Source: Entrophospora sp. SA101 (lineage: Eukaryota > Glomeromycota > Glomeromycetes > Entrophosporales > Entrophosporaceae). From it: 64,000 nucleotides of DNA. The translations under genes were made by a program, and so were the position numbers. The stretch is from positions 71,847 to 135,846 of the forward strand of contig CAUDNR010000136.1 of the NCBI GenBank assembly GCA_958430865.1, read 5' to 3'. Below, in pieces: positions 1 through 64,000 of the stretch (position 1 is its first letter; each line of letters begins with the position of its first letter). The notes below the pieces were generated by a model. That model ran no database searches, was not told the origin of the DNA, and worked only from the letters and a program-made list of their open reading frames with translations.

Positions 1-1284
1 TTTGTTGGCTTTTAATTTGTCATCAACATCAACATCAGCATCAACAACAACAACATCATCATCAGACATTACAAATCTGTCAACAACATCAACACCATCA
101 TCATCAGACATTACAAATCTGTCAGCAACAGCAAATCCAGTATATATAGTGAAGTTCTCTAAGGAGGCTTGGTAATCACGATGATAAGAAGTTGGTAAAT
201 ATAAATATTTTAAATTTCTGCAAGTTATTGTGATTTTTTCAATAAAAAGTTCAAGTGAATTTTCGTCAGGATTGCCTTCAATGACAATAACTTTTAGATT
301 TGACCCATTTCGGCCAATAAACTGAATAAGATCATCTATATCACCTTCGGCATTAAACTGAAAATGAAATTCTTCAAGTTGTGGAAATTTAGCATCCTTG
401 AAACTAGTCATTGAAATATTCCCATCATCATAATGATTAAATAGGTACAGTTTTTTCATGTTTGTGAATTCTGCTCCTTCTTTCAACATTTCATCCATAG
501 TGTGAATGTAGCCTCTGAATTCTATTAATGAACCTGATTTACCCAATAATGCCTCCAATGTAGTTCTAAATAAAGAGCAATCTTGTTCTACAAGAAGATG
601 CATTATTTTTAATTCAGATTGCTGACTTATCAGTTCACCTAGTCCATCACCAGCCTCATCGGATTTTTTTATTTCAACACTTAATTTTTCAATTTTATTA
701 GCAATTCCAACGAAATTATTCAATAAACCGGGCGAATCTGTATTATCGTAATTATAATGCAATATTTTAATATTTTTAAAGTGAAGGCCTGAATTTTTAT
801 GAAAATTATTTGGCAGATAAGGAATTGTCAAATAATCCAAATAAATTTCCTTGATTTTGGCAGATTTTAATATCAGATTTACCAAATTTTTAATTAATAA
901 ATTTGCATGGAGTCTTTTTAAATCTTTGCTGATATTTTCACCTTTTACTAATTCCGAATATCCCTCAAAAATAGCCAATCTTTTAGCGAATGCTGCATAA
1001 TTGTATAGGGGTTTTGTTAGATCTGCTTCTAACAGCTCGAAGTTTAGTTGAACGTCATCTTTTCTTAAAAGAGTTCTGCGTTTTGAATAGTGCTTTAAGC
1101 AGTTTATCAATATTTTAACGCTGCCTTTTGATTCAAATGGTTTTCTCCATAAAAATTTTACACAGTAGTTACTCCAACGCCTATCTACTAAACAACAAGA
1201 AAAAAGAGTTGGTTTGCCCCCTCCCAAGTATACGTATTTAAAAACATTAGCCAATAATTCTGGTGATAATAATAATGGGTTCAT
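1..1284 (-). CDS. F-box protein, array copy 1 (3' end beyond window)
   Basis: Single open frame from ATG at 1284 to the window edge (at least 428 codons, no stop). The first 50 residues carry an F-box (LLSPELLANVFKYV, then LFSCCLVDRRW, then LWRKPFES), the SCF substrate-adaptor module that binds Skp1. An LRR-like region follows with no recognised ligand domain. It is a close paralogue of the genes at 3476-4567, 6613-7977 and 9866-10924. Its tail is unlike theirs: after SYHRDYQASLENF it changes to an Asp/Val-rich stretch in which the block DRFVMSDDD occurs twice in tandem, encoded by GAT/GTT runs near 30-130. The real C-terminus lies outside the window. A role in ubiquitin targeting is family inference; the substrate is unknown. 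Confidence 0.8.
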   Translation of the reverse strand, partial: MNPLLLSPELLANVFKYVYLGGGKPTLFSCCLVDRRWSNYCVKFLWRKPFESKGSVKILINCLKHYSKRRTLLRKDDVQLNFELLEADLTKPLYNYAAFAKRLAIFEGYSELVKGENISKDLKRLHANLLIKNLVNLILKSAKIKEIYLDYLTIPYLPNNFHKNSGLHFKNIKILHYNYDNTDSPGLLNNFVGIANKIEKLSVEIKKSDEAGDGLGELISQQSELKIMHLLVEQDCSLFRTTLEALLGKSGSLIEFRGYIHTMDEMLKEGAEFTNMKKLYLFNHYDDGNISMTSFKDAKFPQLEEFHFQFNAEGDIDDLIQFIGRNGSNLKVIVIEGNPDENSLELFIEKITITCRNLKYLYLPTSYHRDYQASLENFTIYTGFAVADRFVMSDDDGVDVVDRFVMSDDDVVVVDADVDVDDKLKANK

Positions 1285-1329
1285 TGTTTTACTTTTTTTT
1301 TGGAAATTTCGTCAAGCTTTAATACTTTT

Positions 1330-1408
1330 CTTATATACAAAAAAACTTATTTGAATTCTAAAAATATTAAAACTTTTAAAGTTTATTGTTACTGGTAAAG
1401 CGGATCCG
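1330..1408 (-). promoter_or_regulatory. Upstream block of F-box copy 1: TATA box and conserved CGGA element
   Basis: Reading the minus strand, TATATAAG lies at 1337-1330, about 46 bases before the ATG. Further upstream at 1408-1389 is CGGATCCGCTTTACCAGTAA. Both are found in front of all four F-box copies, while most of the surrounding spacer has diverged. Core-promoter function is inferred from conservation and the TATA match. Confidence 0.5.
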
Positions 1409-1409
1409 A

Positions 1410-2460
1410 TTGAATATTATTAAAGAACACTATTACTATAACAGAAATTCCATTTTTCTGATCTTCTATAGAACAAAAAATTAGAAAAATATCAAAGAAA
1501 AAAATTATTGTTTCATGTGTTAACTTCGGTGAAATCCGTATAAACAGACGATCAGTCTTATTTCTATCGTAATTGTAAATTTACTAATTTAGAGAATGAT
1601 GTGCTGGATGCTGTAAAACTTATTCTGCCATTTATTTATTAACACTTTCAAAATATTCTTTATATTCCTGGGATATTCTTTTCAAACTTATATACATTAC
1701 ATGGACAAAGGTCGTGCACACGTTTAAAATTAATAAAAAAATTACATTGTAGTATAGTTTCATCAAATTGTTTTCATTTTCTAATATTTTTATTGAACTA
1801 ACAATTAAAAAATCAATTTTTTTTCGTCAAAACAATGCTCGCTTGAAAAAAATTATGCTTATTTTTACGAAATACGAATTCCAATAAATTAAATAACACT
1901 CAAATAATAACCAAAATGCTACTTAAAATCCAAAGATAAATGATAAATAATAACGGTAGTAAATAATAATAATAATAAAAACGATAATGCCAATAATAAA
2001 ATGAAAAACTGATTGATAATAAATAATATAATGAAAATGCTAATATGATTATAAAAAATAAGTGATGAGTTAGTGAAGGTTACTGCCAATCTCCGCCACC
2101 ACTATACGAATCCAATAAAACTCCGCTGTTAACATCAATATTAATATAATCAGCATCATCAGAATTATCCGAATCATCCTCAACAACAACAACACCTACT
2201 GTATTTCGTTGGTCGATTTGAGCAAAGTTCGATCAATATTTGCTGGAAGATTATTCTCGATTGTCTTTAAATGATATCTGGGGTGACAAAAGTAGCTTAT
2301 GTTTTTCGAATTATTTGTGCGAAATTTCATTTCCATAAAAATTTTATACAGTGTTCAAAAAAATCAAACTTTGATCAAAAAATTTCTCATTTCTTTGTCA
2401 AAAAAAAGATAAAACTGTCGCCAAAAAAATAATTAATAAATAAATTCATAAAGAATATAT
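1410..2460. other. Spacer with one exon-like acidic tail
   Basis: AT-rich spacer. On the minus strand 2231-2080 is open and encodes an acidic tail (VEDDSDNSDDADY, ending SGGGDWQ, then TAA). It looks like a C-terminal exon, but no partner exon was found and a stop lies just upstream. At 2347-2353 is TA followed by CAGTG, which could be the decayed left end of the Tc1/mariner relic that follows. No other gene is visible. Confidence 0.3.
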
Positions 2461-2464
2461 GTAC

Positions 2465-2995
2465 GGTACGAATTCAGTATTTTGTTTGCCATCAATTATT
2501 GCTCCGACACGCTCCCAATAAATTTCATTAAGACATCATTTAAAATTCGATAATATTTTCGGGGTTTTTGGCGCCTTCTATTTCCTCTTTCCATTCTGAC
2601 CATGAATGCTCAATTGGATTCAAGTCAGGTGACTAGCTTGGCCAATTAGACAAAACGTTAATCTCATTTGTTGAAAACCAATTTTTTATGGTATGAATAA
2701 TCTTGGTACAAATGACCCTGTTATTAAATATTTTTCAGCCGAAGGTAGAAAATTGGTTTCTAGTATTTGTATATACCCTAAGCTATTTAATTTACAATCT
2801 ATTTTCACTAATGTGCATAAACCCTTTCCCGAAAAACAACTACACATCATCAAACCTCTATCTCCAAATTTTGCAACAGGAGTCGTGATTTCAATATTAA
2901 ATCTAGGATCACAAGTTCTCCAAACGCGTCTCGGTTCATCATTTTTATATATTGTGAGCCTACAAAGTAGTATTTTCTATTTGTCTATGTAGTGT
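2465..2995 (-). pseudogene. Tc1/mariner transposase relic
   Basis: The minus strand reads DEPRRVWR, then PVAKFGDRGLMMCSCFSGKG, LVKIDCKLNSLGYIQIL, NFLPSAEKY. After a frame change it reads NWFSTNEINVLSNWP, a stop, SPDLNPIEHSWSEWKEEI and NPENIIEF. The order and the SPDLNPIEH signature, which holds the third catalytic region, are diagnostic of Tc1/mariner DDE transposases. It has at least one frameshift and several stops (one just before SPDLNPIEH), so it is dead. The N-terminal DNA-binding half is missing. It sits in the spacer between F-box copies 1 and 2 and in no other unit, so it probably inserted after the array formed. Confidence 0.8.
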
Positions 2996-2999
2996 GTAA

Positions 3000-3335
3000 A
3001 TATATACGATGTTCTAATTATATATACTGTCATAATAATATGTGATGGATATTATTAATTATATTGTATGTGGATATTATATATATTGTTGATTATATTA
3101 TATGTTGATATTATATATATTGTTGATTATATTATAAGGTGTTATTATATATATTGTTGATTATATTATATTATATGTTGTTGATATTATATATATTGTT
3201 GATTATATTATATTATATGTTGTTGATATTATATATATTGTTGATTATATTATATGTGATATTATATATTTTTTAATAAAATGTGTGATATTATTATATA
3301 TATTGTTAATGTTCATTATATTATATTAGATAAAT
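3000..3335. repeat. AT-rich minisatellite, unit 1/2 spacer
   Basis: Imperfect tandem copies built on TATTGTTGATTATATTATAT and TATGTTGATATTATATA, unit about 30-45 bases. Comparable AT-rich arrays lie just downstream of F-box copies 3 and 4 (6480-6625 and 9490-9765), so the array is part of the duplicated unit. Confidence 0.75.
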
Positions 3336-3475
3336 CAATTAAATATTTTCATCTCTTTACAATAAATACGAATTTTGCCTAACTATAACCTTTAAAGCTT
3401 TCAAATTAAATTTCCTCTTTAACGATCTTTAGCCCAGCACAATTTTCAGACAACTGATCTAAAAAAGTCTGATAA

Positions 3476-4567
3476 TCATGGTGATATAGGGGTCGATAAA
3501 CGTTTTAAATTTCTGCAAGTTATTGTGATTTTTTCGATGAAAAGTTCAAGTGAAATTTCGTCAGGATTGCCTTCAATGACAATAACTTTTAGATTTGACC
3601 CATTTTGGCTAATAAACTGAATAAAATCATCTATATCACCTTCAGCATTAAACTGAAAATGAAATTCTTCAAGTGATGGAAATTCAGCATGCTTGAAATA
3701 ACTCATTGAATTATTCTCATCATCATAATGATTAAATAGGTTCAATTTTTTCATGTTTGTGAATTCTGCTCCTTCTTTCAACATTTCATCCATAGTGTGA
3801 ATATAGCCTTTGAATTCGGTTAACAAGCCTGATTTACCCAATAATACCTCCAATGTAGTTCTAAATAAAGAGCAATCTTTTTCTACAATAAGGTGCATTA
3901 TTCTTAATTTAGATTGCCGATTTATCAGTTCACCAAATCCATCACCAGCCTCGTCAGGTTTTTTTATTTCAACACTTATTTTTTTTATTTCATTAGCAAT
4001 TCCAACAAAATTATTCAATAAACCAGGCGAATCTGTATTAACATAATGGAATTCTCTGATATTTTCAAAGTGAAGTTCTCGATTTTCATGAAAGTTATTT
4101 GGCAGATAAGGGATTAAATCACCTAAATAAATTTCCTGGATTTTGGCAGATTTTAACATCAGATTTACCAAATTTTTAATTAATAAGTTTGCATGAAGTC
4201 TTTGTAAATCTTTGCTGATATTTTCTCCTTTTACTAATTCCGAATATCCCTCAAAAATAGCCAATCTTCTAGCGAATGCTGCATAATTGTATAGGGGTCT
4301 TATTTGACCTGCTCCTAACAATTCGAAGTCTAGTTGAACGTCATCTTCTCTTAAAAGAGTGCCGGGTTCTGAATAGTGCTTTAAGCAGTTTATCAATATT
4401 TTAACGCTGCCTTTTGATTCAAATGGCTCTCTCCATAACAATTTTATACAGTACTTATGCCAACCCTTATCTACTAAACAACAAGAAAAAAGAGTTGGTT
4501 TGTCCTCTTCCAAGTACAAGCGTTCAAAAATTTCAGTTAATAGTTCTGGGGGGAATATTGTGCTCAT
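3476..4567 (-). CDS. F-box protein, array copy 2, C-terminally truncated
   Basis: 363 residues, ATG at 4567. F-box at residues 4-50 (FPPELLTEIFERL, LFSCCLVDKGW, LWREPFES), then a repeat-like helical/leucine-rich region ending LKRLSTPISP. It is 91 residues shorter than copy 3. Beyond the stop another frame continues the family sequence (YHHDYQTFLDQL then ENCAGLKIV), so a single-base shift in the stretch encoding TPISP created the early stop. Copy 4 has the same lesion. The protein keeps its Skp1-binding end but loses the last part of the substrate-binding region. Expression and function are unknown. Confidence 0.8.
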   Translation of the reverse strand: MSTIFPPELLTEIFERLYLEEDKPTLFSCCLVDKGWHKYCIKLLWREPFESKGSVKILINCLKHYSEPGTLLREDDVQLDFELLGAGQIRPLYNYAAFARRLAIFEGYSELVKGENISKDLQRLHANLLIKNLVNLMLKSAKIQEIYLGDLIPYLPNNFHENRELHFENIREFHYVNTDSPGLLNNFVGIANEIKKISVEIKKPDEAGDGFGELINRQSKLRIMHLIVEKDCSLFRTTLEVLLGKSGLLTEFKGYIHTMDEMLKEGAEFTNMKKLNLFNHYDDENNSMSYFKHAEFPSLEEFHFQFNAEGDIDDFIQFISQNGSNLKVIVIEGNPDEISLELFIEKITITCRNLKRLSTPISP

Positions 4568-4630
4568 TGTTTTTATTTTTTATTTTTTATTTTTTATTTT
4601 TTGGAAATTTTATCGACGCTTATCGACGTT

Positions 4631-4719
4631 CTTATATATAAAAAAACTTATTTGAATTCTAAAAATAATATTTTCATATTAAAACTTTAAAACTTATTGT
4701 GACTGGTAAAGAGAGTCCG
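4631..4719 (-). promoter_or_regulatory. Upstream block of F-box copy 2: TATA box and CGGA element
   Basis: Minus strand: TATATAAG at 4638-4631, about 64 bases before the ATG, and CGGACTCTCTTTACCAGTCA near 4719-4700. Same order as in the other three copies. A run of TTTTTATTT repeats between TATA and ATG explains the longer leader. Confidence 0.5.
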
Positions 4720-5209
4720 TTTATTCCATTCCGACTTCTTTACAGAAAAAAACAGTTTTGTCTCGCCAGGCTATAAATAACATCGATTGTTAGCATTCGG
4801 AACTGAAAATCCCCAAACAATGATCGATTTCCTATTTTTATATTAATTTTTATTATTTGTAACAACTAAATTTTTTTTTTTCATTTTAATCTTGCTATTT
4901 TTGAGAATAAAAAATTCACACTTTTTTTTTCTTTCCTTTTATAATAAACTTCAACGAAAATTCTTTAGAAACTTTCAAATTACTCTATAAAACAGTCATT
5001 CATTTTGCTAAAAGGGATCTTTACATTTAAAAAATTACATTCAAAGAATATTCTTTACATTTAAAACATTTAAAAATTATATTTACCATGTACTTATGCA
5101 TTTTTCCAAAGAATATCCTTTGCATTTAAAACTACATTCAACTAGATACAAAATCCTCAAATTATTACCTAAACTATAATTAATTATTAGCAATAGTAAA
5201 TTGTTGATT

Positions 5210-5560
5210 ATGATTACAAAAGTTACCAGATTTAATCGATTTTATTATACTAGAGTCAACGACTTGAAACATCAATTATTTAATTGCCAAAAATTACAAG
5301 ACTGAATATGGTACTGTAGAAAAATTGCCATGACGAATGATAACGATATTTGGACAATTAAAGAAATTAATAGAATGGTAAGCGTAATTATTATTATCAC
5401 TGTCATTCCTTATTTTGGAAAACTTTATAACCCTAGGATGATAGCTTTTTTATATGTAATGTTTTAGAGTCGCATTCAAATGAGTCAAGAAATCAAAAAA
5501 TGGAACTTAAATCTTATTTATATATTAAAACTAAATAACAACAGTATGCTGGTCACTTTA
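5210..5560 (+). pseudogene. PCL-type cyclin pseudogene, array unit 2
   Basis: Decayed copy of the intact cyclin at 11924-12621. Recognisable pieces are TRFNRFYY-like sequence, ATGACGAATGATAACGAT followed by codons for IWTIKEINRM, then a retained GTAAGCG donor and, after the old intron, codons resembling NQKMELKSYLYI. It has stops and a deletion in the cyclin box. It stands head to head with F-box copy 2, as the other cyclins do with their F-box genes. Confidence 0.65.
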
Positions 5561-6480
5561 TTTTTATTTATTAAAAATACAGTATATAATGTATAAATAT
5601 GTATGATTCTACAATCCTCTGAACTAGAAGATTTCAATTGATATTGAACTTGGTATTTATAAATGCAATTAGTAAGCATAAATAACTACATCAAAGCTGC
5701 AACACTGTCTTCATCATCAACATCCCGCGTTCTACATAGTAAAGAGCATCATTATAATTTCATTATATTGGAGGTTGCTTGAAAGAGTCAGATTGGAAAT
5801 TATTAAAACACCGGTTCCGTTGATCCATCCTCGCCAGCCTTTAGATCTATCCATCTTTATCTTTATTTCACTCAATACCCTATCTAATTGATTCATTCAA
5901 ATTGGATTTTTTATGAATATTTATTCAATATCAAAAAGTCCAAGTAGATCAATGACAAAAATTTGCACTATAGCCATAAACGAAGGCAAATCTTTAAAGA
6001 TTTGAACAAAGAACTTGATCCAGAATTTGATATTGTTTTGAATGTTAAGGTTACACTTTGACCGAAATTACTCTGGCAAAATATTTCTCGCTTCAAAAAA
6101 AAAAAAAAAAAAAAAACAGTTGTTCAAAAACACACATAACACATGTCTTAAATAAACATTTAAGCTGTTTTGAAATTTTTGATAAATTTTTGAACAAATC
6201 CTTTAAAAAGTTTTAAGCAGAATCATCGCTAATAAAAAATATCTTTATTATTATTTAAAATAAACCAAAAAAAATATTCGAATAATTTTTAATTACTGGT
6301 TCGATCGATTCGACCAGTAAGTTTTACACTCACTCCCCAATATAAAGTTTGCATAAAAATTTTTCGTTTTTATCCTTATTTTTTTTATGAAAAAACATAT
6401 CAAATTACTCTTATTCTTAAATTTAGTTCAATTAAATATTAATCAATTTATGATGCATATTATCTATATGTCTATATTGT
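5561..6480. other. Duplicated 3' spacer of unit 2
   Basis: No gene seen. The sequence TGCTGGTCACTTTAT, and further on a stretch around TTTCAATTGATATTGAACTTGG, recurs after the cyclins at 8850-9070 and 12640-12920, showing that the duplication unit runs well past the cyclin. A 22-base A run lies near 6096-6117. Confidence 0.5.
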
Positions 6481-6625
6481 GTTAATCATACTATACGTTA
6501 TCTATATATATGTTATATGATGATAAAAGTAATAATAATTTAAATTTAAATTCTATATGTTATTATATATGTTATATATGTCATCTATATTATGTTACAT
6601 ATTATTTATATGTTATATATATGTG
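6480..6625. repeat. AT-rich minisatellite, unit 2/3 spacer
   Basis: Imperfect TATATGTTATATATGT-type repeats abutting and slightly overlapping the 3' end of F-box copy 3. Same relative place as the arrays at 3000 and 9490. Confidence 0.6.
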
Positions 6626-7977
6626 TTATAAAATCCATGTTTTTTTAATAATTCAATTAGCTTATTGTCTTCATCTTCATAACCCTCTATAGATATTTTT
6701 ATAGGAATAACTTCCCAATTCTTTAGTTTTTTTAGGCCATTATCGGAAACCTTAAAAATCTCTTCAAATAAAAATTTATGTAATTTTTTCTGCCCTATCG
6801 TTATCAGAGCATCAATGACCTTGTCAAAATCACAATTATTGTCTTCCATGAAATTTTTTAATGAAATTGTCTCCAGCTCGACACAATTCTCAAACAATAG
6901 AGTTAAGGAAGCTTGGTGATCATGATGGTACGGGATTGATAAATATTTTAATCTCTGACAGGCTCCTGCAATTTCGGAGATAAATTTTCCAAATGAACGT
7001 TTGTCTGGGTTCCCGTGAATCATAATAGTTTTTAGGTTTAAACTGTTTTGTTTAATAAACTGAATAAAATCATCTATATCACCTTCAGCATTAAACTGAA
7101 AATGAAGTTCTTCAAGTTGAGAAAATTTAGCACGTTTGAAATAACTCATTGAAATATTCCCATCATCATAATAATTAAAAAGTTCTAACTTTCTCATGTT
7201 TGGGAAAATTGCCCCTTTTCCCATCATTTCATTTATAGCATGGACGTAGCCTTTGAATTCGGTTAACAAGTCTGACTTGTCCAATAATGCCTTCAAAGTA
7301 TTTGCAGATAATGTGCAACCTTTTTCTACCAGAAGATGCAATATTCTTAATTTAGATTGCCTATTTATCAGTCTATCTAATCCATCATCAGCCTCATCAT
7401 TTTTTGTTATTTCGAGGCATAATTTATGGATTTCACTAACAATTCCAACAAACTTTTTCAATAATTCTGGAGAATCTGTATTCTTATAATGCAATATTTT
7501 AACATCTTCAAAATGGAACTCTTCATTGTTATGGAAATCATTTGGCAAATAAGGGTTTAATCCACTCAAAAAAATTTCTTCGATCCTACTAGATTTTAAT
7601 ACTTGAACCACCAAATCTTTAATTAATAAATCGGCATATTGCCGTTTTCTTCCAATATTTTTTTCTTTTATTAAATCCTGGAAAATTTCTGCAAAAATGG
7701 ACAATTTTTTGACGAACATTAGGTAATTCTCAAAAGGTTGATTTTCTAGCGATTGGAAGTTTAATCGAATATTATTTTGTAAAAGAGTGTTGCGGGCAAA
7801 GTAGTTTATTAATACTTTGAGATTGTATTTCGATACAAGTGGATCAATCCATAACAACATCATACAGAGCCTATGCCAATATCTATTTACAAAACTACAA
7901 GAAATAAGGTCTACTTTTTCCAAGAATTTAAGAGTTTCAAGTAATAACTCGTTTGGTAAATGGTTCATTTCAAACAT
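6613..7977 (-). CDS. F-box protein, array copy 3, full length
   Basis: 454 residues, ATG at 7977. F-box at residues 4-48 (HLPNELLLETLKFL, LISCSFVNRYW, LWIDPLVS). The rest resembles the other copies and continues past their truncation point with YHHDHQASLTLLFENCVELE and ETISLKNFMEDNN, an LRR-like end. It is the best reference for the family in this window. Likely an SCF adaptor; substrate unknown. A TATA box lies about 36 bases upstream. A decayed cyclin stands head to head with it at 8501. Confidence 0.85.
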   Translation of the reverse strand: MFEMNHLPNELLLETLKFLEKVDLISCSFVNRYWHRLCMMLLWIDPLVSKYNLKVLINYFARNTLLQNNIRLNFQSLENQPFENYLMFVKKLSIFAEIFQDLIKEKNIGRKRQYADLLIKDLVVQVLKSSRIEEIFLSGLNPYLPNDFHNNEEFHFEDVKILHYKNTDSPELLKKFVGIVSEIHKLCLEITKNDEADDGLDRLINRQSKLRILHLLVEKGCTLSANTLKALLDKSDLLTEFKGYVHAINEMMGKGAIFPNMRKLELFNYYDDGNISMSYFKRAKFSQLEELHFQFNAEGDIDDFIQFIKQNSLNLKTIMIHGNPDKRSFGKFISEIAGACQRLKYLSIPYHHDHQASLTLLFENCVELETISLKNFMEDNNCDFDKVIDALITIGQKKLHKFLFEEIFKVSDNGLKKLKNWEVIPIKISIEGYEDEDNKLIELLKKHGFYNTYI

Positions 7978-8012
7978 TTTTTTTTTAATTTTTCATCGAT
8001 GAACTTCAACTC

Positions 8013-8075
8013 CTTATATACTATTTCTTTATATTAAAATTTTAAATTTTATTCTAAACAGGTAAAGCGATTCCG
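8013..8075 (-). promoter_or_regulatory. Upstream block of F-box copy 3: TATA box and CGGA element
   Basis: Minus strand: TATATAAG at 8020-8013 and CGGAATCGCTTTACCTGTTT at about 8075-8056. This is the most compact of the four, with the element only about 80 bases from the ATG. Confidence 0.5.
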
Positions 8076-8500
8076 TTTAAATTAAAATAATATTAATAAT
8101 TAGAGACTTCTGCGACAAATCTAGTTATCCAAACAGATTTCTTGGAACAATAATAGAAGGATGGAAAAGAAATACATATATTTCTCCCGAAAATGATCGA
8201 GAATAAAATTTTTATCGATTGTTTTCATTCATACAAATTTGCAAATTCGGATAGAGCCGACTCCGTTTCACTGGTCCGGAATTACTAAATCCTATTATTG
8301 TTACCGTATTAGTATATCTTAATATCTAACAATATGATCGTACCAATATTAATATGGCATGTTACACGCTGCACAGCTTTCCGAACATTCTAATATAAAA
8401 ATACTAAAAAAATTAAGAATATTCTTGCCAAGCTTATACATATATATATTGCCTAAGATGTTCATTATTCACATTTAAAAATTATATTTGTTGAATATAA

Positions 8501-8850
8501 ATGTCAACTACGATCACACAAAGCCCTTTTTTAATTCCCGAATTGTTTAATAAGTAACAATAATTATTATTTATAAATTAATCAATTTTGTTGATGACAG
8601 TCGCTAAAGTTTGTACTAGTTACGTCTTGGCGATTGATTATTAAAGAAATCGATAGAACAGCAATATTAATATTAATATTACTATCACCATTATTATTAT
8701 TATCACCATTATTATCACCATTAATATTAATATTAATATTAATATTATTACTATTATTATTACTATTTTAATGAAAATTGATAATTCTGTGAAAGATTTT
8801 TTTTAATTATACTCAATGTGAATCTTGTAAATAAATAAACATGTTTTTAG
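8501..8850 (+). pseudogene. PCL-type cyclin pseudogene, array unit 3
   Basis: Starts ATGTCAACTACGATCACA, matching the first exon of the intact cyclin, with the IPELF stretch and a GTAACAAT donor. The middle is reduced to scraps (GATTATTAAAGAAATCGATAGAACA) followed by an (ATT/AAT) expansion at about 8665-8770, then a trace of the last exon. Most of the cyclin box is lost. Confidence 0.6.
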
Positions 8851-9489
8851 AATAGTAATAAAAAATCGATTTTATATTCTAACTCTAAATAATAATGTAT
8901 CAAAGATTTCAATTGAAATTGAATGACATACTTTGTGAACTTTTCCACATCCTAACGACAGATGATAAATGTCAAGACTAAACTGATATTCGAAGGGTTG
9001 ATCTATGATGTTTGTGCAATTTAACTTGGTATTTATTAAACGTCATCAATAAGCACACAAAGAACTAAAATAATAGATAATCTTTAATCTTTATATTTCA
9101 GTTAATATAAAGACTACGTCTTGAACTGTGGTTTATTGAACCACTCTGTCATTTTCATTATCAATGTTGCTATGTTCTTCACGAGGAATAGAATCACCTT
9201 AAAATAATTTAATATCACATTTTTTTGCTGCCGGTGGATTGTATGATAATAGATATAATGTGATTTTGTTTATATTGCTACGATGACAACACCGCTCCTT
9301 CTTTCTACTATCCAAGCGTAGATTCTTGCATCCATTCGAAACTAAACTTTTTTCCCTCCAAGAATCGTTTTTATATTCTCTCAGTCATTTTTAGATTAAA
9401 ATGTTAACATGTGGGTAGAATAGAAGATTTATTGAAACGCACTTTGTAAACAACTTGGAAAGCGAACTTGTATTAAATACTATATGTAA

Positions 9490-9765
9490 AGTCAATTTAT
9501 TGTTATATATTTATATTTTTGTTTATATATATATTTATATTATTTAATTATATTATATATGTGATATTATTATGTATATGATATGTGATATTATTATTAT
9601 GTATATGTATGATATTACATCATGTACTATATTTTATATATTTAATATCCATTATATGTGATATTATGTAATAATGTTATCATGTATATGATATTATGTA
9701 TTATATTATATAGTTAATGTCCATTATCGTATATATGCGGTATTATAATTATTATTGGATGTAAC
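9490..9765. repeat. AT-rich minisatellite, unit 3/4 spacer
   Basis: Imperfect TATATGTGATATTATTATG repeats, the third array at the same position relative to an F-box 3' end. The stretch 8851-9489 before it is spacer that shares CACATCCTAACGACAGATGA with 12807-12830 and contains no recognised gene. Confidence 0.65.
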
Positions 9766-9865
9766 CCAACAAATCAAAATTCCGCTATTTTTTTTGCTGT
9801 TATCAGAAATTTTTTTTGTGACGATTCTACAATTTTTAGGCAATTGATCTAAGAAAGTCTGGTAA

Positions 9866-10924
9866 TCATGATGATATAGGAGTTGATAAGCTTTTTAAAT
9901 TTCTGCAAGTTTTTTTGGTTTCTTTGATAAAAAGTTTAAGTAAAATTTCGTCAGGATTGCCTTCAATGACAATAACTTTTAGATTTGACCCATTTCGGAT
10001 AATAAACTGAATAAGGTCATCCATATCACCTTTAGCATTAAACTGAAAATGAAATTCTTCAAGTGATGGAAATTCAGCATGCTTGAAATAACCCATTGAA
10101 TTATTCTCATCATCATAATGATTAAATAGGTCCAATCTTTTCATGTTTTTGAATTCTGCTCCTTTTTCCAACATTTCATTCATAGTGTGAATATAGCCTC
10201 TGAATTCTATTAATGAGCCAGATTTACCCGATAATGCCTCCAAGGTTTTTGCAAATAAAGAGCAATCTTTTTCTACAAGAAGTTGCATTATTCTTAATTT
10301 AGATTGCTGATTTATCAGTTCACCTAATCCATCACCAGCCTCGTCAGGTTTTTTTATTTCAACACTTAATTTTTCAATTTTATTAACAGTTCCAACAAGC
10401 TTTTTCAATAACTTGGGAGAATATGCATTATCGTAATGCAATATTTTAATATTTTCAAAGTAGAGTCCTTCATTGTTGTGAAAATCATTTGGTAGATAAG
10501 GGATTGTCAAATCACTTAGATAGATTTCCTCGATATTAGAATTCTTTAATATCAGGGGTACCAAATTTTCAATTAACAAATTTGTGTTTTCATTCACTAA
10601 TACTAAATCCTGGAAATGTCCCTTAAAAATGGCCAACCTTTTAACGAATATTGCGTAATTGTGTAGAGGGGGGTTTTCTAACAGTTCGAAGTTTAGTTGA
10701 ACGTTATCTTTTCTTAAAAGGATGCCGAGTTCTGAAAAGTGTATTAAACAGTTTATCAACATTTTAATACTGCATTCTGATTCAAATGGTCTATTCCATA
10801 AAATTTTTATACAGCATTCATGCCAATGCCTATTTACTAAACAACAAGAAAAAAGGGCTCCTTTGTCCTCTTCAATGTATTCAAAAACTTTAGTTAATAA
10901 CTCTGGAGGAAATGGTGTGCTCAT
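9866..10924 (-). CDS. F-box protein, array copy 4, C-terminally truncated
   Basis: 352 residues, ATG at 10924. F-box at residues 4-47 (FPPELLTKVFEYI, LFSCCLVNRHW, LWNRPFES). It ends LKSLSTPISS with the same frame change as copy 2; beyond the stop the other frame reads YHHDYQTFLDQLPKNC. The shared lesion suggests copies 2 and 4 descend from one already truncated copy or exchanged sequence. An intact cyclin gene lies head to head 1.0 kb away at 11924, with a 330-base MITE in the shared upstream region. Confidence 0.82.
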   Translation of the reverse strand: MSTPFPPELLTKVFEYIEEDKGALFSCCLVNRHWHECCIKILWNRPFESECSIKMLINCLIHFSELGILLRKDNVQLNFELLENPPLHNYAIFVKRLAIFKGHFQDLVLVNENTNLLIENLVPLILKNSNIEEIYLSDLTIPYLPNDFHNNEGLYFENIKILHYDNAYSPKLLKKLVGTVNKIEKLSVEIKKPDEAGDGLGELINQQSKLRIMQLLVEKDCSLFAKTLEALSGKSGSLIEFRGYIHTMNEMLEKGAEFKNMKRLDLFNHYDDENNSMGYFKHAEFPSLEEFHFQFNAKGDMDDLIQFIIRNGSNLKVIVIEGNPDEILLKLFIKETKKTCRNLKSLSTPISS

Positions 10925-10996
10925 TGTTTTACTTTTTTTTATTTTTTATTTTTTATTTTTTTATTTTTCATTTTTTCATCGAGCTTTAACGCGTTT

Positions 10997-11075
10997 TTTA
11001 TATACAAAAAAACTCATATATATTTGAATTCTAAAAATAATGTTTCCAGTATTATGTTATTGGTAAAAGCGGACC
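10997..11075 (-). promoter_or_regulatory. Upstream block of F-box copy 4: TATA box and CGGA element
   Basis: Minus strand: TATATAAA at 11004-10997 and GGGTCCGCTTTTACCAATAA near 11075-11056. The CGGA end of the element is the most degraded of the four. Confidence 0.45.
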
Positions 11076-11212
11076 CTTTCCAAACAATATCAAAGAATTT
11101 CTATAATAACAATAGAAATCTCAACGGTTTTCTTTAGAACAAAACAACCAGGAGAAAATTAAAAGAAAAAAATTTGTAAAAAATATTATTTGCCGAACCG
11201 CTCAACATGTGC

Positions 11213-11263
11213 ATGTTAATCCGGTCGGAATGTGGTATTAGTATGTTAATCCGGTCGGAATGT
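11213..11263. repeat. Short direct repeat containing CCGGTCGG
   Basis: ATGTTAATCCGGTCGGAATG occurs at 11213 and again 30 bases later at 11243. CpG-containing, unlike its AT-rich surroundings, and just outside the MITE at 11281. Confidence 0.7.
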
Positions 11264-11280
11264 AAAAACCTCCCAACAAT

Positions 11281-11610
11281 TAGTGATGGGCGTAAAAATT
11301 ATTTTGAAAAATGACCAAGTTATTAAGTACTTAATAACTCTATTATTAAATGTTAAAAACACAAACATGCAGATCTCATTGGTAAATCAAATAAACAAGT
11401 TAATTACTGTGCATAAAATTCAGTGTGTAGAGTGTGCATCCTAACCAAATTTGATAATTATTTTCCCAAATCTGCTGAATTTGGTTAGCACAGCACATTC
11501 CACATGCTGAATTCTATACACTCTCACTCAGAGTGCAACAGTTAATAAGTGGTTCTTAACTATTAATAACTTGGAGTTATTAAGTGTAGGGTTAAAAATT
11601 CCCATCACTA
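11281..11610. mobile_element. hAT-like MITE between F-box copy 4 and the cyclin
   Basis: 330 bases, starting TAGTGATGGGCGTAAAAATT and ending AAAATTCCCATCACTA, an imperfect terminal inverted repeat. The flanks CCAACAAT (left) and TCAACAAT (right) match at 7 of 8 bases, an 8-base target duplication as for hAT elements. There is no coding capacity. It splits the divergent promoter region of the F-box/cyclin pair and is not seen in the other units. Confidence 0.75.
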
Positions 11611-11923
11611 TCAACAATGGTATATTAATATAATGAAACATGTAACGTAGTACATCGATTTTCATTTTATATTGATATTGGCTATATTTGTGCTTGCCAA
11701 GTAATTAATTTTCTTTCGAATACAAAAAATTTCATAAACATTGCTTGCACATTTAGAAAATTGTATAAAGAATATTCTTTGCAAACCTCGCATGTATATA
11801 TAAATTTCCAAAGATATTATTCACATTTTAAAAAAAATTGCATCCACAATTTTAGAAAATTCTTTGCGTTCATGCATTTTGCCAAAAGATAATTCCACAT
11901 TTAAAAAATTACATCCAGATAGA

Positions 11924-12621
11924 ATGTCTTCTATGATTACAAAGTTCTCTTCAATTCCCGAATCGTTAATAGGTAACAATAATTATTACTTAAAATTATA
12001 AGTAATTAATAATTATGTAATTATTAATGGGGATTGTTTTTGTAAATGGAATAAAATAATAAAACAGATTATATTTTCGTTTCGACAATTTCAATTATTA
12101 AGGACAACAACAAACCAAAAACATCACAAAAATTACCAAAATTAATTGATTTCATTAGAAAAATCATCAACGACCTTGAAATACCAATCATAACATTGAC
12201 CATAAGTTTAATTTACATCCACAGATTTAAACTTCAATTGCCAAAAAATTACAAAACTGAAAATGATACACCTCATAAAATTTTCATCAGCTCTATACTG
12301 ATAGCAAGTAAATACATTGATGACAAACCTTTGACAAGTGGAAAAGTTGCCATGGCGATTGATAACAATCTTTGGACAATTAAAGAAATTAATAGAATGG
12401 TAAGCGAAATTATTATTATCACTCACTCACTATTATATATCACTATCATTATCATAACAATAGTTTATTTTTTGAAAATTTGATGATTCTAGGAAAGGGC
12501 TTTTTTAAGTTATATTCAATGGAATCTTGTAATTAATAAAGATGATTTAGAATCGTATTTAAATGAATTAAGAAATCAAAAAATCGATCTTAAATCTTAT
12601 TTATACGCTAAACAACAATAA
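11924..12621 (+). CDS. PCL-type (Pho85-like) cyclin, intact, three exons
   Basis: Exons 11924-11972, 12068-12399 and 12493-12621, with phases that agree and give 169 residues. The start MSSMITKFSSIPESL joins to the cyclin box: ITLTISLIYIHRFK, KIFISSILIASKYIDD, NLWTIKEINRM, then ERAFLSYIQWNL in exon 3. This order is typical of fungal Pho80/PCL cyclins, which activate Pho85-type CDKs controlling morphogenesis and nutrient responses. Small for a PCL but with a complete cyclin fold. Decayed copies at 5210 and 8501 and its divergent F-box partner show it is part of the duplicated unit. The partner kinase is unknown. Confidence 0.8.
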
Positions 12622-13099
12622 TGCGCTGGTCACACTTTATTTATATAATAAATGTGCTGGTCATTTTATATACTAAGCAACAAATAATGTGCTGGTCACT
12701 ATTTTATTATCAAAAATATGTAAAAATATAAATATGTATAATAATAATATATCTTTTAAACCAGGAAATATCTCAAATATTTCAATTGAATTCAGGTTTA
12801 GTAATGGATTTACACATCCTAACGACAGATGATATATGTCAAGACTACTAATTGTTATCCGAAGGATTAATTTATATAATTGAACTTGGCATTTATAAAT
12901 GTCGTCAGTAGCTGCATCAAAATCCGTGATATTCATTGACACCAAGTTGTGAACTTTATTATAACGATCCACTATGTACATATAAACTTTATTGGACTTT
13001 CCAAAAACAAAAATTTTAGATCAATTCTGTTGTTATTATGGACTGTTGTGAGAATCTCTACTTTGTGATGTCGATATGTTGTAAACTATACACAAAATA
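12622..13099. other. Duplicated 3' spacer of unit 4
   Basis: Continues the homology seen after the other cyclins (CACATCCTAACGACAGATGA, ACTTGGCATTTATAAATG). The minus strand is open over 12981-12673 (102 codons), with a short leucine-rich stretch SSLDIYHLSLGC that is in frame in the unit 3 copy too. It may be the remnant of a small gene, but the flanking residues are not conserved. Confidence 0.4.
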
Positions 13100-13300
13100 A
13101 TGATGAATCAAGACTCTTTGAGCATTACACCAATATACAAACTTGTAGCCTTCTTGATAGTTTTCATACTCTACTTACTCGGTGTCTTCATATTCATTCA
13201 CCGGAACTTTCAAACGGGATGTTGTTTTATTGTCCGTAATTTTTATAATAGTAGTGAAAACAGACAATATATATTATCACTTGGTCTTGCCTCAGTGTGA
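13100..13300 (+). CDS. Possible small membrane protein
   Basis: 66 residues from ATGATGAAT, one strong hydrophobic segment at about residues 13-33 (YKLVAFLIVFILYLLGVFIF). No recognised family and no copy in the other array units. Could be a chance frame. Confidence 0.25.
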   Translation: MMNQDSLSITPIYKLVAFLIVFILYLLGVFIFIHRNFQTGCCFIVRNFYNSSENRQYILSLGLASV

Positions 13301-13670
13301 AAATTCCCTTTTTATTATCATTTTTTATAAATCTTAACAAATTTATATATATATATATATTTTACAAGAATTATTAAATAAATATTTTTTAGTTACTAAA
13401 AATACAAGATAAGTTTTGTTCGTTGATTGAAAGAGTGAGAGTGATGAAGTGAAAGAAAATTGTGTATAAAATTATGTATATATGTGTATGTATGTATTTA
13501 TGTATTATGTGTGTATGTATGTTTTATGTATGAAAGTGTATTTGTGCATCTTTATGATATATGTACTAATTGTTTTTCAATGTCATTATATATTATTTGT
13601 ATTAAAAAAGTTACAATACTTTTTTTAAAGCATTAATGTTATTTATTAAATGTCGATAAAAAAATTTTGC

Positions 13671-15859
13671 TCAATTTTTTTGTTTGACCAACATTCTTTT
13701 ATCAAATCTTAATAGATCATATGAATGAACAATTAACGATCTTTTACGTATCGTGACACATATTTTTCCTGCTCCTGTATTCTTTTCATTATTGTTGTTG
13801 TCATCATTATTATCACTATTGTTACTGTCTGATCCACTGTCACTACTTGTACATGATGATGACGAACTATTATTACTGCTAATATTACTACGAACACTAC
13901 GATTTAAACAACCAATTCCACAACGACTATCACCACTAATGATACTGCCAATACCAATACCATTGCTACTGCTGCTACTGCTATTATTACAGTTATTCGT
14001 ATTTATTGTTGTATCTTTGTCGTGAATAACTTCTCGATAAGTAGTAGTTGTTACCACTTCTTCAGTGGTAGATGAATCCTCATTAAAATCTAAATCTACA
14101 TCACATTCACCATCTGGAAATCCATTTTTGTAATCATTCAATTGATTGGCATACAACAAAAATTTTAACCCAACAGCTGCTCTACGCATGCTCATAAGCA
14201 AAAGTTTTTGATGTTTAATTTGATAGCGTGGTAATGGATGAATTGGCTGCTGTTGATCCTTTTCCTGTTCTGTTTCTTGATTTTTATTCTCTTCTTCATC
14301 TCCCGTGCAACCTCCTCCACCTTGTGTTGTTGGGAGATTTGTAGGTGAATTAACGCCTACACTTGTTGGTGTGGTAGAAGCTACATCTGGTGTTTGTGGT
14401 GGTTCTGTTAAAGGTGGGTTTTCTTTTGATCTAATAATATTTGTGGTTGTTGTGGTTGTTGTTATTATTTCTTGATGCTCATAATACTGATGATGATGAT
14501 AATATTCGGTAGTGTTATCATTATCATCATCACTATTATCTTTATCATCATCATTATTATCATTATTTTTATTATGATGATATATTTGCTCTTCAAAATA
14601 AGATCGAGAGCTCTTTCAATAATTATAAAAAAAAACAAAAAAGAAAAAAAAGTTAATTATATTTTCTTTTTTTTATTGGAGAAAAAATTCAAATAAATAT
14701 TTTACCTCATGTTTACGAAACGGTGATAAATCTAATGTTTCATATGATTTATAATCTATTGTTGATCCAACATCATCAAAATGTGTTTTGATTGTTAAGC
14801 TTGCTTCCTCTATTAATCGAGCATATTCATGTATAGCTTGTAACATAATGTCTAATTGTTCAGATGTTCTTGATTGATTATCACTAAGATTGGATATGTT
14901 TGAACGAGCTATACGATGTTTTTCTAAAAGCTGTTTTTTTTTAAAGATAATTACATTAATAAATCACAATTGGAATTATAGTAATTATAGTAATTATAGT
15001 AATAATAATAATTCTTATTCTTCTAGTTTTTATTTATAAATACCTCGTATATTTGATCTTGAATTTTCTTCAAATCATTATTTATATCTTCGTGAGCTTC
15101 ATCTTGAAATGTTTTTAATTTTGCCAAGCTCATCTCATTTTCCATAATCTTGTCTTGTGCAGCCATAATGCATTCTTCAACATTATCTATTATTAATATT
15201 AAGATTAGTTATAATTCTTTTTATTAGCCACAACAAAGAAAATAATAATCAAACCTTGTTTCTTTTTTATTTCCTGTATATTGGTGGTAAACCATTCAGG
15301 AGAGTCTTCATATAATTTTTCCATTGAATTTGCTATCTCATCTAAATCTTTATTAAATTGATTAAACTCCTCCCTTGATCTATCCAATTCTTTTTCAAAT
15401 ATCTCGTCTGATTTAGTTGGTGAAGAAAGTGGAGAACCGGTAAGTAAAATGTTTTTAGGTATTACGATAGAACTAGGTTTCTATTATTGTTGTTTATTAT
15501 TATTATAAAAGATATTCATATACATACATAAATATCATTTTTAATTTGGATAAATTAAATATTTAAAAAGAAAATATTAAAATAATAACCCCTAAATGAT
15601 ATTCCTAATATTCTCTTTAAGGGGCATTTTTTTTCATTTTTTTAGATTTTTTGATATAGATGATGAAAAGGAGTTTTTTTTTGTGGTGAAAAAAATTTCA
15701 ATTAATTAACTAAATATTATATCTATCTATCTATTTATCTAACTAACTATCTATTTATGTATATATTATAGCTAATCAGTTAGTTACCTTTGACATTGGA
15801 TTAAAGAAATATCGGTTTTCAGGAATTTTTATTGAAAGTACTGAGGAACGTTTTCCCAT
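13671..15859 (-). CDS. Coiled-coil protein, five exons, function unknown
   Basis: Exons (minus) 15859-15788, 15480-15255, 15186-15044, 14930-14706 and 14612-13671. All phases fit and give 535 residues. It starts MGKRSSVLSIKIPENRYFFN. Residues about 35-215 are charged, heptad-like helices (FEKELDRSREEFNQFNKDLD, DEAHEDINNDLKKIQDQIYE, LLEKHRIARSNISNLS) that predict a coiled coil. The rest is low complexity (Asp/Asn, Thr and Ser runs) with one conserved-looking patch MRRAAVGLKFLLYANQLND and a basic end. No catalytic motif seen, no family recognised. A (TA)n tract at 15893-15921 lies just upstream of the start. Confidence 0.65.
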
Positions 15860-15884
15860 TTTTTGTTCAAAAAGACAAAATATA

Positions 15885-15926
<42 letters not shown>

Positions 15927-17100
15927 ATATCCAGTGATATGCAATCTCTATTAATTGTTTATTCTACTTATTCTACTGAAGGTTTTGTTATTGTTTTATT
16001 TTTATTATTATAAATACGAATTTATAATGATAATAATAATAGGGTTGTAAGCGAGTGTCTATATAAGAAAATTTTTTCCTATTTTTTACAGCATTTGTAG
16101 ACTTGACTTGGTAGTAAAAAAAAACGAAACTTTCAAAAAAGTTAGCGTTTCTTTCTTTTCTCCCTTATGTATAAAATGTTGAATAACAAGCTAGCAAATT
16201 GGCTAGCGAAAAGTTTTTAGTCAAATTAATGAACTAAAAGGTCAACTAGATAACTAGCTAATCAACCAGCCGAAAAAAGCCCCCTAACTGCCAATTAACT
16301 AACCAACAAACTAGATTGAATAAATTTTTTGGTTCAGCAATTAGTTTTAGATTGGGCGAGTATTGGATGTTCAGAGATATATGGTTTAAAATAATGGCTT
16401 TTATAATAAAAAAAGTTGACTAACGCGTGTTTTTTGTTTGTAATAAATTAAAGGAATATTTTTTTCTTTGAAAACACTTTATTAAAAAGAAAACGAATGA
16501 AATGAATGATGATGAGATGATTATGATAAATAAATAAATAAAAAATTTTTTTTTGTCTTATATAACAATTTTAAAGTACATGCATAAATAATAAAAACAA
16601 ACCGCAGAGTTTACAAATCTTTTATTTATTTAATGAAGGTACCACAATAAAAAAAAACCATTAATATTAATGTTAGGGATGGACGTGTATAAAAAAAGTA
16701 AAGGGGTGTTGCAACAACAAAGATCATGCATTGAAAATTTTATTGATAGATCATTAAGATAAGCAAGGACTTTATATCATTTATTATTGTAAATGCATGC
16801 ATTTTTTTTATGTGTTAGAAAAATCATGGCGGAAAATAAAAAAAAATGGATAAAAATATAAACTAAAAAAGAATGATAAAATATAAACTAAAAAAGAATG
16901 ATAAAATATAAACTAAAAAAGAAGTCAATGATGTGAATGAGAAATAGGAAACTTTTTACAAGCCACAAATAAAAAGTCAAATCACTTGACTAGAAAGATC
17001 GTTGTACAATTCAAAAAAAAGAAAATTTTCTGCATTTACAACTTTTTTTTATTACACAAATTTAATTCCTTTATAGAAAAATACCACTAATAGACCAAGT
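15860..17100. other. Intergenic, with simple and tandem repeats
   Basis: No gene recognised. Contains (TA)n at 15893-15921 and a 25-base tandem repeat at 16853-16924 (AAAATATAAACTAAAAAAGA... about 2.9 copies). At 16180-16310 a stretch repeatedly carries CTAGC/GCTAG-type words. Confidence 0.6.
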
Positions 17101-17870
17101 ACAAACCTTACATATAACGGCAAGATGTCTCGGTAAGCACAAACGTTATAAGCGACTCTTTATTTGTGTTTCATAATGTACTTTAAAAAGTATATTACGG
17201 GTTCGTTTAATATCTCTATAAATGGTTTGTAAAAGTCTTTGAGGGGCCACAGCAGTGTAGATGATCACCATCTTGCGCCATGGAGCAATGTAAATCGGGA
17301 ATGTGACAGGTCAACACTTGTCTTGCAATTTTAGATTGGATTTTTTAAAGCCATCGTCATTTTTGGCCATGTGCTTAAACTCGGGAAATAAAACTAAACG
17401 ATGGTTTTCACACAACAATTTGCAATTTTCAATGATCCGTAAGATTATAAATTTCCTTGTCGATTTGGAGCATGCATCAACGCTTATATCTTCCATGCTT
17501 CCATGAATATAGTGCGAGCATAAATGATTCGTTCTACTTTCCCCGTTCTATAACCTCACAACTTTGTTTGTATCCGGTCATGAAAGTTCTCATTCTTAGA
17601 CCAAGAGAAATGATGCCAGCGTCTCTATTCTCTTTAACCACTGAAAATTTAAGTCCTCGATTACCAGCCTTAATTTCAAGTGGTGGCTTAGGTATAACCC
17701 GTCGATATGAGGCGACGTTATATTGTAATCTTTCGGGTATTTCTCATTTGATTTAATACCGTTGAGGAATGAAAAATTAACCATTTTTTCTTCCTAAAAT
17801 CATTCGAGGAATGAAAATCAACCAGTTTTTCTTCTAAATCATTCGAGGAATGAAATTGATTGCCTTTTTA
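17101..17870. other. GC-richer block, possible dead element
   Basis: Locally richer in G and C than the flanks and open for 60-100 codons in several frames on both strands, typical of a decayed transposon, but no motif identifies it. The last part (17761-17860) holds three imperfect copies, about 45 bases apart, of the word CGAGGAATGAAAATCAACCA. Confidence 0.4.
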
Positions 17871-18935
17871 ATTTTTAAAAGTTTTTCAATATGCCAAACT
17901 CTAACGTGATATGATATATCTAATTTTCTCGTAAATATTTTTTATATTAATATCAATATTACCGATCCTGAACATTTATTTGTTATATGTCCAATACACA
18001 ACACCGATATTTTTTTAATCAAAATTCTGACCCAAGAGCTTTCGGTTTTCTAGAAGATGATCAAGGGGAAGATTGTTTAGATCGCTAGGTGTTGGTTTAG
18101 CTTAATCAACCTCCCAAAAGCGAATTACAATCTTTTTAAAGAATCATCCCACTGACTTGAGCACAATGATTCACTCACTATATGGTACGATTTTCAAAGG
18201 TAATAGAAAAATCTATTTTAAATTGATCAGCGAATCGTATGATTTTTATATTAATAGTATTGCATCGCAGGATTTGTTTATACACATGCACCATTATTAA
18301 TTGTAATAAATGGCAGCAGCGTGTTTCTTGAACGCAACCTTTTTCCAAAGTGGATAGATCAAAAAAAAAGGACAAATTTCACGTGATGCTTTAGCTACAA
18401 ATTTTGGTTCAGAATCTAAAACTTGGCACAAGAAGGCATTTTCAATGCACCAGGAAATTAAAATTAATGTATATAAGAAGGGAAGTTGGGGTTTGGTTTC
18501 GAATAAATAAAAAAGATAGCAAAGAAACGGTAGCGTTGTTGTCATTACAAGCAGCATCGGAAAACAGAAACAGATGAAAAAAATTTTTGTGAGAAATTTG
18601 AATGGTATTGAATATTATTATTAAAATCATGGTTATTTTTATCTCGTAACATGTGATTTAGGCATGCCAAGTAAAATTCCGTACAATGGTCTCGCTTCAT
18701 TCATTTATTATTCACTTGACATTTTTGTCATTTACAATGGTTACATGATTTTTTCTCCTTAAAAATTAATTTTTTGAAGCCATCTATTAATAACTATTTT
18801 CAAAAATGAATAGCTTTACGTCACTCTGGGACTTTTTAGAATATTAATAAGCGTTAATGCAATGCTATGTATATAAAAAAAGTTTGTATAATGTTATCTA
18901 AATAAAAAAGTAAAGGACAATTGTTTTAAAAATAT
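17871..18935. other. Intergenic, nothing recognised
   Basis: A short plus-strand stretch around 18380-18510 reads DALATNFGSESKTWHKKAFS, which looks once-coding, but it is broken by stops on both sides and matches no family I know. Confidence 0.3.
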
Positions 18936-18939
18936 CCAT

Positions 18940-19830
18940 TAATGATGATGATAGTATCCAATTCTAATAATCAACAGTCGTACTATCACCACCATCATTG
19001 TTGTCTTCTTCATTTTCATTGTTATAATTATTATTGTCATCATTATCAACATCAAATTGTTCTATTTCACCATCACCTTTTACATTTCATTATCACGAAT
19101 GTTCTTGTTAACTCCAATTTCATAATCATCAACTCCAATATATTCTTCACATCATCTAATCTTTCATTACTAATTTCTTCAATTTGATCATTTATTACAC
19201 CCTCGCCATCACATTCATCATCTTCTTCAAAAATTTGTCCATCTTCGTCCACTTCATAGTCTTCAACAACAACATCATCATTCTTATCAAGCAAACCACA
19301 TGGTGACTCTAAATCAGGCTCTAGTTTTTTTGCTATTGATTCAAATCTTACATCACAAGAATAACCATTATTGAAATCAGGCATACTATATTTATTCCTC
19401 ACATAGCTGGACTCTTGATGGTCATGTTTATGCTCATTATCATTATCGTGATCATAATAAAATAATTGCTAATGTTTTTATCTTTTTTTAATGATGTTGA
19501 TGATGAATTATTAGTAGCTGATATTGAATTTTGAATATCTGAAAAATTATAAAGATCAAGAAGATCCTTGACACATCCTTGCATCAAACACAAAGTGATG
19601 TAATTTGAAATCATAGTTAAAGATATATTATTATTAAATTACTGGCTGTGACTTCATGATTTCGATGAGACAGCAATCACCAAACTGACCCTTCAGTAAA
19701 ATCATTAACATTCTCATCATATCCATTACTATAATCATTAAATTCTATGCCTGGAGCTTTAGCAGAAATCAATAATGCAACACTTGCTATGATTGTTGGA
19801 CTATAAAAAAGAGATAACAGTGCTTTATAA
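18940..19830 (-). pseudogene. Candidate decayed multi-exon gene with a cyclin-C-like exon
   Basis: Minus strand from an acceptor at 19832: YKALLSLFYSPTIIASVALL followed by ISAKAPGIEFNDYSNGYDEN, which resembles the second fold of cyclins (SPTIIASVALL). A stop follows at 19679-19677. Next downstream are frames reading ITLCLMQGCVKDLLDLYNFS and then an acidic tail (VVVEDYEVDEDGQIFEEDDE). They look like pieces of one gene, but no consistent splicing was found. Family assignment is weak. Confidence 0.28.
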
Positions 19831-21430
19831 CTGAAAATTTGAGAAAAAATAAATTAATCCAATAAATGCTTGTCCAATCATTCAATTAACTCAAATTTCA
19901 TTTATTATTGACCATACTCCTTCTGCCAATTTTCTTATACATCATGTCTATAACCTAAAATTATTATTTTCATTTTCATTTTCTTTATCTTCTTCATATC
20001 CATTGACTACCTTTCATATACCTTATATAAACATGATAAAGATATTCAATTGAATAATCATAGCATAATGATTGGTTCCAATATTTTTATTATTGATCTC
20101 CAAAATTCGTATTCCTAAAACATTTCAATAAATAAATAGATTATATGATAATACAGCATATATCATATAAATACAATAATAATAGTAACCAAATTACCAC
20201 TTTCTCTAATCTGTTAGGTCTTCATAGTAAACCCTTGCACATGATATTGTGACATCAAGCATTTTCTGATCGATTCTTCTGCTTTACATGCCAAAAATAT
20301 GCCTTTAGATTGTATAAATCATATAAATAAATGCATACAAGTGTAATATATAAATGTATATGATGTAGAGTTCCACCTTGCTATCAAATTTTCCTAAACT
20401 GTTTAACATGTAGAATTGCCGAAAAATAGGTTATAGCCATAGATACAGTGATTTGAGGATTAAATAAAATAAGATCTTTTATTTAAAATGATTGCAGTAG
20501 AAATAGCTTCAGATGGTAACGAACTTGAATAATGAATCGCGTTGTTTTCACTTTTATACATGTTCTTTTTCATAAGTAAATCCATCTTTTCTAGAGGGTG
20601 ACTTTTCAACATAATCAGTCTTGTTAAATTTCCAAATGTGACTTCCATTTCAAGTTCCTTGTGACACATGAACAGGAAAACCACACCTACCTCAGTCAGT
20701 TGCACTAACCGACCAGCTCTTTATTTTGAATGGGTATAGAGGTGACTATCTTATACCAAAAAGGGTAGGTAGGCTTTTGCTCGTCGAAAATTTTCTAAAA
20801 AAGTAGGTGTGGTAAAAACTATTGAATGTGACCATCAACAACACTATGATTTGAAAGAGGACGTTTATATAATTCGAAGGAAAAAATGTCATCAGTTACA
20901 TTGTAATTCATATTATTAGAATTAAATCAAATAGCATATACAGATAACTCGATAAGTTGGTCATGAATGGCTGGGAATGATGGACCAACTTGTTGAGAGA
21001 ACCGACTTGTCAAGAACACGTGACTCTATATTAGTTGTTCATGATTTTGTATACGTAAATGTGATTTTTAAAACAATATTTATTTAGACTGATCTTTTAT
21101 ATAGGTTGTTCGGAAGATTATGAAATCAACCTTTTTATACATACAAAATATAATAAAAACATAAATGCATTGGTCATAATACAAAAAGAAATGATTTTTT
21201 CTTTTCTAAATTATCAAATGAAATAATAAGTAATGCAATTAATGATGGATGTAATAAAATACAAATGTATTGTTCATCAAAAAAAGAAACGTTTTTCTGA
21301 GATAATTAATGATAAAATCAATAATATAATTAAAAAAAGAAACATTTTCTGAGAGAATAATAATAATGATACAATCAATGATGTAGCTAACAAGGTAATA
21401 AATGATATAACTGACTAAATAATAAAATGT
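19831..21430. other. Intergenic, nothing recognised
   Basis: AT-rich. The minus strand is open over 20705-20460 (81 codons, MQLTEVGVVFLFMCHKELEM at the start) without recognisable homology. Around 21190-21420 two related segments containing AAAAAAGAAACATTTTCTGA and AAAAAAGAAACGTTTTTCTG suggest a short local duplication. Confidence 0.4.
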
Positions 21431-21522
21431 TAATTTTTTATGTAAAATATGATTTAGGATTAGAAGCACATGTACAAATGAATTGGTATTTAAAGCAGCC
21501 CAGGATTTGAAGATGAATCAAG

Positions 21523-21744
21523 TTGCAAATGCCATTAAAAAAAGAATATGCTTTAAAACAATTGGCTTCAAAAAATTTTTTGGAAAGACAATTCCAGATA
21601 AAAGAATTAGAAGGTAATAAACTGGATCTTTGTATTAAAACACAATTGATGGTTTTTAAATCAAATGAGGAGGATGAAACAGAAAGAGATACTCTGTATA
21701 TAGGAAACCTCTTAATGACTGCCAAAACTCTGCTGAACCTCTAA
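21523..21744 (+). CDS. Unrecognised short charged open frame
   Basis: 73 codons, beginning MPLKKEYALKQLASKNFLER and running through FKSNEEDETERDTLYIGNLL. Amino-acid make-up is protein-like (few Phe/Ile homopolymers, mixed charges). Just upstream another frame reads MNQVANAIKKRICFKTIG, so this may be the end of a frameshifted relic. No family recognised. Confidence 0.25.
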   Translation: MQMPLKKEYALKQLASKNFLERQFQIKELEGNKLDLCIKTQLMVFKSNEEDETERDTLYIGNLLMTAKTLLNL

Positions 21745-21893
21745 TAAACAATTAGTGTATAACAATATTTTGTATTCAAAAAAATTTATTATAATTTTAA
21801 GTACCTTTTGCTGGAAACTTTCTATATAAAGTAATTAAATTATAACTAATGAAAAGAAAATATAATATTAATTTAAAGTTGTATTTATTATTT

Positions 21894-23360
21894 TTATTTT
21901 TTATTAATTATTTGAAAAACTTCTAATTCATCAAATTTACTACCATTTACTATATTAATGCCACTATAAGCACATGGGCTACTACCAATATCATCATCTA
22001 CATTAAAATAAACATCACCATAACCAAACCAAGGTAAACAAGAAGAATTACACCAAAATGCATACTCATAATTATTATTGATAACATAACTAAATTTTGC
22101 AGTGTTAATATTATTTCTATTACTTATATTAAATATAAAACTTCCTGTTGTATTTTTAAATCCACCATTTCCATTCCAATCAAGTGGATTATAGCCACCA
22201 ACTATTTGATTTGAATTTTGTATTTTGCCAATTACAAGAGTTTTGTTGATATTGTCACATTTTTGATGAAATGTAGCTACATTTAAACCATCTCTGCTAC
22301 TACGATATAAAAGTTTGAATTCGTATTTGACTTCACTGAATGAGGTATATGGTGGACTTTTTCTATCAATCAAACTTGCAAAAAGCAAAGTAAGGTTTTG
22401 ATTAATTGTCAATGATTTAAATTTTGAGATTCTTGGTGGTAATAAATTTAAAGTTTGTTGACTATCAGGGTATAAATGAGATTGTAAAAGGGGTTTCCAT
22501 AAAGTCCTAGGAAAGAGTATATTATATGGTTCAATTTTATTAAAAAAATCATCTTTAGAAATATCCTGAAATCTTATTAAAGAAATAAATTCTTTTAATG
22601 TGTTGCCTAAATCAGCAAAATTTTGTAATGACCAATCTTCAACATTGATATTATTGATTTCAGGATGTTTTGCTAATCCCCATTTAAGAATGCTTTCCCA
22701 AATAACTATCTCATCAATAGAAAAGTCATCCCTTTTGAGAATTTCCAATAAAATTGGTTTTTCCAATAATTTAAATTCACTTGATTCAAATAATTTTTCA
22801 CTATACTCGTAAAATTTTTCCAAATAGATATTTTTCAATTCATTAAAATTTTCATTAGCATAGATCAATTGTAGAATTTTAACTGGATTTTCTTTTATAT
22901 AATTTTCATAATTTTCAATAAAATATTTCATTATATATTCATAAAGTGACTCAATACCAAATACATCTGCTGCAGTTAATAGTTCTAATATTTCAACACC
23001 AGAATAATTTTCAAATTCAATTTTGCATGTATATAAAAATCTTAAAAAATAAATAAATTATTAAGCAGATTATTGGAATTCAAAACAATAAATAAATAAA
23101 TTTATTTGAACTTACTTGAGAATAGGATTGAAAAGTTTTTCACTGATGTTGGTTTTCTTAACAATATAATAACCATTTTCTTTTGTTGTATTATTTAATT
23201 CATTGCTGAAAAATGGACAATGAGCTGATATTATAGATGCATGTGCATGAATTTCTTTAATGTTTGGTTCTACACCTACATATATTTTTACATCATAAAA
23301 ATCTTCAGTATTTAACAACCTTTCATTTTCATTAAAATATTTTTCAAATATTGAATTCAT
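21894..23360 (-). CDS. BTB-BACK-TLDc protein, copy A
   Basis: Exons 23360-23116 and 23040-21894, intron of 75 bases, 463 residues. Residues 20-110 form a BTB domain (DFYDVKIYVG, IHAHASIISAHCPFFSNEL, FLYTCKIEFENYSGVEILEL). Residues 115-220 are BACK (IENYENYIKENPVKILQLIY, IDEIVIWESILKWGLAKHPE). About 310-463 is a TLDc domain (FKLLYRSSRDGLNVATFHQK, ending FDELEVFQI). BTB proteins of this layout usually act as Cul3 adaptors; TLDc is linked to oxidative stress and V-ATPase regulation. The family is strongly expanded in Glomeromycotina. Nearly the whole 5' two-thirds is identical to copy B. Confidence 0.88.
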
Positions 23361-23594
23361 TTTTTAAAGATAAAAAAATGTGAATGGTCAATCACATGTT
23401 ACAATTAAATTATTATGCAAAATTTTCTTTTGATCTGCAATATTTTGTTAAAATCAAATACACAAATTTTTTTTTCAAAATGACAACTATTGAAATTATT
23501 ATCATTCAAGAACAACTAAAAACGCAAATAAAGAATTAACAGGAGTAAAAGAGGAGTTGAATGCACTCCTCTATAAATAAATGGTCTCATCTGG

Positions 23595-24003
23595 TTGTGT
23601 TTACTTCATCAACAATCACTTTGTCAACAATCATTTTGTCAACACATATTTTGTCAACAATTCATTTTGTCAACAAACACTTCATGATAGTGATGGTGAT
23701 GATATTGTCACTGACTATTTTGGTGATTATAATAATTGATGGTGATTATTGTTTTTAATAGTGTGAATCAGACAAATTGACAATATGCTAATGAATAGTA
23801 TTGAGGCTTCATTTCAATCAAACTCAGGAATATTTATTTTTTTGACAATGATTCTTTTCAAAATGCATGAAATTCAGTCATTAATACACTTGCAAACTAA
23901 TTAGTATCCAAATTTCCTGATACTTCTGAAATCATAATTCCTATAACCAATGCATATGTTACTCTAAAATCATATAAACTGTTGACAAAACAAATCAAAC
24001 CCA
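23595..24003. mobile_element. TIR element with GTCAAC subrepeats, upstream of BTB copy A (CpG-poor version)
   Basis: Left side is a run of TTTTGTCAACAATCA-type subrepeats (23605-23680). The right end, around 23978-24003, holds the inverse (GTTGACAAAAC). It aligns along its length with the element at 26305-26990, but where that copy has CG this one has TG or CA. Non-coding. The homology identifies it as part of the duplicated unit. Confidence 0.6.
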
Positions 24004-24360
24004 TTATGTTTAAAAGTTTATTACAATTTTTAAGAATTTGTTTTAAAAAGATAATGATTTTACAGAGATTTTATTTTATTTGAATGTTAATGTGGTATTT
24101 GTACTTCCTGTTTGTTCAAGTGAGGACTCAAACAAAGTTATCTTCTGCTCTCACTTTTCCAAGTGAAGACCAGAAGTTCATTTGCTACCATTAAATTGGT
24201 TAAATGTCCAATAAAAATTTTTTATTAGTTATTTATATTGTCTCCTCACACTAGTAAACTAACATGCTCAATGTATATAAAGTAATTAAACTATAACTAA
24301 TGAAAAACATATGAAAAATATATAAAGAAATACAATAATAATTTAACACTGTATTTATTG
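24004..24360. other. Spacer between BTB copies
   Basis: 3' flank of copy B. It shares TATATAAAGTAATTAAACTATAACTAATG-type sequence with the 3' flank of copy A (21825-21850), so the duplication includes at least 70 bases of 3' flank. A pair of inverted AAGTGAGG/CCAAGTGAAG words near 24117-24172 is unexplained. Confidence 0.5.
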
Positions 24361-25830
24361 TTATTTTTTTTTATCAATTATTTGAAAAACTTCCAATTCA
24401 TCAAATCTACTGCCATGTGTTATATTGATGTGACTATAATTTGTTATTGTGCTATAAATAGTACCCTCAGTTTGAAAATGAATATCATTAACACCAAAAA
24501 CAGCTAAACATGAAGGATTGCAGTAAATTGCATTATGATGATGATGATTGATAACATAACTAAATTGTGCAGTATTAATATTATTTCTATTATTTATATT
24601 AAATATAAAACTTTCAGTTGTATTTTTAAATACACTATCTCCATTCCAACTAAGGGGATTATAACCACCAACTATTTGCTCAGAATTTTGTATTTTGCCA
24701 ACTACAAAAGTTTTGTTGATATTATTGCATTTTTGATGAAATGTAGCTACATTTAAACCATCTCTGCTACTACGATATAGAAGTTTGAATTTGTATTTGA
24801 CTTCATTGAATGAGGTATATGGTGGACTTTTTCTATCAATCAAACTTGCAAAAAGCAAAGTAAGGTTTTGATTAATTGTCAATGATTTAAATTTTGAGAT
24901 TCTTGGTGGTAATAAATTTAAAGTTTGTTGACTATCAGGGTATAAATGAGATTGTAAAAGGGGTTTCCATAAAGTCCTAGGAAAGAGTATATTATATGGT
25001 TCAATTTTATTAAAAAAATCATCTTTAGAAATATCCTGAAATCTTATTAAAGAAATAAATTCTTTTAATGTGTTGCCTAAATCAGCAAAATTTTGTAATG
25101 ACCAATCTTCAACATTGATATTATTGATTTCAGGATGTTTTGCTAATCCCCATTTAAGAATGCTTTCCCAAATAACTATCTCATCAATAGAAAAGTCATC
25201 CCTTTTGAGAATTTCCAATAAAATTGGTTTTTCCAATAATTTAAATTCACTTGATTCAAATAATTTTTCACTATACTCGTAAAATTTTTCCAAATAGATA
25301 TTTTTCAATTCATTAAAATTTTCATTAGCATAGATCAATTGTAGAATTTTAACTGGATTTTCTTTTATATAATTTTCATAATTTTCAATAAAATATTTCA
25401 TTATATATTCATAAAGTGACTCAATACCAAATACATCTGCTGCAGTTAATAGTTCTAATATTTCAACACCAGAATAATTTTCAAATTCAATTTTGCATGT
25501 ATATAAAAATCTTAAAAAATAAATAAATTATTAAGCAGATTATTGGAATTCAAAACAATAAATAAATAAATTTATTTGAACTTACTTGAGAATAGGATTG
25601 AAAAGTTTTTCACTGATGTTGGTTTTCTTAACAATATAATAACCATTTTCTTTTGTTGTATTATTTAATTCATTGCTGAAAAATGGACAATGAGCTGATA
25701 TTATAGATGCATGTGCATGAATTTCTTTAATGTTTGGTTCTACACCTACATATATTTTTACATCATAAAAATCTTCAGTATTTAACAACCTTTCATTTTC
25801 ATTAAAATATTTTTCAAATATTGAATTCAT
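24361..25830 (-). CDS. BTB-BACK-TLDc protein, copy B
   Basis: Exons 25830-25586 and 25510-24361, 464 residues, same domain order as copy A. The first 300 or so residues are identical to copy A. The TLDc domain differs at many sites, most strongly in the segment after FSYVIN, where copy A has an aromatic-rich NNNYEYAFWCNSSCLPWFGY and copy B has HHHHNAIYCNPSCLAVFGVN. The end FDELEVFQI is again shared. Likely a Cul3-type adaptor by family; TLDc ligand unknown. Confidence 0.88.
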
Positions 25831-26034
25831 TTTTTAAAGATAATAAAATGTGAATGGCCAATCACATGTTACAATTAAATTATTATTATTATGCAGGTTT
25901 TAAAAGTATATAAAAAAACTTTTTTTTATCACTTGATCTGCAATATTTTGTCAAACAAACAATTTTTTTTTCAAAATAACTATCAAAATCATTATCATTC
26001 AAGAACAATAAAAACGCAAATAAAGGGTTAGCAG

Positions 26035-26130
26035 GAGTAAAAGAGGAGTCGAATGCACGCCTCTATAAATGCACGGTCTCGTCCGGTCCAAAGGGAATGC
26101 ACTTATGGAGGGTTGACTATATTGTAAATT
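26035..26130. mobile_element. Possible pogo-like element end
   Basis: Minus strand begins ATAGTCAACCCTCCATAAGT and continues GCATTCCCTTTGGACCGG, resembling AGTCGAACC-type ends of pogo/Tigger MITEs. The matching region beside copy A (23545-23600) has lost its CpGs and the terminal part. No second end identified. Confidence 0.25.
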
Positions 26131-26304
26131 CAGTATACAAAAATAAATAAAATCCACTTTATAATAATTCAACTCAAACATAGATTTTGATGAAACATTA
26201 ATTCTGATGAGTTTTATCATTCCATTAGTGATGATTATGAAAGTACTAAAAATTTTACCGATTCGGAATCAAACTTCGATAGTATCAATAATTTACCCGG
26301 CCAC

Positions 26305-26990
26305 GTTTACTTCTTCGGCATATATTTCGTCGACAGTTCATTTCGTCGACAAACTCTTCATAATAGTGATGGTGATATAGATAGGCGTCTAAATTGTTTT
26401 TGGGGTTGTCTAAAGTCAAAAATGTCTAAATTAATATAAATAGTAATGGTTTGCTTTAAATATAACTAAAAGTCACTTGGATATGCACAAAAATCCACAA
26501 AAATCAATAAATTATCCAATAAAAATTCAATTTCAACATTTATACAATCATGGTCTCAATCGTCTAAATGTCTAAATTAATCTATATTTTAGACATTGTC
26601 TAAATAATTTAGTTTAGACGCCCATCTATAATAGACGGTGATGATATTGTCACCGACTGTTTTGGTGATTATAATAATTGATAATAATTATTGTTTTTAA
26701 TAATGTGAATTCTGACAAATTGCTAATTAATAGTATGAGATTTCGTTTGAATCAAAATATTTATTTTTCCGCATGAAATTCAGTCATTAGTATGCTCGCA
26801 AACCAATTAGTACCCAAATTTTCTTTTTATCTAAATTTCCTGATGCTTCTGAAATCATGATTCCTAGGTTCAATCAGAATTAACTACTAAACAAATTATA
26901 TTAATAATTATAATCAATGCATATGTTGCGTTAAAATCATCGACGAAATGACTGTCGACGAAGTGATTGTCGATGAAATGAATCAGACCC
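26305..26990. mobile_element. TIR element with GTCGAC subrepeats, upstream of BTB copy B
   Basis: Left end carries TTTCGTCGACAGTTCATTTC; right end, read in reverse complement, carries TTCGTCGACAGTCATTTCG. The inverted repeats are about 45 bases long and are themselves made of TTCGTCGACA units. About 430 bases without the nested insertion at 26377-26629. Non-coding, so MITE-like. The CpG-depleted homologue is at 23595-24003. Confidence 0.7.
26377..26629. mobile_element. 253-base MITE nested in the GTCGAC element
   Basis: Begins ATAGATAGGCGTCTAAATTG and ends TTTAGACGCCCATCTAT, a 17-base imperfect inverted repeat. Its absence from the otherwise homologous copy A (GTGATGGTGATGATATTG uninterrupted at 23690-23707) marks the insertion. 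Flanks AATAGTGATGGTGAT and AATAGACGGTGAT look like a mutated target duplication. Inner TCTAAATTAAT words repeat. Non-coding. Confidence 0.75.
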
Positions 26991-27049
26991 AAAACTGTAT
27001 ATATTTTTGAAATATATTAATAATTTGAATTGAATGATGACGATAAAAA

Positions 27050-27500
27050 AATTTAACAGAAGACCAGACTGGTTCGGTCCACGATCCATTCAGTCCGAAC
27101 CGGACTATTAACATCCCTAAAAGTAAGTAAGTATTGCTGCAGTGTACTACATAATAAAAAAGCAAATAAAGTCATTTTATAGTTTCAGGTCCTTGCGGTT
27201 ATGCATATGAAATTTAGTGTTTTTTGTATTATTATTTATTCTAGATTTTTTAATTAAAATTATGCAGTATTTTCAAAATTTCACATAGTAAAAATTTATT
27301 GAATTACATCAAATGATTATGTTATAAAAATAATAAATAATATGATAACTAGATTCCCGTAATAGTAAATAATTACTATTACGGCATTTACGGTCTTATG
27401 TTTTACGACTTTTACAACTTTAAGGTGTCATGCCGAATTTATTTACGGCTTGTATCGTAATGCCAATTGCCGACATGCTACTTTATTCCAACTGGCGTCA
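27050..27500. repeat. Two element fragments: hAT-like end and TACGGC-type repeat
   Basis: 27055-27122 on the minus strand begins AGGGATGTTAATAGTCCGGT and is a CG-rich imperfect palindrome (GGTTCGGACTGAA), like the end of a hAT element. 27355-27490 is built from TTACGGC/GCCGTAA words (CTATTACGGCATTTACGGTC) and resembles part of the element at 57865-58350 and a scrap near 61690-61735. Second ends are missing. Confidence 0.4.
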
Positions 27501-29820
27501 TTTTTTTCTACCAAGTGCTTATTATTATTAAAGGACTTTTTTAGCAGGATACTGACATTTAATTTGAATATTGTAATAAATCGGGTGTCATCCTGGTATA
27601 TCAACAAATCTAATTAATGTCGTTAATATTATGATAAGAAAGCCAAAAGCCAAAATTATCCCCAAAAAATAAGTATTTGCTTTTAATAATATATTTATTA
27701 ATTTATGTTAGTAACATTTCAAAAATTTCATTAATTACATGGTCACAATTTTTTCACTATTGGTATTGTTACCTCAAAAAAGTCTCTCTGTACCAAATAA
27801 CGGTGCGTTTTACATTAATTATTTTACTTTGAGGATAGTAATTATAAATTAATATCAAACTTGTTTTCACAATATGAAATTAATTAGTATAATTAATAAC
27901 ATAACGTATGTTGAGTCAATTGACTGACTCGTATCATCATCACATCGTACTAAATTTTGGGGTTCGAACAAAATCAGCGCATATGTCCTTTATTCATGAA
28001 GTCAACTCTAAACAATTATATTCCGTATGTACATTTCTGTCAAAATATAATGGAAAAGATTGCCATAGTAATAGACACTACACGTGTTGATTTCACAATC
28101 ATTATTTGATGAAGTTAAATTACTTTGTTGCTTCTTCGATAGCGATTTTGCCACCAACTCTGTTATAAATAAGTTATCAAGTTAAAACTTTAAAAAAGAG
28201 TCATTTAAAATATATATATATATATATATAAATCTCACTGGTTTATTAAAATTCTTCTATTTTTCTATTTTTAAAAAAAAATGACCCAGTAAGATGTCCC
28301 TAGAAAAGCTCCTTATATATGAAATAATTTTACGTCCACTATATAGTATTCAAACAGCGGTTAGAGTGGGAACAATAGTTGGAGTCTGAGCGGCTGGAAT
28401 TGGAATGGGAACAACAGCTGGAGCTGGAGTGAAAGTAGCGTTCTGTAGTTTTAAGAACGAGATCACCTTATACGGCTTTTAAATAGTGATCTCGAATTTA
28501 TCTCAATACTCATCACGCATCTGTAAATAATTATTCCCTTGCCTTTCCTTCCTGAATAACTTGTTGCTGTTGTAAGGCATTGGATGTGCAATACCTTATT
28601 TGGACTGATCTACATAATCTTCTCATTTGCTTTTTTTTTCAAAGCTTTCTACTAATAATGATGAAGAACAGCCTCAACCAGTTCAAAAAATAGCTTCTAC
28701 CCATAATAATAACGAACGAACAACAACGGTAAAGTAGTCATCTAGTTCAAAGGACAGTGCGAGCGTGCAATCTGAATTTCTTAATTAGTTGCTGTTAGTC
28801 GTTTAGTCACTTACTGCTTTACTATTGCAGACGAATTTTGGCCAAGTGTCACTGTTTCCTTTCCAGCTACAAATAAATATATACAACTATACTACAAGCA
28901 ACATAGTAAAATTAAAGGTTGGTCAAACCACTAAATCATTAGTATTAGAAAGGTCATGAACCAATCACACCAGTTTATTAACAATTATTACTTCTTGAAA
29001 TACTACCAATAAAATAAAATGGAATAAATGGAATGATAAATGATGGCTAATTGTGATTACTAATGCTAAATGCCCAAACGCATCATTGACAATAATCGGG
29101 ATCCCAAATCGGTCCTCAATTTACTATCTCACAAAATAACAAAAGTATTTATTTATCCAGTTCAAAGAGCAACTTCCTCTACTAATAATGAGAAACAACA
29201 ATGAAAAAATATTAAATTAGCTAATCATTTTGAACATAGAAATTAAGCTAATTTGTTCAGCCTCTTTAAAATTCTGTTTCATCAACCAGAAAAGGCCATT
29301 TGTTTTAAATTAGGATCCTTTTTTTTTTTTTTTGCGCTTAAAAATGTCATTTTTAAAAACAAAAAAATTAATTCCATTCAACATTTATAATATCCTTTAT
29401 TAAATTACAATAGGCCATTTTCCATTCATTGTCTAATTTAACTAATTAGTCATATTAATCAGCGTTTTATACAACATTTTAATCAAGATTTATTTGACAT
29501 TATGCTAGTGACGAAAGTAAATTTATAAAAATGCAATATTGTGCTGTTATTATAAACGGAAATGGCCTGTACGTAATAATTTGTTAATATTATTATTAAC
29601 ATCCGCATTAACATCCACTATTACTATGCTAATCGATATCTTGGAAATTATCCAATCAAATTGTATATATTTTACGTAATATTTGTTACATTTTATTACA
29701 TCATATGTAAGTGTGTGTGTTAAGTGTGTTCAATCACATGGTACCGTGTAATTAGTCTTTGCCCAATAATAAAACACACGTATATATATATATACTACTG
29801 GAAAATATTTCTAAAAAAAA
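27501..29820. other. Intergenic, nothing recognised
   Basis: AT-rich with (TA)n at 28209-28231. A minus-strand patch at 28365-28440 encodes a Pro/Ala/Thr-rich run (PAPAVVPIPIPAAQTPTIVP) that could be an exon scrap of a surface protein. Repeated pieces resembling TCTACTAATAATGAGAAACA occur at 28650 and 29175. No gene model could be supported. Confidence 0.4.
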
Positions 29821-29829
29821 AAAATCTTT

Positions 29830-30005
29830 AAATTTAAAAATGTCAACTTCAGAAATGCAAAAAGTTGAGCCTTCAAATAATTCCAACTTTTTTAAATCCT
29901 TGAACATGACTAGATGTAAGTAAAGTGATGCAGCCCCATTTTTCATAGTCATCGTATAATTCTAACCTTTTAAAGTTCTTGAATACAATTAGATATAAAC
30001 TATTT
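29830..30005 (-). other. Possible leucine-rich-repeat relic (antisense to choline kinase 5' end)
   Basis: Minus strand carries two related segments about 95 bases apart, encoding YLIVFKNFKRLELYDDY and LHLVMFKDLKKLELFEG, which resemble LRR units of F-box proteins, joined by a frame change. The same bases also hold the proposed first exon of the plus-strand gene, so one of the two readings is accidental. Confidence 0.3.
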
Positions 30006-31352
30006 AAAAAATTTACTATATAAAAAAAGCCATATTCCTACATTAAATATTACAATTAATATACCGTAAGTATTTTATGATCATCATGATCATCATGATT
30101 TCAATTTTATTCCAATTAATTATATAATTATCATAATTATAACATACTAGTACAACAGATAATGATTCGAAGTTTCCAAGGACATTAGTTTCTGTTGTTG
30201 CAAAAAATATAGATGGCTGGGCCAATATTAAAAATGATAATGACATTATTATAGAGTCCATCAAAGGAGCATTGACAAACAACATATACTTTATCACTAA
30301 TATTTCTTCAAATAAAAAAATAATCTTGAGGGTTTATGGGAAAGGAGTTGATAAACTATTGAATCGGGAAAAGGAATTGAACTTTTTAAAAATGCTATCA
30401 AAGGTTAACATTGGTCCTCAATTATTATTGATTTTTAATAATGGTAGATTTGAACAATTTTTCGAATCTGTAAACCTGACAAAAGAAGAAATGAAAGATG
30501 AGGAGATTTCTCGTAAAATAGCTGCCTACATGTTTAAATTGCACAACATTGTGACAATTTTTCCTCCTGATAATATTGAAAATATTGTTCCTGAAGTCTG
30601 GTCCAACATTGACCAATGGTTCCAACTAGCATGGGATATAATTAATTCTGATTCTTCCGATTCCTCCAACAATGTTAATATAGAAAGATTTGATTTGGAA
30701 TTATTAAAAAAAGAAATAAAGGAATTAAAATCTATTTTACAAATGGTTGACTCACCAATTGTCTTTGCACATAATGATGTAAGTAAAAAATTAATTACTT
30801 TATGATTTGATTTGATTTGATTTGATTTGATTAATTTAATTAAATTGTTATTTTCATTTTGTTTATTTGTTTCTTTAGTGCCAGTATGGGAATATATTAC
30901 GTCTTACTGATGGATCAAATCAGCTAGCAATCATTGATCTAGAATACTCTGGTTGGAACCATCGTGGTTTTGACATAGGTAACCACCTATGTGAGTGGAC
31001 CTTTGACTACCACTCAACAGAGCCTCATGTGGCACATTTGGATTGGTATCCAAACGAACAGCAGCAGCGTAATTTTTTGGAATCTTATTTGGATTCATTT
31101 CTATTGGCATCAAACAACAAAAACAAAAATAATAATAATATAAGAGATGAACTTTTAAAAAAATTAAAAATAGAAGCCGATGGTTATTCATTAGCAAGTC
31201 ACATTATGTGGGGGCTGTGGGGCATTGTGCAATCAGCACAAAGTCAGATAAAATTCAACTATTTGGAATATTCATGGCAAAGGATCAATGCCTTTAGGAC
31301 ATTAAAGGCCAAAATATATAAAGACATTTCGGATGAATTTAACAAGATTTAA
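29840..31352 (+). CDS. Choline/ethanolamine kinase, three exons
   Basis: Exons 29840-29915 (tentative), 30159-30778 and 30879-31352; phases agree and give 389 residues. ATP-dependent phosphorylation of choline (or ethanolamine), first step of the CDP-choline (Kennedy) route to phosphatidylcholine, cytosolic. Evidence: IILRVYGKGVDKLLNREKE near the nucleotide loop, the split Brenner motif FAHND plus CQYGNIL restored exactly by splicing, then LAIIDLEYSGWNHRGFDIGN and HLCEWTFDY, the choline kinase signature. RGFDIGNHLCEW favours choline over ethanolamine kinase. The first exon is inferred only from an ATG, a GTAAGTA donor and phase; the reading frame itself is open from 30143. The second intron contains five TGATT units. 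Confidence 0.88.
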
Positions 31353-31680
31353 TTTCATTTATTTATTTTATAATTTTATTTTTATTTTATAATTTAATAT
31401 TTATATATATATATATATATATATATTTATGTAATAAACACTGAGTGTCTAATTTATTGTGACGTAAATCAAAAACCTGATGTATAAGCCACTAAATTTT
31501 TTTATTATTATAAATATATGACATTCCAATCCCTTCTCATAATTAACTGCTTTTTAAAGCAATTCTATTTTGTAATACATCAATAAATTTTATTCGTTAG
31601 TAGATTTTTATTTTTCCATAGTCAAAAAAAATAAATGACATTCTTTTCAAAAAAATTTAAAAAGAGGAACTGAAACATTG
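31353..31680. other. Intergenic between choline kinase and zinc-finger gene
   Basis: AT-rich leader with a (TA)n tract near 31403-31425. No other feature seen. Confidence 0.5.
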
Positions 31681-33445
31681 ATGGATACCAAAATTTTACA
31701 GAATTTTGCAGACATGCCAATAGTATGTAGTAGAGGAAACAACAGTAATTACAATAACAATAATGATGTTGTTGATGATATTGATATTAATGGTGATAAC
31801 AAAAACAAGGAACTTTTTTTTAAAAAAAATCAATTAATGGAATCAACATCAATGCCGCAAACAAATGATCATAACGATTCATCATTAAAATTTTTTAATA
31901 ATAATGATATCACTAATTTAAAAAAAGTTAAGAAATCAAATAGCAATAATCCTATTGGGCATGTTGATGACTTGGAAGAACAAACTGCTGCTGCTGCTGC
32001 GCAAACATTGCAACTCTTAAAGCTAACTTCTAATTTACAAAATGATGGTGATTATCATGATCATGACAATGTTTTTAATAGTGATCATCAGATTAACTAT
32101 GATAATCATCACATTAATGGTAAAAATATTATTCTCAATTCAGATTGTTATCTAAACAACCATGATAGTGAAGGTAGTAACAATGGCAATGATGCTGCTG
32201 ATGGATTGAGCAGAAAGAATATATTAGAACATCATCCCATTTTTTTTAATGCTGATATAAGAGGATTGACGGATAAAATATCACAATCTCAACATGATTC
32301 TACTAGACCTCCTGCAGAACAACAACGATATTTAAATATTTCTTTGGGTTGGAATAAACCTGTTGATACAGCTTTACTTCATTCTGTAGCAGTACGAACA
32401 CGGGAGGTCGAAAGAGAATTGTTACCACTTCCAACAATCTCAGCTCATACAAACTCTTCATTGCCTAATTCTTCCAACGTATTTAATCCATCTAGTTCAT
32501 CAATAAATCATAAATATTTAAGAAATGAAAATGTTAGAGTTGATGATAACAATAACAATAATACTAATAATAACAATAGCAATAATACTAATAATAATAA
32601 TAACAACAATGATACTAATAATAATAATAATAATAACAACAACAACAACAACAACAATAAAATATTTCGTCGTGATATTTCATTTAATCAAAATATGAAT
32701 GATCCTGAAATATCTACAAATTTATTAATCACTACAATATCAGAAAATTCTCAATTTTTTATTCCAACCTCAACACTATCTTTTTCCGATTCTCAGGCTT
32801 TCTTAATGCCTACAACGTCTAGCAATAATAATAATGGTAATATTATTAACAACAGCGATAATAACAACATAATACAACAAAAAAATTACAATAATGATTG
32901 TATGAACTATAATACAAATAGTAAAGTAAATAACAATATAAATAATTCCATCATTCATCTGGAGTCTAATAATATTTCTGCGCAACAATACATGGAAGTA
33001 AATTCTAAGTTGGGTCTATTTTCAAATAATTCGCATCTAAATAAAAAGCTTGAATCTTCACCGTCAAATGACAATATAAAGAATTTTAAAAATAGTAATG
33101 ACAATGATAATAAAAATGATAATGATGGCAATTACATTATTGGTATTATCAATAATAATAATAATAGTAAAGGTGATAATGATACTCATCGATCACTCGG
33201 TTACAAATGCCTTTATCCTAATTGTGATAAGTCATTTGCTAGATTATATAATCTTAAATCTCACCAATGTACCCATTCAAAAGATCGACCATATAAATGT
33301 TTAATTTGTGAATTGGCATTTGCGAGAAATCATGATCTAAAACGACATCAAAAAATTCATGACAAAGTAAAACTTTATAAATGTGATGGTTGTTTAAAGC
33401 TTTTTTCAAGGTTAAAAGAAAATAATATATATACATATTAATTTA

Positions 33446-33486
<41 letters not shown>

Positions 33487-33592
33487 TTATATAACTTGAT
33501 GTAATTTTATATTTATTAGATTGGATGCTCTCAAACGTCACAAACAAAATCCAAAAAATCGCAACACATGTCAAATGACATTATTCGTATAA
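31681..33592 (+). CDS. C2H2 zinc-finger transcription factor, Crz1-like
   Basis: Exons 31681-33410 and 33520-33592, 600 residues. Residues 1-500 are low complexity with long Asn runs (about 290-325) and an Ala/Gln tract. Three tandem C2H2 fingers from about 505: [21 protein letters not shown], then [20 protein letters not shown], then [12 protein letters not shown] joined by the second exon to [10 protein letters not shown] and a last Cys. The pattern [29 protein letters not shown] and the variant third finger matches fungal Crz1/PrzA, calcineurin-regulated stress factors. Without the small 3' exon the third finger would be cut in half. Calcineurin docking sites were not identified. Binding to DNA is certain by family; calcium regulation is inference. 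Confidence 0.8.
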
Positions 33593-34924
33593 AATGAAAT
33601 GAACAATTTTTAAAGTTTTTTTTTTTTTGTTTGTTAACATAATTATTATATATAAGAATCTAATCATTATATAAGTAATTTAATCAACTAACAGCAATAT
33701 AAACGTTTTTGTAAATCTAAACAATTTAACGACAATACAATGATAATTTTAACTTATGGGCAAGTATTTTTGATATCAGGATCACGAAAAATCTCGATAA
33801 TCGCAAACTTTTTTTTTTAAAAAAAAACTATTTAATTATATATGAATAAAATTACCCATCAGGAGAAATTTCAATTTCTTCCATTACTTCCAAAGTTATG
33901 ACATCTCTCGAATTCAGAATAGGATTAAATTACTTTCAACTCCATTATCAATCAAATACTACCATTTGTCAACTCGGCAATTCATATAAAAAAATATTAA
34001 TTAGATCTTTATCACTTTTCCTAATTGATGCTAGCTGTTTAACAAACTTATCATAATTGACACGTATTCATGTTGACATTAAGCCTTCTCATTCATTCTC
34101 GATTTTGGCAATTCCAACCATAGCGTGAACATTTATCCAAGTTTTGCATCATAATTTGAATGAGCTGTAAAATATTATGCGAAATACTAGAATGTGGTAT
34201 AGTATTATATTGTTCTAATTCAATAATTGGCTCTTCTACATAATAAATAAAATGACGATTTTTAACACATATATATTAATATGAACATTCGTGCTGCAAA
34301 GAATTTCAGGGCCCAAATCACGTTATACTTCAAGAATAAGGATTTGCCAATTATTGTGCCTCTAATATTTTATCATCAAAATTTATCGAGGTCCAAAACC
34401 ATACAACTCGGTAAGTTGTAAATGGTATTTGTAATTACAAGTTTGACATTGAATGTATCGAAAATAGTGAAAGAAATGTGAACAAATCAGGAATCTATGT
34501 GTCTTCCAGCTACATTCAAATAATAAGCTATTCATTCTAAATTTCTTAGCTTAATTTAAATTCTTTGAATAAATTAGGAAATGTAATCATCAATGACCCA
34601 AGGTGATGAAACGAGGGATGGTGAAAAGGCAAAAGGGAATAAATATCTATAAAAAGTTTGTAAAAATTCCTAAATTCCTAATTAATTTGTTTTTATAGAA
34701 AGGTGTGCTGTCTTTTAATTCCTTGCCTACATACAAATAAAGTACTCAAATATTGTCATGATTACAGATCTAAATGCTACATTATGTAGTGTTAATGTTT
34801 AAAATAAAATTATTATTTTTATTTTTATTATTATAAATAAATAAATAAATAAATAATTTAAATAAATAAATGCTAATAATAATATTATTATTACTATTAA
34901 TATTAAATATTAATTAAATTAAAA
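33593..34924. other. Intergenic with a possible gene remnant
   Basis: Minus strand around 34140-33880 has protein-like pieces (TWINVHAMVGIAKIENE, NYDKFVKQLASIRKSDKDLI, ITLEVMEEIEISPDG) separated by stops and frame changes, suggesting a dead gene I cannot name. 34800-34920 is ATAA/TAAT simple sequence. Confidence 0.35.
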
Positions 34925-35744
34925 TCATTTATCTTGATTATTAATCCAATTATTATATTCATACTCGTATTTTTTTTCAGCATCATCCAAATAACCATCA
35001 TCACCATCAGATGATGATATAGCAACATAATTTTCGGGTATTAAACCAACCTTACCATCAAGTTCAGCTACTAACCACCCAACACATTGTTGGTAATTTA
35101 TTGTTAATATATCACCTTCTTTAAAACTCAATTCTGATGTATTCTCTGCCAGGAAATCATATAGTGCACAAGCCTTCTTATCTTTATATTTTCCATCATC
35201 TTTTTTATTGGCATAATTATTGGTGTGATTTTTACTACTACTACTACTATTATTACTACTACTATTACTATTATTATAATGACTACTACCATACATATTA
35301 TTAATATTGCTATCATCATCTATAATATAATCATCATCATTATTATTGTCATAATTATAATAATCATAATCATCATTATCAAAACAATCATTATCATCTA
35401 ATGATGTGATCATATTTTGTCCCCAATGTCTTGGATCTTCTATTGGGAAAGCAAAATCTCTTATTTTTATTAGAATCTAAAATAAATAATTTAAATAATT
35501 CAACACTTTATATTTTTTATGAAAAAATTATTACTGAAATTAATAAGAGATTATTATGATTACCGAATCCTGATTTGATCCACCATTTAATTTTGGTTTA
35601 TTTATATTAACATCATCTTTTATCATGTCATCATCATCACTTTGATTCTCTTTATTATTGTATTTTATTGATTCTGGATTGATGGATTTTAAATTTAAAT
35701 TATTATTATCATTATTATTATTATTATTATTATTGTTATTATTA

Positions 35745-35815
<71 letters not shown>

Positions 35816-35848
35816 TTCTGTTGTTTTTGTTTTGCTGAATGAATTCAT
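34925..35848 (-). CDS. Nbp2/Skb5-like SH3 adaptor
   Basis: Exons 35848-35564 and 35476-34925, 278 residues. N-terminal part is dominated by an Asn run of more than 30 residues. At the start of exon 2 is the motif IKIRDFAFPIEDPRHWGQ, like the DFA(Y/F)..DPRH(H/Y)G box of fungal Nbp2/Skb5 proteins. SH3 domain at about residues 193-246 (CALYDFLAENTSELSFKEGD, GWLVAELDGKVGLIPENYV) with the ALYDF, W and PENYV ligand-binding residues present. In yeasts such proteins bridge PAK kinases, MAPK modules and PP2C phosphatases. The family assignment rests on the box plus one SH3 domain. The Asn tract is a pure ATT-type triplet run (35700-35815) and may be length-variable. Confidence 0.75.
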
Positions 35849-36228
35849 TTTTAAATCTATAATAACTACAAAAATATTATTAATATAATATTAATATAAT
35901 TTATACATATTCAGTAGTAATATTAAGGTGGATGGATGAAATCTACAAATATATGTGTTAAAACATAATTATTAAATAAATAATTTTAAAAAAATTATAA
36001 AAAAAAAATTTGGACTCTAATTATGATATAAATCTTACCTTCTAATAAAATTTCATTAAGAAAACAAGAAAAATTATTGATTATTGAATATAATCAGTTT
36101 ATTAATTCTGTAATTGTTAGAAAAATCGTCGATCTTTCTAAATTTAGTAATAATAAATTTAGTGTTTCGGTATTTATGACATGAATTCCGAACATGTAAT
36201 AATAATAATAATAATAGTGATAATAAAA

Positions 36229-36535
36229 GGGATGCCAGAAAACGACGGAGGCGGGTTCAATCCACACTTGCCCGTCCCCCGTCCTTTTCAAGTTTGGCCC
36301 ATTAATACTAGAAAAGGACGGGTGATGGTACGGGTATTCTGCAAAATAATGTAAAAAAGGACGGGTAACTAACATGGAACAGATGTGGCGTGGTGAAGGC
36401 GCAGAAACCCGTCCCCCGTCCTTTTCTATTATTCATGGGCAAATCTGAAAAGAACGGGTTACTATGCCATTACCATCCGTCCTGCTGCTCCTTTTCATTA
36501 TTCGCGGGTAAACAATGAAAAGGACAGATTAAAGG
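36229..36535. repeat. CG-rich element with alternating inverted GTCCTTTTC words
   Basis: Begins GGGATGCCAGAAAACGACGG. Within 300 bases CCCGTCCCCCGTCCTTTTC occurs twice, GTCCTGCTGCTCCTTTTC once, and the inverse GAAAAGGACGGG or close variants four times. GC content is far above the flanks. Lies just beyond the 3' end of the hAT relic, so it may be the subterminal region of that element. No coding frame of note. Confidence 0.6.
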
Positions 36536-36734
36536 TGTTTGTTAAAAATATAATTTTTAATAAACAGGCTGCATAATTGAACTATTATAATTTCCCGTCT
36601 CTATTTATTTCTTATCTCCAACATCATATGATTTTGTAAAATAATAATAATGGCTTCCTTGAGATCTAACAATTTCACCCATGAATTATACATCATATAT
36701 TGATTTTAGTTTTTCTGGTTAATCTTCCTTTAAT

Positions 36735-37360
36735 CTATCTCTCTTGTGGTTTGAACAATGCCTCCAACTGTTTTGGGGAGTTGAGAAATAGCATAAATCT
36801 TCTCATCCTTAGAACTAATACTTTGATACTATCATTGCAATTAAGTGCCCTTTTAATGCAAATTTGCAATGTATGAGCTTCGCAAAGAATTCTTTCAATA
36901 TTTAATGAATTTTTTAATAATCTAGAGCCTAAAACCATATTACTGTCATTACCAACAGTGATAGAAATGATCTTTTCCTCTGTAGCCACTTTAATATTTC
37001 TTTCTCTAATAAATTTTGTATGTGGATAGGGAATGTAAAATAAGTTTAAAAGTGTCTCAGTTAATCCAAAGTTTTCAGAGAGCCAAGAACAAGCTATACT
37101 CATATATCCTTTTTTGATGCAAAGCAATCCAAAAATCTGTGGTCAATGAAGCAAATTGGCAAGTACCAACAAGCTTGTTTTGAATTTCATTAGATGAAGT
37201 ATTATACAGATGCACTATTAATTCCTTAATTAAATTTGTGTTTGAAAGGTTTGAATTGGGATTTAGAAAGTAAATATATTTTTGAAAATTAGGACTTTTC
37301 AAGATATAAAAAGGTGAAGAATCTTTTATTATAAACCAATTTTATAACATGAATCAATAA
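36735..37360 (-). pseudogene. hAT-family transposase relic
   Basis: Minus strand reads SPFYILKSPNFQKYIYFLNP, TCQFASLTTDFWIALHQKR, then with a one-base frame change near 37115 GYMSIACSWLSENFGLTETL, IISITVGNDSNMVLGSRLL, LCEAHTLQICIKRAL and VLRMRRFMLFLNSPKQLEAL. The order TTDFW, CSW, TDN/GNDSNM, AHTLQ is that of hAT (BED-type) transposases. The catalytic-site TDNGSN is changed to VGNDSN. No BED finger and no C-terminal dimerisation region found. Dead. Confidence 0.82.
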
Positions 37361-38082
37361 AATTGATGAAATAATCAATAAAATAAAGCCAAGAAAATCA
37401 TAATCAAAAATAAATCAAACCAACCTCTAGCAATAAAAAATATTCAGAAGAAATTGAAAGGATTTCAAACAATTGTTTGATAAAATGATCGAATTATACT
37501 CAAATTTTCCTTTAGTAAAAAAATGATGGTGAAAATCTATAAATTACTTAGCAAAGGAAAAGGAGTTGCTGCTTCTACAATAAAAAATTTCTATTTACCA
37601 ATGAAAAATGAATCCCAGAAGGAAACAATAGAAGCAACCCAGTAATAGATTAATAAGGAAAAAACCAAAGAGTGACATAGAAGATACTAATATTAGTAAT
37701 AATAATGATATTATTAAAAGTTATAATCAAAAGAATAGTAATAATGAAAGCTATATTTTTGTCAGAGTGCCCAAAAAATAGGTAAAACTCACAAATGGCT
37801 TTGGATCTGAGTATTTTCCTCCTATGCAAGTATATACTCTGAATATTTTTTTTTTTCAGGAGTAGTAGTCCATTTACTATTGGTCAAAATTATGCATAGG
37901 AACAATTAATTAATTAATTTTTTTTACTTTGCAAAAAAAATGTCTATTATCGAAAAATATAAAAGGAATTGGAGCGAGCAAACAAGAAGTATGAAAGGTT
38001 GGAAGGGGGAGGTTAGAGAGGTTGAATGAGTTGGATAAAGTTTGCGGGAAAATAATGAAATAATGCTAAAGAAAAAAAAGTC
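37361..38082. other. Spacer with a scrap of a repeated family
   Basis: Minus strand at about 37840-37740 encodes LHRRKILRSKAICEFYLFFG, nearly matching the frame at 55200 (LHRRRKILGSKTIDEYYLFL). The two are copies of one unnamed repeat. 37570-37650 on the plus strand is an open but short stretch (STIKNFYLPMKNESQKETIE). Otherwise nothing. Confidence 0.4.
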
Positions 38083-38307
38083 GAAAAGGTTATACTTGAA
38101 GAAAAGAAAAACAAAGCCGGAAGACTAATATTAATACTACCAAGTGAACAATTACCTAATAAATCTTATTATTGCATAATTGAAAAAGTCCATTTTCAAG
38201 TAATACCGGGTTATACAATTTATGTCGATCATCGAATTAGATGGCTACAACTTGGAATCAATATGACCGATCAACAACAACCCGAACTCTACTTTTTATT
38301 TGTTTAA
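38083..38307 (+). CDS. Unrecognised exon-like frame
   Basis: 74 codons ending TAA at 38305-38307, with protein-like content: EKVILEEKKNKAGRLILILP, NKSYYCIIEKVHFQVIPGYT, IYVDHRIRWLQLGINMTDQQ. No start codon near; its 3' end overlaps the start of the REI1 relic in another frame. Could be the last exon of a lost gene. Confidence 0.3.
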   Translation, partial: EKVILEEKKNKAGRLILILPSEQLPNKSYYCIIEKVHFQVIPGYTIYVDHRIRWLQLGINMTDQQQPELYFLFV

Positions 38308-39599
38308 CTTGTCAAGCTTGATTTTGTTCTGTTGAAATTCAACGAAATCATTATGTTTCAGATTGACATCGATACAATTTAAAAGGGAAGGTTGTCGAAT
38401 TACCACCTGTAACCTTGGAAGTATTTACTCAAAAAGTCTTGGGGACCTTTTAAATTATGAAGATGAGATAAAGATAACCTTTAGTAAATAAAATTTATGT
38501 TGATTTAAATGTATGCTAATATTATTATAATTGTTATTTAAAACAAAAATTTAAAAGACAAGCACTTTATTATTGGTGGATAAAAAGATAGAAACTTCTA
38601 TTTGTTTAGGAGAGATGGATTGTTTGTTCTGTACACATAAGTCCGATACAATATCACTCATATGACTAAAGTTCATAGTTTCTTCATACCTGAAATTGGA
38701 TATTTAGTTGATATACATGGATTAATTAAATATTTAGGAGAAAAGATTTCGGTCGGTAATGTATGCCTTTACCGTAATGGACGTGGAAAAGAGTTTTCAA
38801 AGTCTTGAAGCTGTTAAAAAACACATGGTAAATTTTTTCTTTTTACCAAGAAAAAAATAAGTTTTCAAGTTTTCAACTAATAAAAAAAATTTATTATTTA
38901 GATTGATAAAAGGTCATACTATGATAATTTATGATCAAGAAGATGATATTATGGAAATATCTGATTATTATGATTTTAGATCTAGCTATTCTGATGTGGA
39001 TATTGATGATAAATGTGAAGATATTGATGATGAGGATGAGGATGAATTACCAAAAAGGTATTGGAAGTTTATTAAATAATTTATTTCTTTATGAATGAAT
39101 GAATAAATAAATAAACAATCTGAATATCTGTGAAATATATTGAATAGGAACATGATATATCAAAATAAAGTGGAATTAGTGTTGCCTTCAAGTGCACGTA
39201 TTGGTCATCTCACTCCTTAGCAAGATATTATAAACAAAATCTCCGTAATAAGAGGTATTTAAGAGATTCTACTAGGAAACTTTATTGATTTTATTGCAAA
39301 TTAATTAATTAATTAATCAATCAACTGTTTGTTTATTTATTTCATGATGATGGTGATGATGATAATGATAGGAAAATAAAGACATTTCAATAATTAAAAA
39401 ATTGATAACTCATTATGCCAATAGTATGGGTTACTCGCAACAATCTGGAGGTGTATTAATCACACATGATGGCGAAAAAAATTTAAAAATTCTTCAACGA
39501 AATAATTATCAAGATAAAAGATGTCAACAGAGTTTTGATACACACATTGGAATCAAAGCAAATAAATTACAACGGTATTTTAAACCACAAGTTATGTAA
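38275..39599 (+). pseudogene. REI1/ZNF622-like 60S biogenesis factor, pseudogene
   Basis: Fragments in order along the plus strand: FICLTCQA, stop, FCSVEIQRNHYVSD, stop, HRYNLKGKVVELPPVTLEVF; CLFCTHKSDTIS, frame change, MTKVHSFFIPEIGYLVDIHG, LIKYLGEKISVGNVCLYRNG; an acidic stretch; KVELVLPSSARIGH, frame change, LARYYKQNLRNKRYLRDSTR; and QQSFDTHIGIKANKLQRYFK at the end. This is the REI1/ZNF622 order, a zinc-finger factor that recycles Arx1/Alb1 from cytoplasmic pre-60S particles. It has two TGA stops (one at the Trp of SDWHRYN), several frame changes and a Cys-to-Arg change in CLYRNG. A working copy must exist elsewhere. Confidence 0.82.
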
Positions 39600-39749
39600 C
39601 TAGATTGGAAATACATTGTGCGAGTATTATTTATTTTCACCAATAATATAATAATAATTTAATAATAATAAAATTTTATTAAATTCCTCAAAATATATCT
39701 AAAAAATCTTATTTAATATTTACTAAAAGAAACAATTTAAAGATATTGT

Positions 39750-40264
39750 TTAATAACGTTTCGAAGGTGACTCTAAACCTTTACGAGCGTTGAAAAACTC
39801 TTTATTGATCGTCATAAGCTAGATAAAAAGAAAAAGAATTAATAAATATCGCTTTTAAATTGCTTATCCATAAGGACTCGAAAGATGAATTTCAATAAAT
39901 TTATTATAAAACTTTTTACTTTATAATTTTGATGTTGCTCGATTTTATTCCAAGGTTGTTGTCCGTCCAATCTTTTTAAAACCACATCAGGACATGTTGT
40001 TAGTGTGTAAATCCCGTATCTTGATTTCGATATCAAAATTTCAATATTGATGATATAAAAAAAGATAAAATATTAAAAACATATATAATTAAAAGAGACT
40101 TACGCTGCACCTACGACAACTCCCCCACTAGCTGCGACAAGCAATGGAACAAGCTAAATATAAATAAAATATAATAGTTTGTTATTTTGAATATTATTTG
40201 AAAAATTACTATTATTATTTCTACTACTTACTGCAATATTTTGTCTTAAAAAGTTTGAAGCCAT
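39750..40264 (-). CDS. NDUFA4/MLRQ-like small mitochondrial inner-membrane subunit
   Basis: Four small exons (minus): 40264-40232, 40153-40104, 40019-39920, 39818-39750. Phases agree; 83 residues, the family's usual 80-90. It starts MASNFLRQNIALVPLLVAAS, a membrane helix follows (VPLLVAASGGVVVGAAYGIY), then TTCPDVVLKRLDGQQPWNKI and QNYKLMTINKEF, matching the NPDV....PWN..... QYK pattern of NDUFA4, a subunit now assigned to cytochrome c oxidase. An alternative ATG lies one codon upstream. Without splicing out the last intron (GTAAAAAG to ATCTAG) the frame would end in an unrelated tail. All introns have GT-AG ends. Confidence 0.8.
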
Positions 40265-40509
40265 CATTAATTATTATTACGGGTAATTTTATTTTTAATT
40301 TCAAGAAGAGAAATTAACTATCCCATCATTTAAATATCATTCATTCTATTATTACATTACTATGATTTTTTAATTCTTCTAATTTTGTCATTTGTCCATG
40401 GGAATATTTTTCATACTGATTGATAATATTTCAACACGTGATTTTTAGCCACAAGATAGATATCAAAAAAATGATAAATGTATGAACATATTTTGTTGCT
40501 TGGGGATCC

Positions 40510-40743
40510 ATGGCTACGTTATTTGGTAGTTTATTTGAGAAATATATATCTGGCTGGATAAATCTTTGTGATTTATATCAAACAAAAGCCCTGGTTCATG
40601 TGGTTACGAATATAATTGTTAAAATTTTGCTTTATGAAAATTGGCAAATATTTTTTGCGAGGAATTTGTTACCGTTACTTTCTAAAAAAAAAAATTACAA
40701 TTCATCTTTATCTTCGTTCCATAATAATTCGATCAAGGTCTAA
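40510..40743 (+). CDS. Unrecognised short open frame
   Basis: 77 codons from ATG: MATLFGSLFEKYISGWINLC, ending NSSLSSFHNNSIKV. Protein-like up to residue 60. A second frame continues directly after (NNSITNTNYSKSLNKGFSPI, KDVPKGSLELIYH), so a frameshift or short intron may join them. No family recognised. Confidence 0.3.
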   Translation: MATLFGSLFEKYISGWINLCDLYQTKALVHVVTNIIVKILLYENWQIFFARNLLPLLSKKKNYNSSLSSFHNNSIKV

Positions 40744-42361
40744 AGGCTGAGTCCAACCTTCTAGAACATTCATTCTTCTTAGAACAAGATGTATTTAGAA
40801 AACAATAGTATTACTAATACTAATTACTCAAAGTCTCTTAACAAAGGCTTTTCACCAATAAAAGATGTTCCGAAGGGCAGTCTAGAATTAATATATCACT
40901 GAAAAATATCATAATTTTTTAAATTTACAATACAAATTAATGAAGCAAGTGATGATGATAAATTTAGATCCTTCTAATTTTGAGTGGCCAATCCTTATTT
41001 TTAATTAATTATTTAATTAGAATGATGATGGAGTCATACAATCTTTTATTTTTCTATTTATTGAAATCTGGTAAATCTAATGTATCATAACTTCAAAACC
41101 ATTCACTGGTAAAGACCTATTCAATCCGATTCGTCCAATCATCCCACTCATTGGTGACAATAAAAATCTTAATTAAAAAAAAAAGATCAAAATCATATTT
41201 ATGATTATTTGCTGCTAGCAATAGTTATTATAGTGGTAATCACTTTTCAATAAGTAAATTTACTTCATTTATTTATCACTATTATTGTTGTTGTTATTGT
41301 GTTGTAATAATTAATTTTAACAACTATTATTAGATTATTATGATTATTCGTTAGATCTTTACAATTCTGCTGATTTAATAGATGATAATATGAAGAAATT
41401 GGTTTGATAACTGAAAATCATTAAAAACAGAGAATGTTCCCAGGATTATGAAAATATCACAGAAACCTGCGAAATAACCAACTACGAACTATACAGTTCT
41501 TTCCAATAAATTGGAATAACATCAAGAAACCAGTAAGGATTGAGGAAAAGAAGATGATAATTAAACAACTTGGAACCAAAAGAAAGGAAGATTTAAAAAA
41601 AATATTAATGATAAAATTGAAGAAGCAATAAGAATTCAAAAGGATATCGGCCTGAATGTTCATCTTTTAAGAGAGAAAAACAATACACCAAACAAAAATT
41701 TGCACCAAACCCAAGAACCGAAACCAGAAATATAACAAAAACTTCAAAGAAGGAACGTCCATAGAAAATTTTCACTTTGAAATAAAAGAAAATTAGCAAA
41801 AGAAGTTTTCGACTAAAAAAAATAAGCACATAAAGAAGTTAGTAGATGAAAAATTGATACAATGAATGACAATAAAAAAAATAATCCGAGAACATTTCAG
41901 ACGAATACAGTTAATTCTAATTCTAATTAATTAATTATTACTATATATATATTTTCATAATAATCTCATTGAATGACGATCATTTATGTTTTTTGTCTTG
42001 ATATAAAATATAACTCCTAAAATATTTTTCTAACACACAGTGAAAGAGTAAGTTGCTAGCTTCCGTTTAATACTATTTTTATTGCACAAAGTAGGCTAGA
42101 CGGATTTTGAAATTTCGTTTTGAAACGTTAATGTTGTTTGATTGATTGGTTTGGCATTTTGACTTTTTTACTTGAAACAAAATTATATTAATGTAATAAC
42201 CAAACTCCTTTCAATCAATTAAATTATGAAAATTTCATAATTGGCAAGTGTGATACGAGTATAAATAGCATAAATGCGTTTTTTAGCTCTTTATAAAACT
42301 TTATAATTCTCTTTACAAAACATTTTTAATTTTCATTCTTTCGTTGTTTATATTAAAAAAC
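40744..42361. other. Intergenic with uncertain coding scraps
   Basis: At 41590-41730 the plus strand reads DLKKNINDKIEEAIRIQKDI then GLNVHLLREKNN, protein-like but ended by stops; a resemblance to methionine synthase is too weak to claim. Otherwise AT-rich with no gene. Sequence 42010-42350 is the leader of the SET gene. Confidence 0.4.
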
Positions 42362-42800
42362 ATGCCTAAAAAACATAATAATAGTATTAGCAAACCTGAC
42401 AAAAACTTCAACTTCAAAGAAGTCACAATTACTTTTTCACCAATAACAGTCTTATTGTTTATATTAACGATTCTATCAGCTATATACAGTTATGATAAAT
42501 ATTATAAAAATCAAGTAACCTGTCAAATTGTTGTTCCAATCGAACAAGATGATAAATATCAATGGTTCTCTGCTCCTGAGCATTTAACTTCCACTGCAAG
42601 TTATAAATCTTTAGACAATGGAGCATTTGTTTACCGGCATATTTTCATGGATGAATTCCAGGAAGAATTCAATGTCAAACCAATTCAATTTCCAGTTAAG
42701 CGATAGAGACTATTATAACCTTTATTCTTTTTTATTGTTTAATCAATTAATCATACCCGATCTATCAATAAATCAAAGTAACTTATTATCGTTATTATTG

Positions 42801-42833
<33 letters not shown>

Positions 42834-43739
42834 GATAATTGATCCAATTCTTAAAGAATATATAAGAAAACATAATCTTACATTTCGTTTGAAGAATGAA
42901 ACAGAAGAATATATACATCAATCAATATCAGCGTCATCAGAAAGGTATGCACCATATATTTCCAGTTTTAAAAAAAGAGTAGAAGAAGGTACTTATGTTG
43001 ATGATGGAAGTGTTTATGTTCGTTGGGTAAATGATGATGTAAGATATGGAATGTTTGCTGGCAAAGATTTCAAACCAGGAGACGTTATTGGAATCTATGC
43101 TGGTAAGATTTTATTTACATGATTGTTATGATAAATTAAGTAAATTTGTTAAATGAATTAATGTTTTAAATTAATTAATGATTCATTTCAATAATATTAG
43201 GTCTGATAACTCCTTCTTCAAATGATCTTGAATATGGTAAAATTCAAATATTCCATTAATATTAATATTAATGACAATCAATAATAATAATAATAACAAC
43301 AACAACAATAATAATAATTTTTAGCATGGGAATATAATTATCTTGTTGATGTTAAAGATGAAGATGGTGAAAAAATAGCTGTTTGTATTGATGGTAAACA
43401 TTCAGGAAATTACATGAGATTTGCTAATCATAGAGACGGTAAATTATTAATTATTTTTTATTGATTGATTAATTTATTGATTGACTGATTTATTGGTTTT
43501 CAATTTCAATTCATTGTTAGATAACCAAAACGGAGGGCAATTATATGTTGTACATGATGATATGTGGAATGTAGTTTACACTGCTCACACTCATATCAAA
43601 GTAAGCAATGATTAATATTATATATTTTTATATTTATTATCTCAGATATATTAATTAAATTTTTTTCTAGACCCATGAACAAATATTCGTTAATTATGGT
43701 CAAGCATATTGGAATAGTAGGAAAAAATATAATTTATAA
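42362..43739 (+). CDS. Membrane-anchored SET-domain protein, six exons
   Basis: Exons 42362-42694, 42835-43102, 43201-43236, 43325-43438, 43521-43600, 43671-43739; phases agree, 299 residues. N-terminal basic stretch then a membrane segment at about residues 22-43 (VTITFSPITVLLFILTILSA). From about 165 a SET domain: VRYGMFAGKDFKPGDVIGIY, AWEYNYLVDV, SGNYMRFANHRDDNQNGG, then HEQIFVNYGQAYW. The NHxxxxN substrate/cofactor knot is present as NHRDDNQN and the closing Tyr as NYGQAYW. SET proteins methylate lysines using S-adenosylmethionine; a single-pass anchor before the domain is unusual. Substrate unknown. The Asn-type ATT run at 42800-42833 is intronic. Confidence 0.8.
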
Positions 43740-44451
43740 ATATTAATAATTAAAATAGATTTTATATTTCAATATCTATTATCAACGATGATATGAAAAG
43801 TAGTAATAGTAGTAAACAGTGATGATGGCGATGAAAGCGTCGAAGCAAATTTCTTTTGAAGTTGATAATTATAACATTAAACTTATTAATAAATATTCTG
43901 ATGCATTTTCTAATTTTAGAGAAAAAAGAATTGCATAATAAAATAATCTAATAATAACATCACATATTAATTTAATTTGATCAATAAATGGTAATTCTAC
44001 CATGATTCTATCCTTTATTAATTCAATTGTAAATATTCTACTACTCAACTTTCCTACAAGTTTGATAAAATGATTGATTAAATACATAATTTCAATGTTT
44101 GGATTTAATTTAAACCTTGTGCGCTGTTGTCGTGAAAACTTTAAAATGTTGGTATTAAAGAATCTATTATCTTTTTATTGCTTTCATAATAATATGGAAC
44201 TATATTTTTCGGGTCTGGTACGATTTCCTGACACTATTTCCCGGCAAGACGTTTTCCGACAACTCAATAATGGTCATGGCAAGAAATAATTTATTTGAAA
44301 GTTTTTTCCAATAATTTAGGATTTAGAAAAATTTTTAATTCAATGTTGGGATGGTCGGTCTCAAAATGTAAAAGAATGAGATATCATTTGGATCACAATT
44401 CAATATTAAACAATTTATAAATAAAGCCCTTAACGGAAAATATATAGGAAA
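43740..44451. other. Intergenic, nothing recognised
   Basis: A 71-codon plus frame at 44074-44289 (MIKYIISMFGFNLNLVRCCR at the start) matches nothing I know and is probably chance. Confidence 0.4.
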
Positions 44452-44660
44452 TGTACAGTCGAACCTTTGTTTCAGCGAATTTTTGTTTTGGCCTCATTTT
44501 TTAATTAACAGTTAATTAATATTAAATATTTTCGTTTCAATGAATTTCATATTTACAACGGACAACGAATTTATTGGTAGTAGTAGTATTAGCATTTTAA
44601 TATTAATATTAATAGTAGGTGCTAGTCGCGTTACAATGAATTTACGCGATACAAAACATT
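44452..44660. mobile_element. pogo/Tigger-like element end
   Basis: Begins TACAGTCGAACCTTTGTTTC, continues AGCGAATTTTTGTTTTGGCC, then CGTTTCAATGAATTTC and, further, AGTCGCGTTACAATGAATTT. The TA plus CAGTCGAACC start and repeated AGCGAATTT words are typical of pogo-type MITEs. The second TIR was not found. Confidence 0.5.
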
Positions 44661-45615
44661 ATATTCAAATAATAAAAAAGATGAAAGTGAACAATAATAA
44701 TAAATTGTTTAATTAAAAGATAACATTATCAAATTACAAAAAATCTGTGTAAATAAAGATGAAATTTTCTTTTATCAAATTTTTACAATTAAAAATTTTT
44801 TTACAATTAAAACCTTTGAAAATGTCTCAACAACAATCATTATCGTCATCCATTAAAAAATGCGTATATATCAACTACTGGACAAAAAATAAAACTATGT
44901 CTCTCATATTGATAGGCTCCCTATGTAAAGCTATATTTATTCAAAAACAGCATTACTTTTTACTTCAAAACTAAGATTTTTACCAATATTGCCTTTATAA
45001 ACTTAGTGGGTGGTTAAAAAAAGAAAAAATAGTTACCAGAATTAAACGATGAAGAAGATATTTTGGCCGAATCCTTTAATTTCGGGCTAAATTAAATTTT
45101 ATTTCTATTTTATTTAATCTATTTTTATTTACATAAGTTTTATTTTTATATTTCTATTTATTATTAATAACTTGTATAATAATAATTATCTATATTCGTG
45201 TATATTTATTTATTATTTATTATTATTATTATTAATTAATCCGTAACACGTTCATATTTATTTAAACTTTATTTAGTAGAGATTAATGACGATTCTCGGA
45301 TTCGCGCAATTCGGGCTAATATGTAAAGAATATGTATATAAAGAACTTAATTTCGACCTAATGTAAAAGTAACTTCTGATAAGTTAATTGGTTTCGACCA
45401 AATAAAACTAAATAAATAAATAGTGATATTTTATTTAAATAAACTTTTATCTTCTTTGAACAAAATTATTTGCTAATCCGAAATCAATTCGTTGATCCCC
45501 TATTCAATCTGATCCACACAAAAATAAAAACAATTGTTATCACCAATTAAAAATACGCTGTCCCAAATTTAATCGGTGACAATATTGTAAGTTTTCATAT
45601 GGGTATAGCTTTATG
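44661..45615. other. Intergenic up to the large transposon
   Basis: AT-rich with no recognised gene. A stretch at 45260-45500 repeats TTTCGACC/TTCGGGCTAAT-type words (AATTTCGGGCTAAAT, AATTCGGGCTAATATG), possibly a small decayed repeat. Confidence 0.45.
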
Positions 45616-45856
45616 TATGGCACGCCAACCATGACAAAAGTCTACATTATTTGACATTTAAAATGAGGGTGGCTTTATTTTAAATATTTTCATCCCTGTT
45701 TTAAATGATTTAAAATTTATTTAAAATGTAAAATTTTTTATTTTAAATGTCACAAATATTACTTAAAATGGCGTCACATGAATTGGATCACTTTTTCAAA
45801 AAAAAATTACAAATTTAGCAATTAACATTTTAAACGAAAAACCTTTCATTTTAAAT
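45616..45856 (+). repeat. Left terminal inverted repeat
   Basis: Inverse partner of 51966-52206. Contains GTCTACATTATTTGACATTT and ATGGCGTCACATGAATTGGA in both copies. Differences are a handful of substitutions and one A/C change in an A run. Confidence 0.9.
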
Positions 45857-46240
45857 GATATTTTCTTTATTTACCTGTTTTACTTCATTCTAACTAAACA
45901 TAGTTAGACGTTATTTTAAATAATAATTTATTTATTTTAAATAGTTAAATTATTATTTTAAATAATTGCTAATTTATTTTAAATAGTTAAATTATTATTT
46001 TAAATAATTGTTAATTTATTTTAAAATACAAAGTGTTATTTTAAAATAACTGTTAATTTGTTTTAAAGTAGTTAAGTGTTTATTTTAAGTAATTAAATGT
46101 TATTTTAAATATTTTTTTTTCTTTTAAACATTTTTAAATTATTTAAAATGTTTAAATTTCATTTAAAATGTTCCAATTCATTTAAAACATTCCAATTCAT
46201 TTAAAATGTTTTGATTTCAAAATGTTTCGATTTTATGAAA
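45857..46240. repeat. Subterminal array of TTTTAAAT words
   Basis: More than 20 occurrences of TTTTAAAT or ATTTAAAA within 380 bases, often as TTATTTTAAATAATT or CATTTAAAATGTT, directly inside the left TIR. The same words occur in the TIRs. Such dense subterminal motifs commonly bind transposase; that role here is inference. The right end lacks an array of this size. Confidence 0.7.
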
Positions 46241-46420
46241 ATTTACATTACTTATTAATTAGGAAAATGAGTCAATTAATACCTTTATTAGGAAATGAAA
46301 GGAGGTAATTAAGGTTCACGGATAATCCAATATTTTTTTCCACGTTAAAAAAAAATAAAGTTTTTTTTTCGCGCTAAAAAAACAGTTTTTTTAAATTAAT
46401 AAGTATTTTTAAAAAAGCAA

Positions 46421-49400
46421 ATGAGTAAACCAAGACGGTGTTATTATTTTTATCCTGATTCTAATAAACATTGTGAATGCAGAAAACTTAAAACTATTGA
46501 AGATGAAGAAACATGTAAAATATGCAATCATGATGAATCATGGCATGAACAGGTATTGTTTTGTAGTATTATGTCATTTTTTATTAAGTTGTTTCAGTGT
46601 CATATATTTACACATTAACATATGTATATTTTAAGTTATGTGAAAATGATCTCAATCATACTCCACAAACACAAAAGGCGAATCAAATTGCTAACAATAA
46701 AGATATTGAGAATTTTTTAGTCACCACTCAAAATATTAGATCTAATCTCAAAATAAATCTTCAAAGTCAATTAATGAATAATAGTTCACAAAAATTACAA
46801 AAAAATAAAGAATATAAATTCACATTCTTTTTTTTACCAAAAAAAAATAATAATAAAATACCAAAAGGAAAGAAGTAAGTACAATAAACTATGTACTGTC
46901 AATTGGTCAATTAATTACTTAAAATTAAAATTTTCAACTGCTAACTTTGCAAATTTTTTTTCTATATTAGTAGGGAATCTATGCATGCTGCTGGATTTGT
47001 GAAAGAAATTGGTTTTCGAAAAAAAGACAATGTGAATAACAAAATTATAGAAGCATTTCCATTTAGTAAAGAATCAGGATATAATATTTACAAAGTAGTA
47101 AATAAAAAGGATCTGGTTTTATGTCACCCAGAAAAAAATATAGAACAACTAAAAAAGTAAGTTAAATGATATTTGATTTGATCTTAATTTGTTAATTTAT
47201 AATAAATGTTTAATATTTTTTAAACATTATAAAAGGATTGCGACTGGTAGAAAATATATATATTTAGCACCAAAAAAACATGATCTAATATCAGAGGATT
47301 TATTTTCTGATGATAATGGTGATGAAAGTGTAAACAACAGTGAAGCTGATGAAGCTGATGAAGCCAATGTGCATGATGATGAAGTCAGACATATTGAAAA
47401 TCCAACACAAAATAATAATTCAAGCATTTCTGTTATTCAAAAAAATCATACAACACTCTCCAACAACACTGTCAATAGTAAGGTTGCGGGAGAAACTCCT
47501 CCAGAAATCAATCGACAGAGTTTCGACAGGTTACACATTAATTGTTTATTAGAGTTTCGGCAGAGTTTCGCATTTGGGGTTTTCGCCAATCATCAGAGTT
47601 TCGACAGGTTACACATTAATTGTTCATTAGAGTTTCGACAGAGTTTCGACAGTCATTAAGAGGTTTCGCCCACAACCTTAGTCAATAGTTATCACTCCAT
47701 CACAAATGATACATTATCCTCAATTAACTCCTCAACAAATTATCCTACATACTCGATTATTGACCACTCTAATAGTTCAAATGTTGATTACCCCTGTTCT
47801 ACAAGATCTAATATTGGTTCAAATGATTATTCTACAAGAACAAACACTGTTATCAATATTGATGATAATGATGATGATAATGAAAAAAATATCAATGAAG
47901 ATCAAGGTATTGATTTATTGCTCCTTAATAATAAGAACTATATTATAATTTTTGTTAATGATGAAAATTATTTTGAATGTCAAAATTAGGAGTTATTCTT
48001 CATAATGAGCTCAAAAAATATTATAATGCTGGAAAAAAAGAAACTAGGATTGAAATTGATACTTATGATTTAATAAGTGAAACATTATTTCATTGGGCCT
48101 GTACTGCAACCAAGATAGATATTTTTCAAAATCCGTATTTCATTGTGCCATCAGAAGAGTAAGTTTTAAAATATTTAGTTTAATAATTTTATTTCATGAT
48201 TTGTTTATACTCAACAAACTTGAATATATAGTCTAACCATTGTTTTAATGAAATTGCATTTAAAATTCATCGTTAATGAAACTAACATTTTTATGTAACA
48301 AAAATTTAAAAAATTCGAATTTAATGTTAATTAAATTTATTATTTATTTAAAAGTGTTATAGATACTGGTGGAGGTTTTAGGGATGCTACTCATAAATTA
48401 TGGGAGGATTTAAGGAATAAAGGATTAAAGAACAATTCTTTAGAATTGATTGGAAATTACATATTTTTGGCAGAAAATCAAACTTCAATTGGTGATAAAT
48501 TTGGTTTTATTTTGGGGAAATTGTTAATTTGGTGCCTTTTGCATGGTGGTGCCTGGCCATCTTGGCTCCATCCTATGCATTTACATTATATTTGTGATAA
48601 GAATATTAATTATATTGAAATCTTTAAAGAATTAAATCCAAATATATACAATTGCATCAAAAAATTAGAATCAGGTGATAACTCACATTTTAAAGATGTT
48701 ATTGATTATGCTAAACATTACAATGAGAATGTAAGTTAATTCATAATAAATCTTTCTAATTATCCATTCCCATTAAGAACTCAAATATTTATTACACATA
48801 TTTAGAGAATTTTTCAAATCAATCGGAAGGATATTGCAAACCATATTTCAAAATTTGTAATATTGGATAGTCGAAAAAATGTATTAGATGACCTGAAGAA
48901 AGGATTTAATTATTTTGATCAAATCCAGGTATTTAAGAATTTTAAATATAATTATTTTAATTTTAATGATCTATATATTAATTAATTATATTTTTGATGT
49001 AGACATTGAGAAACATGAATTTTACAAAAATATTATCTGCTTTATATATTAAATTAGAAGGTAAAATGGTCTGGTGCCAATTTGATCATGTATATAATGA
49101 AAAAATCTTTAAAAACGAAAAGGCCAAAAGTGAATTATATACTTTGTTAAAAAATTGGGTTTTAAATCAAAATGAAACAACACTTGATAAATTTTTAAAG
49201 TTTATAACTGGTTGTAATCGTTTTCCTGTCAAAGAAAAAATCAAAGTAAATATTTTTCATTATTTTATTGATTTAATATTAACCTCTATCAAACTAAATA
49301 TCCTATATTGTTATAAAAAGGTCCACTGGAGGGTTAGTAATTCAAAAAAAATGTTAGGACGTATTCCAATGGCAAACACTTGTTCCTGTGTGTTGATTCT

Positions 49401-49971
49401 ATGTGAAAATTTTGAATTATCCGAGGGTGATAAAAAAGCTTTTGAAGAAAGTTTGGTGATTGCATGTGAAAATAATGAAGGATTTTCAGAATCCAGCATA
49501 ATAAAAATTAATTATGATTACCCAATTTTTCAAGGAATGAATCCATCAACACCTCAAAATCAAAACCATCAACCTTTATATACAAGCAATAATGATAATT
49601 TACAATCCAATTTTTCTCATCAACAACAACTACTTAATACATTTGACAATTCACAATCATCAGCTAATTCTAATTTATGTTTTCAACAATCATGCAATAT
49701 CTTTGATAATCCACAATATAATGTGTCTCATCAACAATTTTTTCCAAATGTTAACTTAAATTTTTCACAACAACCATCCAACAACTTTGTTGAACCACAG
49801 TTTAATGTTACTCAACCTTTAGATTACAACTCATTCTCTAGGCTCCAAAATTACAATACTTACAGTTATAATCCTTTAAATCTAACTAATAACCGTCAAT
49901 TCAATCAGTTTATTAATCAAACTTCAGACAATTTTAACAACAATAAAAAAAGAAAAAAGAATAACAATTAA
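46421..49971 (+). CDS. HECT E3 ubiquitin ligase-like protein carried by the transposon
   Basis: Ten exons: 46421-46552, 46636-46874, 46971-47156, 47236-47477, 47682-47906, 47990-48158, 48355-48730, 48806-48928, 49003-49245, 49321-49971. All phases agree, 861 residues. Residues 7-44 hold Cys/His pairs (CYYFYPDSNKHCECRK, CKICNHDESWHE), a probable zinc module. The middle is acidic and Ser/Asn-rich. HECT domain from about 345: VIDTGGGFRDATHKLWEDL, FILGKLLIWCLLHGGAWPSW, FLKFITGCNRFPV, and the active-site region MLGRIPMANTCSCVL with Cys near 666. HECT ligases form a thioester with ubiquitin. A Gln/Asn-rich tail of about 150 residues follows, unusual because HECT normally ends the protein. The intron 47478-47681 is a MITE; unspliced it brings an in-frame TAA. 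Confidence 0.8.
47479..47680. mobile_element. 202-base MITE in the HECT gene, intron-like
   Basis: Ends TAAGGTTGCGGGAGAAACTC and, inverted, TAAGGTTGTGGGCGAAACCT. Flanked by a perfect 8-base duplication GTCAATAG (47471-47478 and 47681-47688). Inside are two direct copies of CAGAGTTTCGACAGGTTACA plus flank. Insertion after a G makes GTAAGG at the 5' side and CCTTAG at the 3' side. Removing 47478-47681 (204 bases) leaves the host frame intact with two extra codons; leaving it in gives a stop at 47657-47659. 8-base duplication points to hAT-type mobilisation. Confidence 0.85.
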
Positions 49972-50203
49972 AATAAATTTATAAGATATGGTTGCTGCTA
50001 TTTTTTAAAATTGGAAACTGTTTATTTTAAAATTACTATTTTTAGAGTGATAATTCTATTTTTTTTTTTATATATATATATATAAAAAAATATAAAGTTT
50101 AAAATATTTTTTTTCTGATTCATTTCATTAAAATTTTAGTTCAATGCAATAAATTTAGTTAACCATTTAAGTCTTACAAATTTAAAATAAAATAAAATAT
50201 AAA

Positions 50204-51643
50204 CTAAACATATCTTCTATTCAATATTTCTTTAACTTTAGCTATTACATCTAAATAAACATTTATTCCATAATTATTATCTTCTCTATCTATACCCACT
50301 GAATTTAATAATTCATGATATTCATTTTGGTTTAAAACATTTCTAGGATCTTCAACAACCACAGCAGCAGCATTATCATCTGAATTTGATGGTATAGGCC
50401 CTTCCCAGTCAATCCCATACAGTTCATTGACATTAAAATCTTCCATTCCTCTATATCCACATTCAATCATTCCAGATGTAAATAATTGTAATGGAGTCTG
50501 AAAATGTTCAGTACGAATTGAATGATTATTCCACCCATCTACAAATAATTTAAGGCTTTTATTAATACGATTCAAATAAGTTAAATGCAAACAAAATAAA
50601 TACACATTATTATCAATATCTAATTCAAAATTTTCTTCTAAATATAGAAAAATAGTTTTATATATCTTTAAAACACATCGATTTATATCACCCCATAACC
50701 TTTCAATGCGTTGATTATGAACAGAGCGTCCTGCTATAAAACTACCACGTCCATACCCTCTATATCTTTCCATAAATTGCTTTACTAAAGCATTTTCACC
50801 ACCATGATCTGCCCTTACTCTACTTGGAATACCAAATTGTTCTATTCCTTTTTGAAATTGTGTTAAAACAGTAATGGATTTATTGTTACTACTGCAGTTA
50901 CAAAAAGTGATCATTCGTGAATAACCATCTATTCCTGCATGCACAACAAATTTCCACCTAATTAGCTTGTGATTTCCATCAATATGCCAAAGTGCATTTG
51001 GGCCAGCAACTTGATAAACACGCCTTGGAATTATATTGGACCATCTTTGTACCATTCCCCAAGCATCAACACGATTTAATGACTCACGTAGCCTTTGACG
51101 ATGAACACGTATTCCTCTTGAACGTAATACACCTGCTATTATTATCTGTCCAGAAAATGGTTGTTCTCTTTGTATGTTTCTGATTTCGTTATCTAAATCA
51201 TCATTTGATATATTAGTGTATGCTAAATCATCAGGCAAATTCAATTCAATTCTTCTTCTTAAAATTGTTCTATAAGAAACACCAAATATATCTGCAATTC
51301 GTATCCATGTATGTCCTTCTTGTCGCAATATTCTAATAATATTTTCATTAATCAATAGTTTTGGTCTTCCTCCATTTTCTTCTCTATATAAAAGAGGTTG
51401 TGATGCCTCATTTTGTAAAAGATTGATCCTAGACTCAATCATTTCTTTTAAATTTGATAATTGAATTAATCTATGGTCCACATTATATTGCAAACCCAAA
51501 TGGACATACATTGAATGCAAAGTTTCAATTTTTTCCAACTGTAATTCCAATGAATTTAAATCTTCACCCTCATGGAGAATACGGGAAGCTATTCTAATTA
51601 TTTCTTCAGCAAAATTTTCAAAATTTCTTTGTTGTTCATTCAT
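50204..51643 (-). CDS. DDE transposase with IS3-like integrase core
   Basis: 479 residues from ATG at 51643, single exon. Residues 90-135: helix-turn-helix (GGRPKLLINENIIRILRQEG, FGVSYRTILRRR). Residues 150-195: IS3-type HTH (QPFSGQIIIAGVLRSRGIRV, HRQRLRESL). Integrase core from about 215: NALWHIDGNHKLIRWKFVVH with Asp222, SRVRADHGGENALVKQF with Asp279, and HNQRIERLWGD with Glu314, giving 34 residues between the second and third acids. All three catalytic acids are present and the frame is intact, so it may be active. Resembles eukaryotic IS3EU-type transposases (recognition only). Convergent with the HECT gene, 232 bases apart. Confidence 0.88.
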   Translation of the reverse strand: MNEQQRNFENFAEEIIRIASRILHEGEDLNSLELQLEKIETLHSMYVHLGLQYNVDHRLIQLSNLKEMIESRINLLQNEASQPLLYREENGGRPKLLINENIIRILRQEGHTWIRIADIFGVSYRTILRRRIELNLPDDLAYTNISNDDLDNEIRNIQREQPFSGQIIIAGVLRSRGIRVHRQRLRESLNRVDAWGMVQRWSNIIPRRVYQVAGPNALWHIDGNHKLIRWKFVVHAGIDGYSRMITFCNCSSNNKSITVLTQFQKGIEQFGIPSRVRADHGGENALVKQFMERYRGYGRGSFIAGRSVHNQRIERLWGDINRCVLKIYKTIFLYLEENFELDIDNNVYLFCLHLTYLNRINKSLKLFVDGWNNHSIRTEHFQTPLQLFTSGMIECGYRGMEDFNVNELYGIDWEGPIPSNSDDNAAAVVVEDPRNVLNQNEYHELLNSVGIDREDNNYGINVYLDVIAKVKEILNRRYV

Positions 51644-51965
51644 TTTAATATTAATAGGCAATAAAAAATAATTAAGGTGTAAAATTGTTTTAGTATAATG
51701 AAATATAGCTTAAATCACTGCAAAATTAAAATCTAGTTTTATTATGTTTGCAATATTTTTTAACTGGCTACAAAATTAAAAGACAATTCAACAACTTAAT
51801 GATTCAATTAATATAACAAAGCAATTAATATGGAAAGATGTATTCTTTTATTGGGAAGTGCAATATCTGTAAAATAAGAAATATAATTTCTTTATTAATA
51901 TTTTTTTTTCAATTAGAAATCGATTAATAAATTTGGAAAAATTCATGAATTTTTTTAGTATTTCA

Positions 51966-52206
51966 ATTTAAAATGAAAGGTTTTTCGTTTAAAATGTTAA
52001 TTGCTAAATTTGTAATGTTTTTTTGAAAAAGTGATCCAATTCATGTGACGCCATTTTAAGTAATATTTGTGACATTTAAGATAAAAAATTTTACATTTTA
52101 AATAAATTTTAAATCATTTAAAACAGGGATAAAAATATTTAAAATAAAGCCACCCTCATTTTAAATGTCAAATAATGTAGACTTTTGTCATGGTTGGCGC
52201 ACCATA
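51966..52206 (-). repeat. Right terminal inverted repeat
   Basis: Inverse partner of 45616-45856. Its outer end reads CATGGTTGGCGCACCATA. 51644-51965 between it and the transposase start is AT-rich leader without a recognised feature. Confidence 0.9.
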
Positions 52207-52509
52207 ACATAAGCCCTCCTTACTTCTAAAAATATATTTCGAAAATTAAATATTTCCTAAACAAGATTTTTTCAACCCCCTTCGGTATATACAAGTTGGA
52301 CAAGATTTCGTGAAAATATAAATACAATTAATTTTTAATTCGCAATAATTAATAAATAATTTTTTTCATTAAATTTTTTTAATTTTGTTAATGATATAAG
52401 GGAAAAAAATTATTTATTTTTACAAAAAAAAACAAACGCATATAATATACCATTGAACTTTATTCGATTTTTATCTATTATTATTATTATTATTTTACCA
52501 AAGGACAAA

Positions 52510-54737
52510 ATGAACAAAACTAGCACAAAAACATTGATAGCACTTTTAGTAGTTCTGATAAGTTTTATTTTCATTGTCGAGTTCACAAGTCCAATTCAAT
52601 CAATTAATATTGGACATTTACAAAAAAGACAAACTCCGGGTAATTATAATTATCTTTATTTTATATTACGCATTTGATTGATTCTAATTGATTTATTTAT
52701 TTAAGATTCAACACTTACTATCTAGATTGATTTTTAATTAATTAATTAAATAAATTATTTATTTTTGATTTAGCACCACCACCAGACAACCCACCACCAA
52801 AGGATAATCGTAATTATATATTTTTATTTGTTAACTTTTTTCGTTTTTGTTTTTAAAATAAAAAAAAATTGATGTTTATATATTTATTTTATAGCACCAC
52901 CACCACCAAAGGATAATCGTAATTACATATTTTATTTGTTAACTTTTTCGTTTTTGTTTTTAAAATCAAAAAAAAATGATGTTTATATATTTCTCTATTT
53001 ATTTTATAGCACCACCACCACCACCAAAGGATAATCGTAATTATATATTCTATTTGTTAACTTTTCGTTTTTGTTTTTTTGAATCAAAAAAAAAAAAGAT
53101 ATTTATATATTTCTTTATTTATTTTATAGCACCACCACCACCAAAGGATAATCGTAATTATATATTTTATTTGTTAACTTTTTACGTTTTTGTTTTTTGA
53201 ATCAAAAAATGATGTTTATATATTTATTTTATAGCACCACCACCACCAAAGGATAATCGTAATTATATATTTTATTTGTTAACTTTTTTCGTTTTTATTT
53301 TTAAATCAAAAAATGATTCTTATAAATATATCTCTTTATTTATTTTATAGCATCACCAGCACCTCGTAATTATTATTTGTTTATTCAGTTTTTTCGTCTT
53401 TATTTCTTGGATCAAAAAATGATGTTTTATTATTTATTTATTTCATAGAACCAACACCTGATGCAACACCCAACCCAAATCCATCACCACCTGCTCCAAG
53501 TGCACCACAAACACCAGCACCCAACCCAGATGCAACACCAACACCTGATCCAAATGCAACACCAACACCTGATCCAAATGCAACACCAACACCCGATCCA
53601 AATGCAACACCAACACCTAATCCAACACCTAGTCCAAATGCACCAGCACCCAACCCAAGTGCACCACCAACACCTGATCCAAATGCACCAACGTCTAATT
53701 CAACAACAACTGGTAAGTTTTAAGAAGGGAAATAGCACATATATATAAACAGAGTATATTGGTAGTTGTATCTCGAGATAGATAGATTTAGATTTCATTA
53801 AAAATATAATTATAACTATAAATATATACATTATAAATATATAGTTGTTAGTATTACTAGTGATACTACCACTAATACAGTTAGTCCAATTGTCGATAGC
53901 TCAGTTGTTACTAACTCAACTGGAACTAATGCTGATACAAATGCCGGTACACACACACATATATATGCTCAAAAGAGAATAAATTTGTTAAAATATATTA
54001 TTTATGATTTTATTATTTTTCTTTTTACAGGTCCTAGTTCTAGTCCTAACACTGGTGTTACTTCTATATCATCAACAGGTAGTCCTTTCATACAATTAAT
54101 TACACAATTAATATATTTATATTTATATTTATATTTATATTTACGTTTATATTAATTAGTTTCTCAATCTACTACTACGTCATATCCACCTGGACGAGAA
54201 CCATGCACAAAAGCTGATGATCCAAGATGTGAACGTAAAACAACAGAGTGAGTGATTTTTGTTTTTAAAAGAAAAATTCATTATTTTCCAACAAATTAAT
54301 TAAATTTATTGCAAAAAAAAAAAAAAATTAGCCCAACAGTGGTCAGCACAACAGAAGAGAATGAAATAATCACAGATCCACCAAAACCTACAAAAACCAC
54401 AACATCCCAATCCCAATTAGGCTCAAGCCAAAAAAAATCAACCATAACACAATTCAAAACATACACCACCACAGAAACATCATATTTCCCAGGATACACC
54501 ACTTATACATCTTCAACAGGGACGGATGGACAATTAACAACATATGCAACTTACATTCCACCAAGTACTGTTGTGGTGGTCAAGAAAGTTACCTCAGCAA
54601 CTGTAGAGGAAATTCAAGAAAGTAATCCTGTTTCAGCTGGACATCTTGATCTGGAACTCTCAATTTATAATTTATACAGCATCGCTACATCATTATTTGT
54701 TATTTCTGTGACAATGCTTTATTTAATCATTGCTTAA
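52510..54737 (+). CDS. Secreted Pro/Thr/Ser-rich surface protein, twelve exons
   Basis: Exons 52510-52639, 52774-52809, 52895-52918, 53010-53036, 53130-53153, 53235-53258, 53351-53365, 53449-53712, 53845-53946, 54031-54078, 54160-54247, 54332-54737. All junctions agree; 395 residues. Signal peptide or anchor at residues 5-30 (KTLIALLVVLISFIFIVEFT), then a Lys-Arg pair (LQKRQ) like a Kex2 site. Mini-exons encode PPPPKDN units. Exon 8 encodes (P)TPDPNAT repeats. The rest is Ser/Thr-rich with a two-Cys motif (CTKADDPRC) and ends in a hydrophobic helix (YSIATSLFVISVTMLYLIIA), a membrane or GPI-type tail. Probably a glycosylated cell-surface protein; role unknown. A truncated paralogue lies inverted at 55390-55751. 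Confidence 0.8.
52774..53365 (+). repeat. Tandem mini-exon/intron array
   Basis: Units of about 115 bases, each with TTTATTTTATAG acceptor, a 24- or 27-base exon (CACCACCACCACCAAAGGAT plus AATC), and a GTAATTATATATTTTATTTG intron start. Units at 52895, 53010, 53130 and 53235 are near-identical; the first (52774) is longer and the last (53351) is shortened to 15 bases. Every exon is a multiple of three and all introns are phase 1. Confidence 0.88.
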
Positions 54738-55389
54738 TTAAATAGTAGCATTAATTTCTGTAAAAAAAATAATTCATAGAATTAATGACTTGTAGCAATA
54801 TTATTTATTTGATAGTACATCCACTTCTGTGTTTGTATATCTAAAAATCACACGTGATATTTTTTAATATTTAATTTAATTATTAAAATACAAATAATAT
54901 TAGATTTGGTGTCTGTCTTCGTGACGATTCACTATAATTTTCTTATTGAAGTGTGGTTATAACTATTAAATGTTATTCTCAGGAACTAACAGCCACATGG
55001 TCTAATTTGACTAGGTATTTGTTTATTTAAATCATTTATTATTATCGTATCTGTTTACTATGTAATTAATCATTCAAAAATAACCAATAAAAAAATATAT
55101 TTCTGTCAAGATTGAAGATGATGATATTATTAGCAGCAATTATAAATTGCATCAAACGAATAAAGAAATAGATAATACTCATCAATGGTTTTGGATCCGA
55201 GTATTTTTCTTCTTCGATGCAATTCCTCTGGTGATTTTTTCATATATATTTTAGTTGAATTGAGCATGAGAATACCTTTGTCCTTATTCCAGTATTCATA
55301 ATGATTATGAAATACATTTGATACTATTGTTTTAAATTTGTGAAAATTAACAAAATTGGCAGATTGCAAAGTAATGATAATACTAGAAA
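54738..55389. other. Spacer with an unnamed repeated coding scrap
   Basis: Minus frame 55369-55130 (79 codons) reads FHNHYEYWNKDKGILMLNST, KIYMKKSPEELHRRRKILGS and KTIDEYYLFLYSFDAIYNC. Part of it (LHRRRKILGSKTIDE) recurs at 37840-37740. Amino-acid make-up is protein-like; possibly a transposon fragment. No family named. Confidence 0.4.
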
Positions 55390-55751
55390 CATGCAGAAAT
55401 GAAACTGGTTTGGTGGTGGGTTATCTGGCTTTGCTATAAAATAAATAAATAAAACATCATTTTTTTGATTTAAGAAATAAAAACAAAGAAAATAAACAAA
55501 TGATAATTGTGATCATCCATTGTTGGTTTTAGTGGTGCCATAAAATAATTAAATAAAACATCATCTTTTGTTCAAGAAATAAAAACAAAGAAAATAAAAT
55601 GATAATTACGATTATCCGGTGGCGGATCTTGTCTTTTTTGTAAATGTCCAATATTAGCTGATTGAATTGGACTTGTAAACTGAAGGATGAAAATGAAACT
55701 TATCAGGAGTATTATAAATGTCATCAATATCTTTGGGTTTGTTTTGTTCAT
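55390..55751 (-). pseudogene. Inverted truncated paralogue of the secreted Pro-rich gene
   Basis: Minus strand from ATG at 55751: MNKTNPKILMTFIILLISFI, FILQFTSPIQSANIGHLQKR, closely matching the start of the gene at 52510, but the first exon runs straight into a proline unit (QDPPPDN, then GTAATTATC). Two further degraded units follow (APLKPTMDD with ACAATT in place of the donor, and KPDNPPPN), then similarity stops. It lacks the Thr-rich body and tail. Either dead or a short secreted peptide. Confidence 0.75.
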
Positions 55752-56980
55752 TTTCGTTCTTTGATTAATAATAAATAAATAAATAATAATAATAATAGGA
55801 ATAAAAGCTTCAATAATATATGTATATTTGTATTTAATTTTTTTTGTGTGGTTATTTATGAAAAAATTGCTTTAAAAAAAAAAAATTTCGAGAAAAAAAT
55901 GAAATTTTCGCTTTGGACCCTTAAACGGGAAAAAATATTTTTTTTTGTTTAGGAAATTTATTTTAATATTTGAAAATTTGATTGGCCCGAATAAAATTAT
56001 ATCGATTCTAGAATGATCTACATGTTTATTTCACACAAATAATTATTATATATAGTAAAAAAGTGAACTTTAAAAATTTTGTAACTTTACACAAAAATTC
56101 TATTTCATCGAATATGCCTTTTTAATATTACCATTACCAGAATTTGATGTACAAAGCGAAATTATTTATATATTTGTTACACGAGTTAAATCGAAAATTT
56201 AATCTCTCCTTTAAGTCTTTTTATGATTAAGAGGTAGTTTTTGCTGTTGGAGACATTTAGTCATCAAAGTATGTTTGTGATTTCGCGAAACGTCAAGACA
56301 GTTAATGATGTGCCATTAGAAATGATTGGAAGGCTTGTACGCAAAAATCAATCATGTGATAAATTGATGACAAAAGATAAAGTTACACGATATTTTTTTA
56401 ACTTGTGGCTTTTTGTTTGTAAATATTATTATTATGAGGTAAAAATTAGACAATCTACTATATATGATAAAAAAAAATCATTAACTGGGATTTAATCACA
56501 TGATAATATGTATATCCAAAAAAAAAATATCAATCAATATATTAATATATTAATATTAATATATGAATTTTGTTTTTTTATTGGGCAAAAAATTAAATTT
56601 ATGAATTAGAAGCCTTAATGTTTCTTATGCCATTTTTTCATTTAGCGATGGTTGAAATTTTTATTCTTTTTTGAAATTCTTTTAAATTTTTATTGATTCT
56701 TCCACCCAGAATCTCTAACAATATATTAGGATCCCTCGATTTATTACTACTAAAGATTCCTTTAATATAATATAAATTACAAAATTTTTATTCTATTGAA
56801 TACAATAATACAAATTCATATTAATAATACCAGATTTAAATCCACCACGTTGAATTAATAAACAAGCATGTATAAATAACAATCAACATTTTTAATATCC
56901 AAATTATATAACGTTTGAAATACATAACCTTGGCTAACATTGTAGTTCTTCAAAAAACAGCTCTACGGCTAAATGACTAA
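55752..56980. other. Intergenic with one unrecognised frame
   Basis: Plus frame 56241-56495 contains QSMFVISRNVKTVNDVPLEM then IGRLVRKNQSCDKLMTKDKV, protein-like for about 55 codons but without a good ATG or known family. The rest is AT-rich. Confidence 0.4.
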
Positions 56981-57174
56981 TTATTGTTATGCGACCATCA
57001 AAGAAAAAAAATCCAACATCAATAACAAAGTGCCCTAGTCGGTACTATTAATAATAATTTCTATTGTATATTTGTATTGATAAAACAATATATACAATAA
57101 GAATTATTATTAATAATAGTATCATTATCTGTTACCATACAATTAGGGTATTTTTGGTGGTCGCGTAACAATAA
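56981..57174. mobile_element. Foldback MITE, 194 bases
   Basis: Left end TTATTGTTATGCGACCATCA, right end inverted TTATTGTTACGCGACCACCA. The centre is also an inverted repeat (TACTATTAATAATAATTTCT and its inverse), so almost the whole element can form one hairpin. A related half-end (TTTTTGATGGTCATATAACA) lies at 57491-57511. Confidence 0.75.
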
Positions 57175-57724
57175 ATCCATCATTTAACTATAGATTTGTT
57201 TAAACAATGTTGTATACAATAAAAGCTATTGTTAGTAAAGGTGTTCGTAGTACGACACGGCAGTCAAACGCTATAATTAAATTTTTTGTCAAAACGGATT
57301 TTTAAATTTTTGCTTCACGTATAAAAAACATTAAAATCTTCTTATGTGTACCGTTCATCCGCTGTGACAATGTTTGACTGTAAGCTTACTTATATGGCAT
57401 ACGGCACTTGCCATTGTCATATGCCATATGCTGTAACCCTCAGGTGTTCATATGTTGCTTATTACCCATTAATAATACCAACTAGAATATTTTTGATGGT
57501 CATATAACAATCATTCGTTGTAAGAAAACAAATATCAACACATTGTATTAATAAAAATTCTTAATGAATGAGTAAAATGAAATAAGCCGACAGTTCTAAT
57601 TGCTTATTAACCCTTCCATTTTTTAAAATATAATATAAGCTAGTAAAAACAGCAACGATAATAACAGCAACAATAACGATGATACTTCAAAGATTATTTT
57701 TCTTTACTGAAAACGAAATACTTT
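57175..57724. other. Intergenic with palindromic CATATGGC words
   Basis: Around 57385-57440 ATATGGCATACGGCACTTGC and CATATGCCATATGC form imperfect palindromes. No gene seen. Confidence 0.45.
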
Positions 57725-58620
57725 TTCATTATCAGAAGACTGCCACCAATAATGAGAAAATGATCCATAATGTAATTTGTTTACTTCTTCCTTCAATGCT
57801 TCTGACTGTTTGGGAAAATTAAAAACAATACAAGTCTTCTTGCTCTTAAAACTAAAGACATCTGCTGTAATTGGTTATTTGCGGCAATGGTAACTACCAT
57901 ATAAAATATTTACGGCTGCCGCAAATAAATACGGCCGCAAATAAAATATGACTACCGTAAATAGATAAGACTGCCGCAAATATTTACGGCTTTCTGCAAA
58001 CAGATATGGCTGCCGCAAATTGCTACGGCTGCTGCAAATTTATCTTTTCACTGTAAGTGAATGACCTCATCAATTACAATTAAAAAATTCAGTTTACTGC
58101 GGATAACAAATCATTCAAGAAAATTTTCGCATGACTAATATGACTAATAATATTAATGACAATTATTGAAAACTATTTCCTGCAGACGTAGTTATTTCCA
58201 GCAGTCATAGTTACTTGCGGTAGCCATATTTATTTATCTATTCACCATAGTTATTTGTGACAGTTGTAATTATTTACGGCAAATAGTAGCTACTAGCAGC
58301 TATTTATGGCAATGGTAGCTCCTGGCCCAATCATCTACGGCAAGTGTCTTTACTTAAAACTAAAGCCATCGCAATTTTACACTTTTTCAACACATAGTAA
58401 TGTATGTGCCATGCATATTACTTCCATTGTCAGTAATAAAAGTAATCTTTTTATCTAAACCTGTTTAGTATTTCTGCTTCTAATATATTTTTTTATTAGT
58501 ATGCCTAGGACCCCAGAAACTATATGGATAGGTTACCCTAAAATTTTCAAAATTTACTAACGAATTTACCCAAGCTGGTAATAATCCTTTAGCTTTAATA
58601 ACCCAAAAAGAGATTATTTA
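57725..58620 (-). pseudogene. hAT-family transposase relic split by an insertion
   Basis: Minus strand: TGLDKKITFITDNGSNM at about 58465-58410 (the hAT second catalytic region), later ARRLVLFLIFPKQSEALKEE at 57850-57770, matching VLRMRRFMLFLNSPKQLEAL of the relic at 36735. Between them lies the TACGGC-type element at 57865-58350. Stops elsewhere. A different, less complete copy than the relic at 36735. Confidence 0.7.
57865..58350. mobile_element. TTACGGCTGCCGCAAAT-rich insertion
   Basis: Dense alternation of TTTACGGC and GCCGCAAATA words (ATATTTACGGCTGCCGCAAA) with inverse forms on the right side (TTGCGGTAGCCATATT, ATTTACGGCAAATAG). Inverted ends share GGCAATGGTA.. with TACCATTGCC. Flanked on both sides by CTTAAAACTAAAG (57845 and 58353), a probable target duplication of 13 bases or a little more. 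Non-coding. Confidence 0.6.
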
Positions 58621-58739
58621 AAAATTGATCAATTTTTACTTTGTACAAAAAAAATTACAAACATTCAATGAATCTTGGGACACTGATGGAAAATCACCAG
58701 AATCATAACAATTGAAATTTGAATTAGTAGCAAAATAAT

Positions 58740-58960
58740 ATATTACCTGTAAAGATTTGATATGCAAGTTTCACCTAATTCACATTTTTGTAAAAATAAT
58801 CCTTCTGTAATCATTATATAAAGTATTTTTCTCTTAATAAATAAAGCATTACTTATCATCATTTTTAGGATTAATATAAATTGCATCATCCGAATAATGA
58901 TAATACCAGGACCATGCAGAAATAAATTTAAGGAACTGACTTTTAACAAAGCCACATAAT
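58740..58960 (-). other. Coding-like scrap related to 55360-55390
   Basis: Minus strand reads KFISAWSWYYHYSDDAIYIN. The bases TTTCTGCATG..TAGTATTATCATTA recur at 55415-55380. Likely part of a transposon family also seen at 37740 and 55130. Confidence 0.3.
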
Positions 58961-59181
58961 GATATCTTTCCTATGAGTAAAAGATGAGGAATTTGAAAAT
59001 AAGCAACCCTTTTCCATGGATGATAACGGCTTCATCCAGGGTGTTGTGGAAAATTTTAGCATTTGAGTCTCTACTTGGTCCCCTTTTCTTGTGTGTGTGC
59101 TTTCCAATTGCACACAATACAAGTTGTAGGCTCTTTGAAAAATCATTCCCAAAAAGATGAAATGAATAAATCTGATATTAA

Positions 59182-59373
59182 TTATGAACAGGGTTGGTAT
59201 TGAACGTGTTCAAGGTGTGTTGTGACTTGGTGTTCTTGATGATGGAAATCAGGTGGAGGTTGAATTGGTGGTGAATTTGATTGGGATGGTTGATTATCAC
59301 TTTGAGTTAGTGATCGAGATAGTGGAGTTGGAGTTGCTTGAGCGAAGGTTGTGTGGTGATGCTGTTGTTGATC
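59182..59373 (-). CDS. Pro/Gln/His-rich exon-like frame
   Basis: Minus strand after an acceptor-like GTGTAG: DQQQHHHTTFAQATPTPLS, LTQSDNQPSQSNSPPIQPPP, ending VQYQPCS and TAA (63 codons). Base composition is richer in G and C than the flanks. Could be the last exon of a lost regulator. The upstream frame (VALAVDPNPPPPYADNN) may be another piece, but no valid intron joins them. Confidence 0.35.
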   Translation of the reverse strand, partial: DQQQHHHTTFAQATPTPLSRSLTQSDNQPSQSNSPPIQPPPDFHHQEHQVTTHLEHVQYQPCS

Positions 59374-59559
59374 CTACACTTAATATTACGTGTAGATTAT
59401 TGTCAGCATATGGTGGTGGTGGATTTGGATCTACAGCTAACGCAACCCTGATCATAGGTGTCAGATTTAATAAAATTTCCCTTATACAAACAAGCAAGCG
59501 TCATGCAATTGCAAACCTCATAACTATAGAATTTTTTCTATAGGCAAGGCAACTGAACA

Positions 59560-60837
59560 AGTTGGGAGGCTTCAGACAAGCAAAATGCTTTAATACAATA
59601 TGATTAATAAACTTTAGAGCATCGTTACCCCTCCCTAACGTTTAATTACATTCTCATATCATCGGGTGATCAAGTCAGATTAGCCTTTTTCACAAGGAAG
59701 ATGTGAACAATTGTAATATTTTAAATATTCGAGTCCTGAATATCTAACATTGCATATCGAATCGACTTTTAGCGTTCCCGGATTGTCCAAGAGTAGATTT
59801 CTATGTATGTGTGATATACACACACACACACACATATATTTAATGCTTATAATCATTTTAATGATAATAATGAATGCTTGCACAAAACAAATATACCAAT
59901 TGTCTGTTTGTTATCACATGCGACAAGGAATATTATTTCCAACTTTTACATTTCCTTATTGAAAGGAGAGTGCTTGAATAAGCTTCTCCTTACTATCTCT
60001 ACCCTGATTCTGCAGAATACATTTAAAATTATAGACATCCTACCTTTTTATTAAGTGTGTCCAATGAGACAACTAACTGGCTGTTTGCTGGCAACACTGT
60101 GGGAGAAGTCTAGCTGGGATGGCCAGGATTCACAGAAGAACCACGCACCAACTGAGGCATAGGATTTGGTATGCGTTATCAGTTGGGAACATGTATTTTA
60201 ATAATAATAATAATAATAATAATTTTAAATAATGTTCCACAGGGATCAATTATTTATATCCACGTTCCCATGATATAACTGATTTACCCCATGGAGACCA
60301 AAACCCTGTATGAGAAGGTGTTTATTTAGCAATTAAAATTGAAAATCGTTTTGTATAAATCATCACAGATGAGAAATTTTTAATTCCAAAAAATGATTTG
60401 AGAGTTAAATCATTTATTAAAATTGGTGTCATAAATTCTATATAGTAGAAATTTTTTCAAAAAAAAAATAGTATTGTTACATTATAGACAAGGTTCCTAG
60501 GAATTAAAAACATTTTAAAAATTTTTTTTTGTAGTTTTTTGCTTCCAAAGTTATAAACGTTTAATGTGATTGGAGTGAGTAATGATAATAATAAAACCGG
60601 CGGGCACGTGCACTAATTTATTTAATTTGTAATAATAAAGCAGGTGCAGTAATCATCAATTAATATTAATATTAATATTAAATAGTTACTAAACTTTTCT
60701 TTTTTAGTCGCGAAAAATTACATGCAAGCAAGTAGAAATATTAGGAAAAGATTTATTCGTTCCACAACATGATAATGATGAATGACAGATCTATTTTTAC
60801 TATACTTTTTTTACGACTTTATCAAAATTTTGCATTA
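59560..60837. other. Intergenic, nothing recognised
   Basis: Includes (CA)n at 59817-59835 and (AAT)n at 60200-60222. 60060-60310 is locally GC-richer (CTGGCTGTTTGCTGGCAACA) and may be an old element. No coding frame supported. Confidence 0.4.
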
Positions 60838-61110
60838 ACCTTTTCCAATCTTTTATATTCTTCTTTAGAAATCTTTAATTGGACGTAGTCAAAACCGTGA
60901 ATATCCAAGTTTTTTGATGAAGGAGCTTTACTCATTGCAACGTATATTGTCCTTCAGCAAACATGTTCTCATCAACCAATATTCAACATTACATGCGGGC
61001 AGGGTCAACCCTTATGTTTTGTAGATGGTCAAGTCAAAAACGTTTTGAAGGGAGAGCTGCTTTCTTGATGCTCTCCTACTTTTCGTAAAGTCGACCACAT
61101 TACATTCGTT
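60838..61110 (-). pseudogene. Pif1/Helitron helicase C-terminal relic
   Basis: Minus strand: VFDLTIYKT, stop, GLTLPACNVEYWL, then after a frame change IYVAMSKAPSSKNLDIHGFD and YVQLKISKEEYKRLEKVN. This is the end of SF1 helicases of Pif1/Helitron type: T(I/V)HK(S/T)QG.TL followed by the IYVA(L/M)S(R/K)..S..NL box with the arginine-finger position changed to Lys. Only the last 90 residues remain. Confidence 0.72.
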
Positions 61111-61859
61111 AAAAAATCCTTTATATTGAACCTCCCTGAATGTAGTTAGGCTTGTTTTATATAGGGCGCTTCCACTTATCACACTGTCGGTAGAAGAAAC
61201 AGTCTTGATGAAGCATGTAGATAAAAAAATGGAAGCGTGTTTTTCTTTATTCGGGGTTTTTTAATGAATTACTTTATTTTATTTTTAAGAAATTTATTTT
61301 TATAAATTAACAGGACAATATATGCTAGTACTATGACTTAAGGAAAGGAAAGAAAAGAATCCGTTACTACTATTTATTATTGTTGTTATTATATATACAA
61401 GGACTAAGGAAAAATAGATTGATAGGGAAAAAAATTATTAATTGGATTGGATTAGTAATTATTTTATTCGAATTATCAAACTATTTGTTTTATTCATTTT
61501 ATTCAAATAAACTTTCAATGTAATTCAAATACTCAAATTCATAATAATAACGAGTAAAACAAATAATTCGAATAAACCCTTATTCAAATAGAAGCCTTAA
61601 TCAAGCAGTATAGTTATATGTAGTGATTTTAATTTAGTTTTCCAGATCTGGGTGACTCCAATAACTCTGATTGCATGCTTGCAATATTTATTACAGTTTT
61701 ACGACTTTAGGGTGTCAATGTTGAATTGTTGTAGTTCAGGCAAAAAATTTTTAAATAAATTTAATATTAATTAATATATTTTTTGTGATACATATTTGTG
61801 GCTGAAAAAAAAAAGATCTTTAAAAAAAAATTTTTTTTTACAAATATACAAAAACCACA
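61111..61859. other. Intergenic, leader of the kinase gene
   Basis: AT-rich. 61485-61590 has several ATTCAAAT/ATTCGAAT words (TTATTCGAATTATCAAAC). A scrap near 61690-61735 (TACAGTTTTACGACTTTAGG) resembles 27395-27430. Confidence 0.45.
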
Positions 61860-64000
61860 ATGGAAAACATTTTGGATGAAAATAAACATCATGACAATAC
61901 TTCTACTGACAAAAATGATGAATATTCGTGGGAAAGAAACGAAGAATATGGGGAGTGTCCAACCTGCAATAGATATAATACTTATAAGGCATGGTGTCAA
62001 TCATGTGATCCATTGCTATTAACTGAAGGATGGACTAGTGGCAATGAAACATTAGATGAGTTGATTAAAAGTACACAACTTAAAGCAACTGGGTATGATA
62101 ATAATTGGCATCTTCAATGGATTCCTTATAATGATTTAACAAACATTGAAAAGATAGGTGAGTGTGGTTTTGCAACCATATACAAAGCTACTTGGTTAAA
62201 TGGTAAGAAAAATGCTAATAAAAATAAAAGAATTAGCAAAGATATGCAAGTGGCATTAAAAAAACTACATAATTCACAGAATATTTCAGATGAATTTCTT
62301 AATGAGGTAAATTATTTTATTTTTTATTAATTTCAGATTTTTAAATATTATCCTGGAATTCAATATATTTTTTTTTATATAGTTTAGAAATTATGTTACA
62401 TTTTATGGTAAAGGTTTTATAAATAAGATTTATGGATTAACACAAGATCCTGCTACAAAAGAATATATCTTTGTAATGAAATACATGAATGATGGAAGTC
62501 TTCAGTATTATGATGATGAATATATTAGAAAAGAAGAATATGGGGAATGTCTAACATGCAATAGATATAACACTCATTATTCATGGTGTCAATCATGTGA
62601 TTCAAAGTTGTTAACTGAAGGATGGACTAGTGGCAACAAAACATTAGATGAATTGATTAAAAGTACACAACTTAAAGCAACTGAGTATCATTATAGTAAT
62701 CATCTTCAATGGATTCCTTATAATGATTTAACAAATATTGAAAAGATAGATGAGGGTGGGTTTGCAATGATATCTAAAGCCACTTGGTTAAATGGTTATA
62801 AAAGTTTAAATTATGATAACAAAAGAATTAGCAAGGATATGCCTGTAGCATTAAAAAAACTACATAATTCACAAAACATTGCTAATGAATTTCTTAATGA
62901 GGTAAATTATTATATTAATACAAAAATATCATTGATTATCATTGTTGTAATTAAATATTTTTGTTATTTTAGTTCAAAAATTATACAAAGTTTAATGATA
63001 AAGTTTATATTTATGGGTTAACACAAGATCCAATTACAAAAGAATATATCTCTGTAATGCATTACATGGAAGATGGAAGTCTCCAAAATGATGAATATTC
63101 AAAGAAAAGATATAAAGGTTATGGGGAATGTCCAATGTGCAATAGATATAATACTTATTATTCATGGTGTCAATCATGTGAACCAAAGCTATTAACTGAA
63201 GGATGGACTAGTGGCAATGAAACATTAGATGAATTGATTAAAAGTACACAACTTAAAGCAACTGGGTATAATAATTATTATTATCTTCAATGGATTCCTT
63301 ATAATGATTTAACAAATATTGAAAAGATAGATGAGGGTGGGTTTGCAACTATATACAAAGCTACTTGGTTAAATGGTTATAAAGATATTTATGGAAAAAG
63401 AGTTAGCAGAGATAGGATTGTGGCATTAAAAAAACTACATAATTCACAGAATATTTCTGATGAATTTCTTAATGAGGTAAATTATTTTATTTTTATATTT
63501 ATTTTCAGATTTTTTAAATATTATTGATTATTATTGTTGTAATTAAATATTTTATTTATTATTAGTTCAAAAATTATATAAAGTTTCATGATAAATTTAA
63601 TAATATAATTCATATTTATGGATTAACACAAGATCCAATTACAAAAGAATATATTTTTGTAATTGATTATATGAAAGATGGAAGTCTTCAAAATTATTTA
63701 ATTAAAGATTTTAAAAATTTAAAATGGAAACAGAAAATTAATAATCTTAGGCAAATTATTGAAGGTTTAAAAGATATTCATAAAAAAAAAATTATTCATC
63801 ATGATTTTCATAGTGGTAATATTCTTCAAAAAGACAAATGGAATTCATATATTGCAGACTTAGGATTATCATGCACATCTAGTCAAACATCATCATCAGA
63901 CAAAAATGATATATGTGGAGTACTACCATATATTGCACCAGAAGTTTTAAAAAAGAAACCATATACAATGGCATCAGATGTATACAGTTTTGGAGTTCTG
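61860..64000 (+). CDS. Protein kinase with triplicated zinc-ribbon/N-lobe module (3' end beyond window)
   Basis: Exons 61860-62306, 62383-62901, 62973-63476 and 63566 to the edge; all introns phase 0. Three modules in tandem, each: YGEC.TCNRYNT....WCQSC zinc ribbon, LLTEGWTSGNETLDELIKST, LQWIPYNDLTNIEKI, Gly loop (EGGFATIYKATWLNG), VALKKLHNSQNI with the ATP-binding Lys, intron at EFLNE, then IYGLTQDP.TKEYIFVM and MxDGSLQ. Only the third is followed by a C-lobe: IIHHDFHSGNIL (catalytic Asp), IADLGLS (Mg-binding Asp), LPYIAPEV, ASDVYSFGVL. The first module has GECGFATIY (a Gly lost), the second GGFAMISKA. The family is typical of Glomeromycotina. Modules 1 and 2 would be N-lobes without catalytic halves. 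Alternatively, alternative transcription starts could use one module each. Confidence 0.82.

Follow-up and report, generated by a model that had tools for sequence, protein, structure and literature searches.

A 202-bp hAT-like MITE inserted in an exon of a HECT-domain gene in Entrophospora sp. SA101 is nested within a second, larger transposon. The reading we favour, with a probability of about 0.65, is that this young MITE received its intron-like ends by chance of the landing site and has not been selected as an intron. Judging by its sequence, the MITE could act as an intron; the sampled copies do not support the idea that its family is one of introners. The analysis covered a stretch of 64,000 nucleotides (the window) on contig C130, together with searches of the genome. 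Features of the MITE and of the interrupted gene are as follows.

46421..49971, + strand: HECT-domain gene, ten-exon model
46421-46552, 46636-46874, 46971-47156, 47236-47477 and 47682-47906, + strand: exons 1-5 of the HECT gene
47990-48158, 48355-48730, 48806-48928, 49003-49245 and 49321-49971, + strand: exons 6-10 of the HECT gene
47471..47478, + strand: left 8-bp target-site duplication GTCAATAG, whose terminal G completes a GT donor
47479..47680, + strand: hAT-like MITE, 202 bp, the commonest sequence among the copies compared (12/39 matches)
47681..47688, + strand: right 8-bp target-site duplication GTCAATAG, whose initial G completes an AG acceptor
47478..47681, + strand: proposed intron GTAAGG...CCTTAG, 204 nt, predicted from sequence and reading frame
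47478..47660, + strand: rival frame-restoring intron, 183 nt, with the same donor and the acceptor CATTAAG

The MITE is bounded by inverted arms of 18 nt (47479-47496 and 47663-47680, 89% complementary), its ends read TAAGGTTG with tips TAAGG/CCTTA, and the direct repeat GTCAATAG flanks it on both sides. The original prediction held that such tips, combined with an 8-base duplication starting and ending in G, create GTAAGG...CCTTAG, and both the tips and the duplication were confirmed in the sequence. Stops are present in all six frames of the element, which is thus non-coding. Short, multi-copy, and equipped with inverted ends and an 8-bp target-site duplication, it has the features of the MITE class. 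Elements of the hAT superfamily make 8-bp duplications and have tips and a target motif of this kind. The motif nTnnnnAn and the tip YARNG, which we take to be those of hAT elements, are matched here, the tip by TAAGG and the motif as a preference. From these features we infer a young, multi-copy, non-autonomous and hAT-like MITE. Elsewhere in the window, a partial relic of the MITE internal repeat, about 87% identical and devoid of ends, was observed at 21704-21763.

A genome search with the MITE gave 511 first-look candidates, of which 40 copies were scored, all 98-100% identical to the copy in the window. Searching again with a CpG-decayed variant returned further, slightly more diverged copies; 20 of the 21 new places were taken in, and C1403:22194 was left out. 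Merging copies with identical 25-base flanks reduced 63 copies to 53 distinct sites, which are a sample from the best-scored matches in the genome. A perfect 8-bp duplication was found at 41 of the 53, with a bias towards T at position 2 (24/41), A at position 7 (24/41; both in 15/41), G at position 1 (17/41) and C at position 8 (21/41). The 12 remaining sites, one of which is a 192-bp relative with 78% identity, lie outside the 82 strand-sites considered below. Across 39 matches compared, the copies differed mostly at CpG, by changes to TpG or CpA (C-to-T or G-to-A), a pattern suggestive of cytosine methylation in the MITE family. Among the other sequences with coding-like insertions are a piggyBac-type transposase and a frame encoding a hAT C-terminus.

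The interrupted gene is itself part of a mobile element, the features of which are given here.

45616..52206, no strand: DNA transposon of 6,591 bp carrying the HECT and integrase genes, tips TATGG...CCATA
45616..45856, + strand: left 241-bp terminal inverted repeat of the large transposon
51966..52206, - strand: right 241-bp terminal inverted repeat, 98% complementary to the left one
50204..51661, - strand: integrase/transposase gene, PF24764 rva_4 (E 1.6e-82), convergent with the HECT gene
52207..52212, + strand: ACATAA, 6-bp duplication of the large transposon

The MITE had been said to interrupt a HECT gene, and this assignment held: the C-terminal part of the 861-aa protein, as a query of 315 aa, matched PF00632 HECT in Pfam with an E value of 2.2e-14. 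Used as a single query, the whole 861-aa protein gave no match in Pfam, and a protein database contained no homologs of it at E<=0.001. What the original prediction missed is that the HECT gene lies inside the 6.6-kb integrase transposon, so that the MITE insertion is a nested one and does not affect a conserved host gene. The possibility that this is an ordinary host gene was ruled out by the 241-bp inverted repeats, the rva_4 integrase (a frame of 485 aa) and the ACATAA duplication. The copy of the transposon on contig C1260 reads ACATAA-TATGG...CCATA-ACATAA, with the duplication on both sides, and the left flank of the window's copy differs, carrying no matching ACATAA. The combination of TA..TA tips and a 6-bp duplication, as in IS3EU/GingerRoot, was seen in one copy, that on C1260. 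We describe the large transposon as IS3EU/GingerRoot-like, its transposase having been classified by Pfam PF24764 rva_4. In the available part of PMC10045372, IS3EU/GingerRoot elements have TA..TA tips, a 6-bp duplication and an integrase-type transposase, all of which recur in the transposon at 45616-52206. The latter differs from the elements of that source by its 241-bp inverted repeats and its HECT gene cargo, and the word HECT is absent from the main text of PMC10045372.

The association of a HECT-domain gene with an integrase transposon is of interest in its own right. It recurs outside the window's transposon: HECT-like and rva_4 pieces are adjacent in C661/C394 and separated by about 2 kb in C2114. 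As a general rule it has evidence against it, HECT not being near every related integrase: among the matches listed, 6 of 10 rva_4 matches (C1, C1181 twice, C1615, C1526 and C1977) had no HECT match nearby. The HECT piece of C124 has no rva_4 beside it among the matches listed, and 3.3 kb around it are 99.97% identical to C2114. On contig C1199, four HECT-domain frames of 1155 aa and equal score (at 7287, 27499, 48037 and 75947) were observed 20-28 kb apart.

Between 45616 and 54328 the window and C1260 have the same sequence, including the MITE, and similarity continues to 54752; on the left, the match begins precisely at the transposon tip. The third copy of the transposon, also on C130, is partial: it starts at window position 49349 and does not include the MITE-bearing exon. 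No MITE-free site for the HECT exon was found among these copies, that on C1260 carrying the MITE and the partial one starting downstream of it. The presence of the 9.1-kb segment (the transposon and its downstream neighbour) on both C130 and C1260 is most simply explained by a later duplication, after the MITE insertion; C1260 may instead be an assembly duplicate or a second haplotype. The shared segment (45616-54752) extends 2.5 kb beyond the right tip, which would fit a movement of one end by itself. Downstream of the transposon, at 52770-53460, a proline-rich gene has small exons in tandem repeat (APPPPKDN-like, by eye), each with its own similar short intron, giving repeated exon-intron units.

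We then considered the proposed intron. Removal of the 204 bases 47478-47681 had been claimed to restore a ten-exon, 861-codon frame, and our recomputation agreed: all exons are in phase and yield 2586 nt, that is 861 codons and a stop. The claim that the retained MITE causes a stop was borne out as well, by one in-frame stop. The kept frame is no independent support for splicing, because both the full insertion (202 + 8 = 210 nt) and the proposed intron (202 + 2 = 204 = 3x68 nt) are multiples of three, a property inherent to the MITE family. Nor are the proposed exon ends unique, since the acceptor at 47660 also restores the frame with the same donor and a third, poorer donor/acceptor pair exists. 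The donor GTAAGG matches GTAAGT at 5/6 positions and is paired with an unremarkable TAG acceptor, so that splicing of the MITE at the HECT locus is possible. Its 3' side is doubtful. In 8/8 other introns of the HECT gene a YTAAY motif stands no more than 60 nt from the acceptor, but the proposed MITE intron has none there; the frequency of this motif in random 60-nt stretches of the window is 44%. Downstream of the branch-like TTAAT at 47616, the acceptor at 47660 follows after 41 nt and that at 47681 after about 62 nt, with several AGs before the latter. Splicing to the first of these AGs, at 47630, would by our reading leave in place the frame that runs into the stop.

Whether the family behaves as an introner can be judged from its other insertions. 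We called an insertion coding-like when at least 100 stop-free codons run across the emptied MITE site; the chance level of this call was 32/740 in trials with mononucleotide-shuffled flanks of 37 sites. Read on both strands, the 41 perfect sites gave G at position 1 in 38/82 strand-sites, G at position 8 in 11/82 and both in 5/82. Since G is common at position 1 and C is favoured at position 8, the target bias aids the acceptor and opposes the donor. The MITE had been claimed to behave like an introner, and a lack of enrichment of its family at in-frame GT-AG sites was named as part of what would speak against this. For the family, such behaviour was not supported, and no enrichment was seen: in the 53-site sample, a duplication of the form G...G in the gene direction was found in 1 of 18 coding-like insertions, the HECT copy itself, against 5/82 strand-sites overall, about the chance level. 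The splice test covered 16 of the 18 (L025 and L083, outside it, lack G at position 8 in the gene direction); 13 of the 16 had no G at position 8 and hence no GTAAGG donor. Frame-restoring GT-AG pairs near the borders, with a donor matching GTAAGT at no fewer than 5/6 positions, were obtained in 2/16, the HECT copy and an insertion on contig C1095, and lowering the threshold to 4/6 added two more (L006 and L021). In both the HECT copy and C1095, the predicted splice sites come from the MITE or are recruited from the duplication. When the query carried a G at each end, both Gs were covered in 3 of the 40 matches listed (the HECT insertion twice, on C130 and C1260, and a copy on C1403), and the open frame at the C1403 copy runs the opposite way. 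Three sites with C...C duplications and near-identical flanks (L071, L073 and L081) were considered as cases spliceable on the other strand and rejected, their flanks being, by eye, a non-coding tandem repeat. Among the best-scored copies, then, many insertions in genes in spliceable form were not found (1/18 for G...G, 2/16 for a restored frame). Of the proposal that the MITE ends are preadapted for splicing, the fit of the tips to splice sites stands, whereas the choice of target is unfavourable and no enrichment accompanies it.

The C1095 insertion offers a neater and better test case than the HECT copy. This MITE (L004, C1095:8925-9126) lies in a multi-copy coiled-coil gene family, with 83 matches in the genome for relatives of the C1095 gene. 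Splicing at GAG/GTAAGG ... CGGAG/G would remove exactly 210 bases and regain the uninterrupted site, so it could be a scarless intron of 210 nt. A comparison of MITE copies with empty sites, proposed in the original prediction, succeeded here: in three of four close paralogs (C2085, C170 and C1348) the site is MITE-free with a single 8-mer, which has one changed base in one paralog. The fourth paralog diverges in the region of the insertion. These uninterrupted paralogs settle the boundaries of the MITE.

Several readings of the HECT insertion must be weighed against the one we favour. Simple insertional damage, in which the MITE stays in the transcript or is spliced wrongly (to 47630, for instance) and this copy of the HECT cargo is dead, has in our estimation an even chance of being true. 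The retained MITE would add 59 residues and then the in-frame stop, the first AG after TTAAT (47630) is not among the frame-restoring acceptors, the gene is the cargo of a transposon, and the partial transposon copy on C130 has a stop in the last HECT exon, with codon differences of which 6 are non-synonymous and 4 synonymous. Against such damage stand the strong donor, which two frame-restoring introns can use, and the intact remainder of the 861-codon frame. At the other extreme, an introner proper would be spliced efficiently at 47478/47681, add Ile-Asn to the HECT protein and belong to a family that generates introns. The GTAAGG...CCTTAG ends, the open frame and the second, scarless candidate with empty paralogs on C1095 are consistent with this, and the two extra residues would sit in an Asn/Ser-rich stretch; the lack of G...G enrichment in coding insertions (1/18), the C8 bias that opposes donors, the 13/16 insertions without a GTAAGG donor and the weak branch region followed by several AGs make it unlikely.

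Use of the acceptor at 47660 instead, removing 183 nt and adding nine codons, would also leave the frame open, and it would place TTAAT 41 nt upstream of the acceptor, a more usual distance for a branch motif. Its acceptor is AAG, however, and several AGs precede it, and we hold this outcome to be quite improbable. An ordinary old intron that mimics a transposon would account for the GT-AG ends and the intron-like length; this idea was rejected, and its chance is negligible, for the element occupies 53 distinct sites, of which 41 each have a perfect duplication of their own, and 23 of these 41 lie outside any open frame of 100 codons. A broader proposal is that the family is an incipient fungal DNA-transposon introner, in which copies with duplications ending in G (HECT and C1095) are really spliced, that of C1095 without a scar; we consider this rather a long shot.

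In the reading we favour, that of a nested young MITE with intron-like ends by chance, a non-autonomous hAT-like element, moved in trans by a transposase, would have entered an exon of the HECT gene aboard the IS3EU/GingerRoot-like transposon. TAAGG would represent a 5' splice site minus its first G and CCTTA a 3' splice site minus its last G, and the duplication GTCAATAG would have happened to give both missing Gs. The 9.1-kb segment with the transposon, its neighbour and the MITE would then have been duplicated (C130 and C1260), an order of events that we infer. Splicing, if any, would be a by-product, probably partial or imprecise, under no special selection as an intron; unspliced, the HECT product would presumably end early, ahead of the HECT domain.

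If the MITE is spliced, this would be a nearly time-zero birth of an intron from a hAT-like element with a built-in control, as nearly the same 202 bp recur at dozens of sites with different splice-completing bases, one of these sites having empty paralogs as well. Splicing of the HECT or the C1095 copy would reveal a hAT route to fungal introns with inverted ends and duplications, and a true incipient introner would have been caught so early that empty paralogs persist. If it is not spliced, the case is a warning that suitable tips, a G...G duplication and a length that is a multiple of three can by coincidence give a transposon the look of an introner, and that the interrupted 'gene' may itself be transposon cargo.

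Precedents exist for transposons that act as introns. In maize, the hAT elements Ds and Ds1 are said, by the titles of reports from Dennis in 1988, Wessler in 1991 and Giroux in 1994 (cited in PMC3260210), to be spliced from exons. Ds makes 8-bp duplications. As with the MITE, these are short non-autonomous hAT elements in an exon, capable of acting as introns; splicing is shown there by the titles, whereas it is possible for the MITE, and in the MITE both splice sites straddle the border between element and duplication, unlike in Ds/Ds1. Introners of Aureococcus with 8-bp duplications were reportedly described by Huff in 2016. The available part of PMC9860276 likewise gives an Aureococcus introner family DNA-transposon features and 8-bp duplications, and it describes introner splice sites drawn from the element and/or the duplication, whole codons added after splicing, enrichment of introners in genes in 161 of 175 genomes, and fungal (ascomycete) introners without inverted ends and duplications (PMC9860276). 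The MITE resembles the introners of that source in its transposon features, its 8-bp duplications, its splice sites at the tip/duplication border and the whole codons that splicing would add; it differs in that introners are many spliced copies, whereas one or two of 16-18 coding insertions of the MITE are suitable, as predicted from their sequences. No account of introners in Rhizophagus was found in the literature searched, PMC6142364 having both words in its references alone. PMC8476143, in its available part, reports no introner in Mucoromycota and describes recently gained fungal introns that contain the remains of DNA transposons (Kolobok-H, PIF/Harbinger and TcMar-Fot1). Transposon sequence in a new fungal intron is what those cases would share with the MITE; as described in that part, they are not hAT and represent old, degenerated episodes, whereas the MITE insertion is very young.
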